Source: Elusimicrobiota bacterium (lineage in GTDB: Bacteria; Elusimicrobiota; Elusimicrobia; UBA1565). Taken from it: a stretch of DNA of 64,000 nucleotides. How positions within the stretch are numbered: position 1 is the stretch's first letter; every line of letters starts with the position of its first letter. Below are positions 1 to 64,000 of the stretch, piece by piece. Location of the stretch: NCBI GenBank assembly GCA_016196755.1, contig JACPXC010000027.1, forward strand, positions 1 to 64,000, in the 5' to 3' direction. Under the pieces are notes generated by a model that was not told the DNA's origin, ran no database searches, and saw only the letters and a program-made list of their open reading frames with translations. The position numbers were made by a program, and so were the translations under genes.

Positions 1-2
1 CC

Positions 3-131
3 ACGCTGGGTGCTATCCTCGTGAGGAAACGTGAAGGACATCGTCGCAGAAAATATTTCGTGCGCGGGAGAAAGCTCTGGAAGTCGCTGGCTCATATCAG
101 TGGCGGTCAGAAGCTCACGAAATTAACTTAG
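3..131 (+). CDS. possible C-terminal end of a gene entering from the left edge
   Basis: An open frame runs from the window edge to a TAG at 129-131 (about 42 codons). The peptide is strongly basic (many Arg and Lys) and matches no family I know. The DNA here is visibly richer in A+T than the rest of the window, so codon use gives little support. It could equally be non-coding. The interval 132-213 holds no convincing gene. Confidence 0.3.
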   Translation, partial: TLGAILVRKREGHRRRKYFVRGRKLWKSLAHISGGQKLTKLT

Positions 132-213
132 GAGCAATGGGCCTTAGACCACGGTAATCCAATGAAAACAAGGAGAAAGCCATGGAGAAGGCCGCATGCG
201 TTTCATCCCTCCT

Positions 214-603
214 TCAGGAGCGGGTCGGCTCGATGAGGTCGATTCGGTTGCCGTAGAGGTCCTTGAACACGGCGACCTTGCCGTAGACCTCGCGCCGCGG
301 CCCCTCGACGAACTCGACGCCCTTGGCGGCTAGGCGCAGGCAATCGGCTGCCAGGTCGTCGGTATGGAGGAAGAGGAACACCCGCCCGCCCGCCTGATCG
401 CCGACGCGGACGGCCTGCGTCTCATCGGAGGCTTTGGAAAGGACCAACTCGGGCCCTTCCCGCGCCGTGATAACGACCCAGCGCTTGCCTTTGGCTAGCG
501 GCATATCCTCGACAGCCAAGAAGCCCAGCGTCTCGCAGTAGAAGCGTTTAGCCTCGTCGTAGTCGCGCACAAGCAGGGCGATCCGGGCCACCCGAGTTAT
601 CAT
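214..603 (-). CDS. VOC (glyoxalase/bleomycin-resistance fold) family protein
   Basis: This 129-residue protein has the single-chain length of a VOC protein, with the two beta-alpha-beta-beta-beta modules expected. It starts with a strand leading into DYDEAKRFYCETLGF and ends with YGNRIDLIEP, where the Glu is the usual last metal ligand. The first ligand position, normally His in the opening strand, is not His here (ARIALLVRD), so metal binding is doubtful. Substrate is unknown; relatives include glyoxalases, dioxygenases and antibiotic-binding proteins. The ATG at 603-601 overlaps the stop of the upstream epimerase remnant by 4 nt (ATGA), so the two are probably translated from one mRNA. Confidence 0.8.
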   Translation of the reverse strand: MITRVARIALLVRDYDEAKRFYCETLGFLAVEDMPLAKGKRWVVITAREGPELVLSKASDETQAVRVGDQAGGRVFLFLHTDDLAADCLRLAAKGVEFVEGPRREVYGKVAVFKDLYGNRIDLIEPTRS

Positions 604-878
604 GGATGGTAGTCCTTCGACCCCACGGCCAGGGCCAACGGCGTCCGGATGTCTTCTCCTGCCGCTAGGCGGGACATGAAATCGTGGCGCGGCCGCCAGC
701 CCAGCTCTTTGCGCGCCAGCGCGTTGACGAAAGGCCGTGGTTTCGGTGAAACAAGCGGCAGAGCGGCAGCGGTCTTCGTCACGCCGTAGATGTTTTTGGC
801 CAGCGGGTCGACGTTCTCGGTGATCCAGACCGCCGGGGCGTCTTTGGGCGGCGCGCTACCGGTGACCAGAATCCTCAT
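600..878 (-). pseudogene. internally deleted remnant of an NAD-dependent epimerase/dehydratase
   Basis: The 92-residue frame begins like a Rossmann-fold extended SDR (MRILVTGS) and then jumps to a piece containing YGVTK, the YxxxK catalytic motif, and to a C-terminal piece ARKELGWRPRHDF ending GSKDYHP. That C-terminus is typical of NAD(P)-dependent epimerases of about 300 residues. Most of the NAD domain and the middle of the protein are missing, yet the frame stays open. I infer two or more in-frame deletions in a former gene. It still has a TATAAT box 7 nt before the ATG and overlaps the VOC gene, so it may survive as a leader cistron for that gene. Confidence 0.65.
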
Positions 879-885
879 TTCGGCG

Positions 886-891
886 ATTATA
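886..891 (-). promoter_or_regulatory. -10 box of the epimerase remnant/VOC operon
   Basis: On the minus strand a perfect TATAAT lies 7 nt before the ATG at 878, with no room for a Shine-Dalgarno. No clear -35 was seen. This fits a leaderless transcript. Confidence 0.5.
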
Positions 892-921
892 CGCTATACT
901 TTTCAGGTCGGCCGGCTGAGA

Positions 922-992
922 GCGGGCGTAGTTCAATGGCAGAACAGGAGCTTCCCAAGCTTCTAACGTGGGTTCGATTCCCATCGCCCGCT
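922..992 (+). tRNA. tRNA-Gly (anticodon CCC)
   Basis: The acceptor stem GCGGGCG (922-928) pairs with CGCCCGC (985-991), with discriminator T at 992. The anticodon stem GGAGC/GCTTC closes the loop TTCCCAA, giving anticodon CCC. The T arm is TGGGTTCGATTCCCA. CCA is not encoded. A TATACT box at 895-900 may be its promoter. The gene sits at the border between A+T-richer DNA on the left and typical DNA on the right, a usual position for integration of mobile DNA. Confidence 0.93.
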
Positions 993-1023
993 CCCAGCCG
1001 GCCACTGCTTTTCGGTGCCTTTT

Positions 1024-1088
1024 CGGTGCCAGTTGTTGACTTGTTGACTTTCTCCGTTTGAAAGTCAACAAGTCAACAACTGGCACCG
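1024..1088. repeat. long perfect hairpin, copy A of the GGTGYCAG family
   Basis: A 29-bp perfect inverted repeat (1024-1052 with 1060-1088) with a 7-nt loop. The ends are GGTGCCAG/CTGGCACC and each arm holds two copies of GTTGACTT. Short direct duplications flank it: TTTTCGGTGCC twice on the left (1009-1030) and GGCACCGCTAT twice on the right (1082-1103). It lies 12 nt after the stop of the Tim44-like gene and about 30 nt after tRNA-Gly. It could act as a bidirectional terminator; copies B and C show it is also a dispersed repeat. Confidence 0.85.
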
Positions 1089-1099
1089 CTATGGCACCG

Positions 1100-2521
1100 C
1101 TATACGTCGACGGTGCGGAGACCCGTCACGACCCAGTCCACCGCCGGGTCCTTGAAGCCCTTGCCGCAGTGCTCGCAGACCGGCGCGGCGGGGGGAATCC
1201 CGGCGCCGCAGCCGGAGCAGTGGCCCGAGCGCAAGCCGGAGTTGGGGACCGTCTTCGCGCCGGCCTGGCGGGCCAGCGTGATGAAGGTTCGGCGGCGCCG
1301 CGGCGGGCCCGGGGGCGCCTCGTCGAATACCTGGCGCCCGTCCCAAACGACGGCGACGTTGACGGCCTCGAAGCCCTCGTCGAGCTCGACCGTGGTGAGG
1401 TCTACCGTGCCGACGCCGCAGTCGACGTAGCGCGCCCGTCCCAACCCGGAAGCCAGGACGGCCTCGATGCCGCTGTCGGCGCACCAGCCCTCCAGCGCGG
1501 CCTCGGAACGGTCGGCCAGACAGCGCTGCCAGCGCCAGAACAGCATCGATGCGCGGTCCTCGAGCGACTGCGGCGTGGCCTCGGGATCGTGCCCCAGGAC
1601 GGCCAGCCGCTCGCGGTCGCGCGTCCTCGGGCCATAGACCCCGTCTTGAGTGATCTCGGCCAGCACCCAGTCAAACTCGCCCGAGTTCACCCAGCCTTTG
1701 CAGTTCGCGCAGACCGCCGAGCGGTTGACGCTCAGGGCCGAGCCGCAGTTCGGGCAGAGTCCCTCCACCGTCCCGGCTCCCTGGCGGCTGCGCGCCGCCA
1801 CGCTGCGCACGAAGGACCAGTACTCGACGAACCGGCTGTCGCTCTCGGAGAGAAGAGAGCCGTCCTTGGCGGAGAAGTAGGCGTCGCGGCAGGAGGCCTC
1901 GATGCGTACGTCGAGGCAGTCGTAGCGGCCGCCGGGGTCCGCGCGGGCGAGACGGATGTCGCGCACCTCGAGCCCCTCGAGTCGATTGATCCGTCCTTCG
2001 CGGCGCTGGAGCTCGAGGAGCAGCTGGAAGCGCTCGAAGACGCCGTCGGAGAGCAGGTGGCAGACCGGCGTCATGTCGCCCTCGCTCCAGGCCTTCTGGA
2101 CGAGCGCGAAGGCGGCCTGCGACCGCGCCAAGAATCTGTCCTTGTCGAAGGCCGGGTCTTCGGGCATCAGGACGGCGGCCGGAGAAGGCATCGGCGCGGA
2201 ATAGACGGATGGGGAGGAGGACTCCCAGCCGCCTTCGACACTGTGCTTGATGTACATGAAGACGAGGAACAGGGCGATGACGACGACCATCTCCGTGTTC
2301 GACGTCTTGCCGCTGTATCTGTGGTGCGCGGAACTGTAGCTGCGGGAGCGGGAGGAGGAGCGGTAGCCGCCCAAGGAGCCCGAGCCGAAGGAGGAGCTGC
2401 CCGAACCGAACGATGAGCTCCGGGAACTTCCGGAGGAGAAGCTGTCGCCTCCACCGGCCCGGCTCTCAACGGCCGACGGAGCGGCCAAGACCAGCAGACA
2501 GAGAAGAGCCAGCGCCCTCAC
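1100..2521 (-). CDS. exported or membrane Tim44-like protein with two zinc ribbons
   Basis: The 473-residue protein has an N-terminal signal-like segment (residues 1-20), a Ser/Gly/Arg-rich stretch (24-72), one membrane segment (about 77-91) and then one or two Tim44-like domains (about 125-235 and 300-395). Two CxxC-CxxC zinc ribbons are visible, CPNCG...CANC near residue 260 and CSGCG...CEHCG near the C-terminus. Bacterial Tim44-like proteins of this layout are widespread and largely of unknown function. The GTG start at 2521 is supported by TTGCAC-17-CACACT ending 6 nt upstream. The gene is divergent from the Omp85 gene. Confidence 0.75.
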   Translation of the reverse strand: MRALALLCLLVLAAPSAVESRAGGGDSFSSGSSRSSSFGSGSSSFGSGSLGGYRSSSRSRSYSSAHHRYSGKTSNTEMVVVIALFLVFMYIKHSVEGGWESSSPSVYSAPMPSPAAVLMPEDPAFDKDRFLARSQAAFALVQKAWSEGDMTPVCHLLSDGVFERFQLLLELQRREGRINRLEGLEVRDIRLARADPGGRYDCLDVRIEASCRDAYFSAKDGSLLSESDSRFVEYWSFVRSVAARSRQGAGTVEGLCPNCGSALSVNRSAVCANCKGWVNSGEFDWVLAEITQDGVYGPRTRDRERLAVLGHDPEATPQSLEDRASMLFWRWQRCLADRSEAALEGWCADSGIEAVLASGLGRARYVDCGVGTVDLTTVELDEGFEAVNVAVVWDGRQVFDEAPPGPPRRRRTFITLARQAGAKTVPNSGLRSGHCSGCGAGIPPAAPVCEHCGKGFKDPAVDWVVTGLRTVDV

Positions 2522-2527
2522 GCCCTC

Positions 2528-2556
2528 AGTGTGGCCCCAAGACTTAGTCAGTGCAA
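2528..2556 (-). promoter_or_regulatory. promoter of the Tim44-like gene
   Basis: Minus strand TTGCAC (2556-2551), 17-nt spacer, CACACT (2533-2528), then 6 nt to the GTG at 2521. The -35 overlaps the first codons of the divergent Omp85 frame as drawn. Confidence 0.45.
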
Positions 2557-4221
2557 GTCCTCATAGGAATCTCCCGACAGAGGGCCTATAGTATTCCTAC
2601 GCTCCCCACGACCCTTTGCCGTCTCCTCGCCCTGCTGGCCTGCCTGCAGGCGACCGCGTCCGCCGCGCCCGCGCGCCGGAAGAAGCCGCCTGTTCCGGCG
2701 CAGGGCCTCGTCATATCCTCGATCGTCATCGAGACCCACAACGTCTTCGACACCGACGACCCGCGCGATGACAAGCTGGTCTATCGGGCCGCCAACCGCT
2801 TCCATAGGACGACCCGCGACCAGGTCATCTCGCGCGAGCTGCTCTTCGCGGAGGGGGACCGCTACGACCAAGCCCTCGTCGAGGAGAGCGCGCGCAACCT
2901 GCGCGCCCTGCCCTTCATCCGCGACGCCGCGGCCGCCGCCACGGTCAACAAGAAAGGCACGGTGGACGTGGTGATGAGGACCTACGACTCTTGGACCCTG
3001 GAGGTGCTGGCAAGCTTCAAGCGCGCCGGCGGCTCCACGAACCTCAAAGCCGGCCTCTCCGAGCACAACGTCCTGGGCTCGGGCAAGGCGGGCTCCGCCT
3101 CCTATAACCGGGACGGGAAGGCGGGCACACAATCCCTCGGCTTCAAGGACCCGCAGTTTTTCAACCGCAAGCGCCTGCAGGTCTCTCTGACGGCCTTGAC
3201 CGCTCCGGGCGCCCAGGACTTCGAGTTGGGGGTAGACCGCCCGTTCACATCGCTGTCTCCCTCCGCCTTCGGCGGAAAGCTCAGCCACCAAAAGGGCGAC
3301 TTCTCGACAGCCGCCAACCCGACCCCCGCCGACATGCTCACCCGCAAGGTGTCCGAAGGCGGAATCAACTACGGCATCGCGTTGGCGACCTCCACGCAGC
3401 GCACGCGCCGCGTCAGAATGGGGCTGATGGCCCGGCGCGCCGACTTCCGGCCGATACCGGGCCAGACCGCCGGCCCGATCCCCTCCCGGGAACAGGCGAC
3501 CTTCCTCCAGCTGGGGGCGGATTGGGAGGAGCTCGACTTCATCACGGTGCGGCGCATCCAGAAGTTCACGCGGACCGAAGACTACAATCTCGGGCTGGCC
3601 GTATTCCCGGAGCTGGCCTGGGCGCCGCCTTCGAGCGCGCTGGGGACGACCGAGACCCAGATCCTGCCCAAGGTCGTCGTGCGCAAGGGGTTCGTCCGGT
3701 CGAACCAGCTCATCCTCTTGAGCTCCGCCTACAGCTCGCGCTACGTCAACGGCGGCAACGGCCACCGGCTGGCGTCCTTCGAGGCCTCCTACTTCGTGCG
3801 CGGGCTGAAATACCAGACCCTGGCCTTCCATACCGGCTTGGACCTGGGCCGGCGGCTCGATTCTACCCAGCCTCTGGCCCTGGGCGAGGTCAACGGCCTG
3901 CGCGGCTACGGGCTGGACGCGTTCAAAGGGGACCGCCGCTTTCTGTTCAATATCGAGGACCGCATCTTCATCTACGACGAGATGCTGCGCCTCCTCGACG
4001 TCGGAGCGGTGGTATTCTACGACTCGGGGTACGTGTGGCCTTCGTCGCGCTCGGTCAAGCTCTCCGAGCTCCGCAACAGCGTGGGCCTAGGCCTGCGCCT
4101 GGCCCCGTCGCGCTCGGCCGGCAACGACCCCGTGCGCGTCGACCTGGCTTACGCGCTAAACGACAACCGCAGCCGCTCGCGCTGGTCGCTGTCTATCCTG
4201 GCGGGGCAGGCTTTCAAGTGA
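2551..4221 (+). CDS. Omp85/BamA-superfamily outer-membrane protein
   Basis: This is a 556-residue protein with a signal-peptide-like stretch (about residues 22-38), one POTRA-like domain (about 48-130) and a C-terminal 16-strand-type barrel (about 140-556). The barrel contains LRGYGLDAFKGDRR, which matches the Omp85 lid-loop motif (VRGY/F). Single-POTRA Omp85 proteins include surface antigens and two-partner or lipid-transfer porins, so this is not the main BamA, which has several POTRAs. The start is uncertain: the GTG at 2551 lies in the -35 of the divergent gene, while a TATAGT at 2587-2592 suggests transcription starts further in, where no standard start codon is present before the hydrophobic core. 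Confidence 0.8.
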   Translation: MQVLIGISRQRAYSIPTLPTTLCRLLALLACLQATASAAPARRKKPPVPAQGLVISSIVIETHNVFDTDDPRDDKLVYRAANRFHRTTRDQVISRELLFAEGDRYDQALVEESARNLRALPFIRDAAAAATVNKKGTVDVVMRTYDSWTLEVLASFKRAGGSTNLKAGLSEHNVLGSGKAGSASYNRDGKAGTQSLGFKDPQFFNRKRLQVSLTALTAPGAQDFELGVDRPFTSLSPSAFGGKLSHQKGDFSTAANPTPADMLTRKVSEGGINYGIALATSTQRTRRVRMGLMARRADFRPIPGQTAGPIPSREQATFLQLGADWEELDFITVRRIQKFTRTEDYNLGLAVFPELAWAPPSSALGTTETQILPKVVVRKGFVRSNQLILLSSAYSSRYVNGGNGHRLASFEASYFVRGLKYQTLAFHTGLDLGRRLDSTQPLALGEVNGLRGYGLDAFKGDRRFLFNIEDRIFIYDEMLRLLDVGAVVFYDSGYVWPSSRSVKLSELRNSVGLGLRLAPSRSAGNDPVRVDLAYALNDNRSRSRWSLSILAGQAFK

Positions 4222-4228
4222 GGCCCGG

Positions 4229-4459
4229 CTAGCGCCGTCCGCTGCCGAAGAGCGCCTCGCCCTTCTCGCGCAGAACGGCGCCGCGCTCCTGGCGAGGCGC
4301 GGCCGGTTCCTCGACGGCGGCGGGCACGGCCGCCTCGACTTCAAGGGGGGGCGGGAAACCCACGACGGCGTCTCGCCCGGCCCGATGGCGGGCGAGAGCG
4401 AGACCTACGAGCAGGAGGAAGACGAGTACGATCGCCCAGCGCCTTGGGATCCGGTTCAT
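4229..4459 (-). CDS. small single-pass membrane protein
   Basis: 76 residues: a short basic N-terminus, a membrane segment (about residues 8-23, AIVLVFLLLVGLAL), then an Ala/Pro/Glu-rich tail. I chose the ATG at 4459 because it lies 1 nt after the stop of the upstream exported protein and places the membrane segment at the N-terminus. It is therefore the second gene of a two-gene operon. No family is recognised. It may anchor or partner the upstream product. Confidence 0.6.
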   Translation of the reverse strand: MNRIPRRWAIVLVFLLLVGLALARHRAGRDAVVGFPPPLEVEAAVPAAVEEPAAPRQERGAVLREKGEALFGSGRR

Positions 4460-4460
4460 C

Positions 4461-5723
4461 CTAGCGCAGTTCGCGGAGGAGGGCGTCGAGGTCGGCGCCC
4501 AAGACGAGGCCGGCGTCGGCGGCCTGGCGGGCCAGAGCCTTCGCCTCGGCAAAGAACGGACCGCCGTGGGCGGTCTCGAGGACGGTCAAGAGCGTAGAAG
4601 AGAACGGGCTCGAGCCCAGACGCAGGTTCCGCCAGCGTTCCATCGTGCCGGCGGGCAGATCGGCTTCCGTCAGCTGACGCGCCTCGACGGCGGCTACCGC
4701 CAACTGGAGCGCGTACTCCTTGAGCTCGGCGTCGGCCGCCCCCAAGGCCGCGGAGGCGGCACTTCCTCGCGATAGCGCTCGGTCGGCCGCGGCGTCGATC
4801 TTGGCCAAGAGGTCCAGGGCCGAGCGTCCTAGCGGCGACGGACCGGTCTTCTCCGCGACGACGACAGCGGCCTGCGGCGCCTCCGGCGCCTTCAGGTCCA
4901 GGGCGGCACGGACGGCGTATGGGACGCCGTAGAGCGTTCGGCCGTTCTTCTCGTCGTAGAGCCGGTAGACCAGCCCCTGCAGGAAGGCGTCCTCGAGCGC
5001 CGCGATGACGGCGGCGTAGGGCTGGATGCCCTGGGCGACGGCCTTCTCGCGCAGTTGAGCGTCGGAGACGCCGAACACACCGAGGTCGGACCGTTCGGCG
5101 TCTACAGGGACATCGAGATGGACGGCATGCGGGGTCATGGCCAACTGGAGGATGTCGCGTCCCGTGACGGCTTTCTCGCCGCTGACGCGCACAGGCTTGG
5201 CCGCGAACTCGGCCGCGCGCGCTCCACTGAAGGAGCCGCGACGGTAGTCGAGGGTCTCGCGCTTGGCGTGGGCCTGGACCAGGACCTCGGCCTTGCGCTC
5301 GCGGCGGACCTCGACGAGGGCCTCTTCCTCGGCGCGCTCCGCGCGCCGCGACGGGCCGTCGTAGATCGCGTTGATGACGCGGCCGGGGGCCGCCGCGGGC
5401 CGGCCCAGCGCGCGCACCGAAGCCTCGAGCGACGCGACCACGGTCTTTTCCTTTCGCGCGGAGGGGAGCTCCGCGGCGGCCTGCGCCGCGACGACGCGCG
5501 GGATAGCCACGACCGGAAGCGCCAGAGCGGGTAAGACGGGGGAGAGCGCGGGAACGGCGAGGCTGGGTGCTATCAACGACGACGCCGCCGACGGCGTCCA
5601 CGACGGCCCCACCGCCCAGACCGGGGCGACGACGGGCAAGGTGCCGCGCAGCGTGGGGGCTTTGACCGTCTGGGCGCGCGCCGCCGGCGCCAGAAGCAGG
5701 AGAAGCGAGAGGGTCTTTAACAT
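4461..5723 (-). CDS. exported protein with the shared Pro-rich N-terminal motif
   Basis: A 420-residue protein with a clear signal peptide (residues 1-18, LSLLLLLAPAARA then Q). An Ala/Pro/Val-rich segment follows, holding SLIAPSLAVPALSP at about 49-62. Closely similar motifs occur at the same distance from the N-terminus in the MFS (29319-31688) and ABC (31788-36338) proteins. The remainder is mostly helical and of unknown fold. Residues about 311-324 are encoded by a 39-bp repeat that also occurs in the gene at 15972. The ATG at 5723 is preferred: the signal peptide starts there and CATACT ends 8 nt before it. The small membrane protein follows after 1 nt. Confidence 0.7.
   Translation of the reverse strand: MLKTLSLLLLLAPAARAQTVKAPTLRGTLPVVAPVWAVGPSWTPSAASSLIAPSLAVPALSPVLPALALPVVAIPRVVAAQAAAELPSARKEKTVVASLEASVRALGRPAAAPGRVINAIYDGPSRRAERAEEEALVEVRRERKAEVLVQAHAKRETLDYRRGSFSGARAAEFAAKPVRVSGEKAVTGRDILQLAMTPHAVHLDVPVDAERSDLGVFGVSDAQLREKAVAQGIQPYAAVIAALEDAFLQGLVYRLYDEKNGRTLYGVPYAVRAALDLKAPEAPQAAVVVAEKTGPSPLGRSALDLLAKIDAAADRALSRGSAASAALGAADAELKEYALQLAVAAVEARQLTEADLPAGTMERWRNLRLGSSPFSSTLLTVLETAHGGPFFAEAKALARQAADAGLVLGADLDALLRELR
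4751..4789. repeat. 39-bp in-gene repeat, copy 1
   Basis: This segment is identical at 38 of 39 positions to 16288-16326 (same + strand orientation). Here it is read on the minus strand, giving ADRALSRGSAAS within the exported protein. Its length is a multiple of three and it contains no stop in the frame used. Confidence 0.85.
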
Positions 5724-5731
5724 CCGTGGAC

Positions 5732-5842
5732 AGTATGACCCCGTCAGCGCCGTCCGGCCTGAGGCCGAGGACCCCTGGCCCTCTGGGCCCTTGGACCACC
5801 GTCCCGGCCCTTTGATATAAGGAATACGCAACTACGTAACAA
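5732..5842 (-). promoter_or_regulatory. candidate promoters of the 4461-5723 operon
   Basis: Two options are visible on the minus strand. The proximal one is CATACT (5737-5732), ending 8 nt before the ATG, with no clear -35. The distal one is TTGTTA (5842-5837), 17-nt spacer, TATATC (5819-5814), which would give a leader of about 85 nt containing the GGGCC-rich motif. Confidence 0.45.
5769..5798. promoter_or_regulatory. GGGCC-rich intergenic motif, copy 1
   Basis: On the minus strand this reads AAGGGCCCAGAGGGCC followed by AGGGGTCC. Similar strings lie upstream of the MFS gene (31753-31783) and the amidotransferase gene (36401-36432). The region is rich in short self-complementary GGCC runs and could form hairpins. 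Role unknown. Confidence 0.4.
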
Positions 5843-5849
5843 ACCCGCC

Positions 5850-5878
5850 TTAGACCGGAAACACCGAGTGCCTACACT
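5850..5878 (+). promoter_or_regulatory. promoter of the TPR-SpoIID operon
   Basis: TTAGAC (5850-5855), 17-nt spacer, TACACT (5873-5878), then 7 nt to the ATG at 5886. This excludes the earlier in-frame GTG at 5868 as the start and implies a leaderless mRNA. Confidence 0.6.
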
Positions 5879-5885
5879 CTTCCTC

Positions 5886-8015
5886 ATGACGCTCATGCGC
5901 GTCCTCACGCGCGTCGGAGGAGGCGCTCTTCTGCTCGCGGCCGGCATGACCGCCGAGGTCAAGCCCACCGCCCCGGCCCAGGCCCCCGCCGCCGCCGCCC
6001 AGAACGACGTGCTCCAGGGCCACCGCCTGGCCTTCGCCGGTAAGGGACCGGAGGCCATCAAGGCCTACCAGTCCGCCCTGCGCCGCAAACCCGACCTCCT
6101 CGAAGCCTGGATCAACGGCGCCGTGGTCTGGGACTCGATCGGCGAACCCGCCAAGGCCGCAGCCTGGTACCGCCGGACGCTCAAAGAATCTCCCGAGTCC
6201 CATGCAGTGCGCGCCGAGCTCGGCGAGCTCGAGCTCCGGCGCGGCCGGCTCGGCGAGGCCCGGGCCGAGCTCGACAAAGCCCTGGCCGCGCGGCCCGCCG
6301 ATCCCTTGGCGCTGGTGGCACGCGGCCGCGTCGCGCTGGCCCTTAACCGTCCCGCCGCCGCCGAGACCTTCCTCCTGCGCGCCGTCGAGGTGGCGCCCAA
6401 GCTGCCGATCGCCTGGTTCTGGCTCGGCCACGTCCGCGAGGAAGCCGGCGAGCACGCCAAGGCCATCGCCGCCTTCGACCGCGCCGCCTCGGCCGACTCC
6501 TACTTCACGGCGGCGCGCTTCCGCCTGGCCCGGTCGCTCTCGCGCGTCAACCGCGTCCACGAGGCACTGGCCGAGCTCGACAAGCTGCTCTCCAACGACC
6601 CCCAGCACGAGGACTACCTGCGCCTGGCCGCGGCGCTGAGACCGCGCCTCAAGGACAGCCCGCGCGCCGCGCCGCGCCCGACCCCGGAACCCGTCTGGCG
6701 GCCGCCCGCCCATGCCGCCTCGCCCGCCCAGGTGGCCGCGCCGCTGCCGCCCAGCGCGCGCGTGCCGGTCATGCGGGTCGGGGTCGGCACCACGGGGATG
6801 GGGCGGCCGCTCGACTGGCGCGGGCTCTGGCTCGAGGCCCCGTTGGGCTTCGAGGCCTACGAGGGGCCTCGGCGGGTAGCGCGCGCCGCCCCCGGCCAGA
6901 GGCTCGAACTGCGCCTCGCGCCCGGTAAAAAGCCGACCATGGAGTTGGCCGACGCCGACGGCCTCATCGCCGGGCGCTCGCGCGGGGCGCTCATCATCAA
7001 GCCGCTGGGGCGCGAGCCCCTGTGGGTGCGCGAGAAGTGGCCCGGGGCGCCGGGACGCACCCGCGGCCTCGAGCGCCGCCTCCGGGGCGCGCTCGAGGTG
7101 TCCTTTTATAAGCAGGGCTTCAAGCTCGTCAACGTCGTCGACCTCGAGAGCTATACCCACGGCGTCCTGTCGGCCGAGATGCCGATCAACTCGCCGATGG
7201 AAGCCCTCAAGGCCCAGGCCGTGCTGGCCCGGACCCACGCGCTCTACATCCGCCAGGGAACCCCGCGCCACCGCGAGGACGCCTACGAGCTCTGCGACGG
7301 ACAGCACTGCCAGGTATATTCCGGCGTGAAGGCCGAGACCGAGCGCTCGCGCGCGGTCGTGGAGGGGACCCGCGGCCGGATCGTGACCTGGAACGGCAGG
7401 CCGGTCAGCGTACTCTACTCCTCGAACTGCGGCGGGCACGCCCAGGCCTCCGGCGAGATCTCCGGGTGGGGGGCCACGCCCTACCTCCAGGGGCGGCCCG
7501 ACGCTCCCGTAGAGGCCGGCTCCCCCTGGTCGCCGTGGGAGCTCCGGCAGTGGCTGCGCACCACCCCGCCTGCCTTCTGCGCGCCGTCGGCCTACATCCA
7601 CCCCTCGCACTTCCGCTGGGCGCGGGTCATCACCGCATCCGAGCTCGAGACCCGGCTCGACCGCAGCCTGAAGACCGGGACGCTCAAGTGGATCCAGCCG
7701 CTGCGCCGCGCCAAGTCCGGGCATCTCAACGGCGTCGAGGTGCGCGGCTCCAAGGCCTCCAAGCGCGTGGAGTCGGAGATCCGCATACGCGGCCTCTTCG
7801 GCCCCGGCTCCCAGCGCAGTTCGCTCTTCATCATCGACGCGGAGTACGACGTCCGGGGTCGGCCGGCGCGCTACGTCTTCTACGGAGGGGGGTGGGGACA
7901 CGCCGTGGGGCTCTGCCAGTCGGGCGCCATGGGCCGCGCCCTCAAGGGCCAATCCTTCGCGGAGATCCTGCGCTCCTATTACACCGGCGTCGAGATCGGC
8001 AGCTTGCGCTATTGA
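5886..8015 (+). CDS. TPR-SpoIID/LytB fusion, predicted peptidoglycan enzyme
   Basis: The 709-residue protein has an N-terminal hydrophobic segment, a block of about six TPR units (about residues 40-245), a Pro/Ala-rich linker (about 255-300) and a C-terminal SpoIID domain (about 390-705). SpoIID enzymes are lytic transglycosylases that cut denuded glycan strands. The catalytic Glu is in SAEMP, and GGGWGHAVGLCQSGAMG matches the family's C-terminal motif. The organism shows no sporulation genes here, so a role in cell-wall remodelling or division is likelier. I chose ATG 5886 from the promoter spacing. It heads a run of envelope genes. Confidence 0.85.
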   Translation: MTLMRVLTRVGGGALLLAAGMTAEVKPTAPAQAPAAAAQNDVLQGHRLAFAGKGPEAIKAYQSALRRKPDLLEAWINGAVVWDSIGEPAKAAAWYRRTLKESPESHAVRAELGELELRRGRLGEARAELDKALAARPADPLALVARGRVALALNRPAAAETFLLRAVEVAPKLPIAWFWLGHVREEAGEHAKAIAAFDRAASADSYFTAARFRLARSLSRVNRVHEALAELDKLLSNDPQHEDYLRLAAALRPRLKDSPRAAPRPTPEPVWRPPAHAASPAQVAAPLPPSARVPVMRVGVGTTGMGRPLDWRGLWLEAPLGFEAYEGPRRVARAAPGQRLELRLAPGKKPTMELADADGLIAGRSRGALIIKPLGREPLWVREKWPGAPGRTRGLERRLRGALEVSFYKQGFKLVNVVDLESYTHGVLSAEMPINSPMEALKAQAVLARTHALYIRQGTPRHREDAYELCDGQHCQVYSGVKAETERSRAVVEGTRGRIVTWNGRPVSVLYSSNCGGHAQASGEISGWGATPYLQGRPDAPVEAGSPWSPWELRQWLRTTPPAFCAPSAYIHPSHFRWARVITASELETRLDRSLKTGTLKWIQPLRRAKSGHLNGVEVRGSKASKRVESEIRIRGLFGPGSQRSSLFIIDAEYDVRGRPARYVFYGGGWGHAVGLCQSGAMGRALKGQSFAEILRSYYTGVEIGSLRY

Positions 8016-8030
8016 GGCGGAACGTTAAGC

Positions 8031-8036
8031 TATGAT
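8031..8036 (+). promoter_or_regulatory. -10 box before the 8044 lipoprotein gene
   Basis: TATGAT ends 7 nt before the ATG at 8044; the -35 is weak. This favours ATG 8044 over the ATG at 8032, which lies inside the box. Confidence 0.45.
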
Positions 8037-8043
8037 GACGACA

Positions 8044-8682
8044 ATGCGTCGGATACTGCCTTTGATCCTCGCGGCTTCGGCGCTGAGCTGCCGCGGCACG
8101 GCGCCGGAGCTTTACGGCCCGGCCACGCTCGGCTACTCGGCCGTCCTGGTCCGCGGACGGGTCATAGTCCCCGACGGCGAGACTCGGGACGCCGCCCTGT
8201 GGATCAACCTCGAGTCCCCCAACGAGCGCTACCGGGTCCGGGTCCGGGCCAACGAGACGACCCTCTTGCGCATCGAGCCCGACGTCTACCGGCTCCATCC
8301 GACGCGCAACCCGCTGGGCTTCGTCCAGGCCAACCTCCACGTGAAGATCGCCGGGCGCAGCTACGCCGTGCCGTTCCCACGCGACATCCTGCGCAAGGAC
8401 CCCCTCGAGGTCAAGCCCACCAAGGTCATCGCCCTCGGGGTGCTCGAGGCGCGCCTCCTGCCCATCAAGCGCGGACACGAGGCGCGCGTCGAGGTGAGGC
8501 TCGACGACTCCAACAAGGCCCGCCGCCACCTCATCGAGGACATGATCGACCGCATGATGGACGCCAAGGCCTCGCTCGAGGTTCGCGACGCGGCCGTGAG
8601 CTGGACGCGCGCCCTCGAGCAGGCCCTGGTCCTCGTCCAGGGCGAGGCCGAGCGTAAAGCCACCTACAAAACTCCGCGATGA
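8044..8682 (+). CDS. predicted lipoprotein of unknown function
   Basis: A 212-residue protein with a lipoprotein signal: MRRILPLILAASALSC places the lipobox Cys at residue 16. The mature part has beta-rich segments (residues 30-140) and a C-terminal helical stretch. It matches no family I can name. The stop overlaps the ATG of the next gene (ATGA at 8679), so it is co-translated with the BadF-type kinase. Being between the SpoIID protein and sugar-phosphate genes suggests an envelope role. Confidence 0.7.
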   Translation: MRRILPLILAASALSCRGTAPELYGPATLGYSAVLVRGRVIVPDGETRDAALWINLESPNERYRVRVRANETTLLRIEPDVYRLHPTRNPLGFVQANLHVKIAGRSYAVPFPRDILRKDPLEVKPTKVIALGVLEARLLPIKRGHEARVEVRLDDSNKARRHLIEDMIDRMMDAKASLEVRDAAVSWTRALEQALVLVQGEAERKATYKTPR

Positions 8683-9470
8683 GCCGAGCCGTAGGCGCCG
8701 ACATCGGCGGCACCTGGGTCAGCGCCGTCCTCCTCGAGAATGACCGCCGTCCCCGCCGCGCCCGCGTCGCCCTGGCGGGACGGACCCCCGCCCGGACCCT
8801 CGAGGCCTTGCTGCGCGGCTGGGGCCTCGTCCGCGCCGACGCGCTGGTGGCCGGCGCCAAGGGCGCCGGCGGTCGCGTGGCCCCGCCCCACTGGCGCCGA
8901 GACTTCTCGCGCCTGACCCGGCGCCTGGTCGTCACCGGGGACCTCGAGCTGGCCCGCGACGCCGCCTTCGGCGGAGGCCCGGGAGTCCTGCTCATCGCCG
9001 GCACCGGCTCCGCGGCTTTGGCCGTGGGGCCTAGGGGCCGGACGGGCCGCGCGGGGGGACGGGGTCCCCTGCTGGGCGACGAGGGCTCCGGCTTCTGGCT
9101 CGGCCGACGCTGGCTCGACGGCCGCGGCGACCCCGAGGCGATGCGCTACGCGCGGCGCCCCGACGTCGTGGCGGCGGTCTCGTCTTTGGCGCCGGGCGTC
9201 TTGAGGCGGGCCCGCCGCGGCGCCCGCGCCGAGCGCGCCTTGGCGGAGGAGGCCGCGAGGCACCTGGCCGCGCTGGCCGAGCGCGCCGCGCGCGGCCTGT
9301 TCCCGGGCACGGTCCCGCTTTGCCTGCACGGCGGTCTGGCCGCCGACCGCTGGTTCAAGGCCCTGCTCCTGCGCCGGCTCGGGCGGCGCTTCCGCCTCGC
9401 TCCCCCGACCGAGACTCCCGAGGCCTACGCCGCTCGCCGCGCGGTCGAATTGCTATCATCACGGAAATGA
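8679..9470 (+). CDS. BadF/BadG-type ATPase, probable N-acetylglucosamine kinase family
   Basis: A 263-residue ASKHA-fold kinase. The phosphate-1 loop is GADIGGTWVSAVL at the N-terminus, the second glycine-rich motif is LLIAGTGSAAL (about residue 110) and GDEGSGFWLGRRW (about 133) is the signature shared with GlcNAc kinases. It is somewhat shorter than typical members (about 290-320). It may phosphorylate an amino sugar recovered from cell-wall turnover, which would suit the upstream SpoIID enzyme, but other BadF family members activate enzymes. Start ATG overlaps the preceding stop; stop overlaps the rpiB start. Confidence 0.8.
   Translation: MSRAVGADIGGTWVSAVLLENDRRPRRARVALAGRTPARTLEALLRGWGLVRADALVAGAKGAGGRVAPPHWRRDFSRLTRRLVVTGDLELARDAAFGGGPGVLLIAGTGSAALAVGPRGRTGRAGGRGPLLGDEGSGFWLGRRWLDGRGDPEAMRYARRPDVVAAVSSLAPGVLRRARRGARAERALAEEAARHLAALAERAARGLFPGTVPLCLHGGLAADRWFKALLLRRLGRRFRLAPPTETPEAYAARRAVELLSSRK
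9454..9459 (+). promoter_or_regulatory. possible internal promoter before rpiB
   Basis: An extended -10, TGCTATCAT, ends 7 nt before the rpiB ATG at 9467, inside the kinase gene. No -35 seen. Confidence 0.35.
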
Positions 9471-9925
9471 AGATCTCGCTCGGCGCCGACCATGCCGGCT
9501 TCCCGCTCAAGGGCCCCGTCGCCCAACGCCTCAGGGCGCTCGGCCACGAGATCCTCGACGTAGGGACGGACTCCCTGGCCGCCTGCGACTATCCCGACTT
9601 CGCCCTCGAGGTGGCCCGCGCGGTCGCCGAGGGCCGCGCCGAGCGCGGCGTGATGGTCTGCGGCTCCGGCGTCGGGGCGGCGGTAGCCGTCAACAAGGTC
9701 CCCGGGGCGCGCGGCTCGGTCTGCCACGACACTTTCTCCGCCCGCCAGGGCGTCGAGGACGATGACCTCAACATCCTCTGCCTCGGGGCGCGCATCATCG
9801 GGGAGTCCCTGGCGATGGAGGTCCTCGAGGCCTGGCTCAAGGCCCGATTCTCCGACGCCCAGCGCCACACCCGCCGCCGCGACAAGGTCACCGCCATTGA
9901 GAAGCGCTACGGCTCGAAGCTCTAG
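9467..9925 (+). CDS. rpiB: ribose-5-phosphate isomerase B
   Basis: A 152-residue RpiB/LacAB-family protein. It interconverts ribose 5-phosphate and ribulose 5-phosphate in the cytoplasm. Family marks are the start MKISLGADHAGFPLK, the motif CGSGVGAAVAVNKVPGARGSVCHD with the catalytic Cys region, and NILCLGARIIG. The full length is typical (about 145-155). Its product feeds the pentose-phosphate route and, through arabinose 5-phosphate, lies close to the Kdo pathway represented by the next gene, kdsC. Confidence 0.93.
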   Translation: MKISLGADHAGFPLKGPVAQRLRALGHEILDVGTDSLAACDYPDFALEVARAVAEGRAERGVMVCGSGVGAAVAVNKVPGARGSVCHDTFSARQGVEDDDLNILCLGARIIGESLAMEVLEAWLKARFSDAQRHTRRRDKVTAIEKRYGSKL

Positions 9926-10448
9926 CTCCGTCCTGCGCGGGCTCAAGCTCGTGCTGATGGACGTCGACGGCGTCCTGACCGACGGGAAGCTCTACCACCT
10001 CGTCGACAAGAAGGGGGAGCTCGTCGAGCTCAAGGGCGTCGACACCCAGGACGGCCTGGGCCTGGTCTGGCTGGCGACGCACGGGGTCAAGACCGGCGTC
10101 ATCAGCGGCCGCAGCTCCGAGGGCCTGGCCGCGCGGGCCAAGATGCTGCGCATGTCCTACATCGTCCAAGGCCAGGTCGAAAAGGTCGCCTCCTGGGAGC
10201 GCATCCTGCGCGAGGCCGGCCTGCGCGAGGACCAGGCGGCCTTCATCGGCGACGACCTCCCCGACCTGCCGCTCATCAAGCGCGCGGGCTTCGGCGTGGC
10301 GGTGGCCAACGCCCGACCCGAACTCAAGAAGGCGGCGCGCTTCGTCACGAAAGCCCGGGGCGGTGACGGCGCGCTGCGCGAGGTCGCCGAGCTCATCTTG
10401 AAGGCCCAGGGAAGCTGGGGCGCGATAGCCCGAGGCTGCGGGGCATGA
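9897..10448 (+). CDS. kdsC: 3-deoxy-D-manno-octulosonate 8-phosphate phosphatase (KdsC)
   Basis: A HAD-superfamily phosphatase without a cap domain, about 170-183 residues. The nucleophile motif is LMDVDGVLTDGK, followed by TGVISGRSSEGLAARA (motif II region) and FIGDDLPDLPLIKRAGFGVAVANA (motif IV), all typical of KdsC. It makes free Kdo for lipopolysaccharide, evidence for an outer membrane. The start is uncertain: TTG 9897 overlaps rpiB by 29 nt and has a weak AAGGT upstream; CTG 9933 and GTG 9951 are alternatives that still keep the first strand. Confidence 0.9.
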   Translation: MRSATARSSSSVLRGLKLVLMDVDGVLTDGKLYHLVDKKGELVELKGVDTQDGLGLVWLATHGVKTGVISGRSSEGLAARAKMLRMSYIVQGQVEKVASWERILREAGLREDQAAFIGDDLPDLPLIKRAGFGVAVANARPELKKAARFVTKARGGDGALREVAELILKAQGSWGAIARGCGA

Positions 10449-11137
10449 GGCGTCTGGCTCCAGCCGCGCTAGCCGCCCTACTCTGCGGCTGCCTCTCCCT
10501 GCAGGTCGGCGACGCCCCGCGCGCCTCCGTGCCGGTCCCTGAAGGCGCCGAGCTTGCCGCCAAGCCGGCCCCGCCCCCGACGGACAAAAAGGAACGCGCC
10601 TCGCTGGCCGACGCCCTCGAGCGCGTCGAGCGCGAGCGCTCCAGCTACAAGATCGGACCCGCGGACCTGCTCGAGATCACCGTCTACCAGGAGAAGGACC
10701 TCGACCGCAAGGTGCGCGTCAGCCCGGAGGGCACGGTCGGCATGCCGCTGGCCGGCACGATCTCCGTGGCCGGGCTGGGTGTGGCCGAGGCCGAGCGCGC
10801 GCTCACCGAGCGCCTGCGCCGCTTCATCATCTCGCCGCAGGTCTCGATCTTCATCACCGAGTACGGCAACAAGCAGGTCTACGTCCTGGGCGAGGTCGCC
10901 AAGCCCGGCTCCTACCCGCTGCCCACCGAGGCGCGCCTGAGCGTGCTCGAGGCCATCATCCTCGCCGGCGGCTTCACGCAGTACGCGGCGGTCGACAAGA
11001 CCCGGGTCATCCGCAAGGGCCGCGGCACCCAGGCCATCCTCATCGACATCACCGCCATCACCAAGCGGGGCGATAAGTCCAAAGACGTCCTGCTCGAGCC
11101 CAACGACGTCATCTACGTCCCGGAGAGCATCTTCTGA
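10445..11137 (+). CDS. polysaccharide export lipoprotein (Wza family)
   Basis: A 230-residue protein with a lipobox (ALLCGC, Cys at residue 16), a Poly_export domain (about residues 65-150, YKIGPADLLEITVYQEKDLD) and one SLBB domain (about 150-225, QVYVLGEVAKPGSYPL). Full Wza has two SLBB domains plus a C-terminal helix, so this is the short form that lacks its own outer-membrane pore helix. It should form the periplasmic or outer-membrane ring of a capsule or exopolysaccharide exporter with the Wzc-like kinase encoded next. ATG overlaps the kdsC stop. Confidence 0.88.
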   Translation: MRRLAPAALAALLCGCLSLQVGDAPRASVPVPEGAELAAKPAPPPTDKKERASLADALERVERERSSYKIGPADLLEITVYQEKDLDRKVRVSPEGTVGMPLAGTISVAGLGVAEAERALTERLRRFIISPQVSIFITEYGNKQVYVLGEVAKPGSYPLPTEARLSVLEAIILAGGFTQYAAVDKTRVIRKGRGTQAILIDITAITKRGDKSKDVLLEPNDVIYVPESIF

Positions 11138-12921
11138 TGGCCGACCCCGCGCCCGCCGTCGACACAGGCCTCGACATCGACCTGGCACAGTACATCCAGG
11201 TCCTCTCGCGCCGGCGCTGGATCATCGCCGCCGTGTTCACGGCCGTGGTACTGGGTGCGGCCGTCTTCGTCTATACCGCGCGCCCCGTGTACCAGTCCAC
11301 GGCGATGATCCTCATCGAGAAGGAGAAGCGCCCCCAGGCTTTCAACACCGAGGGGATGATGGTCGAGACCTCGGCCGACGACTACTACCAGACCCAGTAC
11401 CGCCTGCTCACGAGCCGCTCGCTCATGAAGACCGTCTACGAGCGCCTCAAGCTCTCCGAGGAACCCGAGTTCCCGGGCGGCCCCGGCTCCCTGGCCGGCC
11501 TCATCACCATCACCCCGCTGCGCTCGAGCCGCCTGGTCAACATCTCCGCCGAGTCGTTCTCGCCCGAGCTGGCCGCCAAGATCGCCAACGGGCTGGCCGA
11601 GGCCTTCGTCGACCAGAATATCGAGTCGAAGCTCTACATCTCAAAGGACATCCTGCGCGCCCTCTTCCCCGACGGGGAGTCCGCCGCGCCCTCGGCCGCC
11701 AGACGGCCGGTGACCGGCTACGAGTCCCTGCCGCCGGTGGTCAACAACCCGCTCATCCAGAACCTCAAGGGGGCCTACGCCGACCTCGAGGCGCGCTACG
11801 GCGAGCTCTCCGGCCGCTACACCCCCGAGCACCCCGAGCTCATCCGCCTCAAGTCCCAGATGACCACGCTCAAGACCCGGCTCGACGCCGAGACCCTCAA
11901 GGTCATCGACGTCATGAAGGCCGACCTCTCCGGACGCCTGCTCGGCAACAACGTGCGCATCGTCGACCCCGCCGAGGTCCCGGGAGGTCCCTTCAAGCCG
12001 CGAAAATCGCGGACCCTGACCTTGGCGGCCCTCCTGGGCCTCTTCGGAGGATATCTGATCGCGCTGGGAATCGACGCCCTCGACCAGACCCTCCACACCC
12101 AAGAGGACATCGAGCGCCGCTTGGGGCTGGCCTTCCTGGGCTCGGTCCCCAAGGCGACGCTGACCGGGGACTCGGCCGCCATCTACTCCGAGCTGCTCTC
12201 CGGACCCAAGTCGTTTACGGGCGAGGCGCTCAAGAACATACGCACGATGATCGGCTTCTCGGCGGCCGGCCGCGAGCAGAAGGTCATGCTCGTCACCAGC
12301 ACCGGCCAGGGGGAGGGGAAGACCTTCATGGCCGTCAGCCTCGCCATGGTCGTCGCCCAGCTCGGCGAGAAGGTCCTCCTCATCGAGGGCGACCTGCGCC
12401 GCCCCAACCTGCACCGGCGCTTCCAAGTCTCGCGCGAGCAGGGACTCAGCCATTTCCTGGCCCATTCGCAGGATGCGGAAGAGGCGTCGGCGCTGGTCCG
12501 GCCCTCGGGCACCCCGAACCTCGACGTGCTCATCTGCGGACATATCCCGCCCAACCCGTCGGAGCTGCTCAGCACGCCGCGGGCCGGGGCGCTCGTGCAG
12601 TGGGCGCGGACCCGCTACGACCGCATCCTCATCGACGGCACCCCGATCTTCCCCATCACCGACGCCCTGCTCTGGGGCCACCACGCCGATGCCGCGCTGT
12701 TTGTCGTCAAGTTCGGCGCGACCAACGCCACGCTGGCGACCAAGGCCGTGCAAAAGCTGCGCGAGAGCAAGCTGAGGCTGGCGGGGTCGGTGGTCAACCA
12801 GGTCACCTCGAAGGCGGGGTCGTACGGGGATTACTACTACTATTACTACTACTACCACTCGGACTACGCCGAAGAGGGCGGGAAGAAGGGGAAGAAGTCC
12901 GAGCCCTCCGCGGACGCCTGA
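11137..12921 (+). CDS. Wzz/Wzc-type polysaccharide co-polymerase with BY-kinase domain
   Basis: A 594-residue inner-membrane protein. The Wzz domain spans about residues 15-300, with membrane segments at about 28-46 and 288-310. A cytoplasmic tyrosine-kinase domain (about 360-570) follows. Walker A is STGQGEGKT. The A-prime motif reads LLIEGDLRRPN where BY-kinases usually have DxDxR, and Walker B reads ILIDGTPI instead of DxPP. The C-terminus carries a Tyr cluster (YGDYYYYYYYYHSDY), the usual autophosphorylation tail. It would control chain length and export with the Wza-like protein. The TGATG junction overlaps by 1 nt. Confidence 0.87.
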   Translation: MADPAPAVDTGLDIDLAQYIQVLSRRRWIIAAVFTAVVLGAAVFVYTARPVYQSTAMILIEKEKRPQAFNTEGMMVETSADDYYQTQYRLLTSRSLMKTVYERLKLSEEPEFPGGPGSLAGLITITPLRSSRLVNISAESFSPELAAKIANGLAEAFVDQNIESKLYISKDILRALFPDGESAAPSAARRPVTGYESLPPVVNNPLIQNLKGAYADLEARYGELSGRYTPEHPELIRLKSQMTTLKTRLDAETLKVIDVMKADLSGRLLGNNVRIVDPAEVPGGPFKPRKSRTLTLAALLGLFGGYLIALGIDALDQTLHTQEDIERRLGLAFLGSVPKATLTGDSAAIYSELLSGPKSFTGEALKNIRTMIGFSAAGREQKVMLVTSTGQGEGKTFMAVSLAMVVAQLGEKVLLIEGDLRRPNLHRRFQVSREQGLSHFLAHSQDAEEASALVRPSGTPNLDVLICGHIPPNPSELLSTPRAGALVQWARTRYDRILIDGTPIFPITDALLWGHHADAALFVVKFGATNATLATKAVQKLRESKLRLAGSVVNQVTSKAGSYGDYYYYYYYYHSDYAEEGGKKGKKSEPSADA

Positions 12922-12940
12922 TCCCGTAACAATTTAGCCG

Positions 12941-12969
12941 TTGAAATAGCCGCACCCCCCTGTTACCCT
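12941..12969 (+). promoter_or_regulatory. promoter of the coiled-coil/propeller gene
   Basis: TTGAAA (12941-12946), 17-nt spacer, TACCCT (12964-12969), then 7 nt to ATG 12977. Leaderless layout. Confidence 0.55.
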
Positions 12970-12976
12970 CCCGAGG

Positions 12977-15940
12977 ATGCCCGACAGCGTGTCCCCTGAC
13001 GATCCCGAGCTGCTGCTCGAGAACATAGGCAGCCTCGACACCGCGCGGATGACCCTGCGCTGGGCGCTGGAGCGCATCCGCGGGCTCGAGCGCTCCCATG
13101 CCGAGGTGCAGGAGCTCCTGCAGAAGTCCTACGAGGTGCGTCAGAAGTCCGAGGGCGAGCTCGACAACTATAAGAAGACCATCGAGGACCGCCTCAAGAA
13201 GCTGGCCGAGAAGGAGCGCTTCGTCGGCGATATGCAGCGCATCCTCAACGACCTCTTCAAGGGCGAGGTCGACGTGGCCGAGTTCGTCAAGCGCCGCGCG
13301 GCACTCGACGAGGAGCGCGCCACGCTCGAGTCGCGCGTGCGCCGCCGCCTCGAGGAGGCCGAATCCGCCCAGAAGCGCGAGGTGGAGGAGAACTCCAAGC
13401 GGCTGACCGAGATGGAGTCGGTCTACTCCGCCTCGCTGGCCGAGGCCCAGAGGCGCTTTCACGCCGAGCTCGAGCGCATAGAGGTGTCGCACGCCGGCGG
13501 CCTCAAGGCCGAGCGCGAGCGCTACGACCAGTTCCGCTCCCAGACCCACCTCGAGGCGGCCAAGACCGCCGACGAGTACCAGCGGCGCCTGCTCATCCTC
13601 GAGCACGAGTACGCCGCCAAGCGCCGCGAGCTGACCGAGGACCTGGACCGTCTCAAGGCGCGCCTTGGCGAGGAGGCCAAGGCCGCCGACGCGGCGCGCA
13701 TGGCCGAGGCCGTCCGGGCCGCCGGGCGCTGGGACCTGGAGCGCGCCGCGCTCGACGCCCGGCTCGTCGAGCGCGAGAGCACCCTGGCCGCCCTCGAGAA
13801 CTCCCTCAAGCAGGCCGAAGCCTCCTACTTCGAGCGCGACGAGGAGCGCCGCATGGAGCACGCCCAGGAGCTCGAGGTGGTGCGCGGCCGCGCCGCCGCC
13901 TCGGCCTCCGCCGCCGAGGCCCTCCTGGCCGACGCCCGGGCCGAGGTCGGCCGCCGCGAGGCCGCTTTCCAGGCCGAGCGCGTGGCCTGGGTGGGCGAGC
14001 GCAACACGCTGCGCGCCCGGATCGCCGACGAATACGAGGCCGTGGTCGAGGCCCTGCGCCGCGACGGCGCCGAGCAGTTGGCCAAGGTCGCCGCCGAGCT
14101 GCAGGCCGTGCGCGACCACGCCGCCGCCGCGGTCCGCGAGTTCGAGGGCGAGCGCGCCAAGCTCATCGACGAGCAGACCCAGCTGCGGCGGGTCGACGCC
14201 GAGCGCTTTTCCGACGCCCTGCGTCAGCTCGAGAAGCGCTTCCACGAGCGCGAGCTCGAGGGCCGGCGCGAGGCCGAGTCCGACCTCGAGGCCCTGCGCC
14301 GCCACTTCGAAGAGGCGCTCCAGCGCTCACGCGGCGACGGACGCAAGGAGGTCGAAGCCCACGCCCAGGAGGTTCAGACCCTGCGCGTCCGCCTGCGACA
14401 GCAGCAGGAGGAGCTGGCCCAGGCCCTCGAGGCCCAGGAGAAGCGGCGCAACGACGACCTGCGCGCCAGCGAGGCCGCACTCAGCGCCCGCCACGCCGAG
14501 GACGTCCAGCGCCTTCACGCCGACCGCGACGCCGCCCTGGCCCGCCAGGCTCGCGAGCACGAAGAAGCCCTGACCGAGGCCGCCGCGCGACTCGCGGAGA
14601 CCCTCGCCCGCGAGGCCGACGCGGCCCGCGGACGCGAGCTGGCCCACGCCCGCCAGACCGACGCGCTGGGCGAGGAAGCCCGGCGCCTGCGCGACGCATT
14701 CTCCAAGGAGCGCGAGGAGCTCCAGGCGCGCTTCGAGGCCGCCGTCGCCCGGCGCGGCGGGTCCCTCGAGGCCGAGCTGGCCGCGGTGCGCGCGAAGGCC
14801 ATCGAGGAGGCGAAGGCGGCCGAGTCCGAGCGCGCGGCCCTGGTCCGCGCCCACGAGGCCGCCCTGGCGGCCCAGACCGCCGCCCATCTCGCCGCCCTGC
14901 GCAAGGCCGCCGAGGAGCGCGCGGCCGAGCGCGCCGAGGAGGCGCGCCGCCGCGAGGACCGCCTGAGCGAGCTCGAGCGGGCCTTCGCGGAGACCCGCGC
15001 CTCCGGCGCCAAGGACGCCGCCGAGCAGCTCGAGGAGCTGCGCCGCCACTACCGCCGCGCCCTGCACGCCCTGCGCTCCGAGCTCGACCCCGACATGCCG
15101 GTCGAGGAGCGCCGAAAGCCGAGCGCGCTCGTCCACAAGGTCCCGCGCCGGTGGCCCTGGCTGGCCGCGGCGGCCCTGGCCCTCACCCTCGGCTCGGCCG
15201 CGCTGGTCGTCCGCCGGACCGCAGTTGCTCCCGAGTCCTCGGCGCCCGGCCGCGACCATCTGCTGGGCTTCTCGCATCCGACCGGCATGTTCTGGCAGGG
15301 CGACTCGCTGTGGGTCAGCGACTGGCACGAGCAGGCCGTCTTCCGCCTCGAGGAGAAGGGGGGGGCCATGGCCATCGCCGAGCGCTTCCCGCTGGACGGG
15401 GTCCATCCGACCGGCCTGGCCGTCTCGGGCGATGACGTCTTCATCACCGACTCCTGGGCGCGCCAGATCCAGCGCTGGCACCGCCAGGGCGGCGAGCTGG
15501 TCTTGACCGGGACCTGGGCCAGCCCCGGGCCCCAGCCCTCGGCGCTCTTTCATGACGGCGCGGGCCTGTGGTCGGCCGACGCGGCCCAGCGCCGCGTCTA
15601 CCGGCACTCGCTCGACGACCGTCTGAGCGTCGTCTCGTCCTACCAGATGGAGTTCCCGGTGGTCGGGCTGTGGGCCGACGCCGAGCGCTTCTGGTCCGCC
15701 GACACCGCCAACCGCCTCATCCACCGCCACCGCTACGACAAGTTCCTGAGCCTGATCGCCTCCTACGGCCTGCGCGAGCTCGATGAGGGCCGGACCCAGC
15801 TCTCCGCCTTCGCCATGCGCGGCGACCAGGTCTGGCTGGGGCGCGACGGCGACGCGCGCCTCATATCCCGCCCCCTGACGGGCTTCGAGCAGCGCGCCTG
15901 GTCCAAGGGGCTCTCGGCCACACGGCTGCCCGCGCCTTGA
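12977..15940 (+). CDS. giant coiled-coil membrane protein with extracytoplasmic propeller-like domain
   Basis: The 987-residue protein has three parts. Residues about 30-705 are an almost unbroken coiled coil rich in Glu, Arg and Ala. Residues about 724-745 are a single membrane segment (WPWLAAAALALTLGSAALVV) after a basic patch. Residues about 760-987 contain repeated units such as GDSLWVSDWHEQAVFRL, GDDVFITDSWARQIQRW and DGAGLWSADAAQRRVYR, spaced about 45 residues apart, as in NHL/SMP-type beta-propellers. The positive-inside rule places the coiled coil in the cytoplasm and the propeller outside. No signal peptide is present. The function is unknown; proximity to Wza/Wzc and the CBM-like protein suggests envelope or surface-glycan organisation. 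Confidence 0.75.
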   Translation: MPDSVSPDDPELLLENIGSLDTARMTLRWALERIRGLERSHAEVQELLQKSYEVRQKSEGELDNYKKTIEDRLKKLAEKERFVGDMQRILNDLFKGEVDVAEFVKRRAALDEERATLESRVRRRLEEAESAQKREVEENSKRLTEMESVYSASLAEAQRRFHAELERIEVSHAGGLKAERERYDQFRSQTHLEAAKTADEYQRRLLILEHEYAAKRRELTEDLDRLKARLGEEAKAADAARMAEAVRAAGRWDLERAALDARLVERESTLAALENSLKQAEASYFERDEERRMEHAQELEVVRGRAAASASAAEALLADARAEVGRREAAFQAERVAWVGERNTLRARIADEYEAVVEALRRDGAEQLAKVAAELQAVRDHAAAAVREFEGERAKLIDEQTQLRRVDAERFSDALRQLEKRFHERELEGRREAESDLEALRRHFEEALQRSRGDGRKEVEAHAQEVQTLRVRLRQQQEELAQALEAQEKRRNDDLRASEAALSARHAEDVQRLHADRDAALARQAREHEEALTEAAARLAETLAREADAARGRELAHARQTDALGEEARRLRDAFSKEREELQARFEAAVARRGGSLEAELAAVRAKAIEEAKAAESERAALVRAHEAALAAQTAAHLAALRKAAEERAAERAEEARRREDRLSELERAFAETRASGAKDAAEQLEELRRHYRRALHALRSELDPDMPVEERRKPSALVHKVPRRWPWLAAAALALTLGSAALVVRRTAVAPESSAPGRDHLLGFSHPTGMFWQGDSLWVSDWHEQAVFRLEEKGGAMAIAERFPLDGVHPTGLAVSGDDVFITDSWARQIQRWHRQGGELVLTGTWASPGPQPSALFHDGAGLWSADAAQRRVYRHSLDDRLSVVSSYQMEFPVVGLWADAERFWSADTANRLIHRHRYDKFLSLIASYGLRELDEGRTQLSAFAMRGDQVWLGRDGDARLISRPLTGFEQRAWSKGLSATRLPAP

Positions 15941-15965
15941 CGCCTACCGGGGCAAGCGCTAGAAT
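15937..15965 (+). promoter_or_regulatory. promoter of the CBM-like membrane protein gene
   Basis: TTGACG (15937-15942) overlaps the previous stop codon; 17-nt spacer; TAGAAT (15960-15965); 6 nt to the GTG at 15972. Leaderless layout. Confidence 0.6.
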
Positions 15966-15971
15966 CCCGCC

Positions 15972-16688
15972 GTGGCCGCGTTCGACTTCCTAGGGCTGAA
16001 AAAGGGCCTTTCCAACGAGGAGCCCCCGGCCTCGCGTCCCGAGCCCAAGGTTTCCACCCACACCGACGTCTGGAAGAAGCTCGTCGCCGCCGACGTCCTG
16101 CTGGCGCTTGCCTGCGCCGGCATCCTCGGCTGGCGCGTCGTGTCGCATCTGACCGCGGACCCCGTGATCCCGCCTCCGACCCGCCACGAGGCCAAGAAGC
16201 CGCCGCCCAAGGCCGCCGAGCCCGCCAAGCCGGAACCGTCTAAGGAAGAGCCGAAGCCGGAGCCGGCCAAGGCCGCCCCCAAGACCTCGGAGGCGGCACT
16301 TCCTCGCGATAACGCTCGGTCGGCCGAGGTCAAGAAGCCCGAGGCCGCGGTGCCCCTCGGACGCCCGTCGGTGCTGGCTGCCCCGCCGCCGCAGCGGACC
16401 GCCGCCCCCAAACTCAGCGGCGCCACCAAGGCCTCGGAGGCCAAACGCCAGACCCGCCCCGTGCCCTTCACCCACGCCTTCCCGGCCGCCAAGGAGGTCT
16501 ACCTCATAGGGCCCTTCCTCGTGCGCAGCGGCGGACGCAAGATGATGTTCAAGGATTCCAAGGGCGTCTGGGCCACGACGGTCTACCTGAACATAGGTCA
16601 GACCTACAAGTACCGTTTTGAAGTGGTCGAGGAGAAAGGCAAGCATCTGAGCGCCTCCCAGACCGTCGAAGTCCTGCCCGGCGATTGA
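15972..16688 (+). CDS. single-pass membrane protein with C-terminal AMPK-CBM-like domain
   Basis: A 238-residue protein: a short cytoplasmic N-terminus, a membrane segment (about residues 38-58), a Lys/Pro/Ala-rich linker (60-165) and a small beta domain (about 170-238, KEVYLIGPFLVRSGGRKMMF...YKYRFEVVEE). The latter resembles the glycogen-binding (CBM48/AMPK beta) Ig-like fold. A 39-bp repeat at 16288-16326 encodes SEAALPRDNARSAE in the linker and is shared with the gene at 4461. The domain may bind polysaccharide in the periplasm. GTG start is supported by the promoter. Confidence 0.65.
   Translation: MAAFDFLGLKKGLSNEEPPASRPEPKVSTHTDVWKKLVAADVLLALACAGILGWRVVSHLTADPVIPPPTRHEAKKPPPKAAEPAKPEPSKEEPKPEPAKAAPKTSEAALPRDNARSAEVKKPEAAVPLGRPSVLAAPPPQRTAAPKLSGATKASEAKRQTRPVPFTHAFPAAKEVYLIGPFLVRSGGRKMMFKDSKGVWATTVYLNIGQTYKYRFEVVEEKGKHLSASQTVEVLPGD
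16288..16326. repeat. 39-bp in-gene repeat, copy 2
   Basis: 38/39 identical to 4751-4789. Here it is read on the plus strand inside the Pro/Lys-rich linker of the CBM-like protein, i.e. in the opposite coding orientation from copy 1. It keeps the frame open in both settings. Confidence 0.85.
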
Positions 16689-16694
16689 CCGTTA

Positions 16695-16723
16695 TTGATT
16701 TTGTAACACCCCCCGGCTAAACT
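16695..16723 (+). promoter_or_regulatory. promoter of the kelch/PorV operon
   Basis: TTGATT (16695-16700), 17-nt spacer, TAAACT (16718-16723). Transcription would begin near 16730, leaving a leader of about 45 nt before ATG 16777. Confidence 0.55.
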
Positions 16724-16776
16724 CGGGGAGCCACCGACGGACGGCGCATATGGGCGCGCCGCCTCCGGTCGGACTT

Positions 16777-19700
16777 ATGTTGCGCACCCGAACTCGACTC
16801 GGCATCCTCGCGGCCACCCTCCTCCTTTACGGGGGGAAGGCCCACGCCCAGACGGCGCGCTACAACCACACTATGACGCTTTTGCCCGACGGCAACGTCC
16901 TGCTGGTGGGCGGGATGAACACGGCGGGGACCCCTCTGGCCACCGTCGAGGTGTATAGGACGACCAACCCCGCCTACATCGCCCTTACGAGCCTCCCCAT
17001 CGCGCGCGCGTCCCATACGGCCACCCTCCTGCCCGACGGCCGCGTCCTGGTGTCCGGCGGCATCGCCCCCGCGATCAGCGCCGCCAACTGCGACGCCGGG
17101 GCCGTTATCTGCAGCGTCGGCGTCGTCTTCGACCCGCGCACCACCCAGTGGACGAACGTGGGGGCGATGCAGGTGCCGCGCTTCAACCACACCGCCACCC
17201 TCCTGCCCAACGGCAGGGTCCTCATCACGGGAGGCCAGACGACGACCGCCGGAGCCGTCACCACCGACTGCGACCTCTTCGACCCGCAGACCAACAGCTT
17301 CACGACCACCGCCTGCGGCTCGGCCGGCGTCATGTCGATGGAGCGCGCCGGCCACACGGCCAGCCTGCTCCACAACGGACGCGTGCTGGCCGTCGGCGGC
17401 TATCGCGCCGCCGGCGGGGGCTTCGCGGTGACGACCGAGGTCTACGACCCCGTGGCCAACGGCTGGTCGGCCGGCCCCGCCCTCATCCAGGCCCGCGCCT
17501 GGCACTCCGCCACCCAGATGGGCAACCAGAAGGTCCTCATCGCCGGCGGCGCCAACAACTTCAACGCCCTGGAGAACCAGGGCATCCTGTCCACCGTCGA
17601 GATCTTCGACGCCAACTCCAACACCATCTCGCCGGCCGCCCCGATGGCCGCGAGGAAGATGCACCACACGGCGAACCTGGTCGGCGAGGGGCGCGTCAAC
17701 ATCTACGGCGGGCTCGGGAACATCACGACCAGCTACTTCCTCGGGAGCCAGGTCTTCGAGAGCCCCTCGACGCTGAGGATGACCCCGAACCCGAACCACT
17801 GGACCGACGCCACGGTCAACGGCGCCTTGAGCAGCCTCAGAGTGATGCCCGAAACCACGCTCTCCGTCCTGGCGACCGGGCGCGTGGTCGACGGCGAACT
17901 GCGCTTCTCGAGCCCGACCGTGACGCTGACGGACCTCAAGGCGGAGTTCGACTATATCCTGCCCCCGGGCGGCGCCGGGCAGAACGCCAACGCGTCGATC
18001 GACGGGGCGACGATCCAGGGGGGCAAGCTCAGAAGCCAGACTTTCACGCTCGACTCGACCCTCAGCGGCATCGTGCGCTTCATCCCGCAGTCGGTCAGCG
18101 CCAGCCCCGACGCGGACCTGAACATCAACAGCCAGGTCGTCACCCTCGTCAATGTCCCGGCGGGAGCCACCATCAACATCGCCTCGGGTACCCTCGTGGC
18201 CACCGACATCGCCGGCGTCCGGGTCCGGGTCCCGTTCCCGGCCAGCGACTTCGGCGCCCAGATCGTCACCGGCGTCGCCATCATCACCAACGGCAACATC
18301 GCCCGGGCCTCGAGCGACCTCATCCAGGGCTTCGACATCAAGCTGACCTCGGGCATCGCCTCGATCGTCGGCAACCCCACGGTCGGCTTCGACTCGATCA
18401 TCGGCTACTTCGCGGACCTGCCGCTGACTTTCAAGAACCTCTCGGGCACGGTCACCAACAGCACGAGCACGGTGATCAACAAGACCATCGACGTCTCCGG
18501 GATCAAGCTCACCTCGCTGACCCTCAAGCTGTTCTACGTCACCGACCGGGCCAGCGTGGCCGACGCCACCTTCGACGTCGACATCACGACGGTGGTGATC
18601 AAGCAGATGATCTTCACCGACCAGGAACGCTACGCCCCCAACGCCAACACCTGGAGCTTCGGCGTCCCCGGGATCCCGCCCGGACCCGAGGTCTTCAACC
18701 ACTCGGAGATCCTGCTCCCCAACGGCGACGAGTTCATCTATGGAGGGCGCAACTGCGCGAGCATCGCCGACTGCAGGAACTTCACCTACACGGCCAGGGG
18801 CCCGGGCTTGGCCTACATCCTGACCCAGGAGTCGGCCACCCCGTGGACGGCCGTGGGACCGCTGAACTTCGCGCGCAGCAACCACACCCTCACGCTCCTG
18901 CCCGACGGGAAGGTCCTCGCGGCGGGAGGCTCCGACGCCTCGGGCGCCCTGGTCACCAGCGAGCTCTTCAACCCGGGTCCGCGGACCTGGTCGCAGGCAG
19001 CCGACATGAAGCAGCGCCGCAGCCACCACACCGCCTCCCTGCTGACCAACGGCACGGTCCTGGCGGTCGGAGGCTTCACGACGGTGACCAACTCCACCGG
19101 GGTCACCAACCACGCCGACATTTTCTACCCTGACTCCGCGGCCTGGGTCCCGACCGCGCCGATGGGCTCCTCGCGGGCCTATCACTCCTCGGTCCTCCTC
19201 CCCGACGGGAACCTCTTGGTCATGGGCGGCTTCGCCAACGGGCAGTACCTGTCCGGGACCGAGGTCTTCTTCTCCACCGGCCACAAATGGGTGGGGGCGC
19301 CTGCGATCGGGGCCGGGGCCGGCGGCCCCGAGGCGCGCGCCCAGTTCACGGCCACCCTGCTGCGCGACGGGCGCATCCTCGTGGTCGGCGGACTCAACGC
19401 GACCAGCGGGGTCCTGCAGACGAGCTGGCTCTTCAACCCGCAGACTTGGACCTGGGCGGCCGGCGGGGCCCTCAACACCCGGCGGCACTCCCACACCGCG
19501 ACGCTCCTGCGCGACGGCCGCGTGATCGTCATCGGCGGCAACAACGGCACCGGCGAGATCGGCCAGGCCGAGATCTACAACCCGGCGACCAACACCTGGA
19601 CGCGGACCACCGCCATCGGCAACGACCTGGGCATCCCGCGCCTCAACCACACGGCGACGCTCCTGCCCGACGGAAAGATCCTGATCGCCGGAGGCTTCAC

Positions 19701-22107
19701 GGCGCTCGGCGGTCCGATCATCGACGACGAGGGCTTCGACGTCGACTTCTCGTCGTTCCAGATGCAGGGCAGACTCCCTCAGGCCCGCGGCGACAGCGGC
19801 ACCGTCCTGCTCCGGGACGGCTTCCTGCTCCACGCCGGCGGCTTCGACGGCCTGAGCTACCAGGCCAGCGCCGAGATCCAATACTACGGCGCCTTCCCCG
19901 ACGTGGTGACGCAGGCCGGCGGCGTCCCGCGGCGCCCGGCTATCCAGTTCACGACCCCGAACCGTTTCCTGCCCGGGACCCCGGTGACGGCGACCGGTTC
20001 GAACTTCAAGGGCGTCACCGAGGCCTCCGGCGGCGGGTCGGGCTCGGGCAACTCCTCCCACGCCCACCCGCGGGTCTACATGTCGCGCATCGACGGCGCC
20101 TCCTCGTCCTCCAACGACTCCGGCTGGATGATCGACCTGACCAGCGCCATGTTCCACAACGGGCTCAACTCATGGCAGAACATGGACTCCTCCTTGACGT
20201 TCCACATCCCGCTCTCGAGCTCCACCCTGCCGCTGGGCTGGTACGGCCTGCGCGTGGCGGCCAACTCCCAGTTCTCCCAGAGCGCCATGGTCCAGGTCGG
20301 TCCCCCGGCCCCCACCGGCGCCCCCGGCGTCCCCTCGGGCACGGCCGTCGGCGCCTCCTCCGTGGTCTGGACCTGGCCCGCGGCCTCGGGGACCTTCGAC
20401 GGCTACTCGATCTACTCCGCCACCAGCGGCGTTTTCATCTCTACCTTGGCGCGCAGCGGCGGCGGGACGGAAAGCTTCCTGCAGGTGGGCCTGGGCCCCG
20501 ACACCTCCTCCTTGATCAAGATCGCGGCCTACAACGTCGCCGGCGACGGGCAGGTGGTGTTCGCCACCGTGACCGTCCTGACCGCGGTCAGCGGCATCAA
20601 CAACCTCCAGGGCATCGCCCAGAGCGAGCAGTCGATCTTCTGGTCGTGGGATCCCATCTCCCAGGCCCTCGGCTACGACGTCTTCTCGGCGACCAACGGC
20701 GTGTTCCTCTCCTCATCGGCCGGCGCCGCCTTCACGCAGACCCAGCTCTCGACGAACACCTCCGCCAGCATCCGCGTCCGCGCCATCATGCCCGGCGGCA
20801 ACGGCCAACTCTCGGCCTCGGCCACGACATTCACCCGGGCGGCTACCCCCGCCGCCGGCCAACCGGGCGTCATCACCGTGACGACCGGCAGCTTCCGGGC
20901 CCAGTGGCTGGCCAACTCAAACCCGCCGGGAACCCTCTACCACCTGCAGATGTTCGTCAACGGGGCGCTCACCCCGGTCCAGATATCGAGCATCGCCGCG
21001 CTGACGGCGGACATCCCCGGGCTCCAGGCCAACACGCCCCACGTCCTGCAAGTCGCCGCGTTCAACGGCGACGGCAAGTACACCGGCTTCACGGCGCTCG
21101 GAAGCACGTTCACGCTCGCCAAGCCGCCCATCGACGCCCAGATCACCTCGGTGGAGCCGTCGGCCTTGGGCATCTCCTGGGGCATCAACGGCAACCCGCT
21201 GACGACCCAGTATCAGGTGCTCTACTCGAGCGACAACTTCGTCAACGACTTCTCCACCCATATCGCTTTCGCTGCCGGGTTCACCTCCGCGACGGCCCGG
21301 ATCGGCAGCCTCATCACCGGCTCGAACTACACGATCCGCGTCACCGCCCGAAACCTCTTCGGCCAGGAGACCTCCGCGGCGTCGACCCAGGCGTTCACCG
21401 ACAACGGCGGAGGACCGGCCGGGTCGCTCTCCGTGCTGGCCGGCACGACCGTCCAGACCATCCTCTCGGGCACGCTCGGCAACGGGCGCCGCCTCGAGAT
21501 GCGGATATTTCCCGGCGCCTTCGAGAGCACCACCCGGATCTTCGTGAGCTCCCACGCGCTGGCCGACGTGCCGGCGGCCAACCGGTGCGGCGCCATCCCG
21601 GCGCGCATCAGCATCGTCACCCTTCCCGCCGGCGTCCAGCCCAGCGTCCCGGTGGAGATCGGGCTCCAATACATCCCCGCCGAGGTGGGCTCCCTGACCA
21701 CCCTCGGCATCGCCCGCTTCGATGAGAACACGCGCTCCTGCGTACCTCTCGAGAGCACGGTCGACACGGTCAACAACATCGTCTACGCCCGCACCAACCA
21801 CTTCACCGACTTCCAGCTCCAGCAGCTCTCCGCCAGCGGCTCGGTCGAGGAGGCGCGCGTCTTCCCGAACCCGCTCTACACCTCGAGCCAGGGCTACTTC
21901 ACCTTCGACCACATACCCGCCAACTCCCGGGTCCGCGTGTTCACGCTCCACGGCGAAGAGGTCTTCGACCAGCAGGCGAACTTCTCGGGCCTCGTAACCT
22001 GGCGGGCGGAGAACAAGGTCGGCCGCCCTGTGGGCAGCGGCATCTATCTCGCCGTCATCGAGTCGGGCGGCACCAAGCGCATCCTCAAGCTGGCGGTGGT
22101 CCGGTGA
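16777..22107 (+). CDS. very large secreted kelch-repeat / Fn3 protein with C-terminal sorting-type domain
   Basis: About 1,776 residues. A signal peptide (MLRTRTRLGILAATLLLYGG...AHAQ) sets the ATG at 16777; ATG 16750 is an alternative. Two blocks of kelch repeats carry the recurrent HTATLLPDGRVLVSGG pattern (about residues 25-325 and 635-1030), separated by a beta-rich domain of unknown type. After the second block come an IPT/galactose-oxidase-like segment (about 1050-1180), three or four Fn3-like domains (about 1185-1560) and a ZU5-like segment (about 1565-1690). The last 90 residues (VFPNP...GSGIYLAVIESGG...KLAVV) resemble FlgD-Ig or type IX sorting domains. It overlaps the PorV-like gene by GTGA. 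Probably a cell-surface adhesin or glycan-binding protein. Confidence 0.85.
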   Translation: MLRTRTRLGILAATLLLYGGKAHAQTARYNHTMTLLPDGNVLLVGGMNTAGTPLATVEVYRTTNPAYIALTSLPIARASHTATLLPDGRVLVSGGIAPAISAANCDAGAVICSVGVVFDPRTTQWTNVGAMQVPRFNHTATLLPNGRVLITGGQTTTAGAVTTDCDLFDPQTNSFTTTACGSAGVMSMERAGHTASLLHNGRVLAVGGYRAAGGGFAVTTEVYDPVANGWSAGPALIQARAWHSATQMGNQKVLIAGGANNFNALENQGILSTVEIFDANSNTISPAAPMAARKMHHTANLVGEGRVNIYGGLGNITTSYFLGSQVFESPSTLRMTPNPNHWTDATVNGALSSLRVMPETTLSVLATGRVVDGELRFSSPTVTLTDLKAEFDYILPPGGAGQNANASIDGATIQGGKLRSQTFTLDSTLSGIVRFIPQSVSASPDADLNINSQVVTLVNVPAGATINIASGTLVATDIAGVRVRVPFPASDFGAQIVTGVAIITNGNIARASSDLIQGFDIKLTSGIASIVGNPTVGFDSIIGYFADLPLTFKNLSGTVTNSTSTVINKTIDVSGIKLTSLTLKLFYVTDRASVADATFDVDITTVVIKQMIFTDQERYAPNANTWSFGVPGIPPGPEVFNHSEILLPNGDEFIYGGRNCASIADCRNFTYTARGPGLAYILTQESATPWTAVGPLNFARSNHTLTLLPDGKVLAAGGSDASGALVTSELFNPGPRTWSQAADMKQRRSHHTASLLTNGTVLAVGGFTTVTNSTGVTNHADIFYPDSAAWVPTAPMGSSRAYHSSVLLPDGNLLVMGGFANGQYLSGTEVFFSTGHKWVGAPAIGAGAGGPEARAQFTATLLRDGRILVVGGLNATSGVLQTSWLFNPQTWTWAAGGALNTRRHSHTATLLRDGRVIVIGGNNGTGEIGQAEIYNPATNTWTRTTAIGNDLGIPRLNHTATLLPDGKILIAGGFTALGGPIIDDEGFDVDFSSFQMQGRLPQARGDSGTVLLRDGFLLHAGGFDGLSYQASAEIQYYGAFPDVVTQAGGVPRRPAIQFTTPNRFLPGTPVTATGSNFKGVTEASGGGSGSGNSSHAHPRVYMSRIDGASSSSNDSGWMIDLTSAMFHNGLNSWQNMDSSLTFHIPLSSSTLPLGWYGLRVAANSQFSQSAMVQVGPPAPTGAPGVPSGTAVGASSVVWTWPAASGTFDGYSIYSATSGVFISTLARSGGGTESFLQVGLGPDTSSLIKIAAYNVAGDGQVVFATVTVLTAVSGINNLQGIAQSEQSIFWSWDPISQALGYDVFSATNGVFLSSSAGAAFTQTQLSTNTSASIRVRAIMPGGNGQLSASATTFTRAATPAAGQPGVITVTTGSFRAQWLANSNPPGTLYHLQMFVNGALTPVQISSIAALTADIPGLQANTPHVLQVAAFNGDGKYTGFTALGSTFTLAKPPIDAQITSVEPSALGISWGINGNPLTTQYQVLYSSDNFVNDFSTHIAFAAGFTSATARIGSLITGSNYTIRVTARNLFGQETSAASTQAFTDNGGGPAGSLSVLAGTTVQTILSGTLGNGRRLEMRIFPGAFESTTRIFVSSHALADVPAANRCGAIPARISIVTLPAGVQPSVPVEIGLQYIPAEVGSLTTLGIARFDENTRSCVPLESTVDTVNNIVYARTNHFTDFQLQQLSASGSVEEARVFPNPLYTSSQGYFTFDHIPANSRVRVFTLHGEEVFDQQANFSGLVTWRAENKVGRPVGSGIYLAVIESGGTKRILKLAVVR

Positions 22108-23099
22108 CCCGGCGAGTCCTAGCGGTCCTCCTGGCCGCCGCGCTCGCGGCGCCCTCGGCCCGCGCGGCGGGCGGCGATTTCTCGGACCACGCGACCGGCA
22201 CGGCCGGGTCCGAGTTCCTCAACCTCGACGTGGACGCCCGCGGCATGGCCATGGGGGGAGCCTACTCCGCCCTCACCAACGACGCCTACGCCATGTACTG
22301 GAACCCGGCCGGCCTGGCCCTTGTCCCGCGCACCTCGATCGGGGCGATGCACAACGAGTACTTGGCAGACATCCGGTTCCAGTACCTGAGCTACGCCCAG
22401 CGCTACAACGAGAGCTCGGTGTTCGCCGGGGCGGTGCGCTACCTGGACGCCGGGGCGATCGACAACACCGACATCAACGGCAACAAGATAGGGACCTTCC
22501 GGCCGCGCAGCTACGTCTACGAGATCGGCTGGGGCCAGAGCATCAGCGACCTGACCGACGCGGAGCGCGACATCACCCTGGGCGTCAACTTCAAGTACCT
22601 GCACTCGGACCTGGTGGCCCACGCCGACGGCTGGGCCGCCGACATCGGCATGCAGGCCCACTACACCGACACCCTGATGCCCTTCAACTTCAGCGCCGTG
22701 GTCCAGAACATCGGTCAGGGGCAGAAGTTCGACAAGGTCCGCGACACCCTGCCGTTCCGAGGGAAGTTCGGCGCCTCGCTCCAGCCGCGCCCGTTCCTCA
22801 CCCTGGCCATGGAAGGCTTCATGCCCGTCTCGGCGGCCCCCTACGGGGCCCTGGGGATCGAGCTGTCCGTCGATGGGGCGAGCAAGACCAAGGCCTTCCT
22901 GCGCGCCGGCTACAACTCGCGCTCCACCTTCAGCGGCCTCGACGGCATCCGCGGCGTGACCGCCGGGGCGGGCCTTAAGATCGGGGACTTCTCGGTAGAC
23001 TACGCCTTCGCCCCGCTCGGCATCCTCGGCCATACCCATCGGCTCGGCCTGACCTGGACCCTGCCCGCCAAGCACGCGCGGAGGTTCCGTGAGCGCTGA
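22104..23099 (+). CDS. PorV/PorQ-like outer-membrane barrel (UPF0164 type)
   Basis: A 331-residue protein with a signal peptide (VLAVLLAAALAAPSARAAG) and a FadL-like barrel. The N-terminal part carries FLNLDVDARGMAMGGAYSALTNDAYAMYWNPAGLA, the hallmark of PorV/PorQ proteins (shown here only as family context; the motif GMAMGGAYSA and YWNPAGLA is what I rely on). In Bacteroidota, PorV shuttles type IX cargo with C-terminal sorting domains at the surface. Translational coupling to a large secreted protein with such a C-terminus supports a similar partnership here. The gene overlaps the next start by 11 nt. Confidence 0.82.
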   Translation: MTRRVLAVLLAAALAAPSARAAGGDFSDHATGTAGSEFLNLDVDARGMAMGGAYSALTNDAYAMYWNPAGLALVPRTSIGAMHNEYLADIRFQYLSYAQRYNESSVFAGAVRYLDAGAIDNTDINGNKIGTFRPRSYVYEIGWGQSISDLTDAERDITLGVNFKYLHSDLVAHADGWAADIGMQAHYTDTLMPFNFSAVVQNIGQGQKFDKVRDTLPFRGKFGASLQPRPFLTLAMEGFMPVSAAPYGALGIELSVDGASKTKAFLRAGYNSRSTFSGLDGIRGVTAGAGLKIGDFSVDYAFAPLGILGHTHRLGLTWTLPAKHARRFRER

Positions 23100-24693
23100 G
23101 GACCGCCCCATCCCTCCCCAACCCGGCGCGTCCCGGCCTCCCGCGCCGCCGCCGGCCGCTCTCGTCAAGCGCGAGGAGAGCCCGCTCATGGAGTACATGC
23201 GCGCGCGCATGGAGATCATCGAGCGCGAGCTCATCAAGGAGCGCGAGCGCGCCGCCGCCTCCGAGAACATCATGAAGCAGCAGGAGGCCCTGCGCTCGGA
23301 CGTGGAGGCCCATCTCAACCGCATCGGCGCCCAGCTCATCCAGGAGAAGTCGGTCCAGGAGCTCTCGGAGGACCGCTCCGAGCAGAAGGGCCGGGTCGAG
23401 TCGCTCGAGAAGCGCCTCGACGACATGCACGGGACCTGGGCCCAGCTGCTCAAGGACGCCTTCCAGCGCTCCGAGGACGGCCGCGCCCAGCTCACCCCCG
23501 AGATCCGCGCCTTCACCGAGGCGATGGGGGCCTTGCGCGAGGACGTCCGTTCGCTGGGCGCGGGCTTCAAGCGCCTCGAGGATGAGGCCGCCTCCCAGCG
23601 CGCCCTGGCCCGCGAGGTGGAGGGACTGCGCCAGGAGGTCCCGTTGGCCGCGCGCCGGCGCGAGGAGGAGGAGAAGGCCCTGCGCGACGAGCTGCGCGCC
23701 CACGCCGAGCGCCTGGGAGAGGCCCTTTTCGAACGCCTGACCGGGATGGACCGGCGCATAGCCGAGGAACTGCGTCATCAGGAAGATCGGCTCGAGGTGA
23801 TGATCCGCGAGCGCGCCTCCCTCCAAGAGGCCCTCGACGAGGAGCGCGTCCGGGCCCGGCATGACGTCATCAAGGAGCGCGCCTCCCTGCAGGCGCTCTT
23901 CAACGAACAGATCTCCGGCCTCGAGCGCGAACTGGTCCGGGTGACGGACCGCCAAGGCCAGACGACCACGGCCCTGGAGAGCCTCCACGGCCTGGCCGAG
24001 AAGGTCCACGCCATCCTGAGCCAGCCCCAGAAGGCCAAGGACCTGATGCTCCAGGAGCTGGAGGCCGAGAAGAAAGACCTCATGAGCGCCCTCAAGACCC
24101 GCACCGAGCAGCTGCGCACCTACGCCCTCGAGCGCCGCGAGGTCGAGCGGTCGATGGGCGAGAGCCTGATGCAGGCGCACCGGGAGCTCGAGGGCACGGC
24201 CGCGCGCCTCGAGGCCGAACGCCACCGAGCCGCGTCGATCGAGGGCGAGCGCATAGCGCTGGGCGGCCAGCTCGAGCTCACGCGCGCCGAGGTCGAGGAC
24301 CGCGAAGCCCGCTTGTCCCTGCTGGCCTCGGAACGCGACGCCCTGCTCGCGGCGCTGGCCGAGGAAGCCGCCAAGGTGCGCCGCCAGATCGACGAGCGCG
24401 CCGAGGGGGACCGGGCCTGGGAAGGCCGGGTCCTCGAGCTCCAGCGCCAGCTAAACGAACAGCGCGCGTCCCGCCTCGGCGCCGAGGCCCACGCCGCCGA
24501 GCTCGAGGACCGCCTCAAGACCCTTTCCGAGCACGTGGCGCGCTCCCTGCGCGAGAAGGAGCTCGTCGAGCGCCGTCATGCCGAGTGGGACAAGGACCGT
24601 CAGTCCATCGAGTCCCAGCTGCGCAAGAAAGACGAGATGGTGGCGATGCTCTCGTCGACCTTCCAGAACCTCCTCAAAAAGCCGCAGTCGTAG
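23089..24693 (+). CDS. long cytoplasmic coiled-coil protein
   Basis: A 534-residue protein with a Pro-rich start (residues 8-25) and coiled coil from about 35 to 525. It has no signal peptide or membrane segment. GTG 23089 overlaps the PorV-like stop by 11 nt, so it is the third gene of the operon. Its composition is like the coiled coil of the 12977-15940 protein but without the membrane anchor or propeller. No specific family is recognised; a filament-forming or scaffold role is possible. Start alternatives are few because the next Met (residue 34) would remove the Pro-rich head. Confidence 0.7.
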   Translation: MSAEDRPIPPQPGASRPPAPPPAALVKREESPLMEYMRARMEIIERELIKERERAAASENIMKQQEALRSDVEAHLNRIGAQLIQEKSVQELSEDRSEQKGRVESLEKRLDDMHGTWAQLLKDAFQRSEDGRAQLTPEIRAFTEAMGALREDVRSLGAGFKRLEDEAASQRALAREVEGLRQEVPLAARRREEEEKALRDELRAHAERLGEALFERLTGMDRRIAEELRHQEDRLEVMIRERASLQEALDEERVRARHDVIKERASLQALFNEQISGLERELVRVTDRQGQTTTALESLHGLAEKVHAILSQPQKAKDLMLQELEAEKKDLMSALKTRTEQLRTYALERREVERSMGESLMQAHRELEGTAARLEAERHRAASIEGERIALGGQLELTRAEVEDREARLSLLASERDALLAALAEEAAKVRRQIDERAEGDRAWEGRVLELQRQLNEQRASRLGAEAHAAELEDRLKTLSEHVARSLREKELVERRHAEWDKDRQSIESQLRKKDEMVAMLSSTFQNLLKKPQS

Positions 24694-24719
24694 GCCCTCT
24701 CCCAAAAAAGAAACGGCGG

Positions 24720-24898
24720 AATTTACGCGCTTCGGGCGCGTGGATCGAAGAATCGCCAACGGCTGCGATTCTTCGATCTCGAACAGAAAACGGCAGAAAA
24801 GAGGGAGCAAGGCTGTGTGCACGCTTCGCGCACGGCGTCGTTATGCACAAGACTGTCCACGTGGACACTCCTGTGCATAAGCCCGAAGCGCGTAAATT
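24720..24898. repeat. 179-bp nested palindromic element
   Basis: An 18-bp perfect terminal inverted repeat (24720-24737 with 24881-24898, AATTTACGCGCTTCGGGC) encloses three further hairpins. These are a 14-bp perfect stem at 24743-24756/24765-24778; a small imperfect stem GTGCACGCTTCGCGCAC near 24817-24833; and a 9-bp stem TTATGCACA/TGTGCATAA (24841-24849/24872-24880) with the 12-nt palindrome GTCCACGTGGAC inside it. A purine-rich single-stranded stretch separates hairpins one and two. No protein frame is convincing. It fills most of the gap between the coiled-coil and cupredoxin genes. It could be a MITE-like element, a structured RNA or an extended terminator. Confidence 0.75.
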
Positions 24899-24911
24899 GC
24901 TCCGTCCTAGC

Positions 24912-24917
24912 TATAAT
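24912..24917 (+). promoter_or_regulatory. -10 box of the cupredoxin gene
   Basis: Perfect TATAAT, 27 nt before ATG 24945. The expected -35 region falls in the right arm of the palindromic element. A strong Shine-Dalgarno (AGGAGG, about 24933-24938) is present, so this mRNA is leadered. Confidence 0.6.
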
Positions 24918-24944
24918 GCCACTAAGCCGCCCCAGGAGGCCCTC

Positions 24945-25310
24945 ATGCGCCGTCTGCTCGTTTTGTCCGCCGTCCTCGCCGCCGTCTTCGCCGCCCGCTC
25001 GGTCCGCTCCGAGGGCGACGCCGTTCGCCAATTCTCGGTGGCCAACATCGAGTACAAGGGCTCCAAGCTGTGGATCCCCGGGACCCTGATCGTGAAGGCG
25101 GGGGAGACCGTCAAGATCAAGCTGGTCAACAGCACCCCTTCGGGCAAGCACGGCTACGCCATCGACGCCTTCGGGGTCAAGACCGAGGTGGCCAACGACG
25201 GCCAGCCGGCGAGCGTCGAATTCAAGGCCGCCAAGGCCGGGCTCTACCCGATCTACTGCCAGCTCCACCCCGCCCACATCGGAGGGCAGCTCCTCGTGCT
25301 GGAAAAATAG
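24945..25310 (+). CDS. exported cupredoxin-domain protein
   Basis: A 121-residue protein with a signal peptide (residues 1-22) and one cupredoxin domain. Candidate copper ligands are the His in SGKHGYAID and the C-terminal cluster YCQLHPAHIGGQLLVLE, i.e. Cys, then His three and six residues on. The usual axial Met is not obvious, so the site may be of a mononuclear red-copper or otherwise modified type. It would act in the periplasm in electron transfer or copper handling. It appears to be a single-gene unit. Confidence 0.78.
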   Translation: MRRLLVLSAVLAAVFAARSVRSEGDAVRQFSVANIEYKGSKLWIPGTLIVKAGETVKIKLVNSTPSGKHGYAIDAFGVKTEVANDGQPASVEFKAAKAGLYPIYCQLHPAHIGGQLLVLEK

Positions 25311-25323
25311 GACGTTTCAGACG

Positions 25324-25352
25324 TTGACTGGGGGCGGCCTAGTTGCTAGATT
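25324..25352 (+). promoter_or_regulatory. promoter of the dksA-like gene
   Basis: TTGACT (25324-25329), 17-nt spacer, TAGATT (25347-25352), then a leader of 27 nt containing AGAGAGG before ATG 25380. Confidence 0.6.
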
Positions 25353-25379
25353 CCTGACCGCTCCAAGAGAGGCGCGCTT

Positions 25380-25862
25380 ATGACGACAAAGGCCAAGAAG
25401 ACCGCGAAAAAGACCGCGAAGGCGAAGGCCAAGGCGAAGCCGGCCCCCAAGGCCGCCGCGCCGGCCCCCGCTCCCGCCAAGCCTCTCCTGCGCAAATCCA
25501 AGCCGATGTCCAAATCGGACCTGGAGTCGATCCGCAAGCAGCTGCTCGATCAGCGCACCGACGTCATCGAGGCCATGCGCCGCAACAAGGCCGAGGAGAT
25601 CGGCCCCGACACCGGCGACGAGGCCGACCAGGCCGCCGCGTCGATGGACCGCGACCTGCGCTTCGAGCTCTCCGACACCGAGCGCAACACCCTCGACCAG
25701 ATCGAAGGGGCCCTGCGCAAGATGGACAAGGGCAACTACGGCATCTGCGAGCAGTGCCGCGAGCCCATCGAGGTCCTGCGCCTCAAGGCCGTGCCGTTCG
25801 CGCGCTACTGCATCGGCTGCCAGACCGGCTCCGAAAAGGCCGTCTCGGCCCTCCAGGCCTGA
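25380..25862 (+). CDS. DksA/TraR-family zinc-finger protein with histone-like N-terminal tail
   Basis: 160 residues. The C-terminal half has the Cys4 zinc finger (CEQC...YCIGC) and the coiled-coil tip GDEADQA, which keeps the DxxDxA acidic tip of true DksA that enters the RNA polymerase secondary channel. The N-terminal 40 residues are a Lys/Ala/Pro tail (KKTAKKTAKAKAKAKP) like histone H1 or bacterial H1-like proteins and could bind nucleic acid. DksA works with ppGpp to adjust rRNA and stress transcription. Confidence 0.88.
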   Translation: MTTKAKKTAKKTAKAKAKAKPAPKAAAPAPAPAKPLLRKSKPMSKSDLESIRKQLLDQRTDVIEAMRRNKAEEIGPDTGDEADQAAASMDRDLRFELSDTERNTLDQIEGALRKMDKGNYGICEQCREPIEVLRLKAVPFARYCIGCQTGSEKAVSALQA

Positions 25863-25874
25863 GCGGCCGCCGCC

Positions 25875-26894
25875 ATGAGAGCGGCGGTCCTGCGGGCGTT
25901 CGGGGGCCCCGAGGCCGTGGAGTTCGGGGAGCTCCCGGACCCCGTCCCAGGGCCCGGCCAGGCCCTCGTCCGGGTCCGCGCCGCCGCGCTCAACCATCTC
26001 GACCTGCACGTCCGGCGCGGGAACCCCGCCTATAAGATCGCCCTGCCGCACGTGCTCTGCGGGGACATGGCCGGGGAACTCGTCGGCGGCGAGCTGGGAG
26101 GCCTCGAGGCCGGAGACCGCGTCCTGGTCGCGCCCGGGGTCTCCTGCTGGGAGTGCGCCGCCTGCATGAATGGACGAGACAACCTCTGCCGGACCTACAG
26201 CATCCTCGGGGCCGAGGGCGGCTGGGGCGGAGCCGCCGAGCTTTGCGCGGTGCCGGCCAAGAACCTCATCCCTATCCCGGCCGCCTTGAGCTTCGAGGCC
26301 GCCGCCGCGGTGCCGCTGACCTTCCTCACCGCCTGGCACATGCTGGGCGCTTTGGCCGGGACGCGGGAGGGGGAGACCGTCCTGGTCATGGGCGCCTCGA
26401 GCGGGGTGGGGGCCGCGGCCATCCAGCTCGCCGGCCTGCGCGGGGCCCGCGTCATCGCCGTGTCGAGCTCCGAGGAGAAGCTCGCCGCGGCCCGCGCGCT
26501 GGGAGCCGCCGAGACCCTGCTGCTGGGCGCCTCGGGCCTCAAGCCTCTGCGCAAGCTAGCCCCCGGCGGCGTCGACGTGGTCTTCGAGCACGTGGGGGGA
26601 GCCCTCTTCCCCGAGCTGGTGCGCGCGCTGGCCCCCGGCGGGCGCCTGGTCACCTGCGGCGCCACCGCGGGCCACGAGGCGGCGCTAGACCTGCGCTTCG
26701 TCTTCTTCAAGGAGCTGGCCGTCCTCGGCGCCAAGATGGGCCCTCAGCGCGAGCTGCGCGAGCTCATACCCCATTTCGCCTCCGGGCGCCTCAAGGCCGT
26801 GGTCGACAAGACCTTCCCGCTGGCCGAGGCCCGCGCCGCGCACGAGCGCCTGGAGTCGCGCCGGCAGTTCGGCAAGGTCGTCATCGTCCCTTGA
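25875..26894 (+). CDS. zinc-binding alcohol dehydrogenase / quinone-oxidoreductase family (MDR)
   Basis: 339 residues, the normal MDR length. The N-terminal GroES-like domain has the catalytic-site region ALNHLDLHVRRG and the structural zinc cysteines CWECAACMNGRDNLC. The Rossmann domain has GASSGVGAAAIQLA, a nucleotide-binding motif. It probably reduces or oxidises an aldehyde, alcohol or quinone with NAD(P)H; substrate cannot be read from sequence. It starts 12 nt after the dksA-like gene, and its stop overlaps the TTG of the glycosyltransferase (TTGA). Confidence 0.88.
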   Translation: MRAAVLRAFGGPEAVEFGELPDPVPGPGQALVRVRAAALNHLDLHVRRGNPAYKIALPHVLCGDMAGELVGGELGGLEAGDRVLVAPGVSCWECAACMNGRDNLCRTYSILGAEGGWGGAAELCAVPAKNLIPIPAALSFEAAAAVPLTFLTAWHMLGALAGTREGETVLVMGASSGVGAAAIQLAGLRGARVIAVSSSEEKLAAARALGAAETLLLGASGLKPLRKLAPGGVDVVFEHVGGALFPELVRALAPGGRLVTCGATAGHEAALDLRFVFFKELAVLGAKMGPQRELRELIPHFASGRLKAVVDKTFPLAEARAAHERLESRRQFGKVVIVP

Positions 26895-28558
26895 AGCCGC
26901 TCAAGGCGCTCGCCCTCCTGCTCGTGCTCAGCGCCCCGTTCTGGGACCTGGGGCATCCGCTCTGGGAGGTCGACGACGCGCGCTATGCCGAGGTGCCGCG
27001 CGAGATGCATGAGAGCGGGGACTGGCTCATCCCCACGCTCAACCAGATGACCTACATCGAGAAGCCCCCGCTGATCTATTGGCTGGGTGCGGCCTCGTAC
27101 CGGCTCTTCGGCGTCAGCGAGGCCGCCGCGCGCCTGCCGCTGGCGCTCGAGGCCGCGGCGACGCTGGCGGCGGTCTTCTGGCTGGCCTCCTGGCTCTACA
27201 CGGCCCAGACCGGAGCGGCCGCCGTCCTCGTCCTCGGCAGCTCGCTCTTGTTCATGGGGCTCTCGCACCTCATCACGCCCGACATGGCGGTCTGCGCGGC
27301 GCTGAGCTGGGCCATCGCCCTCGCCCTGCGGGCCCTGCACCGGCCGGAGGACGCCGACTGGGCGGCTCCCGGAGCCTGGCTCGCCATGGGAGCGGCGTTT
27401 CTGGCCAAAGGCCTCATCGGCCTGGTCCTGCCGGCCGCCTGGCTGGCCTCCGTGTTCGTGCTCTTCCCCGCGCTCCGGAGGCCGGCCCTACGGCTCCTGC
27501 GCGACCGCACGGCATTCGTCGTGGCCGCCGCCCTAGGCGCTTGGCTCTGGCGCATGGAGGCCGCGGAGCCGGGCTTCCTGCGGGTATTCATCCTCGAGCA
27601 GCACTTCCAGCGCTTCCTCGACACCGGCAAGTACAACCGTCCCGGGGGCTGGTGGTTCTTTGCCGCCACCGACGCCTGGGGCTTCCTCCCATGGGCCCCG
27701 GCGGCTCTGGCCGGCCTCATCCTCCCGTTGGTCGGCTGGAAGAAGGCCGACCCGCGCGACCTTCAACTGGCGCTCTGGCCGGCCGTCGTGATCCTGTTCT
27801 TCAGCACCTCGAGCTCGAAGCTGGTCACCTATCTCTTGCCGGCCCTGCCGCTCCAGGCGCTCCTGACCGCGCGCGTCATAAAGGAAGGCCGCCTGCCCAG
27901 GCGGGCGGCCCAGGCGGCCCTGGGTCTGGGGGCCGTCCTCCTGCTGGCCGCCCCGGCCGTCTATCTGATCCTCCCCGAGAAACTGCCGGGCCTGAGCCAA
28001 GCCGCGGCATCCGCCGCGGCTTGGGGCCTGGCCGCCCTCGGCACGGCCACCGTCCTAGCCTCCTGCGGCGAGCGGGCCATGCCCTACGCCGCCCTGGCCG
28101 CGTTAGCGGCGCTGGGCTGCGGCTTGGCGGGGGCGCGCCGCGCCGAGGCCCTGGTCAGCGCGCGTCCGGTGTCGGCCGAGCTCAACGCGCGACTGGCGCT
28201 GCCATCGGCCGAGCCGGTCCGGCTCATGGCCTACGACCGCTATCTTCAAGGGGTGGCGTTCTACACGCGCCGGCCGGTCGATCTGGTGAACTGGGTCGGG
28301 GAACTCCACTACGCCAAGCGCTTCCCGAAGTTCTCAGCGCGCTTCGGCGACGACAACCAGACCCGGCTCTGGCCCAACGACGGCGAACGGGTCCTGGCCG
28401 TGCTGCCCAAGAGCCAGCTCGAGTGGGTGACCCGCACGCGCGGAGGGCCGGCGACGGTCAAGGACGCCGCGGCGGTGGGAAACTACGTCGTCTTGGAGTT
28501 CGTCAGGGACCGACCACTTCCACGACCGTCCGCCGGCGGTCCAGAGCGCGCGCCCTGA
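26891..28558 (+). CDS. ArnT/PMT-type membrane glycosyltransferase
   Basis: A 555-residue multi-spanning protein of the GT-C fold. The first periplasmic loop has WEVDDARYAEVPREM with the catalytic-type DDxRY, followed by YIEKPPLIYWLGAASY, both hallmarks of ArnT/dolichol-phosphate-mannosyltransferase relatives. About eleven membrane segments lie between residues 5 and 420, and a soluble periplasmic domain ends the protein. It would transfer a sugar from an undecaprenyl-phosphate donor to lipid A, protein or another envelope acceptor. The TTG at 26891 overlaps the previous stop. Its last 56 nt overlap the convergent RDD gene. Confidence 0.85.
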   Translation: MKPLKALALLLVLSAPFWDLGHPLWEVDDARYAEVPREMHESGDWLIPTLNQMTYIEKPPLIYWLGAASYRLFGVSEAAARLPLALEAAATLAAVFWLASWLYTAQTGAAAVLVLGSSLLFMGLSHLITPDMAVCAALSWAIALALRALHRPEDADWAAPGAWLAMGAAFLAKGLIGLVLPAAWLASVFVLFPALRRPALRLLRDRTAFVVAAALGAWLWRMEAAEPGFLRVFILEQHFQRFLDTGKYNRPGGWWFFAATDAWGFLPWAPAALAGLILPLVGWKKADPRDLQLALWPAVVILFFSTSSSKLVTYLLPALPLQALLTARVIKEGRLPRRAAQAALGLGAVLLLAAPAVYLILPEKLPGLSQAAASAAAWGLAALGTATVLASCGERAMPYAALAALAALGCGLAGARRAEALVSARPVSAELNARLALPSAEPVRLMAYDRYLQGVAFYTRRPVDLVNWVGELHYAKRFPKFSARFGDDNQTRLWPNDGERVLAVLPKSQLEWVTRTRGGPATVKDAAAVGNYVVLEFVRDRPLPRPSAGGPERAP

Positions 28559-29297
28559 TCGCGTAGCTGCCGCCGCCCGCCTCGAGGACGAATCCGTCCG
28601 GGTCGAAGAGCTCGGCCATCCCCTGCTTGAAGGCCGCCACGTCGCCGGAGGCGCGGGCCAGATCGACGAGCTTCGTCGTGTAGCGCCCGTGCTCGGCCTT
28701 GTGGGCCTCCTCCACCGCGGCGAGGATCTTGAGCCCCTCGTCGGCCTTGCGGATGGCCTCGAGGTCGGCCGGGGTGGGACGGGCGAAGACGTTCCAGACC
28801 GGGAAGCCCGCCAGAAATCCCACGATGATCAGCGAGAGCACGGCGGAGAGGGCGATGGCGCCCTGCCCGCGGGGCTTCACCTCGACCACCCGGCTCCCGG
28901 CCAGGAGGTCGTGCCAGGTCCGGGAGTCAGGGTGGACCAGGCTGTAGAGGAAGCCGAGGTTCAGCGGCATGCTCAGGAGGTAGCCGACTGCCCTCAGCAC
29001 GGCCCTCGCCGGGACCAGACGCCGGCCATCGAGCGACTCGACGCGCAGACCCAAGAGGCGCTTGCCGAACGTGCCGCCCGAAAGGTTCCCCAGGGCCTGA
29101 TAGAGCAGGTAGAAGGCCAGCCAGATGAACCCATGACGCTGCCAGACCGGCCAGGTGTTCGGCAGGCGATGGAGCTTGAAGAGCAGCAGGTACAAGGTGA
29201 GGTTGAAGCCGGCGACGAACGGCAGGAGGTCGAGGACGAAGGCCAGGAAGCGGTCCGTCAGCTTCGCGGGGGGGAGGGGCTCTTCGCTCTCCAGCAT
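28503..29297 (-). CDS. RDD-family membrane protein with soluble C-terminal domain
   Basis: 264 residues. The RDD domain (about residues 12-130) has KLTDRFLAFVLDLLPF with the Arg-Asp signature and GGTFGKRLLGLRV. A further membrane segment lies at about 150-170, followed by a soluble tail (175-264) resembling a pilin/pseudopilin-like globular part (AIRKADEGLKILAAVEEAHKAEHGRYTTKL). RDD proteins are of poorly defined function, some linked to ion transport. The ATG at 29297 has TATACT ending 7 nt before it. Its 3' end overlaps the convergent glycosyltransferase. Confidence 0.8.
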   Translation of the reverse strand: MLESEEPLPPAKLTDRFLAFVLDLLPFVAGFNLTLYLLLFKLHRLPNTWPVWQRHGFIWLAFYLLYQALGNLSGGTFGKRLLGLRVESLDGRRLVPARAVLRAVGYLLSMPLNLGFLYSLVHPDSRTWHDLLAGSRVVEVKPRGQGAIALSAVLSLIIVGFLAGFPVWNVFARPTPADLEAIRKADEGLKILAAVEEAHKAEHGRYTTKLVDLARASGDVAAFKQGMAELFDPDGFVLEAGGGSYAIRARALDRRRTVVEVVGP

Positions 29298-29304
29298 CCC
29301 CGAT

Positions 29305-29310
29305 AGTATA
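29305..29310 (-). promoter_or_regulatory. -10 box of the RDD gene
   Basis: Minus strand TATACT, 7 nt before ATG 29297, with TCGAAG 17 nt upstream as a possible -35. Leaderless layout. Confidence 0.55.
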
Positions 29311-29318
29311 ACGGGAAA

Positions 29319-31688
29319 TTACGACGGCTTCGACAGGTGGTCGAGGCGCCAGCGCAGGAAGAGGTAGACGGCGGCCAACGGCAGGAGCGCCGCGGCGATA
29401 TAGACGAAGGGGGTGAGGCCGGTGAAGCTCTGGAAGAGCCACTTGAGGGCCAAGAGGCCGCTGGTGGTCACCGCCAGCGACGCCGAGCCGAAGAAGCCCA
29501 TGGCGTCGGGCATGTTCTTGGCGGGGTCGGGGACCTGGGACTGGAAGTAGGAGCGCAGCTTGAGGACGGCCACCACCTGGGCCAGGCCGAAGGGGATGAG
29601 GGTCAGCGCCGGCAGGGTCAATGAGCCGAGCCAGCTCAGGGCGGCGGGCAACTGGAGAAACGTCCCGAGCATCGGCACCGGAAGCGCCATCGCGGCTATG
29701 CCCGCCAGTCCCACGGTGCCCCACAGCATCCATCGGAGCATGGACTTGCGCAGGACCTCGTTCTCCCAGGGCCGGGCCAGCTCCGCCCAAGCCTCGTCGC
29801 TGAGCTTCCCGCTCTTGGCCTCGTGCTCGGCGCGCCGCTCGGCTTTCGCGGCCGCGGTGCGCTTCTGCTCCCACATCATCATGAAGCCGCCGAGCAGGCC
29901 GCCCAGGCTGAAGAGGCCGGTCAGCCAGCCGATGACGCTGGTGGCGGCCTGGGCGTTCTCCGGCCCGAGCAGCGCGATGCCGTAGGCCGGGCCCAGCATC
30001 GTGTAGAGGAAAGGGTTGAGCATCATGAAGGCGGTGAAGCCGAGGAAGGAATAGCGCAGGACGGGGGTGCCCCAGACGAGCTGGGCGCCGTAGAACACCT
30101 TGCCCCAGAACCCCTTGGTGGTCGCGCTCTGGGCCGCGCCCTTCTCGAGGGCCTCCGGCTCGAGCTTGGGGAGCTTCAAGGTGGTCAGCACGATGGCCAG
30201 CGAGATGGCCATGGTCACGGGGAAGGCGATCAGCGCGGGCAGGAAGCCGAAGCTGGCCACGATGGCGCCCGTGGCGATGGGCCCCGCGATGCCGACGATC
30301 TCGAGGATGGTCTGCTCCCAAGCCCAGAACCGCTCGATGCGGGCCTGGTCCTTGCCGGCCACGGCGGCGGCGATGCTCTCCATCGCGGTCAGGGAGATGC
30401 CGCTCAGGAGGCCGTTGAGCGAATAGAAGGCCATCATCAACGGCAAGGTCATGTTGCCGGTGGCCAGCAGGGCCGCCAAAGTCGAGATCGAGACCAGGCG
30501 CAGGGCGCTGGCGCTCAGGTACGAGGTCTTGAGGCCGAAGCGGCGCACGACCATCGGCCCGAACTGGCGGCCGATGATCGAGGCCACGGAGGAGAAGATG
30601 GCGAGCTGGGCGACGGCGGTGAAGTCGCCGAAGGTCGTCTGGACCAAGGTCGGCATCGCCGAACCCAAGGCCTCCACGCCCACCTGGGCCACGACCAGGG
30701 CCGCGATGAACATCATCGCCACCTTGCCGAGGCCGAACCAGCCCGCCTGGGGGGCGACGGGAGCCGGAGCCGGGGCGGCCGACGGGGTCGGCGCGGCGGC
30801 GTCGGCCGGATCGGCCTCGGGGGCCGCTACCGCGTTCACCGGGCCGGCGGCGGCGATGCTGAGTTTGAGCCCGTCGCGCGAGGTCGAAAGCGTCAAGGGA
30901 GTCGGCGGGGCCAGCGGAGCCGGGGCCGAAGAGGAACGGCCGATGAAGCGCGCCAAGCCGCCGCGCGCGGCGCTCAGCGGACGCTGGAAGTAGGCCTTCA
31001 CCACGCCGGAGAAATTCGATTGAGAGCCGACGCCGGGTCGCAGTTCGCCCCGGACCCCATTGACCGGCGAGAAGTCCGCGTCGGCGCGCATCCCGAAGGC
31101 CGCGCGTAGAGCGTTGAACTGCCGGCCCAGGCCGTTGCCCTTGCCGCGGAACGCGCCCACCGACTCGGGCAGTTCCGAGGGCAGGCCGTCGGCCTCGACC
31201 TTGCCGAGGTTCGAGTTCGCGGAACCGGCCGACGGCGAGCCGGCCAAAGCCGACGCGGCCTCGGCGCCGCCCGGAGCGGGAGGCTCGGGGTGGTTGCGGC
31301 CTTCGACGGCGATCGGGCCGGGCTGGGCGAAGCGGGCGAAGGGGTCGGCCGTGATGCGCGCCGCGCCCGGGATCGAGGAGGCGGGCAGGCCGCCGGGGAC
31401 CGGGGCGCTCAGGCGCGGCTCGGGCGTCACGGTGGGGGCTAGGCCCGGCATGCCGATGACGGGCAGGCCCATGATCGGGGAGACTATGGAGGCGCCGGAG
31501 ACGGGGCCGCGCACGCCCGCGCCCGCCGCGCCGATGCCGGCGCCGCCGCCCAGCGGCGCGTTGACGTGGATGGGGACGACCTGGGCCACGGCCTCCCAGG
31601 CGCCGATCCCCGGCGTGGCGACGAGCAGAGCCGCGGCGCAGACGGAGGCCGCGGCCCTCTTAAGGATAGACGAATAGTCCCGTACCAT
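29319..31688 (-). CDS. MFS-type transporter with a 300-residue exported N-terminal extension
   Basis: 789 residues. Residues 1-36 look like a signal peptide (ILKRAAASVCAAALLVATPG...AVAQ). A long Ala/Pro/Gly-rich extension follows to about 310, with SIVSPIMGLPVIGMP at 67-81, the motif shared with the 4461-5723 and 31788-36338 proteins. From about residue 312 (GWFGLGKVAMMFIAALVV) come about 12 membrane segments typical of the major facilitator superfamily. Substrate unknown. The ATG at 31688 is chosen over an upstream GTG/ATG because TAGAAT ends 7 nt before it and the signal peptide begins there. Confidence 0.8.
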   Translation of the reverse strand: MVRDYSSILKRAAASVCAAALLVATPGIGAWEAVAQVVPIHVNAPLGGGAGIGAAGAGVRGPVSGASIVSPIMGLPVIGMPGLAPTVTPEPRLSAPVPGGLPASSIPGAARITADPFARFAQPGPIAVEGRNHPEPPAPGGAEAASALAGSPSAGSANSNLGKVEADGLPSELPESVGAFRGKGNGLGRQFNALRAAFGMRADADFSPVNGVRGELRPGVGSQSNFSGVVKAYFQRPLSAARGGLARFIGRSSSAPAPLAPPTPLTLSTSRDGLKLSIAAAGPVNAVAAPEADPADAAAPTPSAAPAPAPVAPQAGWFGLGKVAMMFIAALVVAQVGVEALGSAMPTLVQTTFGDFTAVAQLAIFSSVASIIGRQFGPMVVRRFGLKTSYLSASALRLVSISTLAALLATGNMTLPLMMAFYSLNGLLSGISLTAMESIAAAVAGKDQARIERFWAWEQTILEIVGIAGPIATGAIVASFGFLPALIAFPVTMAISLAIVLTTLKLPKLEPEALEKGAAQSATTKGFWGKVFYGAQLVWGTPVLRYSFLGFTAFMMLNPFLYTMLGPAYGIALLGPENAQAATSVIGWLTGLFSLGGLLGGFMMMWEQKRTAAAKAERRAEHEAKSGKLSDEAWAELARPWENEVLRKSMLRWMLWGTVGLAGIAAMALPVPMLGTFLQLPAALSWLGSLTLPALTLIPFGLAQVVAVLKLRSYFQSQVPDPAKNMPDAMGFFGSASLAVTTSGLLALKWLFQSFTGLTPFVYIAAALLPLAAVYLFLRWRLDHLSKPS

Positions 31689-31695
31689 CCTCGAT

Positions 31696-31701
31696 ATTCT
31701 A
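31696..31701 (-). promoter_or_regulatory. -10 box of the MFS gene
   Basis: Minus strand TAGAAT, 7 nt before ATG 31688; -35 not clear because a run of eight C precedes it. Confidence 0.45.
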
Positions 31702-31752
31702 GCTCCGGCCCGGGGGGGGCTCATGGTCCAACAGGACTGATTGTGCGCGTCA

Positions 31753-31783
31753 TGGGGCCTACGGCTGTCTGGGCCCTTCGGCC
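31753..31783. promoter_or_regulatory. GGGCC-rich intergenic motif, copy 2
   Basis: On the minus strand GAAGGGCCCAGACAGCC then GTAGGCCCC, upstream of the MFS gene and 4 nt after the stop of the ABC gene. Because of that position it may also serve as a terminator of the ABC gene. Confidence 0.4.
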
Positions 31784-31787
31784 GGGT

Positions 31788-34700
31788 TTATTCGGCGGGG
31801 GGAAGGGCGGCCGCGGCCGGCTTCTTGGTCCAGCCTGAGGCCCAGAGCGCGGCGTAGCGGCCGTTCCTGGCCAGGAGCTCTTGGTGGGTCCCGACCTCGA
31901 TGATGCGTCCGCGGTCCATGACCACGATGCGGTCGGCGTTCATGGTGGTCGTGAGGTTGTGGGCCACGACCAGCGTGGTCGGCTTGGCGCCGGCGGCGCC
32001 GGAGGCCAGGTCATCGAGCGCGACCTGCACCTGGCGCTCGGTCTCCTTGTCCAAGGCCGCGGTGGCCTCGTCGAGGAGCAGGATGCGAGGCCGCTTGAGG
32101 ATCGCCCGGACGATGGCCACGCGCTGGCGCTGGCCGCCGGAGAGGCGCTGTCCGCCCTCGCTGACCCGGGTGTCGAGGCCGTCGGGGAAGAGGGTCTTGT
32201 CGTAGACGAACTCGGCGCGCGCCAGCTTGATGGCGGCGTCGAGCTCGTCCGGGCTCACGTCGTGCGAGCCGAAGAGCATGTTGAACCGCATCGTCTCGTC
32301 GAACAACCGCGTGTCCTGCGGCACCAGGGCGATCTGCCGGTTGAGGCTGTCCTGGGTCACCGTCTTGACGTCGACCCCGTCCACCTTCACGCTGCCGGTC
32401 TGCGGGTCCCAGAGCCTCTGCAGGAGGCGCAGGACGGTGCTCTTTCCGGAGCCCGACTCGCCGACGAAGGCCACCGTCTCGCCGGCCTTGATCTCGAGCG
32501 AGACGCCGTCGAGGATGGGCTGCTGGCCCTCGGCCTTTCCGTACGCGAAGCCGACGCCCTCGAAGGAGATGTCGCCGCGCACCGGGGGGAGCTCCTTGGC
32601 GTCCGGCGCGTCGACGACGGCGGGCCGGAGCTTGTACCAGGCCCGGATCTCGTCGGTCGTACCGGCCGTGTGCTTATACTTCATCCAGCTGCTGGCGATC
32701 GAGTCGAACGAGGCCTTGATGAAGCCGGCGTAGAAGGTCATCGCCGTGATCTCGCCCAGCGTCATGCCCCAGCCCAGGGCGATGCCCCAGGCGCCGAGGA
32801 TGTAAAGGGCGTCGCGCGTGAAGAAGCCGGTCAGCGAGCTCGAGAATACGTGGGAGTTCGCGCTGATGGCCGCGTCCTTTATGCCGACCTCGACGAGCGC
32901 CTCCGCGTTGGCGCCGTAGCGCTGCGTCTCCTGCTCCTCGCGGTCGAGGACCTTGATGGTCTGGGCCTGCTCGAAGATCTCGCCGGCGGACTGTCCGAGC
33001 TTGGCGCGGAGCGTGCTGAAGACCTTCATCAGCGCTTCCGACTTTGCCCCGAAGTAGCCGTTGATGGCCCCGACGAACGGAATCACCGCGAAGACCAGCA
33101 GGCTCATCGCCCAATGCGTCTGGACCATCATAAACGACGAGAGCGCGAACAGCAGGACGGCGTTCAAGAGCGGCAGCGGGACGTCGATGTTCTTCTCTAC
33201 CAGGGACTCCGTGTCGTCGGATATGCGCGTCGCCAGGGCGCCCGACTCGTTGGCCAGGTGGAAGCCCATGTCCTGCTTGAGGACGCGCTCGTTCAAGTCC
33301 ACGCGGACGTCGCGCAGGACGCGCGCCCGCGTCAGGCCGAGCAGGAGGAAATGGTAGCGGGCGACGACCATCGAGACGACGAAGACGGCCGCGGTGCCCA
33401 ACGCCAACGGGAGCAGTCCCGCGGAGAGCAGGCCCGTCCCGGCCAGCGCGGCGGCGCGGGCCGCGTCGATGTAGAGCCCGAGGAGGTGGGCGCCGGCGTT
33501 CCAGAGGACGGCGTCGGCGACGAGCAGGCCGAGGACCGACGCCAAGGTCCAGCGGTGCTTTCTCAAAAAGGGTTTGAGCTCGGCGTCGCCCACCACGAGG
33601 TCCTTGAGCGTGGCGAAGAAGGACGCGAGGGTATGGCGATAGGCGAAGGCGAGCCCCGCCGCCACCGCCGCCGCGGCCACCGCGGAGGCGGCCAGCGGGT
33701 AGGCCTGCCCCCAGGCGGCCAGCGCGGCGGCCGCCCCGGCCAGGTCCCAGCCGGACAGCTTGCGGATGGGAGGTTCCTCGGCCGCCTCGGGTGCGGCGGC
33801 GTCGGCGCGCGAGTCGCTGCTCCAGAGTTCGAAATAGCGGCCGCGCGCGGCCAGCAGCTCGTCATGCGTCCCGCGCTCCACGATGCGGCCTTTTTCCATG
33901 ACCAGGATCAGGTCGGCGTTCCTGATGGTGGAGAGCCGATGGGCCACGACGAAGGTCGTGGGCTTCGTCCCATGGACGCCGCCGGCCAGGTCATCGAGCG
34001 CGGCCTGGACGACGCGCTCCGAGGCGTTGTCGAGCGCCGCCGTGGCCTCGTCGAGGATCAGGATCTTGGGGTTGCGCAGGAATGCCCGGACGATGGCGAC
34101 CCGCTGGCGTTCGCCGCCCGAGAGCCGGCCCCCGCCTTCGGCGACCGGCGTATCGAGGCCCTGGGGGAAGCGCTCCGTGTCGTAGACGAATTCGGCCTTG
34201 GCCATCTTGATGGCGCGCGCCAGTTCCTCGGGCGAGGCCGACTCGGAGCCGTAGCGCATGTTGTAGCCGATGGTGTTGTTGAAGAGCCGGGTCTCCTGCG
34301 GCACGACGGCGACCTCGCGCAGCAGGTCCTCCCGGCGCAGATCCTTGATGTCCTGGCCGTCGATGAGGACACGGCCGCCCTGCGCCTCGTAGAGGCGCAG
34401 GATGAGCCGGGCCGCCGTGCTCTTGCCCGAGCCCGAGCCGCCCACGAAGGCCACGGTCTGGCCGGGCTTGGCCTCGAAGGAGACACCATCGAGGACCTTG
34501 GGCCCGTCGCCGTAGGAGAAGCTAACGTCGTCGAAGCGCACCGCGCCGGTCAGCCCGGTCACCGGAGCGGCGTCCGGGTTGTCGACGATGCCGGGCTTGC
34601 GCGCCAGCATCTCGCGGATGATCCGCGAGGAGCCGTCGTAGCGCTTGAAGGTGATGAACGCCTCGGAAAGGCCGTGGAACCCGTAGCCGACCCACGCCGC

Positions 34701-36338
34701 GTAGAGGGTCATCTGGAGGATGGTCCCGTAGCTGACGCCCAGCCCCGCGGCCATGAGCGCGCCGAGGACGAGGTAGACCAGGTTCTTCGTGAAGAAATCG
34801 CTGACCTTGGAGAAGAACGTGTAATCCGCGTTGACCCGGGTCTCCTTCTCCTGGATGGCGAGCAGGGCGTCGGCCTGCTCGGCGTAGCGCTCGGCTTCCC
34901 GGCCGGTGGCGGCGAAGGACTTGACCGTGGCGATCTGGCTCAGCACCTCCTGGTTCCGGCGCTGGAGCTCGGTCTTCTCGTTGCCGTCCTCGAAATAGAG
35001 GTCGGTGGACCGCTGGCCGTAGCGCGCGTTGATGATGCCGAGCAGGGGCGCGGCCGCGAGGACGATGAGGGCCATCGGCCAGTGGGTGGCGAACATCATC
35101 CCCACGCCAAGCAGGGTGGGGATGATATAGGTCGTCAGCGAGAGGCGGACTCCGACTTCCTTGAATACGAGGTAGTTGGTGTCGTCCTTGAGGCGATTGG
35201 CCAAGGCCCCCGAGCCGTTCTCGAGATGGAACGCCATCTCCTGGCTCTGAAGGTGGGCCATGAGATGCTTGCGGGTGTCGCGGACGTACTTCAGGGTGGT
35301 CGCCCGGTTCCTGAACACGTGGGCGCGCTCGATGAGCATGTAGGCGATGAAAGCCGCGGACAAGAGGCCCGAATAGAGCGCCAGCGTCGGGACGTTCCCC
35401 GCCAGTCCCACCCGGCCGATCAGCTCCGCGGTGTCCAAGAGGGGGCCGACCAGAAATGACATGGCGATGCCGAAGGCCCCGTCGAGCATGAGGAGCCGGG
35501 CGACCGTGCTTATGTCGCCGCGGTGCGGCTCCTTGAGGAAATCCAGTTCCGGCTCTCCGTTGTACATCCTCGATATGAGGTGGCCGGTGTCGCGGACGTA
35601 GCCCCATGCCGCGGCGGGCGCCGACAGCACGCGGCTCAGGAGACCCGGGGTCTCCTCGACCGCCGGAGCGGCGGCCGGGTCGGACGCCGCGGAGGAGGCC
35701 GGCTCCTCGGTGACGCCGCTGCGCGCGGCGCGCGCAAGCGCCGCCGGGCGCGGGGCGCCGAACAGGCCCGCCTTGACGGGCGCGACCTCGGTGTCGATCC
35801 GGCGGGCGGAGGCGGGGAGAGTGAAGTCCGCGGCGTCCTTGAGCGCGGCCCCCGACAGGGCGGGCGCGCCGCCGGCCAGAGTCCGGCCGGTCTTCGCGGC
35901 CGCATCGAGGGAGCCCCGCGCGGCGGGAGCCTCGACCTTTCTGGGAGCCGCCGCAGGCACGGCCGCGGCCGCGACGCGCGGGGAGACCGGAACCTGCGCG
36001 GCCGGCGCGGTGTCCAAAGGAGAAGCGGCGGCCGTCGGCGCCGCAGCCGGCGCGACCGCAGCAGCGCGGACCGGGACGACTTGGGGCGAAACGGAGGGCA
36101 GGACCAGCGTCGGCGATACGATGGAACCGGCACGAGCCGCCGCCAGGGACGGCGCCTGGCCCGAGAACATCGTCAGCGGCGCCGCGCCGGCCGCGCCGGC
36201 CACCGGCACGACCCCGGCGCCGGGGGCGACGACGCCGGTGACGACGCCGGCGAAAGCCGAGGTGGCGGCGGGACCGGGGGCGCAGAGCGCCATGACGACG
36301 GCGAGGGGTATCCCGATGAAGCGGCGCGCGCGGGTCAT
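31788..36338 (-). CDS. double ABC exporter (TMD-NBD-TMD-NBD) with exported N-terminal extension
   Basis: 1,516 residues. Residues 1-30 are signal-like, and 30-240 form an Ala/Pro/Val-rich extension with SIVSPTLVLPSVSP at 72-85. Two complete ABC half-exporters follow. The first has a six-helix membrane domain (about 280-590), Walker A GGSGSGKST (about 633), signature LSGGERQ (about 737) and Walker B ILILDEAT. The second has a membrane domain (about 900-1215), Walker A GESGSGKST (about 1291), signature LSGGQRQ (about 1397) and ILLLDEAT. Both sites look catalytically intact. This fusion on one chain is like eukaryotic P-glycoprotein, while most bacterial exporters are half-size. Substrate unknown; lipid, peptide or drug export is possible. 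Confidence 0.88.
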   Translation of the reverse strand: MTRARRFIGIPLAVVMALCAPGPAATSAFAGVVTGVVAPGAGVVPVAGAAGAAPLTMFSGQAPSLAAARAGSIVSPTLVLPSVSPQVVPVRAAAVAPAAAPTAAASPLDTAPAAQVPVSPRVAAAAVPAAAPRKVEAPAARGSLDAAAKTGRTLAGGAPALSGAALKDAADFTLPASARRIDTEVAPVKAGLFGAPRPAALARAARSGVTEEPASSAASDPAAAPAVEETPGLLSRVLSAPAAAWGYVRDTGHLISRMYNGEPELDFLKEPHRGDISTVARLLMLDGAFGIAMSFLVGPLLDTAELIGRVGLAGNVPTLALYSGLLSAAFIAYMLIERAHVFRNRATTLKYVRDTRKHLMAHLQSQEMAFHLENGSGALANRLKDDTNYLVFKEVGVRLSLTTYIIPTLLGVGMMFATHWPMALIVLAAAPLLGIINARYGQRSTDLYFEDGNEKTELQRRNQEVLSQIATVKSFAATGREAERYAEQADALLAIQEKETRVNADYTFFSKVSDFFTKNLVYLVLGALMAAGLGVSYGTILQMTLYAAWVGYGFHGLSEAFITFKRYDGSSRIIREMLARKPGIVDNPDAAPVTGLTGAVRFDDVSFSYGDGPKVLDGVSFEAKPGQTVAFVGGSGSGKSTAARLILRLYEAQGGRVLIDGQDIKDLRREDLLREVAVVPQETRLFNNTIGYNMRYGSESASPEELARAIKMAKAEFVYDTERFPQGLDTPVAEGGGRLSGGERQRVAIVRAFLRNPKILILDEATAALDNASERVVQAALDDLAGGVHGTKPTTFVVAHRLSTIRNADLILVMEKGRIVERGTHDELLAARGRYFELWSSDSRADAAAPEAAEEPPIRKLSGWDLAGAAAALAAWGQAYPLAASAVAAAAVAAGLAFAYRHTLASFFATLKDLVVGDAELKPFLRKHRWTLASVLGLLVADAVLWNAGAHLLGLYIDAARAAALAGTGLLSAGLLPLALGTAAVFVVSMVVARYHFLLLGLTRARVLRDVRVDLNERVLKQDMGFHLANESGALATRISDDTESLVEKNIDVPLPLLNAVLLFALSSFMMVQTHWAMSLLVFAVIPFVGAINGYFGAKSEALMKVFSTLRAKLGQSAGEIFEQAQTIKVLDREEQETQRYGANAEALVEVGIKDAAISANSHVFSSSLTGFFTRDALYILGAWGIALGWGMTLGEITAMTFYAGFIKASFDSIASSWMKYKHTAGTTDEIRAWYKLRPAVVDAPDAKELPPVRGDISFEGVGFAYGKAEGQQPILDGVSLEIKAGETVAFVGESGSGKSTVLRLLQRLWDPQTGSVKVDGVDVKTVTQDSLNRQIALVPQDTRLFDETMRFNMLFGSHDVSPDELDAAIKLARAEFVYDKTLFPDGLDTRVSEGGQRLSGGQRQRVAIVRAILKRPRILLLDEATAALDKETERQVQVALDDLASGAAGAKPTTLVVAHNLTTTMNADRIVVMDRGRIIEVGTHQELLARNGRYAALWASGWTKKPAAAALPPAE

Positions 36339-36346
36339 CTAGGGAG

Positions 36347-36375
36347 ATTATCGCGGGAAGGGCACTACCTTTAAA
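36347..36375 (-). promoter_or_regulatory. promoter of the double ABC exporter
   Basis: Minus strand TTTAAA (36375-36370), 17-nt spacer, GATAAT (36352-36347), then 8 nt to ATG 36338. Leaderless layout. Confidence 0.5.
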
Positions 36376-36400
36376 GGGCCGAAGGGTACCCCGGAGCAGC

Positions 36401-36432
36401 GGCAAAGGCCCAGGCCCCGCTAGGCCCTACGG
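36401..36432. promoter_or_regulatory. GGGCC-rich intergenic motif, copy 3
   Basis: On the plus strand AAAGGCCCAGGCCCCGC then TAGGCCCTACGG, in the divergent region between the ABC exporter and the amidotransferase. A further AAAGGGCCG at 36373-36381 matches a similar string beside copy 1. A TAGATT box follows at 36458-36463. Confidence 0.4.
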
Positions 36433-36474
36433 ATGGAGGGGGAGCCCCTGATTTTGGTAGATTCCAATGGGATT

Positions 36475-37320
36475 ATGTGCAGACTGTTCGCTCAGTTAAG
36501 CGTCAAGCCGGAGTCCGCCGCGCGGGGACTGACCGAAGCGCCCCATGCCCTCCTGCCGCTGAGCCGCGCCGACGCGCGGCGCCGGCAGAAGGACGGCTGG
36601 GGCGTGGCCTGGTTCGTCGACGGACGGCCGCGGGTGCTCAAGAGCAGCCGGCCCCTTTATGAGGAAGCGGACCGCGCGCGGCGCGCGGGACGGCGGGCCG
36701 TCTCGCGCGCCGTCATCGGCCATGTCCGGGCGGCCTCCAACCCCAAGGGTCTGCCCATGGGCCGGATCCTGGGCACGGTCAACAGCCAGCCCTTCAGCGC
36801 CGGCGTCTGGGCCTTCGCGCACAACGGCACTCTGCAGATCCCCGACGAGGTGGCCGCCCGGCTAGGCGCGCAGCGCCGCCGCCTCAAGAGCCGCAGCGAC
36901 AGCGAGGTCTTCTTCCGCCAGTTCCTCAAGTTCAACGCGGCGCTCGGCGACCCGGCCGAGGCCCTGGCCGCCTGCGTGCGCGAGACCGAGACGCTCTGGC
37001 GCGCCTGCCGGTCCCGGCACCGCGGGAAGAGGGCCCCGTACACCGGCCTCAACGCCGTGCTCAGCGACGGGCGCTCCCTGCACGCCTTGAGCCTCTACAA
37101 CGGACCGCTCGGACGGACCCGCTCGCTGGGACGGGGCGTCCAGCGCTGGGGCGTCATGAGCCTGCGCGCCGAGCCGGGCCGCGTGGTCGTGGCCAGCGAG
37201 GATCTCGACGACGGAGCGTGGCGGCGCCTTCCGCCCGGAACGCTGGTCTCCGTCCTGCCGGAAGGGCGGCGGCTGCGGGTGCGGCTGCGCCGGCTGGGCA
37301 AGGGGGTTCGGAAACAATGA
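36475..37320 (+). CDS. class II glutamine amidotransferase (YafJ/EgtC type)
   Basis: 281 residues. The ATG at 36475 is chosen because the next codon is Cys (MCRLFAQLS); after Met removal this Cys2 is the N-terminal nucleophile of class II amidotransferases. Other family marks are KDGWGVAWF, GHVRAAS (glutamine-site Arg), AHNGTL and SDSEVFF. It hydrolyses glutamine or a gamma-glutamyl amide; stand-alone members act on gamma-glutamyl compounds, and the real substrate is unknown. The stop overlaps the ATG of the first HEAT protein (ATGA). Confidence 0.87.
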   Translation: MCRLFAQLSVKPESAARGLTEAPHALLPLSRADARRRQKDGWGVAWFVDGRPRVLKSSRPLYEEADRARRAGRRAVSRAVIGHVRAASNPKGLPMGRILGTVNSQPFSAGVWAFAHNGTLQIPDEVAARLGAQRRRLKSRSDSEVFFRQFLKFNAALGDPAEALAACVRETETLWRACRSRHRGKRAPYTGLNAVLSDGRSLHALSLYNGPLGRTRSLGRGVQRWGVMSLRAEPGRVVVASEDLDDGAWRRLPPGTLVSVLPEGRRLRVRLRRLGKGVRKQ

Positions 37321-37970
37321 AATGGATATCGCTTTTCATCGGCCTGGCCATCCTCGGCTTCGGCGTGCAGAAATACTACCTCGAGCCGCAGGAGGCCGCC
37401 AAGGCCATGGCGGCGGCGCCGCCCCCGCCGCCCCCGCCGCCGCCCCTCGAGGAGCCGCCGCCGCCGGTCATCGACGAGGCGTCCATGGAGAAGATCCGCC
37501 TCTCGACTAAGGACACCAACCCCCTGGTGCGCTGGGAGGCGATCCAGCTCATGATCTCCGCGGGCACCCCCGAGGCCGACACCTACCTCTTCGACATGCT
37601 GCAGCGCGACACCGAGGCCGACCTGCGCCTGCGGGCCGTGGCGGTGCTCAAGAGCCGCCCCGGCCTCAAGGTCTCGCGCGCGCTGACCAACGCCCTCAAA
37701 GACTCCGAGCCCGACGTGCGACTGGCGGCACTCGACGCGGTCAGCCACCGCGAGGACATCAACGCCGCCCAGTTCGTCGGCACCCTGGTCTCGGACTCCG
37801 ACGAGCGCGTCCGCCTGGCCGCGATCCGCGCGCTCAACATGCTCAACGAGAAGCGCGCCAGGAAGACCCGCGAGGCCGCGGACCGCAACGCCCAGGCCCA
37901 GAAGGACTACCAGCTCAAGATGCAGGAATACGAGGCGGCCCAGCTGAAGGCCGCCGAAGGCCGCCGATGA
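37317..37970 (+). CDS. membrane-anchored HEAT-repeat protein 1
   Basis: 217 residues: an N-terminal membrane anchor (residues 4-18), a poly-Pro stretch (about 36-52), and four or so HEAT-like repeats (60-185) in which DxxxxVRxxA patterns recur (SEPDVRLAALDAV, SDERVRLAAIRAL). A charged tail ends QKDYQLKMQEYEAAQL. It is a clear paralogue of the next gene in layout and tail. HEAT proteins bind other proteins. Position directly before the MoxR/Bat genes suggests a scaffold for that system. Confidence 0.75.
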   Translation: MKWISLFIGLAILGFGVQKYYLEPQEAAKAMAAAPPPPPPPPPLEEPPPPVIDEASMEKIRLSTKDTNPLVRWEAIQLMISAGTPEADTYLFDMLQRDTEADLRLRAVAVLKSRPGLKVSRALTNALKDSEPDVRLAALDAVSHREDINAAQFVGTLVSDSDERVRLAAIRALNMLNEKRARKTREAADRNAQAQKDYQLKMQEYEAAQLKAAEGRR

Positions 37971-38635
37971 AGCGCTTCTTCCTGATCGCCGTCATCGCCG
38001 CCGGGGGCTTCTACTTCTACTCGAAGAGCAAGGCCGTCCCGCCGCCCGAGATCCCGCCGCCGCTGCCGCCCGAGCCGCCGGTCATCGAGACCGAGGCGCC
38101 CCAGGTGATGTCGGACAGGGAGCTCGAGCGCATCCGCCAGGCCACCAAGGACTCCGACCCCCAGGTGCGCATGGCCGCGATCCAGCTGCTCTACCAGCTC
38201 AAGGACCCGCGCGCCTATGAGATCCTCAAGCAGGCGATGGCCATCGACACCGAACCGTCGGTGCGGCGCAGCGCCCTCGACCTCATCCGCGACGCCAAGC
38301 GCCCCGAGAGCGCCCAGACCCTGGTCAAGGCGCTGCAGGACTCCGAGGTCGACCTGCGCATCGCCGCGCTGGCGGCCTTGGCGGAGGTCGGCGACCCCGT
38401 GACCGCGCCGGCCGTGGCCGGCTCCCTGCACGACGTCGAGCCGTCCGTGCGCACGGCGGCCCTGACCACGCTGGCCCGCATCCAGCAGAAGGTCACCGAC
38501 CAGCACAAGATCTCGATGGACGAGCGCAAGCGCCAGTACGAATTGGCGCTGGCCAAGTACAACGAGGAGATCGAGGCGCGCAAGCGCAAGGGCCCCAAGC
38601 CCCGCGACCTTTACGACGTCTTCAAGCCGAAGTAA
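37967..38635 (+). CDS. membrane-anchored HEAT-repeat protein 2
   Basis: 222 residues with the same order as its neighbour: membrane anchor (3-19), Pro-rich linker (24-42) and HEAT-like repeats (50-175; SDPQVRMAAIQLL, SVRRSALDLI, DLRIAALAAL). It also has a tail with RQYELALAKYNEEIEARK. It arose by tandem duplication with the gene before. The ATG overlaps the previous stop. It ends 12 nt before the MoxR start, with AAGGAGG between them. Confidence 0.75.
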   Translation: MKRFFLIAVIAAGGFYFYSKSKAVPPPEIPPPLPPEPPVIETEAPQVMSDRELERIRQATKDSDPQVRMAAIQLLYQLKDPRAYEILKQAMAIDTEPSVRRSALDLIRDAKRPESAQTLVKALQDSEVDLRIAALAALAEVGDPVTAPAVAGSLHDVEPSVRTAALTTLARIQQKVTDQHKISMDERKRQYELALAKYNEEIEARKRKGPKPRDLYDVFKPK

Positions 38636-38647
38636 GGAGGCCCTCCG

Positions 38648-39637
<990 letters not shown>

Positions 39638-39647
39638 GCGGCGCCCC

Positions 39648-40529
39648 ATGATCCCCCGCGACGTCCTAGCCCAGGTCCGGCGCATCGAGATCAAGACCAG
39701 CCGGCTGGTCAACGAGACCTTTGCGGGGAAATACCTGTCGGCGTTCAAAGGCCGGGGGATGGAGTTCGCCCAGGTACGCGAGTACGTCCCCGGCGACGAC
39801 ATCCGGGTCATCGACTGGAACGTCACCGCCCGCGCGGGCAAGCCGTTCATCCGCGAGTACCAGGAAGAACGCGAGCTGACGCTCATCATCGCCTGCGACC
39901 TTTCCGGTTCGCAGTTCTTCGGGTCCGGACCGAAGCTCAAGCGCGAGATCGCCGCCGAGTTGGCGGCCGTCCTGGCTTTCTCGGCCCTGAAGAACAACGA
40001 CAAGGTCGGCCTCTTCCTCTTCTCCGACCAAGCGGAACGCTTCACGCCGCCGCGCAAGGGGCGCCGGCACGCCCTGGCCATCATCCGCGACGTCCTGGCC
40101 TTCGAGCCCAAGGGCCGCGGCACGGCTCTGGGCGCCAGCCTCGACACCCTCAACCGTCTGCTCCACCGGCGCGCTATCGTCCTGCTCATCTCCGACTTCC
40201 AGGACGAGGGCTGGGAGAAGAGCCTGCGCCGCACCGCGCGCAAGCATGACGTCATCCCGATCCTCATCGAGGACCCCCGCGAGGAGGCTCTGCCGCGCCT
40301 GCCGGCCTGGCTCGACTTGGAGGACCCGGAGACCGGCGAGCGCGTCCTCGTCAACGCCGCCTCGGGGCCCCTGCGCGAGGAGCCGGCCCGGCGCCGCGCC
40401 GAGCGGCGCGCGGCCTTCGAGGAGGCCCTGCGCGCGGCGGGCCTCGACGCCATCCGCGTCTCGACCGACCGCCCCTTCATCGACCCGGTGGTGCGCTTCT
40501 TCCGGGAGCGCTCGCGGAGGGTCCATTGA
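39648..40529 (+). CDS. DUF58 domain protein
   Basis: 293 residues. The DUF58 signature is visible as FAQVREYVPGDDIRVIDWNVTARAGKPF (the core GDDIRVIDWNVTAR is diagnostic), followed by a VWA-like region with DLSGSQFF. It lies between moxR and the Bat genes, as in most MoxR operons, and is thought to help the assembly of VWA complexes at the membrane. ATG starts 10 nt after the MoxR stop; its stop overlaps the TTG of the next gene. Confidence 0.9.
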   Translation: MIPRDVLAQVRRIEIKTSRLVNETFAGKYLSAFKGRGMEFAQVREYVPGDDIRVIDWNVTARAGKPFIREYQEERELTLIIACDLSGSQFFGSGPKLKREIAAELAAVLAFSALKNNDKVGLFLFSDQAERFTPPRKGRRHALAIIRDVLAFEPKGRGTALGASLDTLNRLLHRRAIVLLISDFQDEGWEKSLRRTARKHDVIPILIEDPREEALPRLPAWLDLEDPETGERVLVNAASGPLREEPARRRAERRAAFEEALRAAGLDAIRVSTDRPFIDPVVRFFRERSRRVH

Positions 40530-41398
40530 CCGCGGGGCTCCTGGCCTCCCTGCTCGCCCTGCCCGCGCTGGCCTGGACCTGGGCGCCCGCGCCGGAGAGC
40601 TCGGTCATCGGCTCGCCGATCCGGCTCGCCGCCCAGGTGGACGCCCTGCCCGGCTCGATGAGCTTGGCCGAAGGGCAGACGCACGCTCCCTTCGAACTGC
40701 TCGGCGCGGAGATCGGCGGCGACGGGACCGCCGTCATCACCGTCATGGCCTTCGGGCTCGGGCGCCAGTCTCTGCCGCCCCTGCGCTGGCTGGCCGGCGG
40801 CAAGGAGCTCCGGAGCCCGCCTCTCCAGTTCACCCTCATCCCGCCGCCGCCCGGACCCTCCGACACCGGCGACATCCGCGAGATCCGCGGCCCTTACGCG
40901 GCCCGCATGGGAGTCTGGTGGGGCCTGCTGGCGGCGTTGGCCGCCGGAGCCGCGTACCTGGCTTGGCGGCTGACCCGGAAGAAGCCCGAGCCGGCCGCCT
41001 CCGGACCCGCGGCGCCTCCCGACCTCCGCAGCCCGGAACAGCGCGCGCTCGACGCCCTCGAAGGGCTCGACGGCATAGGCCTGCCGGTCAAGGAGTTCTA
41101 CGACCGGGTCTCCGACATCATCCGGCTCTACCTGCACGAGCGCCACGGCGTCGACGCCCTGCGCATGACGACCTACGACCTCCAGCGCGCGATGATCCGC
41201 GAGGGCTTCCCGCCCCCGGCCCGCCAGTCCGCCAAGGCGCTCTTCGACCGCTGCGACCTGGCCAAGTTCGCGCGGATGAAGCCCACCGACTCGGAGGGCC
41301 GCCGCGACCTGGAGTCGGCCAAGACCATCATCAAGCTGCTGGCGCCGGCCACCGGCGTCGAGGGCGACCTGGCCGGCCTCCCGGAGGCCGGCCGGTGA
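40526..41398 (+). CDS. BatD/DUF4381-like membrane protein
   Basis: 290 residues: a signal segment (residues 1-16), a beta-sandwich domain (20-115), a membrane segment (about 128-148) and a cytoplasmic helical domain (170-285, VKEFYDRVSDIIRLYLHERHGVDALRMTTYDL). This order matches the DUF4381-type proteins of MoxR operons. TTG start overlaps the DUF58 stop and its own stop overlaps the GTG of the next gene, showing tight coupling. Confidence 0.72.
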   Translation: MTAGLLASLLALPALAWTWAPAPESSVIGSPIRLAAQVDALPGSMSLAEGQTHAPFELLGAEIGGDGTAVITVMAFGLGRQSLPPLRWLAGGKELRSPPLQFTLIPPPPGPSDTGDIREIRGPYAARMGVWWGLLAALAAGAAYLAWRLTRKKPEPAASGPAAPPDLRSPEQRALDALEGLDGIGLPVKEFYDRVSDIIRLYLHERHGVDALRMTTYDLQRAMIREGFPPPARQSAKALFDRCDLAKFARMKPTDSEGRRDLESAKTIIKLLAPATGVEGDLAGLPEAGR

Positions 41399-42396
41399 GC
41401 TGGCGCCTCGAGAACCCGCTCTGGCTGTGGCTGCTCGTCCCCGCGCTGGCGGCGGCGGCCGTCGCGGCTCTCGGGGCGCTGGGGGGCTTGCCCGCCTTCC
41501 GCTTCCCGGACGCCGCGGCGCTGGCCCGGCGCGCCCCGCGCGGCGCGGGCTGGCCCGTGCGCTGGCTGCCGCTCGCCCTCAAGGCCGCCGCCCTGGCCCT
41601 GGCCGTGGCGGCCCTGGCCCGCCCCCAGACGGTCTCGCGCGACCTGGCCGGCCTGGCCGAGGGGATCGACATCATCATGGCGCTGGACACTTCCGAGTCG
41701 ATGAAGGCGCTCGACTTCGACCCGCTCGACCGGCTCACCGCCGCCAAGAACGCGGCGCGCGACTTCGTCCTCGGCCGCAGGTCGGACCGCATCGGCCTCG
41801 TGGTCTTCGCCGGCGAGCCCCTGCTGGCCTGCCCGCCGACCTTGGACTACGAGGCCCTGCTCTCCTTCCTCGCCGACGTGACGCCGGGCATCACCCAGTC
41901 GCGCGGCACCGCCGTCGGCGACGGCCTGGCCTCCGCGGTGGCGCATCTCAAGGATTCCACGGCCAAGAGCAAGGTGGCCATCCTCCTCACCGACGGCTCC
42001 AACAACGCCGGCCTGGTAGACCCGGTGACGGCCGCCCGCGCGGCCAAGAGCCTGGGCGTGCGCGTCTACACGATCGGGACGGCCAAGCGCGGCCCTGCCA
42101 TGGTGCCCGTCGACCACCCGGTGCTGGGCCGCCAACTCGTCGCCATCCCCGACGAGCTCGACGAGGATACCCTCGCCAAGGTCGCCGCCGAGACCGGCGG
42201 GCGCTACTTCCGCGCCGAGAACGCCGCCCGCCTGAGCGAGATATATTCGGAGATCGACGCCATGGAGACGACCGCGATGGAGCGTCCGGAGACGGTGAGC
42301 TACGCCGACCTCCATCACCTCCTGCTCCTACCGGCCGCCCTCCTCCTCGCCCTGGAGCTGCTCCTGGGCCAGACCCTGCTCTTGAGGCTGCCGTGA
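41395..42396 (+). CDS. batA: BatA-type VWA protein
   Basis: 333 residues with membrane segments at both ends (about 10-30 and 58-78 at the N-terminus, 307-328 at the C-terminus). A VWA domain lies between (about 88-290). The metal-ion-dependent adhesion site begins ALDTSESM (DxSxS), with the threonine region RGTAVGDGLA and the acidic motif LLTDGSNNAG. Bat proteins form membrane complexes linked to aerotolerance or envelope integrity in Bacteroidota and spirochaetes. GTG start overlaps the previous stop. Confidence 0.88.
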   Translation: MSWRLENPLWLWLLVPALAAAAVAALGALGGLPAFRFPDAAALARRAPRGAGWPVRWLPLALKAAALALAVAALARPQTVSRDLAGLAEGIDIIMALDTSESMKALDFDPLDRLTAAKNAARDFVLGRRSDRIGLVVFAGEPLLACPPTLDYEALLSFLADVTPGITQSRGTAVGDGLASAVAHLKDSTAKSKVAILLTDGSNNAGLVDPVTAARAAKSLGVRVYTIGTAKRGPAMVPVDHPVLGRQLVAIPDELDEDTLAKVAAETGGRYFRAENAARLSEIYSEIDAMETTAMERPETVSYADLHHLLLLPAALLLALELLLGQTLLLRLP

Positions 42397-44057
42397 ACGA
42401 TCTCTTCCGCGACCCCGCCCTGCTCGGCCTGGCCGCCTTCGCGGCGCTGGCCGCGGGGGCCTTGGCCGCCTGGGGCGAGGCACGGCGCGCGCGCCTCAGC
42501 GCGCTCTTCGCCTCTCCCCGGCTGGCAGAGCGCCTGGTCCCAGGCGCGGCGGGGGCGGCCCGGCGGCGGAACACCCTCCTGCGCGCCGCGGCCCTCGTCC
42601 TCATCCTGGTCGCCCTGGCCGGTCCGCAGTGGGGGGTGGAGCTGCGGGAAGCCAAGGTCAAGACCAGCCAGGCGGTCATCGCCGTCGACATCTCGCTGTC
42701 GATGCTGGCCGAGGACGTCAAGCCCAACCGCCTCGAGCGCGCCAAGCGCACCCTGTCCTTGGTCCTCGACGGCTTAAGCGGCACGCGCGTGGGCGTGGTG
42801 GCCTTCGCGGGCGACGCCTTCACCCAATGCCCGATGACGACCGACCTGGCCGCGGCGCGGAGCCTCATCCGCCGGCTCGAGGCGGGCAAGCTGCCGCGCC
42901 AGGGCAGTTCGCTGGCGCGCGCCGTCGAGCACGGCGCCGCGATGCTGGCCCGCTACCCGGGACGCAAGGCCGTCGTGCTCGTCACCGACGGCGAGGAGCG
43001 CGGCGGCGACTCGGCGGCCGCGGCCCGCGCCGCCGCCGAGGCCGGGGTCAGCCTGGTCGTACTCGGCGTCGGCACTCCGGAGGGCGCGCCGATCCCGCTC
43101 AAGGACCCCGAGGGGCGCACGAGCGGCTACAAGAAGGACCGCGCGGGCCAGACCGTGGTAAGCCGCCTGGGCGAGAGCGGCCTCGGCCAGTTGGCCGCCG
43201 CTACGCGCGGGGCGTACTGGCGGCTGTCCAACGACGAGGCCGAGGTCCAGGGAGTCCTGCGCGCCCTGCGCGAGACCGACGCCTCGGAGGCCGCCGTCGG
43301 CGGGGGGACCCGCTACAAGAACCGCTACCGCTTCCCGCTAGCCGCGGCCGTCCTCCTGCTCTTTGTCGAGCTGCTCCTCCCCGAGGTGCCGCGGCCGCGC
43401 CGGGCCGCCGGCAAGGCCGCCGTCGCCGCCGTCCTGCTCCTCGGGCTCCTCGCCGCGCCGGGCGCGGCCGAGCCGACGGAATGGAGCCTCTGGAAAGGAG
43501 GCCGGGCCTGGAAGCAGGGCGACCCCGGCACCGCGCTCAAGCACTACCAGAAGCGCGAGGAGGACTCGGCGCGCGCGCGCTTTAACGCCGGCGCGGCGCG
43601 CTACGCGCTCGGCGAGCACGAGGGCGCCGAGACCCAGTTCGGCGCCCTGACCGAGGACCTCGAAGGCGCCCGGACCGACGGGGTGCGCGCCAACGACGCC
43701 TACTACAATCTCGGCAACGCGCTCTTCCGGCGCGAGAAGCTCCCCGAGGCCGCGGAGGCCTACAAGCGCTGCCTGCTCCACAACCCCGACGACGCCGACT
43801 GCCGCCACAACCTCGTGCTCGCCCTGCGGCCGCAGAACCAGAAGCAGAAGGACAAGGAGAAGGAAAAGGACAAGCCCAAGGACGACAAGAAGGACCAGCC
43901 GCCGCCGCCCGACCAGCGCCCCCAGTCCGGGGGGATGTCGCGCGAGGACGCCGAGCGCATCCTGCAGGCCGTCTCGGAGCGCGAGAAGGAGAACCGCAAG
44001 CGCCAGCCGATCAAGGGCTCCGAGAAGGAAGGCGCCGGACAGGAGGACGACTGGTGA
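42393..44057 (+). CDS. batB: BatB-BatC fusion (VWA plus TPR)
   Basis: 554 residues. The N-terminal half is BatB: membrane segments (about 8-28 and 58-76), a VWA domain with AVDISLSM and VTDGEERGGD, and a membrane segment at about 308-330. A second hydrophobic segment (about 338-355) leads to a TPR region (365-475, NAYYNLGN-type repeats) and a Lys/Glu/Pro-rich tail, which equals BatC. In many genomes these are two genes. GTG start overlaps the batA stop by 4 nt. Confidence 0.85.
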   Translation: MNDLFRDPALLGLAAFAALAAGALAAWGEARRARLSALFASPRLAERLVPGAAGAARRRNTLLRAAALVLILVALAGPQWGVELREAKVKTSQAVIAVDISLSMLAEDVKPNRLERAKRTLSLVLDGLSGTRVGVVAFAGDAFTQCPMTTDLAAARSLIRRLEAGKLPRQGSSLARAVEHGAAMLARYPGRKAVVLVTDGEERGGDSAAAARAAAEAGVSLVVLGVGTPEGAPIPLKDPEGRTSGYKKDRAGQTVVSRLGESGLGQLAAATRGAYWRLSNDEAEVQGVLRALRETDASEAAVGGGTRYKNRYRFPLAAAVLLLFVELLLPEVPRPRRAAGKAAVAAVLLLGLLAAPGAAEPTEWSLWKGGRAWKQGDPGTALKHYQKREEDSARARFNAGAARYALGEHEGAETQFGALTEDLEGARTDGVRANDAYYNLGNALFRREKLPEAAEAYKRCLLHNPDDADCRHNLVLALRPQNQKQKDKEKEKDKPKDDKKDQPPPPDQRPQSGGMSREDAERILQAVSEREKENRKRQPIKGSEKEGAGQEDDW

Positions 44058-45877
44058 GCGCGGCGCTGGCGTTTCTCCTCGCCCTGGCGCCGCCCGCCTC
44101 GGCGGCGCTCTCGATCAACGCCTCGGTCAACAAGACCGCGGTCGGCCTCGACGACAACATCGTCCTGACCGTCAGCGTCTCGGCCGACGCCGCCAGCCTC
44201 CCCGAGCCCGAGCTGCCGTCGATGCCTCGCTTCAACGTCCACTCGGCCGGCCGCAGCCAGTCGATGGCGTTCTCCAACGGCCGCATCTCGAACTCCGCCG
44301 AGTACACCTTCGTGCTGGTGCCGCGCCTGATCGGCAACGCCGTCATTCCGCCGATCTCCGTCCGTTCAGGCTCCGAGACGCACCAGACCGAGCCCATCGC
44401 CGTCACGGTGACGCGGCCCAACGAGGCCCCGCCCCAGGGCGCGGCCCCCGCGGCCCCGGGACGACCCCGGCCGCCGCGCGCGCGGGCGCCGGGGAGCGGG
44501 GGGACCCCGCCGGTGTTCGTCACCGCAGAGGCCGACAACAAGACCCCTTACGTCAACGAGCAGGTCGTCTACAACGTGCGCTTCCACTACTCCGTCCCGC
44601 TCATGGGCAACGCCGAATGGTCGCCGCCCGACACCACCGGGATGCTCTCCGAGGACCTTCCGCCCTCCGGAAACCAATCGACGGTCATCGACGGACGGAA
44701 CTACAACATCAGCGAGGTGAAGCTGGCGCTGTTCGCGCTGACCCCCGGCAAGAAGCTCATCGGCCGCGGCACGATCCGGTGCCAGGTGCAGAAAGGCGTC
44801 GACGTAGACCCCTTCGCCAGCGACTTCTTCCGGCAGTTCTTCGCCGCCGGCCTCACCATGGCCGAGCCCGTGGCCCTGCAGACCAAGCCCATCGAGTTGG
44901 CGGTGAGGCCTCTGCCGGAGGCCGGCAAGCCCGCCGGCTTCTCGGGGGCGGTGGGGAGCTTCAAGCTCCGCGCCGAGCTCGACCGGGCCGCGGTGAAGGC
45001 CGGCGACGCCGTCAACCTCACGGTGACCGTCGACGGGGCCGGGAACTTCAAGGCCTTGGGCGAGCTGGCCCTGCCGGAGATGCCGGAGTTCCGCGTCTAC
45101 GAGACGGTCACTTCGCTCAACCAGGCCAAGGACGGCGGCGGGGTGCGCGGCTCGAAGGTCTACAAGACCGTCGTCGTGCCGAAGGTCTCCGGCGACCTGC
45201 GCGTCCCTGCGATCCCGTTCCATTATTTCGACCCGGCCCGCGGCAGGTACGTCTCGCTATCCTCGCCGCCCCTCGACCTGCAGGTGGCGCCGGGCGAGGC
45301 GGCGGCCGCCCCGGTAGGCTTCTCGGCGACCTCCGGCCCCGGGCCCTCGGCCATCACGACGCTGGCCGAGGACATCCGCCACGTCCATTCCCGGGCCGGC
45401 TCCGACGGCGCGGCCGCGTTGGCCGCGCGGATCGCCGGCGCGGGCTGGCTGCACGCCTTTCCGGCCCTCCTGCTCCTGGCCTCCGGGGGCTTTGCCTACC
45501 GGCGCGACGTCCTCGAGCAGGACCCGGCCGGGGTGCGAGCCCGCCGCGCCGCGCGCGCCGCCGCGGAGCGCCTGGCCCGGAGCCGGAAGGCCGCGGGCCT
45601 GAGCGAAGCCTCCGCCTTGGTGGGCGAGGCGCTGGTAGGCTATCTGGCCGACAAGCTGAGCGTCCCGCCGTCGGGTCTCACCCTGCGTCAAGCCGTCGAG
45701 CTCCTGCGCCGGCGCTGGCCGCGCCTGCCCGAGGGACATCTCGACCAGTTCAGGCGGCTGTGGGCGGAGATGGAGCGCCTGCGCTACGCCCCGAACACCC
45801 TGCGCGACGCCGAGGTGGAAGAGCTGCGCGACGCGGTGGCCGAGCTCCTCAAGATCGTCGAGGAGGACACGGCGTGA
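44054..45877 (+). CDS. batD: BatD (oxygen-tolerance) protein
   Basis: 607 residues with a signal peptide (1-18) and repeated Ig-like domains (about 19-420). The family-specific start is LSINASVNKTAVGLDDNIVLTVSVS, and RPLPEAGKPAGFSGAVGSFKL marks the second BatD block. A membrane segment (about 465-482) and a cytoplasmic helical domain (500-600) follow. A Pro/Arg-rich spacer sits at about 118-150. It works with the VWA Bat proteins in the periplasm. GTG overlaps the batB stop. Confidence 0.9.
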   Translation: MSAALAFLLALAPPASAALSINASVNKTAVGLDDNIVLTVSVSADAASLPEPELPSMPRFNVHSAGRSQSMAFSNGRISNSAEYTFVLVPRLIGNAVIPPISVRSGSETHQTEPIAVTVTRPNEAPPQGAAPAAPGRPRPPRARAPGSGGTPPVFVTAEADNKTPYVNEQVVYNVRFHYSVPLMGNAEWSPPDTTGMLSEDLPPSGNQSTVIDGRNYNISEVKLALFALTPGKKLIGRGTIRCQVQKGVDVDPFASDFFRQFFAAGLTMAEPVALQTKPIELAVRPLPEAGKPAGFSGAVGSFKLRAELDRAAVKAGDAVNLTVTVDGAGNFKALGELALPEMPEFRVYETVTSLNQAKDGGGVRGSKVYKTVVVPKVSGDLRVPAIPFHYFDPARGRYVSLSSPPLDLQVAPGEAAAAPVGFSATSGPGPSAITTLAEDIRHVHSRAGSDGAAALAARIAGAGWLHAFPALLLLASGGFAYRRDVLEQDPAGVRARRAARAAAERLARSRKAAGLSEASALVGEALVGYLADKLSVPPSGLTLRQAVELLRRRWPRLPEGHLDQFRRLWAEMERLRYAPNTLRDAEVEELRDAVAELLKIVEEDTA

Positions 45878-46611
45878 GCCTCGTCCTCCTGCTCCTGCTG
45901 GCCCTGCCTGCCGCCGGCGCCCCTCCCCCCGCGAAGCTCGAGGAGGCCAACAAGCTCTATGAGGCCTCGCGCTTCGCGGAGGCCGCCTCGGCCTATGAGC
46001 GGCTGCTTGCGCAGTCGCCGCACAGCGCCGTCCTGCACTACAACCTTGGCAACGCCCGCTTCCGCCAGGGCGCGCCCGGCTCGTTCGGCAAGGCCATCGC
46101 CTCCTACCTGCGCGCCTTCCGCCTGGACCCGCGCGACGCGGACGTGCGGACCAACCTTGATTTCTCGCTGCGCCGTGCCGGCGACGAGCTCGTGCCCGCG
46201 GGGATGCCGCCCGCTCTGTTCGCCGTCTACAACGTCCTGAGCGCCTCCGAGCTGGCCGCGTTCTTCTGGGCGGCTTTCTGGGCGGCCTGCCTCCTCGGCT
46301 CGGCCGTCCTGCTCGCTCCGCGCCTCAAGGCGCTCAAGGGACTGGCCCTGGGAGCGGCCGCCCTGGGCTTGGCCGCCGGAGGTTGGTGGGGCCTGCGGGC
46401 CTCCTCGGGCTTCAAGGCCCCGGCTGTCGTCATCCTTCAGGACGCCGAGGTGCGCAGCGGCCCCGGCGAGAACTTCCCGGTGAGCTTCAAGGTCCCCGAA
46501 GGCCGGCGCGTCGAGCGCCTCGACGCCAAAGGCGGCTGGCAGGAGATCGGAGTGCCCCGCGAGGGGCTCAAGGGCTGGATCCTCAAGCCCGCGCTGGAAG
46601 CCGTCGACTAA
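45874..46611 (+). CDS. batE: BatE-type TPR protein with SH3-like C-terminus
   Basis: 245 residues: signal segment (1-15), two or three TPR units (20-100, HYNLGNARFRQG), two membrane segments (about 125-150 and 155-172) and a bacterial SH3-like domain (185-240, VILQDAEVRSGPGENFPVSFKV...GGWQEI...KGWILKPA). This is the standard BatE layout and ends the Bat operon. GTG overlaps the batD stop. The TAA at 46609-46611 overlaps the stop of the convergent gene. Confidence 0.85.
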   Translation: MSLVLLLLLALPAAGAPPPAKLEEANKLYEASRFAEAASAYERLLAQSPHSAVLHYNLGNARFRQGAPGSFGKAIASYLRAFRLDPRDADVRTNLDFSLRRAGDELVPAGMPPALFAVYNVLSASELAAFFWAAFWAACLLGSAVLLAPRLKALKGLALGAAALGLAAGGWWGLRASSGFKAPAVVILQDAEVRSGPGENFPVSFKVPEGRRVERLDAKGGWQEIGVPREGLKGWILKPALEAVD

Positions 46612-47165
46612 GGCAGGGCGGGATTGAGCGCCACGAGGGGCGCTACGGGGGGAGCCGGCTCCTTCTTGGGAGCCGCCGGCTTGAGCTCGGGCAAATCCAA
46701 CTCGGGGAACTTAGGCTCGGCTTCGGTCGTCGGCTGGGCGGGGTCGCCAACCTTGGCCGAGGCCCCGCGCCGGCGCCTGAGACGAGCCGATTTCGCGGAA
46801 GCGGCCTTCCTCTTGGCGGCTCTCATGGACTTTGGGGACCTCTTGGTCTTGGGCTTGGCCAGTTCCTCGTCGGGACCGTTGTCGGCGGCGATGGAGCCGA
46901 CGATGTTCCCGGCTCCCGAGCTGTCGCCGCCGCCATCCTGCTGCTCGCCGCCGTATTGGTCGCCGCCGCCCTGCTCACCGCCGCCATCCTGCTGCTGGCC
47001 GCCGGATTGGTCGTCTCCGCCCTGCTCGCCGCCGCCCTGCTCGCCGCCGCCCTGGTCGCCGCCGCCTTCTTCAGCCATGCCTTGGTCGCCGCCGCCGTCT
47101 TCTTGGGCATGCAGGTGGGAGGCCGGTACGACGGCCAGAAGGGCCGCGAGGAGGAATGTCAGCAT
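46608..47165 (-). CDS. exported Gly/Gln/Asp-repeat protein
   Basis: 185 residues. After a signal peptide (FLLAALLAVVPASHLHA) comes a low-complexity block (about residues 22-75) of GGGDQ/GGGEQ units. A basic stretch (105-140, KRSPKSMRAAKRKAASAKSA) and a Pro-rich tail follow. It matches no family. The repeat DNA (46920-47090) is tandem GCCGCC-rich. The ATG at 47165 is fixed by the leaderless-type promoter. It lies convergent to batE and divergent from the second moxR, so it sits between two MoxR clusters. Confidence 0.65.
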   Translation of the reverse strand: MLTFLLAALLAVVPASHLHAQEDGGGDQGMAEEGGGDQGGGEQGGGEQGGDDQSGGQQQDGGGEQGGGDQYGGEQQDGGGDSSGAGNIVGSIAADNGPDEELAKPKTKRSPKSMRAAKRKAASAKSARLRRRRGASAKVGDPAQPTTEAEPKFPELDLPELKPAAPKKEPAPPVAPLVALNPALP

Positions 47166-47171
47166 GCCCCC

Positions 47172-47200
47172 ACGATACCAGACCCCTGTTACGGAATCAA
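47172..47200 (-). promoter_or_regulatory. promoter of the Gly/Gln-repeat gene
   Basis: Minus strand TTGATT (47200-47195), 17-nt spacer, TATCGT (47177-47172), then 6 nt to ATG 47165. Back-to-back with the moxR2 promoter. Confidence 0.6.
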
Positions 47201-47217
47201 TGCTCCTAATGGCGCCG

Positions 47218-47246
47218 TTGACTTTCACCGGAGACGGTTCCATACT
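47218..47246 (+). promoter_or_regulatory. promoter of the second moxR operon
   Basis: TTGACT (47218-47223), 17-nt spacer, CATACT (47241-47246), then 6 nt to ATG 47253. No Shine-Dalgarno; leaderless layout. Confidence 0.65.
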
Positions 47247-47252
47247 TGAGTC

Positions 47253-48200
47253 ATGGAAACCCAGGCCAAGACCGCCCCGCTCGACCGCCTCCTGGCCCAG
47301 GTCAACGGGGTCCTCGTCGGCAAGGACGAGGCGGTCCGGCGGACCATCATCGCCCTGCTCTCCCGCGGGCACCTGCTCATCGAGGACGTGCCGGGCATCG
47401 GCAAGACCCTGCTCGCTCTCGCCCTGGCGCGCTCGATCGACGCCAAATTCCGGCGCATCCAGTTCACCAACGACCTCCTGCCCTCCGACATCCTCGGCAT
47501 CAATCTCTACGACCAGAAGGAGGGCCGCTTCGACTTCCGGGCCGGGCCGGTGTTCACGAACGTCCTCCTGGCCGACGAGATCAACCGCTCCACGCCCAAG
47601 ACCCAGTCCGCCCTGCTCGAGGCCATGAACGAGCGCCAGGTCTCGCTGGAGGGGACCACCTTCCCTCTGCCCGAACCGTTCTTCGTCATCGCCACCGAGA
47701 ACCCGGTCGAGCACGCCGGCACCTTTCCGCTCCCCGAGGCCCAGCTCGACCGCTTCATCATGCGGGTCCAGATCGGATATCCTTCGCCGGCCGACGAGCT
47801 CAAGGTCCTGCGCGGAGGGGAGTTGGCCGGACGCCTCGACGCCCTGACTCCGGTCATGACGCTCGAGGAGCTCCTCGAGCTCCAGCGCCGGGCGGCGAAG
47901 GTCCACGCCGACGACGCCGTGCTCGAGTACGCCGTGGCGCTGGCCCGGGCCACGCGAGAGGACCCGCGCATCCGCCTGGGGCTGAGCCCGCGCGGGACCC
48001 AGGCGCTGGCCGCGGCCGCGCGGGCCAGCGCCCTGCTCGAAGGGCGCGACTTCATGGTCCCCGACGACATCAAGCGCGTGGCCGGGCCGGTGGCCGCCCA
48101 CCGCCTCATGCTCGACGGAGCCCCGTTCGGCCTCTCCCGGGTGGCGGAATCCGAGCGCCTCATCGAGAGCGTCTTGGCACGGGTGCCGGCGCCGGCGTGA
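47253..48200 (+). CDS. MoxR-family AAA+ ATPase (second copy)
   Basis: 315 residues. Walker A DVPGIGKT, Walker B LLADEINRSTPKTQSALLEAM, and ATENPVEHAGTFPLPEAQLDRF around sensor 1. It differs clearly from the first MoxR (38648), so the two are separate subfamilies rather than a recent duplicate. This copy matches the type usually linked to DUF58 and transglutaminase proteins (the YeaD/TgpA type cluster), which is what follows. Its stop overlaps the GTG of that gene. Confidence 0.93.
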   Translation: METQAKTAPLDRLLAQVNGVLVGKDEAVRRTIIALLSRGHLLIEDVPGIGKTLLALALARSIDAKFRRIQFTNDLLPSDILGINLYDQKEGRFDFRAGPVFTNVLLADEINRSTPKTQSALLEAMNERQVSLEGTTFPLPEPFFVIATENPVEHAGTFPLPEAQLDRFIMRVQIGYPSPADELKVLRGGELAGRLDALTPVMTLEELLELQRRAAKVHADDAVLEYAVALARATREDPRIRLGLSPRGTQALAAAARASALLEGRDFMVPDDIKRVAGPVAAHRLMLDGAPFGLSRVAESERLIESVLARVPAPA

Positions 48201-51136
48201 TCCGGCTCACCCGCGCCGGCGGCGGCGCTGCCGCCATGGGTGCCCTGACCCTCTTCGCGGCGCTGGCCTCGGGAAACAACCTCCTCTACCTGGTCTACGG
48301 CCTGCTCACGGCGGCCTTCCTAGTCTCTTGGCTCTGGCTCAGACTCTCGGGGCGAGCGCTCGCCCCGCGGGCCGAGTTTCCCGAGGCGCTGCGCATGGAC
48401 GGCCGCTTCGCCCTTCGCCTGCGGGTCGCCAACGGAGGCCGTTGGACGGCCCGGGCGCTCGAGGCCAGGCGCGGGCCCGACGCCGCGCCGCTCGGCGAGC
48501 TGCCGCCGGGCGCCGAGGCCCGCGCGGCGCTCGACGCCCAGTTGCCCTGGCGCGGACTCAACGAGGTCGAGGGATTGTGCCTGCAGAGCGCGCAGCCGTT
48601 CGGCCTGCTGCGCTGGTCGCGGCCGGTGGCGGCGGAGGGCCTGGCTCTGCCCCGGCCCTTGGAGGGGACGGCGGAGGAGGAGATCTCGGCGCTCTGCGAG
48701 TCCTCCGGCCTCGAGCGTCCGCGGCGCGGCGCGGGCGACGAGCTCTACGGCGCCCGCCCGTACCAATCGGGCGACGAGGCTCGGCTCATCAACTGGAAGC
48801 TCACCCTGCGCGCGGGCAAGACGTTCGTCAACGAGTTCACCGAGGCGGCCGGCGCCAAGGTCACGGTCCGCGCCGACGCCGGAGCCGGAGAGCGCGCGAT
48901 CTCGGCGGCCGCGGCGGCGCTGGAGCGCTGCGCCGTGCGCGGGGTCCAGTTCCGGCTGGCTGCCGGCCACGACAAGACCCCCTTCGGCACGGGCCGCGGC
49001 CACCTGACGCTCTGTCTCGACCGGCTGGCTCGGCTGGGAGCCGGCGGCAAGGCGCGCCCGGCGCCGGCTCCGGCGGGCGCCCGCGCCGAAGACCTCCCGG
49101 CCTCCGACCCGCGGCTGCCGGCCCTCACACTGGCCGGCGGGCTCCTGCTCTATGCCGGCCTCTTCATCGTCGACGACATCGAGACTCCGCTCCTCTTTGC
49201 CTGCGCGCCGGTCTTCGTCTGGGCCTGGCTCGTCGTCCGCGGCCGCGCCCCGCGCCTCCCGGACTGGTTCTGGACACTGGCCTCCACCGGCATCCTCCTC
49301 TATACCCTGCTCGTCGATTGGCGCCTGAGCGGCGTGATGATAGCCAACACGCACCTGCTGCTCTACATGCTGGCCAACCGCCTGCTGGCCAGCAGGACCC
49401 CGGCCGACCTCAGGCAAGCCTTCATCATCCACTTCCTGGCCTTCTTCCTGGTCTCAGGCCAGACCATCTCGCCCTGGTACTTCGGCTTCTTCTTCGCCTA
49501 CGCCGCCTACGCCGCGGCCTGGTTGGGGCTGGCCCTCTCGCGCGGCCCCGGCTGGACGCCGCGCGCCGCACTCCGCCCCACCGCGGCCGTCCTGGGACTG
49601 AGCGTCGTCCTGTTCACGGCCACGCCGCGCATCGAGCCGCTGCGCCAGATAAACCCGTTCGTGCACCTCGGCCTCGACAAGCGCAAGCCGGCCGCCGAGT
49701 TCGCGGTGCGCTTCACGGAGAACGTCTCGCTGGGCTTCTTCGGCCAGCTCAAGCGCTCGAGCGCGCGGGTCATGCGGCTCAAGCCCCTGGGGGGCTGGGG
49801 CACGCGGCCCGGCGGCCCCCCGGCGCCGTTCTTGCTCGTGCGCGGCGCGGCGTTCGACCGTTTCGACGGCCGGAGTTGGTCCAAGAGCGCGCCGGCCTAC
49901 GCGGTGCGGGCCGGGGCCCGTGCTTACCGCGCCCGGGACGGCCGCGTACCCGCCGCGCGACGCGGCAGGGCCCTCGAGTTCCCGGGGGCCGCGGCCGGCG
50001 TCGGCCCCGGCATCGAGGTCACGCTCTATCCCCTCAACACCTCCGTCGTCTTCACGGCGGCCGGCCTGACGCGCCTCGAGGGGGCCGATTCGGCCGCCGT
50101 GTTCGACCATACCGACACGGTCTATTTCGCAGCACCCTACTTCACCGGGACCTCCTACACGGCCTGGGGCTCGCGCAACCCGGCCGCCGGCTTCGGCCCC
50201 GCCATCCTAGACTACGACCGCCTCTTGGCCGGCCCGTATCTGGCCCTACCCGCGCTCGACGCCCGGATCGCCGCTCTGGCGGGCCGCGTCACCGCGGGCG
50301 CGGCCACCCCGCGCGAGAAGGCGCGCGCCGTGGCCGCGCACCTGCGCCGGGACTACCGCTACAGCCTCTATTCGACCGACGCCCGGCGCGACCTGGCGGA
50401 CTTCCTGTTCGTCTCGCGCTCCGGCAACTGCGAGTATTTCGCCACCGCGGCGGCCGTCCTGCTGCGCGCGGCCGGCGTGCCGACGCGCCTCGTGGCGGGG
50501 TTCCTCGCCGACGAATGGAACGAGTACGGCGGCTTCTTCGACGTGCGCCAGGGGCAGGCCCACGCCTGGATCGAGGCCTACGTCGACGGGGGCTGGCACC
50601 CCGTCGACGCCACGCCGTCGGTCGGGCTGGTCCAGGACCGCGCCGAACGCGCGCTCGGGCGCCTGCGCCGCTGGGCCACGGCCGCCCAGCTGCGCTGGTA
50701 CCGCAACGTCATCGGCTACGACTCCTTCGTCCAGCGCGACACCCTGCGCCGCGCCCGCCTCGCCGTGGCCCGCGACAGCCTCGGACGGGCCGCGGACGCC
50801 GCCTGGCCGCTGGTGCGGGGGGGGATCCTGGCGGCCCTGGCGGGGCTCGTCCTGCTCACGCTGAGGGACGCGAGAAGGCGCGGGTCCCAGCGCCGGTTCG
50901 CCGCGGTCGAGCGTCTCCTCAAGGAAGCCGGCTACCCGCGCCGCCTCGACCAGACCGCCCGCGAGTGCGCCGCCGTAGCGGCCGCCGCCCGCCCCGAACT
51001 GGCCCCTGCCGCCGCCCTGGTCGAGCTCCACTACCGCGAGCTCTATGACCCCCGCGGCCTCGACCCCGCCGCCGAACGCGAGGCCGACCGTCTCCTAAAG
51101 GAACTGCGCCTACGGTGCCAGACATTGAGAAGTTGA
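48197..51136 (+). CDS. DUF58-transglutaminase (TgpA-like) fusion
   Basis: 979 residues joining two proteins that are normally separate. Residues 1-300 are a DUF58 protein: two membrane segments (about 12-50) and the signature GDEARLINWKLTLRAGKTF. Residues about 305-600 hold six or so membrane segments, and 600-830 hold a periplasmic transglutaminase domain with Cys (about 745, SGNCEYFATA), His (about 789, GQAHAWIEAYV) and Asp (about 804, HPVDATP), an intact triad. A last membrane segment (about 868-890) and a DUF4129-like tail end it. The stop codon TGA and last residues lie inside hairpin copy B. Confidence 0.88.
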   Translation: MIRLTRAGGGAAAMGALTLFAALASGNNLLYLVYGLLTAAFLVSWLWLRLSGRALAPRAEFPEALRMDGRFALRLRVANGGRWTARALEARRGPDAAPLGELPPGAEARAALDAQLPWRGLNEVEGLCLQSAQPFGLLRWSRPVAAEGLALPRPLEGTAEEEISALCESSGLERPRRGAGDELYGARPYQSGDEARLINWKLTLRAGKTFVNEFTEAAGAKVTVRADAGAGERAISAAAAALERCAVRGVQFRLAAGHDKTPFGTGRGHLTLCLDRLARLGAGGKARPAPAPAGARAEDLPASDPRLPALTLAGGLLLYAGLFIVDDIETPLLFACAPVFVWAWLVVRGRAPRLPDWFWTLASTGILLYTLLVDWRLSGVMIANTHLLLYMLANRLLASRTPADLRQAFIIHFLAFFLVSGQTISPWYFGFFFAYAAYAAAWLGLALSRGPGWTPRAALRPTAAVLGLSVVLFTATPRIEPLRQINPFVHLGLDKRKPAAEFAVRFTENVSLGFFGQLKRSSARVMRLKPLGGWGTRPGGPPAPFLLVRGAAFDRFDGRSWSKSAPAYAVRAGARAYRARDGRVPAARRGRALEFPGAAAGVGPGIEVTLYPLNTSVVFTAAGLTRLEGADSAAVFDHTDTVYFAAPYFTGTSYTAWGSRNPAAGFGPAILDYDRLLAGPYLALPALDARIAALAGRVTAGAATPREKARAVAAHLRRDYRYSLYSTDARRDLADFLFVSRSGNCEYFATAAAVLLRAAGVPTRLVAGFLADEWNEYGGFFDVRQGQAHAWIEAYVDGGWHPVDATPSVGLVQDRAERALGRLRRWATAAQLRWYRNVIGYDSFVQRDTLRRARLAVARDSLGRAADAAWPLVRGGILAALAGLVLLTLRDARRRGSQRRFAAVERLLKEAGYPRRLDQTARECAAVAAAARPELAPAAALVELHYRELYDPRGLDPAAEREADRLLKELRLRCQTLRS

Positions 51137-51185
51137 GAAGTCCGGAACGGACACGGACTTCTCAACTTCTCAATGTCTGGCACCG
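51113..51185. repeat. long perfect hairpin, copy B of the GGTGYCAG family
   Basis: A 32-bp perfect inverted repeat (51113-51144 with 51154-51185) with a 9-nt loop. Ends are GGTGCCAG/CTGGCACC; each arm holds TTGAGAA twice. The arm sequence differs from copies A and C but pairing is kept. It begins inside the 3' end of the DUF58-transglutaminase gene and supplies its stop codon (51134-51136). Confidence 0.85.
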
Positions 51186-51223
51186 AGGGTGGCCGGAATA
51201 CCTAGGTTCTTGGCCTGTCTTCT

Positions 51224-51231
51224 GGTATAAT
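51224..51231 (+). promoter_or_regulatory. extended -10 promoter of the ASCH-miaB operon
   Basis: TGGTATAAT (TGn plus perfect -10; TATAAT at 51226-51231), then 8 nt to the GTG at 51240. No strong -35, as expected for an extended -10 promoter. Confidence 0.6.
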
Positions 51232-51239
51232 CACACCTC

Positions 51240-51619
51240 GTGCTGGGCCTGTTTCGCCGACCCATGTCGACGCCCCCACTTCGACCCTACCGCATCGGCT
51301 GGTACGGTGACGAAGGTCTGGGGGAGCATCTCATTGCCGCCGTCCTAAGCGGCCATAAGACGGCCACCGCCTCCCCGAGCTACGACCCCGAGGAAGGCAA
51401 GCCCGGAGAGCTCATGGTCTTAGTCGACAAGGCCGGCAAGCGCCACGGGACGGTGCGCATCACCCACGTCGAGCTGCGCCCCTTCGCCGAGTTCGACGAC
51501 GCCCTGGCCGCCAGGCTCGGCGCCACCCTGGCCGACATCAAGGCCCGTTCCGCGTTCGCCAACAGCCGCCCGATCCGCCCCGACGAGGAGATGCGGATCA
51601 CCTACTTCGAGCTGGTGAA

Positions 51620-51623
<4 letters not shown>
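51240..51623 (+). CDS. ASCH-domain protein
   Basis: 127 residues, the size of a stand-alone ASCH domain. The pattern GEHLIAAVLSGHKTATASPSYDPEEGKPGELMVLVDKAGKRHGTVRITHVEL (core: LSGHKTATAS and GTVRITHVEL) fits the beta-barrel fold related to PUA. Known members bind RNA or hydrolyse N4-acetylcytidine. GTG 51240 is supported by promoter spacing; a later ATG at 51264 is possible. Its stop overlaps the GTG of miaB. Confidence 0.78.
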
Positions 51624-52923
<1,300 letters not shown>

Positions 52924-52927
<4 letters not shown>

Positions 52928-53427
52928 AGCACGCCAATGGGAAGCACGCCACCGACCGCCGCCAGCACCGCCGCCTGTCCGTCGTCAGCGACCTAGTCGA
53001 GCCGATCGTCCTCAGCTACGCGCCCGACAACAAGGAAAAGAAGGCGGCCGCTGTGCCCAAGCATCTGCGCACCCAGCCCGCCGTGCTCACGAACCTGTCT
53101 GCCGGCGGCCTCTCGCTGATCACCTTCCTGGCCCCGCCGCACGCCAAGACCTTCCGGATGACGCTGACCATCCCCGGCCTCGACCATCTGCCGGTCACCG
53201 GGCGCGTGGTGCGCGTCTCGAAGAAGGGCGACACCTTCATGGTCGGCATCGCCTTCACCAAGATCGCCCAGAAGTTCCAGCGCATGATCACGCGCATGGC
53301 CGACGACGACGCGGACTGCAACACCCGCCTGTCCCTGGGCCTCCCCGAGGCCTGCGTGGAGAACTGCGTCTTCCATTCGCTCTGCACGAAGACGCAGAAG
53401 GCTCCCCACTGGCCCCGAAAGGCCTGA
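52924..53427 (+). CDS. PilZ-domain protein with C-terminal cysteine cluster
   Basis: 167 residues. The PilZ signature is present: an Arg-rich RRQHRRL motif near residue 16 and NLSAGGLSL near 57, the (D/N)xSxxG part that binds cyclic di-GMP. A tail with four cysteines (CNTRLSLGLPEACVENC...C) follows, which I have not seen in classical PilZ proteins and which could bind a metal or form disulfides. It sits between miaB and miaA and overlaps both by 4 nt. Likely a cyclic di-GMP effector. Confidence 0.82.
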
Positions 53428-54308
53428 AGCCCCGGCCGCTCGTCGTCGCCGTGGTCGGCCCCACGGCTTCCGGCAAGACCGGATTAGCCCTCCAGTTGGC
53501 CCAAGACCTGGGCGGCGAAGCCGTCTCCGCGGATATGGGACAGCTCTACCGCCGTCTCGACGCCGGCACCGCGAAGCCCCCGGCCGGCACCACTCACCTC
53601 GTCGGCGTCCTCGAGCCGGCCGAGTCCAGCGACGCGGGCTCCTACGCCCGCCTGGCCCGCCCGGTGGTCGACGACATCCTAGCCCGCCACCGGCGACCCG
53701 TCGTGGTCGGCGGGACCGGCCTCTATCTACGCGCCCTGCTCGAAGGCTTAGCACCCCTGCCGCCGCGCGACCCCGCCCTGCGCCGGCGCCTCGAGGCGCT
53801 CGGGCTAGGCGAGCTTCAGGCCGAGCTGGCGCGCCGCGACCCCGAGGCCGCGGCGCGCGTCGACGCCAAGAACCTGCCCCGGGTGGTGCGCGCGCTCGAG
53901 GTCATGGAGTTGACCGGGCGCCCGCTCTCCGAGCTCTGGAGGGAGAATCCTGAGCCGCCCTATAGGACCCTCTACCTGGGGCTCGACCGCCCGCGCGAGG
54001 AGCTGCGCGCGCGCATCCGCGCGCGCGCCGAGGCGATGTTCCCGGCCATGGTAGCCGAGGTCCGGCGCTTAGTCCCCGCCGAACTCTCCGGCCTCGAGCC
54101 GGCCTTCCGCTGCCTGGGCTATCCCGAGGCGCTGGCCTGCGCGCGGGGGGAGCTCTCGGCGGACGAGGGCCTCAAGAAGACGATCGACGCCACCTCCGCC
54201 TACGCGCGGCGCCAGCTGACCTGGTTCCGCCGCCAGACTGACGTCCGCTGGCTGGCCCCCGCGGAGGCTCGGACCGAAGCCGCGCGCCTGGCTCGGGGGA
54301 TGCGGTGA
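53424..54308 (+). CDS. miaA: tRNA dimethylallyltransferase (MiaA)
   Basis: 294 residues. The P-loop is VVGPTASGKTGLALQLA, followed by SADMGQLYRRLDAGTAKP (DSxQxYR region of the family, here with Met for Ser/Asp variation) and VVGGTGLYLRALLEG. The C-terminal RQLTWFRRQ is also diagnostic. It attaches the isopentenyl group to A37 of tRNA, the substrate MiaB then modifies. No ATG, GTG or TTG gives a normal N-terminus; CTG 53424, overlapping the PilZ stop as CTGA, gives LKPRPLVVAVVGPTASGKT, the expected length. GTG 53451 would cut the first strand. Confidence 0.9.
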   Translation: MKPRPLVVAVVGPTASGKTGLALQLAQDLGGEAVSADMGQLYRRLDAGTAKPPAGTTHLVGVLEPAESSDAGSYARLARPVVDDILARHRRPVVVGGTGLYLRALLEGLAPLPPRDPALRRRLEALGLGELQAELARRDPEAAARVDAKNLPRVVRALEVMELTGRPLSELWRENPEPPYRTLYLGLDRPREELRARIRARAEAMFPAMVAEVRRLVPAELSGLEPAFRCLGYPEALACARGELSADEGLKKTIDATSAYARRQLTWFRRQTDVRWLAPAEARTEAARLARGMR

Positions 54309-55615
54309 GGAAGTCCAAGACATCCCGACCCACCCGCCCCACCGGCCCCGGGCCGGAGCGCGTCGTCCTCATCGGCGTCTTCGGCAAGAGCCCGGACCTG
54401 CCGGCCGAGCAGGCCTCGCTCGAGGAGCTCGGCCGTCTCGTTGAGACCGCGGGGGGGATCCCGGTCGCTACGCTCAGCCAGCGCCTGCAGCGCTACCACC
54501 CGGGCAGCCTCATCGGGCCGGGCAAGGTCGACGAGGCCGCCGCGCTGGCCAAGAACCTAGGCGCGCGCACGGTGGTCGTCGACCATGACCTGTCCCCTGC
54601 CCAGCAGCTGACCCTCGAGGAGAAGATCGGGGCCAAGATCGTCGACCGCACGCGTCTGATCCTCGACATCTTCGCGCGCCGCGCGCGCACGCGCGAGGGC
54701 GAGCTCCAGATCGAACTGGCCCAACTCCAGTACATGCTGCCGCGCCTGACCGGCTCCTGGCGCTCCTTCTCCCAGCAGGTGGGCGGCATCGGCACCCGCG
54801 GCCCCGGCGAGCGCAAGCTCGAGTACGAGCGCCGCCATGCGCAGTCGCGCATCCTCCACATCAAGGAGTCGCTGGCCCACGCCGCCACCGCGCGCGGGGT
54901 CCAGCGCCGGCGCCGGGAGTCGGTGCCCGTCCCGTCGGTGGCCATCGTCGGCTACACCAACGCGGGCAAGTCGAGCCTGCTCAACCGCCTCGTCGGCGCC
55001 GGGGGAGCCGGCCGTCCCGCCGTCTACGCCGACGACAAGCTCTTCGCCACCCTCGACCCTACCACGCGCCGCGTCAGCCTGCCGGGCGGCGGCTGGGCGG
55101 TGTTCACCGACACCGTGGGCTTCATCTCGAAGCTCCCCACCCAGCTCATCGCCGCCTTCCGCGCCACGCTCGAGGAGACCGTGCACGCCGACTGCCACCT
55201 CATCCTCGAGGACGGCGCGGCGCCGCACGCCGAGTCCCAGCGCAAGACGGTCGACGAGGTGCTGGCCGACCTCGGGGTCGGCGCCGTGCCCCGCGTCAGG
55301 GCGGTCAACAAAGCCGACCTCCTAGCACCCGAGGCTCGCGCGCGCTTGGCCGCCGAGGACCCCGGCCGCCTGCTGGTCTCCGCCCGGGACGGCGACGGGG
55401 TCGCCGAGCTTCTGGCCCGGGTACAGGACGTCTTGAGCCATCGCTGGCTGCTCCGCGAGGTACGCCTGCCGCCTGAGCGCGCCAACCTCTTGGGTGAGAT
55501 CCACCGCTCGGCGATGGTGGTCGGCCAGGGCGCCGAGGGCGACCGCATGGTCCTGCGCCTCCGGGTCACCCCGGAGAACTGGGACCGGCTCCGCTCCCGG
55601 CTAAACGCGCCGTAG
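54305..55615 (+). CDS. hflX: ribosome-associated GTPase HflX
   Basis: 436 residues. The N-terminal HflX domain has YHPGSLIGPGKVDEAAALA and DHDLSPAQQLTLEEKIGAKIVDRT (core LSPAQQ and VDRT); the linker carries GGIGTRGPGERKLE. The G domain has G1 GYTNAGKSSL, G3 DTVGF and G4 NKAD. HflX splits stalled or heat-damaged ribosomes. In Proteobacteria miaA and hflX flank hfq; here they are adjacent without hfq. GTG overlaps the miaA stop. Confidence 0.94.
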   Translation: MRKSKTSRPTRPTGPGPERVVLIGVFGKSPDLPAEQASLEELGRLVETAGGIPVATLSQRLQRYHPGSLIGPGKVDEAAALAKNLGARTVVVDHDLSPAQQLTLEEKIGAKIVDRTRLILDIFARRARTREGELQIELAQLQYMLPRLTGSWRSFSQQVGGIGTRGPGERKLEYERRHAQSRILHIKESLAHAATARGVQRRRRESVPVPSVAIVGYTNAGKSSLLNRLVGAGGAGRPAVYADDKLFATLDPTTRRVSLPGGGWAVFTDTVGFISKLPTQLIAAFRATLEETVHADCHLILEDGAAPHAESQRKTVDEVLADLGVGAVPRVRAVNKADLLAPEARARLAAEDPGRLLVSARDGDGVAELLARVQDVLSHRWLLREVRLPPERANLLGEIHRSAMVVGQGAEGDRMVLRLRVTPENWDRLRSRLNAP

Positions 55616-55621
55616 GTTTAG

Positions 55622-55650
55622 TAGACTTTTCCTTCCTGGCGTGGTATTTT
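55622..55650 (+). promoter_or_regulatory. promoter of the gpsA operon
   Basis: TAGACT (55622-55627), 17-nt spacer, TATTTT (55645-55650), 15 nt to the TTG at 55666. A locally A+T-rich island supports it. Confidence 0.5.
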
Positions 55651-55665
55651 TCACGCAATTAGACC

Positions 55666-56661
55666 TTGAAAAAAATCGATTCTGCCTATAAAATCAGCAT
55701 ATTGGGGGCTGGCCTCTGGGGCGCGGCCCTCGCCGACCATCTCGCCCGCCGCGGGCGCCGGGTCCGGCTCTGGGAGTTCTTTAAAGACGCGGCCTGCCGC
55801 CTTCAAGAGACGCGGCGACACCCCCATATGCCCGGCTTCCGGCTGGCGCCGGGGGTCCGCGTCGGCTCGGACATGGCGGAGGCCGCGGCGGGGGCCCACC
55901 TCATCTTGATGGTGGTCCCCTCGGCCTTCGTGCGGCGGACGGCCCGAAGCTTGGCCCCGCTGCTCAAGGGCCGGACCCCGACCCTCGTCAACGCTTCCAA
56001 GGGCGTCGAGCCTCGGACCCTGCGCACCATGGGCCAGGTGATTCTCGAGGAGATTCCTGGGCTTTCCGCGAGACTCTACACTCTCTCGGGCCCGAGCTTC
56101 GCCAAGGAGGTCGCCGCGGGGGTCCCGACCAAGCTGGTCCTGGCGGGCCCTTCCGGCGCCCGCGCGCGCAAAGCGCTCGCAGCCTTGTCGGGCGGCGCGC
56201 TCGGCGTGGAGCACAGCCCCGACCGCGTCGGCGTGGAGCTGGGCGGCTCGCTTAAGAACGTGCTCGCCATCGGCTGCGGAGTCCTCGCGGGGCTGGGAGC
56301 GGGGGCGAACACGAAGGCGGCTTTCTTCGTACAGGGGATGCGCGAGCTGGAGGCGCTGGTCGTACGGTCTGGCGGGCGGCGCGAGACTATCTACGGTCTG
56401 GCGGGCCTGGGGGACACGATCCTGACCGGTTCTTCGGCGCAGTCCCGGAACTGGAGCCTGGGCGAGAAGCTCGGACGGGGCAAGAGTCTGGCGGTCGCTC
56501 TAAAGGAGGTCGTCACGGTGGCGGAAGGCGTCGAGTCGGCTTTGAGCGCGCGCACGCTGGCCCGCGCCGGCCGGCTGAAGTGCCCGCTCATCGAGGCGGT
56601 CTGGCGCGTGGTGCACCGCGGGGCGGCCCCGCGGACGGTCGTGACGGCCATGGGATTCTAA
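55666..56661 (+). CDS. gpsA: glycerol-3-phosphate dehydrogenase [NAD(P)+]
   Basis: 331 residues. The dinucleotide motif is ILGAGLWGAALADHLA; catalytic-site parts include NASKGVE, LSGPSFAKEVAAG and the lysine motif GGSLKNVLAIGCG (family usually GALKN), then GLAGLGDTILT. It makes sn-glycerol 3-phosphate for phospholipid synthesis. The TTG at 55666 is preferred for a normal N-terminus; no strong Shine-Dalgarno is seen. One nucleotide separates it from the bifunctional nuclease gene. Confidence 0.93.
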   Translation: MKKIDSAYKISILGAGLWGAALADHLARRGRRVRLWEFFKDAACRLQETRRHPHMPGFRLAPGVRVGSDMAEAAAGAHLILMVVPSAFVRRTARSLAPLLKGRTPTLVNASKGVEPRTLRTMGQVILEEIPGLSARLYTLSGPSFAKEVAAGVPTKLVLAGPSGARARKALAALSGGALGVEHSPDRVGVELGGSLKNVLAIGCGVLAGLGAGANTKAAFFVQGMRELEALVVRSGGRRETIYGLAGLGDTILTGSSAQSRNWSLGEKLGRGKSLAVALKEVVTVAEGVESALSARTLARAGRLKCPLIEAVWRVVHRGAAPRTVVTAMGF

Positions 56662-56662
56662 A

Positions 56663-57256
56663 ATGGCGGAAAAAAAATCGAAAAAAAGCGGGGACTTGCC
56701 TAGCCCGGAGGACAAGGAGGTCCGGATATACTCGCTGGCCACCACGGCCAACGAGTGCATCGTGTTCCTCGAGGAGGTGGACGGCGACCGCCTCTTGCCC
56801 ATCTGGATCGGGCTGGCCGAGGGCCAGGCCATCGCCATCCGCTTCTCCGGCATCGTCCTGCCCCGGCCGCTGACCCACGACCTCCTGCTCTCCTCGGTCA
56901 AAGCCCTGGGCTGGGACCTGGAGCGCGTCGTCGTCACCGACCTCAAGGAGAACACCTTCTACGCCGAGATGCACCTCAAGCGCGACGGCGAGACGAAGCT
57001 CGTGGACTCGCGTCCCTCCGACGCGATCGCCGTCGCCGTGCGGGCGGGCTGCCGGATGTTCGTCAAGGAGCGCGTCTTCCAGCGCTGCCAGGTGCTCTCG
57101 AAGCCGATCAGCGAAGACGAGGTCAAGAAGTTCAAGGACGAGCTCAAGAGCCTGCGCCCCGAGGACATCTTCAAGGACCTGAAGAAGGGCGGCAAGGAAA
57201 AACCCCCCGGTGGAAAGGGGGGAGCGGACAAAGAGGAAGGAGATGGGGATGAATAG
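56663..57256 (+). CDS. bifunctional nuclease family (DUF151/BFN) protein
   Basis: 197 residues. The BFN core (about 20-150) has LPIWIGLAEGQAIAIRFSG, RPLTHDLL and VDSRPSDAIAVAVRAGCRMFV, the conserved family strings, followed by an UvrB/C-like acidic helical tail and a Gly/Lys-rich end. Some plant and bacterial members have nuclease activity; the bacterial role is unsettled. Its 3' end overlaps the HU start by 8 nt. Confidence 0.87.
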   Translation: MAEKKSKKSGDLPSPEDKEVRIYSLATTANECIVFLEEVDGDRLLPIWIGLAEGQAIAIRFSGIVLPRPLTHDLLLSSVKALGWDLERVVVTDLKENTFYAEMHLKRDGETKLVDSRPSDAIAVAVRAGCRMFVKERVFQRCQVLSKPISEDEVKKFKDELKSLRPEDIFKDLKKGGKEKPPGGKGGADKEEGDGDE

Positions 57257-57509
57257 ACTCGACATCATCAAAGCGGTCGCGCAGACGCTGACCACGAAGG
57301 GGGAGGCCGCCAAAGCCGTGGAGACCACCTTCGAGGTCGTCCGTCAAGCCCTGCGATCCGGCGACAAGGTCGTGATCTCCAACTTCGGCACCTTCCGGGT
57401 GAAGGGACGGCAGGCCCGCGTGGGCCGCAATCCCAAGACCGGGGAGAGCGTCGAGGTCCCGCCCCGCAAGGGCGTGCGCTTCAAGGCCTCGAAGAACCTG
57501 CTGTCGTGA
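57249..57509 (+). CDS. HU-family DNA-binding protein
   Basis: 86 residues. The HU/IHF pattern is clear: MNRLDIIKAVAQ at the start, VVISNFGTFRVKGRQARVGRNPKTGE in the DNA-binding arm (core GTF...RxGRNPxTG) and VRFKASKNL at the end. ATG 57249 is chosen over 57243 because the Shine-Dalgarno AAGGAG ends 6 nt before it. HU packs DNA and helps replication and recombination. It is coupled to the BFN gene in front and the MerR gene behind (GTGA overlap). Confidence 0.92.
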   Translation: MNRLDIIKAVAQTLTTKGEAAKAVETTFEVVRQALRSGDKVVISNFGTFRVKGRQARVGRNPKTGESVEVPPRKGVRFKASKNLLS

Positions 57510-57886
57510 CGTCGGGCGCAGGGGCGCCGCCCCCGCTCCCGCCGGGCAAGGACTATTTCACGATCGCGGAAGCCTGCCGCCTGCTCCAAGTCCCCGCCCA
57601 TACCATGCGCTACTGGGAGGGCCTCTTCAGCGCGCTGCGCCCGACCCGCCTCCCCGGCGGCCACCGCCGCTACCGCCGCGCCGACCTCGAGCTCGCCTTC
57701 CGCATCAAGGGCCTCCTGCGCGACGAGCGCCTCACCGTCGCCGGGGCGCGCAAGGCCTTGGCCGCGATGCGCCGTCCCGCGCGGGCCGGCGCCGGCGCTG
57801 ACGGCGCCGCCAACCCAGCCTCGCTCAAGCTCCTCAAGCGGGTCCGCGAGGACCTGCAGCGTCTGCTCGACGACCTCAGCCGTTAG
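57506..57886 (+). CDS. MerR-family transcriptional regulator
   Basis: 126 residues. The winged-helix domain has YFTIAEACRLLQVPAHTMRYWEGLF and RLPGGHRRYRRADLELA, the family signature. A short C-terminal helix (about 105-126) replaces the effector domain, and no metal-binding cysteines are present. Small MerR genes beside HU/IHF genes are common and often act on the neighbouring operon. GTG overlaps the HU stop. Hairpin copy C starts right after its TAG. Confidence 0.87.
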   Translation: MTSGAGAPPPLPPGKDYFTIAEACRLLQVPAHTMRYWEGLFSALRPTRLPGGHRRYRRADLELAFRIKGLLRDERLTVAGARKALAAMRRPARAGAGADGAANPASLKLLKRVREDLQRLLDDLSR

Positions 57887-57953
57887 CGGTGTCAGGTGTT
57901 GACTTGTTGACTTGTCGCTACGCGACAAGTCAACAAGTCAACACCTGACACCG
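57887..57953. repeat. long perfect hairpin, copy C of the GGTGYCAG family
   Basis: A 32-bp perfect inverted repeat (57887-57918 with 57922-57953) with a 3-nt loop. Ends are GGTGTCAG/CTGACACC; each arm holds GTTGACTT twice, as in copy A. It begins immediately after the MerR stop codon and ends 10 nt before the -10 box of the tRNA-Pro genes. Confidence 0.85.
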
Positions 57954-57963
57954 ATCGTTCTGC

Positions 57964-57969
57964 TATAAT
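57964..57969 (+). promoter_or_regulatory. -10 box of the tRNA-Pro pair
   Basis: Perfect TATAAT 10 nt before the first tRNA base. The -35 region would fall in the right arm of hairpin copy C. Confidence 0.65.
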
Positions 57970-57979
57970 CGCCGTCGTT

Positions 57980-58051
57980 CGGGGAGTGGCTCAATGGCAG
58001 AGCGCTCGCTTGGGGTGCGAGAGACTCCGGGTTCGATTCCCGGCTCCCCGA
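57980..58051 (+). tRNA. tRNA-Pro (anticodon GGG)
   Basis: Acceptor stem CGGGGAG/CTCCCCG with C1-G72 and A73, the bacterial proline identity pattern. Anticodon stem CTCGC/GCGAG closes the loop TTGGGGT, giving GGG. T arm CCGGGTTCGATTCCCGG. CCA is not encoded. Confidence 0.94.
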
Positions 58052-58068
58052 TACGCCTTTAGTCCTGG

Positions 58069-58141
58069 CGGGGTGTAGCTCAATTGGCAGAGCGCTTGCT
58101 TCGGGAGCAAGAGGTTCGCGGTTCAAGTCCGCGCACCCCGA
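58069..58141 (+). tRNA. tRNA-Pro (anticodon CGG)
   Basis: Acceptor stem CGGGGTG/CACCCCG, discriminator A. Anticodon stem CTTGC/GCAAG closes the loop TTCGGGA, giving CGG (58102-58104). It follows the first tRNA-Pro by 17 nt in the same transcript. The two serve CCC/CCU and CCG codons, useful in this GC-rich genome. Confidence 0.94.
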
Positions 58142-58151
58142 TGTCTTTAGA

Positions 58152-58189
58152 GAGGCCTTCCTCGAGCGGGGAAGGCCTCCTTCTTTCCT
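58152..58189 (+). terminator. rho-independent terminator of the tRNA-Pro operon
   Basis: Stem GAGGCCTTCC (58152-58161) pairs with GGAAGGCCTC (58170-58179), an 8-nt loop, followed by the T-rich tail CTTCTTTCC. Confidence 0.8.
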
Positions 58190-58260
58190 CCACCCCTTGA
58201 CGCTTCAACAAGACCTTCACAACCGGGTGGCATTGTTGTACGCTTTTCAAGAGGGACCCC

Positions 58261-58536
58261 TTGACGGCGCGAGAGCACTTCGTGGTATGCGGACTCGTGC
58301 AGGGAGTGGGGTTCCGCTGGTTCGTGCGGGAGACGGCCGAGCGCCTGGCCCTGTCGGGCTGGGTGCGCAACGCCCCGGACGGGTCGGTGGAGGCGGAGGC
58401 CGAAGGGCAACCGCGGTCCCTCGCGGAGTTCGCGACGGCGCTGCGCCAGGGACCGGCGTCGGCGCGCGTGGACGCGGTGGACGTGCGCGGGATCCCGGCG
58501 AAGCGGGACCGCGCGGACTTCGAGATCACACGCTGA
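58261..58536 (+). CDS. acylphosphatase
   Basis: 91 residues, the standard size. The motif VCGLVQGVGFRWFVRETAE contains the phosphate-binding Arg, and GWVRNAPDGSVE the catalytic Asn. It hydrolyses carboxyl phosphates such as acetyl or carbamoyl phosphate in the cytoplasm. TTG 58261 is preceded by GAGGG. It is followed 14 nt later by the sigma-factor gene. Confidence 0.92.
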   Translation: MTAREHFVVCGLVQGVGFRWFVRETAERLALSGWVRNAPDGSVEAEAEGQPRSLAEFATALRQGPASARVDAVDVRGIPAKRDRADFEITR

Positions 58537-58550
58537 TTAAGGAGAGCATC

Positions 58551-59561
58551 TTGAGAACCGACCTTAAGCCCACGACGGACGCCACCAGCCAATATTTCAA
58601 AGGCATCCAGAAGCTAGCGATGGTCGACCGCGAAGAGGTGCACAAGCTCTGGAAGAAGGCCAAGCGCGGGGACAAGGAGTCCAAGACCAAGATCATGGAG
58701 GCCAACCTCCGCCTCGTGGTCCCGATCGCCAAGAAGTACCACCGCCAGGGCACCGAGTTCCTCGACCTCATCGAGGAAGGCAACCTAGGCCTCATGCACG
58801 CCATCGACAAGTTCGAGCCGTCCAAGGGCTACCGCTTCTCCACCTACGCCTCCTACTGGATCGAGCAGTCGATCCGCCGCGCGGTCGAGGAGCAGTCCAA
58901 GACCATCCGCATCCCGCCCCATGCCTGGGAAGCCCTGCGCAAGTGGCTCAAGCAGTGGGAGGTCATGCACGGCCAGCTCGGGCGCGACCCGACATTGGCC
59001 GAGATGGCCAAGAAGATGCACTGGACCGCGCGCCAGGTGCGCGGCGTCCTCGACGCCGCCGAGGCCGCCAAGGGCATCGGCTCGCTCGAGAATCCCATCG
59101 ACTCGGAAGACGACAACATCACGATGGAGGACATGATCTCGGAGTCGAGCACGCAGTCGCCCGAGAACCTCATCTCGGTGCTCAAGCTCCACGACGAGCT
59201 CCAGCAGGCCCTGCAGGAGATCGGCGACCGCGAGCGGGTCATACTCGAGCTGCGCCACGGGCTCACCGGGCAGTCACCGATGACCTTGGAAGAGGTCGGC
59301 AAGCGGCTCAAGCTCTCGCGCGAGCGCATCCGCCAGATCGAGGAGCGCGCGCTTTTGCGCCTGCGCCGGGTCGCCAACCGCATGGGGCTCATCGAGCTCT
59401 CCGAGCCGCGCCCCATGACCACGCCCAACCTCCAGCCGGGCTGGAACGCCCCCAAGCCGCGCATGGACATCCTCGGCAACATCATCCCCGAGGGCCGGCG
59501 CACGGCCGACTACGGGCTCTACCGGCGCGAGAACAAGCGCAAGGGGGGACGCCACAAATGA
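58551..59561 (+). CDS. sigma-70 family RNA polymerase sigma factor (group 1/2 type)
   Basis: 336 residues. It has region 1.2 (about 8-40), 2 (50-120; AIDKFEPSKGYRFSTYASYWIEQSIRRAV, core YRFSTYASYWI), 3 (125-200) and 4 (215-280; LEEVGKRLKLSRERIRQIEERALLRLR). Region 1.1 is absent and region 1.2 is unusual (ATSQYFKGIQKLAMVDREE). A tail of about 50 residues follows region 4.2 (GRRTADYGLYRRENKRKGGRHK end). The TTG start has AAGGAGAG 5-7 nt before it. It is either an RpoS-like alternative factor or a diverged housekeeping one; its stop overlaps the apt start. Confidence 0.9.
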   Translation: MRTDLKPTTDATSQYFKGIQKLAMVDREEVHKLWKKAKRGDKESKTKIMEANLRLVVPIAKKYHRQGTEFLDLIEEGNLGLMHAIDKFEPSKGYRFSTYASYWIEQSIRRAVEEQSKTIRIPPHAWEALRKWLKQWEVMHGQLGRDPTLAEMAKKMHWTARQVRGVLDAAEAAKGIGSLENPIDSEDDNITMEDMISESSTQSPENLISVLKLHDELQQALQEIGDRERVILELRHGLTGQSPMTLEEVGKRLKLSRERIRQIEERALLRLRRVANRMGLIELSEPRPMTTPNLQPGWNAPKPRMDILGNIIPEGRRTADYGLYRRENKRKGGRHK

Positions 59562-60082
59562 CCGCCACGCTCGAGCTCAAGTCGCTGGTCCGGGAGATCC
59601 CCGACTTCCCCAAGAAGGGGATCGGGTTCAAGGACATCACGCCGCTGCTCAAGGACCCCAAGGCCTTCGGCGCGATGGTCGACGCCTTCGTCTCCCGCTG
59701 GCAGGGCCGCGGCATCACCCGCGTGGCCGTCATCGAATCGCGCGGCTTCCTGCTCGGCTCCGCCATCGCCCACCGCCTGGAGGCCGGCCTGATACCCATC
59801 CGCAAGAAAGGAAAACTCCCTTGGAAGACCCATCAGGCCTCCTATGAGCTCGAGTACGGCACCGACTCGATAGAGGTCCACCAGGACGCCGCCGGCGAGG
59901 GGGACTCGGTCCTCGTGGTCGACGACGTCATCGCCACGGGCGGCACGGCCCAGGCGGCCTGCGCGCTCGTCGAGACATTGGGCGCCAAGGTGGCCGGCAC
60001 GGCCTTCCTCATCGAGCTGGCTTTCCTCAAGGGACGCGAGAAGCTGCCGGGGCGCGACGTCCAGGCGCTCATCGTCTATTAG
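59558..60082 (+). CDS. apt: adenine phosphoribosyltransferase
   Basis: 174 residues, typical length. The start REIPDFPKKGIGFKDITPLLKDP and the PRPP-binding loop VLVVDDVIATGGTA are diagnostic, along with ESRGFLLGSAIA and RKKGKLPWKT. It salvages adenine to AMP. ATG overlaps the sigma-factor stop; stop overlaps the GTG of the EVE gene by 1 nt. Confidence 0.95.
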   Translation: MTATLELKSLVREIPDFPKKGIGFKDITPLLKDPKAFGAMVDAFVSRWQGRGITRVAVIESRGFLLGSAIAHRLEAGLIPIRKKGKLPWKTHQASYELEYGTDSIEVHQDAAGEGDSVLVVDDVIATGGTAQAACALVETLGAKVAGTAFLIELAFLKGREKLPGRDVQALIVY

Positions 60083-60498
60083 TGAAGCGCTGGCTCATCA
60101 AATCCGAGCCTGAAACGTTCTCGCTCGACGACCTGGCCAACAAGCCCGGCCGCCGCTCGGGCTGGGATGGAGTGCGCAACTACGCGGCGCGCAACAACCT
60201 CAAGGCCATGAAGGCGGGCGACCTCGCCTTCTTCTACCACTCCAACGCCAAGCCCTCCGCGGTGGTGGGCTCGGCGCGCGTGACCCGCGAGGCCTATCCC
60301 GACGGGCCCGACCCGCGCTGGGTGCAGGTCGAGGTCGAGTACGCGGGACGGCTCAAGCGCCCCGTGCCGCTCGAGGACGTGAAGAAGGAGCCGCGTCTGG
60401 CCAAGATGGCCCTGGTGCGCTACGTCCGGCTCTCGGTCCAGCCGGTCACCGACGAGGAATGGCGCCTGGTCGTCAAGATGGGGGGAGGGCTCTCATGA
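60082..60498 (+). CDS. EVE-domain protein
   Basis: 138 residues, a whole EVE domain (PUA-like). Hallmarks are WLIKSEPETFSLDDL, WDGVRNYAARNNLKAMKAGDLAFFYHS (core GVRNYAARN and FFYHSN) and VVGSARVTREAYPD. EVE proteins bind modified bases in RNA or DNA. GTG 60082 overlaps the apt stop; the stop overlaps the ATG of the next gene. Confidence 0.92.
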   Translation: MKRWLIKSEPETFSLDDLANKPGRRSGWDGVRNYAARNNLKAMKAGDLAFFYHSNAKPSAVVGSARVTREAYPDGPDPRWVQVEVEYAGRLKRPVPLEDVKKEPRLAKMALVRYVRLSVQPVTDEEWRLVVKMGGGLS

Positions 60499-60890
60499 GG
60501 TATTTCAGCGTCAAGGAAGCCGAAGCCCTCATCGGCGACTTGGAGGAGATCTTCGCCCGCGCCCGTGCCCTGCGCGACCAGGCCGAGAAGAAGGCCCAGA
60601 ACGTACGCGCCCTCGAGGAAGCCGACACGGATCCGGCTAGCGCGGCGCTCGAGCGCGGCCAACTCATGTTCCTCGCCAACGGCATCAACGAGTGCCTGGG
60701 CCAGGTGGCGGCGCTCGGCGCCGTCCCCAAGGGCCTCGACCCCGCGCTGGTAGACTTCCCACACAGGCTCGACGGCCGCGAGGTCTACCTGTGCTGGAGC
60801 GCCGGCGAAAAGAATATCTCCCATTATCACGGGATCGAGGAAGGCTTCGGGGGGCGCACCCCGCTGCCAAAGAAGAAAGCCGCGTCGTGA
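60495..60890 (+). CDS. DUF2203 family protein
   Basis: 131 residues. The start FSVKEAEALIGDLEEIFARA and the end GREVYLCWSAGEKNISHYHGIEEGFGGR (core CWSAGEKNISHYH) fit DUF2203, a small helical family of unknown function found in many phyla. The conserved His/Glu near the C-terminus could bind metal. ATG overlaps the EVE stop; last gene of the sigma-apt-EVE operon. Confidence 0.85.
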   Translation: MRYFSVKEAEALIGDLEEIFARARALRDQAEKKAQNVRALEEADTDPASAALERGQLMFLANGINECLGQVAALGAVPKGLDPALVDFPHRLDGREVYLCWSAGEKNISHYHGIEEGFGGRTPLPKKKAAS

Positions 60891-60951
60891 GCCGGGCGCT
60901 CTTGGGGGCTGTCTCCACCCTCTAAGAAAGTCACCGCGCGGCAATAGGCCC

Positions 60952-60974
60952 GCCGAAATCCTTCGGCCTATACT
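60952..60974 (+). promoter_or_regulatory. ferredoxin promoter with inverted repeat
   Basis: TATACT at 60969-60974 is the likely -10. Directly upstream is the inverted repeat GCCGAA-ATCC-TTCGGC (60952-60967), which fills the spacer and could be an operator or the terminator hairpin of the upstream operon. No -35 is evident. Confidence 0.45.
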
Positions 60975-61012
60975 GTAGATGCAGGCCTCCTGACAACCGC
61001 AAGGAGGACGAT

Positions 61013-61342
61013 ATGGCCTTCGTGATCACCTCGAAATGCCTGGACGAGCGCTATGCCGCCTGCGTCGACGTCTGCCCGGTGGACTGCATCCATCCCATCG
61101 AGCACGAGAACAAGCCCTACATGGTCATCGATCCCGACGTCTGCATCGACTGCGGCGTCTGCGTGCCGGAATGCCCCATAGGCGCCATCGTCGGCTCGCC
61201 CGGCGAAGCGCCGGCCGACGCCGAGGTCAACCGGAAGCTGGCCCCCCAGGCTATCGCGTACGAGAAGGAGCACGGGAAAGCCGCGGTCCGCCAGCCCAAC
61301 GAGCCGCCGCGCCGGTCCGACAACAAGCTCGTCAAGGGCTAG
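61013..61342 (+). CDS. 7Fe/8Fe ferredoxin
   Basis: 109 residues. The two cluster motifs are CLDERYAACVDVCPVDCI, typical of the 3Fe-4S or 4Fe-4S cluster of FdxA-type ferredoxins, and CIDCGVCVPECPIGAI, a classical 4Fe-4S motif. A charged C-terminal extension follows. It carries electrons in the cytoplasm. Strong Shine-Dalgarno AAGGAGG at 61001-61007. Confidence 0.93.
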   Translation: MAFVITSKCLDERYAACVDVCPVDCIHPIEHENKPYMVIDPDVCIDCGVCVPECPIGAIVGSPGEAPADAEVNRKLAPQAIAYEKEHGKAAVRQPNEPPRRSDNKLVKG

Positions 61343-61348
61343 GAGGCG

Positions 61349-61367
61349 GGCGGAGATCTATCTCGCC
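61349..61367. terminator. weak hairpin between ferredoxin and hydrolase genes
   Basis: GGCGGAGAT pairs with ATCTCGCC with one bulged G and a 2-nt turn. It lies between convergent genes without a clear T tract. Confidence 0.3.
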
Positions 61368-61390
61368 TAAGTAGGGACTGCCCCTGACGC

Positions 61391-62134
61391 TCATCCGCCC
61401 GAGAAAAAGGAGCGCACCACGGCGCTCAGGAGCGGGAGCGCCCGCGTATAGCCGTGATCGGCGTCAAGTTCGACGTAGCGCCCGCCCGCGCGGGCGTGAA
61501 AGCGGCGCGACGAGTCCGCCGGGATCTCCGCGTCGCGGCGGCCGTGCACGATGAGCAGGGTTTCCGCGGACATCCGCTCGGCCGGGGCCGACGGACTCCC
61601 GCTGCGGCGGGCGGCATCGAGGTCGGCGAACGCGCGCGCGAACGCCCTCTCGGCCGGGCCGAATACTTGGGGGAAATTCGCCAGGTAGTACGGCAGGAAC
61701 TTCCGGACATCCTCTTCGTGCCGCAATTCCAGGAGCCCGGAGAGAAGGACGAGCCGTCCGGCGCCGTCGCCTAGCGCGCGATGCGCGTTGATGGCCACGA
61801 ATGCGCCCCAACTATGTCCGGCCGCGTGGATCCGTCGATATCTTCTCGAGAGCTGGCGGCACAGCTCGATACCCGAGGCCAGGGCGCACTGAAAGCTGAA
61901 GCCTCCCGGCGTCTCGAGCCCCGGGTAGCCCGGCATATAGGCGTCCAAGGCCAATTCCCGGACGAGCGCCTTGGCGATTTCGACCCGCATTTTAGGAGGC
62001 CCCGACAGCGCTCCGGGCGGAAGCGGATGGCCGGGAAACCCGGGAAAAAGGACCAACGCCTCGGCCGCCGGCGCGCGCCCGCGCCCGACCCGCGTCACGC
62101 GCGCCCCGCGGAACATAAATGAGGTCTCGAGCAA
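61391..62134 (-). CDS. alpha/beta hydrolase fold protein
   Basis: 247 residues. VLFPGFPGHPLPPG is the oxyanion region; AAGHSWGAFVAIN is the nucleophile elbow (Ser in GxSxG); LLIVHGRRDAEIP carries the acid and ELDADHGYTRALP the catalytic His. It is an esterase/lipase-like or peptidase-like enzyme of unknown substrate. The TTG at 62134 has AGGAG 6 nt upstream, inside the end of the phosphoketolase gene, which it overlaps in effect. The two appear co-transcribed. Confidence 0.8.
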   Translation of the reverse strand: MLETSFMFRGARVTRVGRGRAPAAEALVLFPGFPGHPLPPGALSGPPKMRVEIAKALVRELALDAYMPGYPGLETPGGFSFQCALASGIELCRQLSRRYRRIHAAGHSWGAFVAINAHRALGDGAGRLVLLSGLLELRHEEDVRKFLPYYLANFPQVFGPAERAFARAFADLDAARRSGSPSAPAERMSAETLLIVHGRRDAEIPADSSRRFHARAGGRYVELDADHGYTRALPLLSAVVRSFFSGG

Positions 62135-62143
62135 AGGAAGCTC

Positions 62144-64000
62144 CTAGGCCAGCCTGGGCGCGGCCGCCGCTTTCTCGGCCGGCGTGCCTCCGTCCCAACG
62201 CCAGGAGCGTATCTCGGGGAGGTCCTCGCCGCGCTGCTCGATGTAGCGTCGGTGCTCGGAGAGCTTCCCGCGGAGCTCTTGGTGCAGCTCCGCGGCCTGC
62301 GCCGCGAGGCGGGGGACCCGCTCGATCGCGTCCAGGGCCAGGCGCCAGCGGTCGAGCTCGTTGCGCACCAGGGTGTCGAACGGCGTCGAGGTCGTGCCCT
62401 CCTCCTTGAATCCCCGCGCCAGGATGTTGCGCCCGTTCGGCCGCAGATGCGCGAGCCTGTGGATGAGGCCGGGATAGCCGTGGAAGGCGAAGACGACCGG
62501 CTTGTCCGGCGTGAACAGCTCCAAGAACGCCTCGTCGGTAAGGCCGTTGGGATACTCCTGCCAGGGGCGCAGCTTCATGAGGTCGACGACGTTTATCATG
62601 CGGATGCGGAGCTCTGGGACCCGCGCCCGCAGGAGAGAGACGGCCGCGAGCGTCTCCATGGTCGGCACGTCGCCGCAGGCGGCCATGACCACGTCCGGGG
62701 CGCGCCCGCCGTCGGTGCTGGCCCAATCCCAGGCGCCGAGCCCCGCGGCGCAGTGGCTCACCGCCTGTTCCATGCTCAGCCACTGCGGGGCGACCTGCTT
62801 TCCCGCGATGATGACGTTGACCCGGTTGGACGTCCTCAGGCACTCGTCGGTGACGCACAGCAGGGTATTGGCGTCCGGGGCCAGGTGCACCCGGACCGAT
62901 TCCGGCTTCATGTTCATGAGGTGGTCGATGAAGCCGGGTGCTAAGTGGCTGAAGCCGTTATGGTCCTGGCGCCAGACGTGGGAGCTTAGCAGGTAGTTCA
63001 GCGACGCCAAGGGCTTGCGCCAGGGCACCCGATGGGCCACGTCCAGCCATTTGCAGTATTGGTGGCTCATCGAGGTGACGATCTCGATGAAGCCCTCGTA
63101 GCAGTTGAAGAAGCCGTGGCGGCCGGTCAGAAGGTAGCCCTCGAGCCAGCCCTGGCACAGATGCTCGCTGAGGACCTCCATGACGCGTCCCTCGGGAGAG
63201 ACGTTGAGGTCCAAGGGCTTTATCTCGGCCATGAAGCAGTTCTGGTCGACCTCGTACACCGCGCCCCAGCCGTTCGAGACCGTCTCATCGGGACTGAATA
63301 TCCGGAAGTTCTCGCCGTTGTCCCGCAGCAGGTCGCGGATGAATCGTCCTTGCACCTTGGTCGACTCCGCGTCGACGGCCCCGGGTCGCGGGATATCGAG
63401 CTTGTATTTCGTGAACTCGGGGATCGCCAGCTCGCGCAGGATGCCGCCGTTGGCGTGCGGGTTCGCGCTCATGCGCCGCGCGCCGCTAGGACACAAGGCG
63501 GACAGCTCCGGCCGCAGGCGCCCGATCTCGTCGAAGAGCTCTCGGGGCTGATAGGAGCGCAGCCAGGCCTCGAGGAGCTCCAAGCGGCCGGGCCTTTCCA
63601 TGTCGTTCATCCGGAACGCGTGGGCGCGGCAGGTGTTCTCGACGGGCTGTCCGTCGATCTCCTTGGGTCCCGTCCAGCCCTTCGGGGTGCGCAGGACGAT
63701 CATAGGCCAGGACGGCCGTTGGGCGGCCTTTCCGGCGCGCGCCGCGCCCTGGATCGCGGTGATCGAGTCCGCGCAGGCATCGAGAGCCGCGGCCATCGCC
63801 TGGTGCATGGCGGCCGGCTCCTCGCCGGAGACGAGGATCGGCTCGTAGCCGTATCCCGTCATCAGCGCGGTCAGTTCGGCGTCCGATATGCGCGAGAGCA
63901 CGGTCGGGTTGGCGATCTTGTAGCCGTTTAGGTGCAGGACCGGCAGCACGGCGCCGTCGCGCGACGGGTTGAGGAACTTATTGGAATGCCAGGCGGCGGC
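62144..64000 (-). CDS. xfp: xylulose-5-phosphate/fructose-6-phosphate phosphoketolase (N-terminus outside window)
   Basis: 618 C-terminal residues are visible; the family is about 790-820 long, so roughly 180-200 are missing beyond the right edge. Typical strings are [25 protein letters not shown] (core LHLNGYKI), [52 protein letters not shown] and the end [16 protein letters not shown]. It splits xylulose 5-phosphate or fructose 6-phosphate with phosphate to acetyl phosphate plus an aldose phosphate, using thiamine diphosphate. Acetyl phosphate could also be a substrate for the acylphosphatase nearby. Confidence 0.95.

Follow-up and report, generated by a model that had tools for sequence, protein, structure and literature searches.

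The nested palindrome at 24720-24898 of the window, i.e., the whole 64,000-nucleotide stretch of Elusimicrobiota DNA that we analysed, is almost certainly a copy of a mobile repeat. Our full reading, which we consider probable, is that it is a decayed copy of an interspersed palindromic repeat that is mobile but non-autonomous, with both RAYT-like spread and movement as cargo included. The RAYT-like mobilisation taken by itself is put forward tentatively, with confidence somewhat short of even. With this element the Elusimicrobiota appear to gain a palindromic mobile-repeat family, where a literature search found none.

Anatomy and fold of the window copy

The palindrome is real and lies far beyond chance. 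Its RNA fold reaches -104.4 kcal/mol (z = -9.0 on the + strand and -7.3 on the - strand), a stability that none of the shuffled sequences attained when both strands were compared. The perfect 18-bp terminal repeats of the original prediction are present (24720-24737 and 24881-24898), and they grow to an outer inverted repeat of 25 bp at 92% (24713-24737 and 24881-24905). The 168 homologous ends place the element boundaries at 24713 (ACGG) and 24905 (CCGT), such that the whole copy, comprising left arm, core and right-arm remnant, spans 24713-24905 on the + strand. It lies after a stop codon at 24693 and before the ATG of a cupredoxin gene at 24945, between genes arranged in tandem.

Read along the + strand, the copy begins with the left terminus ACGGCGGAA-TTTACGCGCTTCGGGCGCGTG (24713-24742), which contains a local hairpin, ACGCGC/GCGCGT, and is placed by the terminal consensus. 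This is followed by stem A (24743-24778; loop CAACGGCT), supported by the fold and by covariation over 162 arms, and here the predicted perfect 14-bp hairpin was recovered (24743-24756 paired with 24765-24778). Next come a purine-rich unpaired stretch (24781-24810), in which the ACGG motif is repeated at 24790-24793 (direct repeat D1), and hairpin B, GTGTGCACGCTTCGCGCACGG (24816-24838), which corresponds to the small hairpin described earlier and is found in own-genome copies but not in the relatives' arm matches. The core (24841-24880) is bounded by an inverted TTATGCACA pair at 24841-24849 and 24872-24880 (inverted repeat I2), i.e., the 9-bp stem TTATGCACA/TGTGCATAA expected there. The palindrome said to lie inside that stem also exists, although it measures 14 nt (TGTCCACGTGGACA) and not 12, and it falls within a near-palindrome, ACTGTCCACGTGGACACT, at 24852-24869. 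The remaining segment, 24881-24905 on the - strand, was identified by comparison with whole copies as the outer 25 bp of a right arm that is missing stem A and hairpin B. The window feature retains the left arm and core but no more than the final 25 bp of the right arm, and so is a right-arm-deleted copy of a dispersed, gene-less, hairpin-armed element.

Copies, covariation and insertion

The description of the palindrome as sitting alone is correct for the window but not for the genome. The proposed search for further copies returned dozens in the own genome (G000; 4.59 Mb, 67 contigs), mostly as inverted arm pairs, and 71 stretches matching a 22-base terminus pattern in a public genome set, numbers which are lower bounds because the repeats interrupt contigs in these fragmented genomes; an autonomous copy, of which none was found in these assemblies, could be missed for the same reason. 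All 71 stretches lie in three metagenome-assembled genomes, FW305_bin.15 (G001), NC_groundwater_1680 (G002) and Elusimicrobia bacterium CG_4_9_14_3_um_filter_62_55 (G003), of which FW305_bin.15 is the bearer with the most copies. A DNA similarity search of 57 genomes confined the matches to the own genome and these three, with no match in the 53 other relatives. No matches were found in the viral contigs, plasmids and phages searched, and carriage by any of these was therefore rejected.

A whole copy is approximately 270-330 bp long and consists of two inverted arms around a variable core, each arm running from the terminus through a stem A of 13-14 bp and an ACGG-repeating stretch and, in the own genome, on to a hairpin, GTGCACGCTTCGCGCAC. 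The terminus reads ACGG, five variable bases and TTTACGCGCYTCGGGCGCGTG over 43 own and 125 relatives' ends (also given as ACGG-N5-TTTACGCGC), and the sequence outside it is near random past position -10. Of 155 arms, 112 have ACGG no more than 30 nt from stem A, compared with 18 of 155 control stretches outside. In some of the cores of FW305, TTATNCACA nonamers recur (e.g., L083, L085, L139, L142). Enclosed copies whose ends are CTCCAAGTTCCCGGGG or CTCCATGTTCCCGGGG (L032-L037 and L051-L054) are almost identical to one another and lie at the ends of contigs C5, C8, C9, C26, C28, C35, C36, C40, C49 and C60, and the way in which they break the assembly suggests recent amplification.

The hairpins are conserved in pairing, not in sequence. 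Stem A takes 35 different sequences among 162 arms, yet in 138 of these it is perfectly paired over 13 positions, and when right stems are swapped in from other arms the pairing drops to 8.0 of 13. The two arms of an element often differ in their stems, therefore each hairpin is kept on its own. If an RNA structure on one strand were under selection, G-U should be tolerated more readily than A-C. The 33 mispaired stem cells include 7 G-T and 11 A-C, and the fact that G-T is no commoner than A-C suggests that the stems are maintained at the DNA level, or by a process blind to strand; perfect stems could also arise if quasi-palindromes are corrected in the course of replication. The covariation that the original prediction looked for is thus strong, but it runs across dispersed copies and not through a single-locus RNA. 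Covariation this clean, with very few mispairs among 35 stem sequences, makes hairpin-based recognition testable.

Comparison with empty sites was also proposed at the outset. In G002, a congener, approximately 38 nt separate the coiled-coil gene from the cupredoxin gene; this gap is element-free, and a TATAAT is common to both sites. A second empty site was obtained by comparing the FW305 copy L083 with G000 and G002; at both sites a further few tens of bases next to the element fail to align, and the insertion point is thus not base-exact. Together, the dozens of copies, the empty orthologous site and the sharp common ends support the non-autonomous mobile element among the options first offered. 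The target duplications anticipated for such an element are a different matter: at 61 intact stand-alone copies there was none above shuffled flanks, whereas transposon-like units that carry the element have perfect 8-bp duplications. Stand-alone copies tend toward gene 3' ends, with 18 between convergent and 2 between divergent genes against 27 and 37 control gaps (p = 2e-4), an enrichment that is indicative only, being based on simple longest-ORF gene calls.

At the window locus the downstream gene encodes a cupredoxin (PF13473), and the insertion appears to have lengthened the gap before it. The shared TATAAT (24912-24917, + strand) lies outside the element and is a candidate -10 of this gene; if it is the -10, the right terminus would overlap the -35 region. 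The element may have altered cupredoxin expression.

Nesting and enclosing units

Nesting is the unusual part of this element. The near-palindrome at 24852-24869 belongs to a separate family of 18-bp palindromes, ACTRTCCVCGBGGAYAGT, which at up to two mismatches occurs at 42 places in the genome, while a reversed control pattern occurs at none. Bases 4 and 15 of this palindrome covary in its 22 exact places (12 GC, 9 AT and 1 mixed). Many members are solitary and sharp-edged, and examples of solitary members in the own genome are C4:10722, C8:38994, C14:135511 and C28:185304.

At the next level, several own-genome copies of the element lie within units whose ends differ from its own. Where these ends are of the GGCTCATGGCAC type, perfect 8-bp target duplications surround the unit at L039 (TGGTTTTT), L046 (TTCTTTAG), L058 (ATAAATTG) and L061 (TTACTTCT), which indicates that the element has also been moved as cargo. 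Palindromic repeats are seen to nest stepwise within one lineage. A search for an autonomous copy using the GGCTCATGGCAC ends gave just a remnant, at C21:45840, in assemblies that break within these repeats.

Other sequences are associated with the element at individual loci. A degenerate IS110-family gene lies inside an arm, between GGAGC and AATG, at L031 (C14:159859-161085). No other IS110 match in the assembly exceeds the Pfam cut-off, and an IS110 origin was rejected since this lone gene is a later insertion within the arm. A second likely IS110-type gene start (MKLYAAIDLHSNN) adjoins TTCTGATTAGGGACAGT-type ends at L049 (end of C67) and L060 (start of C11), where such ends enclose element copies and the contigs break. 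Outer repeats that start with GGTGCCA and go on with a tandem 8-mer (e.g., GGAAGTTCGGAAGTT) enclose some copies, at L050 and L059 as well as L110, L113, L120 and L137 of FW305. Similar motifs, GCCTGGCAC, flank a widespread RAYT gene (L226, L238, L243).

Mobilisation and alternative readings

We propose that an enzyme whose gene lies elsewhere would recognise the hairpin ends when the DNA is single-stranded or cruciform, as has been proposed for REPINs, and that this enzyme would most plausibly be a Y1/HUH (RAYT-like) transposase. In addition, some own-genome copies would travel as cargo of the GGCTCATGGCAC-ended transposon-like units with their 8-bp target duplications. The own genome has approximately 12 Y1 (RAYT-type, Y1_Tnp) genes, an unusually large number compared with 0-6 in each of 19 relatives; none of these own genes has a recognised partner repeat. 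The flanks of 20 Y1 loci from own and related genomes held no arm match at E <= 10 amounting to a copy, although gaps in the assemblies could hide one, and the Y1 loci examined have no TIR in common. A RAYT clade that tracks the presence of the element was rejected, as the clade common to the four bearers also occurs in non-bearers and is widespread in the order.

REPINs consist of two REPs in inverted orientation, show compensatory changes and are proposed to move as single strands in a RAYT-dependent manner; REPs are found preferentially at gene 3' ends (PMC3116915, PMC3733652, PMC8266576). REPINs are the closest known kind, and by analogy the element would work like one. As in REPINs and BIMEs, two inverted hairpin units surround a spacer and many extragenic copies are found in own and related genomes, with compensatory stem changes, gene-end placement, a clover-like fold and Y1 genes in the same genome. 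However, a whole copy of the element is much longer than a REPIN, at ~270-330 bp against roughly 100 bp; its tag is ACGG with five variable bases before TTTACGCGC, where the REPIN tag is most often GTAG; and, in contrast to a REPtron, no copy stands beside a Y1 gene among those examined. Because no arm lies beside the Y1 genes examined, the tag is ACGG and the RAYT clade also occurs in non-bearers, REPIN membership is not claimed. CGTC-tagged repeats are without a dedicated neighbouring transposase, and there are RAYTs with flanking TIRs that bear no relation to REPs (PMC3733652). The element is also without such a transposase, but it differs from the CGTC-tagged REPs and TIRtrons in its tag, its much larger size and the missing common TIR at Y1 loci. 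It provides a test case for identifying the partner of a REP-like repeat with no neighbouring transposase.

The best-surviving alternative, which we nonetheless consider unlikely, is an ordinary MITE of a DDE-type IS, or the product of stem-loop replacement of the kind described for IS1272 (IS1182 family), a transposition aimed at hairpins, terminators among them, that produces no target duplication (PMC5678879). The element resembles a DDE MITE in being short, gene-less and multi-copy with terminal inverted repeats and in the 8-bp duplications of its enclosing units; it differs in that the stand-alone copies have no duplication and each arm has two local hairpins with covarying stems, which is not a usual DDE end. 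IS1182-type replacement would account for the nesting and the missing duplications, and both the palindromic surroundings and the location at gene 3' ends, where terminator hairpins are situated, are consistent with it. However, DUF772 (IS1182-type) has no match in any of the four bearers (G000-G003), and such replacement was therefore rejected as the present driver. DDE_Tnp_1 is absent from G001, and no transposase was found flanked by element ends.

Somewhat less likely again is a distinct gene-less class, whose ends would be recognised by hairpin shape and short ACGG tags and not by the sequence of the stem, which an enzyme would move without target duplication and which would also grow by nesting, in that a second palindrome family lies within the element while several transposon-like units, their ends unrelated, carry the element itself.

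It is improbable that a function in RNA or transcription maintains the structure, whether as a terminator, an mRNA stabiliser or a cupredoxin attenuator, origin aside. The very stable fold would suit such a function, as would the tandem-gene gap occupied here and the frequent position at gene 3' ends elsewhere. Against this, no intrinsic terminator and no sigma-70-type promoter was detected in a scan of 24600-25000, an Rfam search of the window at the gathering score returned three tRNAs only and no match to the element, the element is absent from the orthologous site, and G-T is no more frequent than A-C among the mispairs. A single-locus structured RNA, also among the options first raised, is not supported, since the feature is a dispersed repeat.

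A dispersed protein-binding or replication site with DnaA-box-like TTATNCACA repeats as the working part is very improbable: two such nonamers occur in the window copy (24841-24880) and TTATCCACA reaches 0.35/kb in the relatives' elements against 0.010/kb outside (6 nonamers against 5 in all other DNA of those loci, although these six may have related cores and not be independent), but the nonamer is present in 1 of 31 own-genome elements, and the copies are too numerous and too dispersed for an origin.

One further copy in the own genome, L066 (C21:187-350), is a truncated left arm that lies directly upstream of a putative cobalamin riboswitch, recognised by the look of its sequence.
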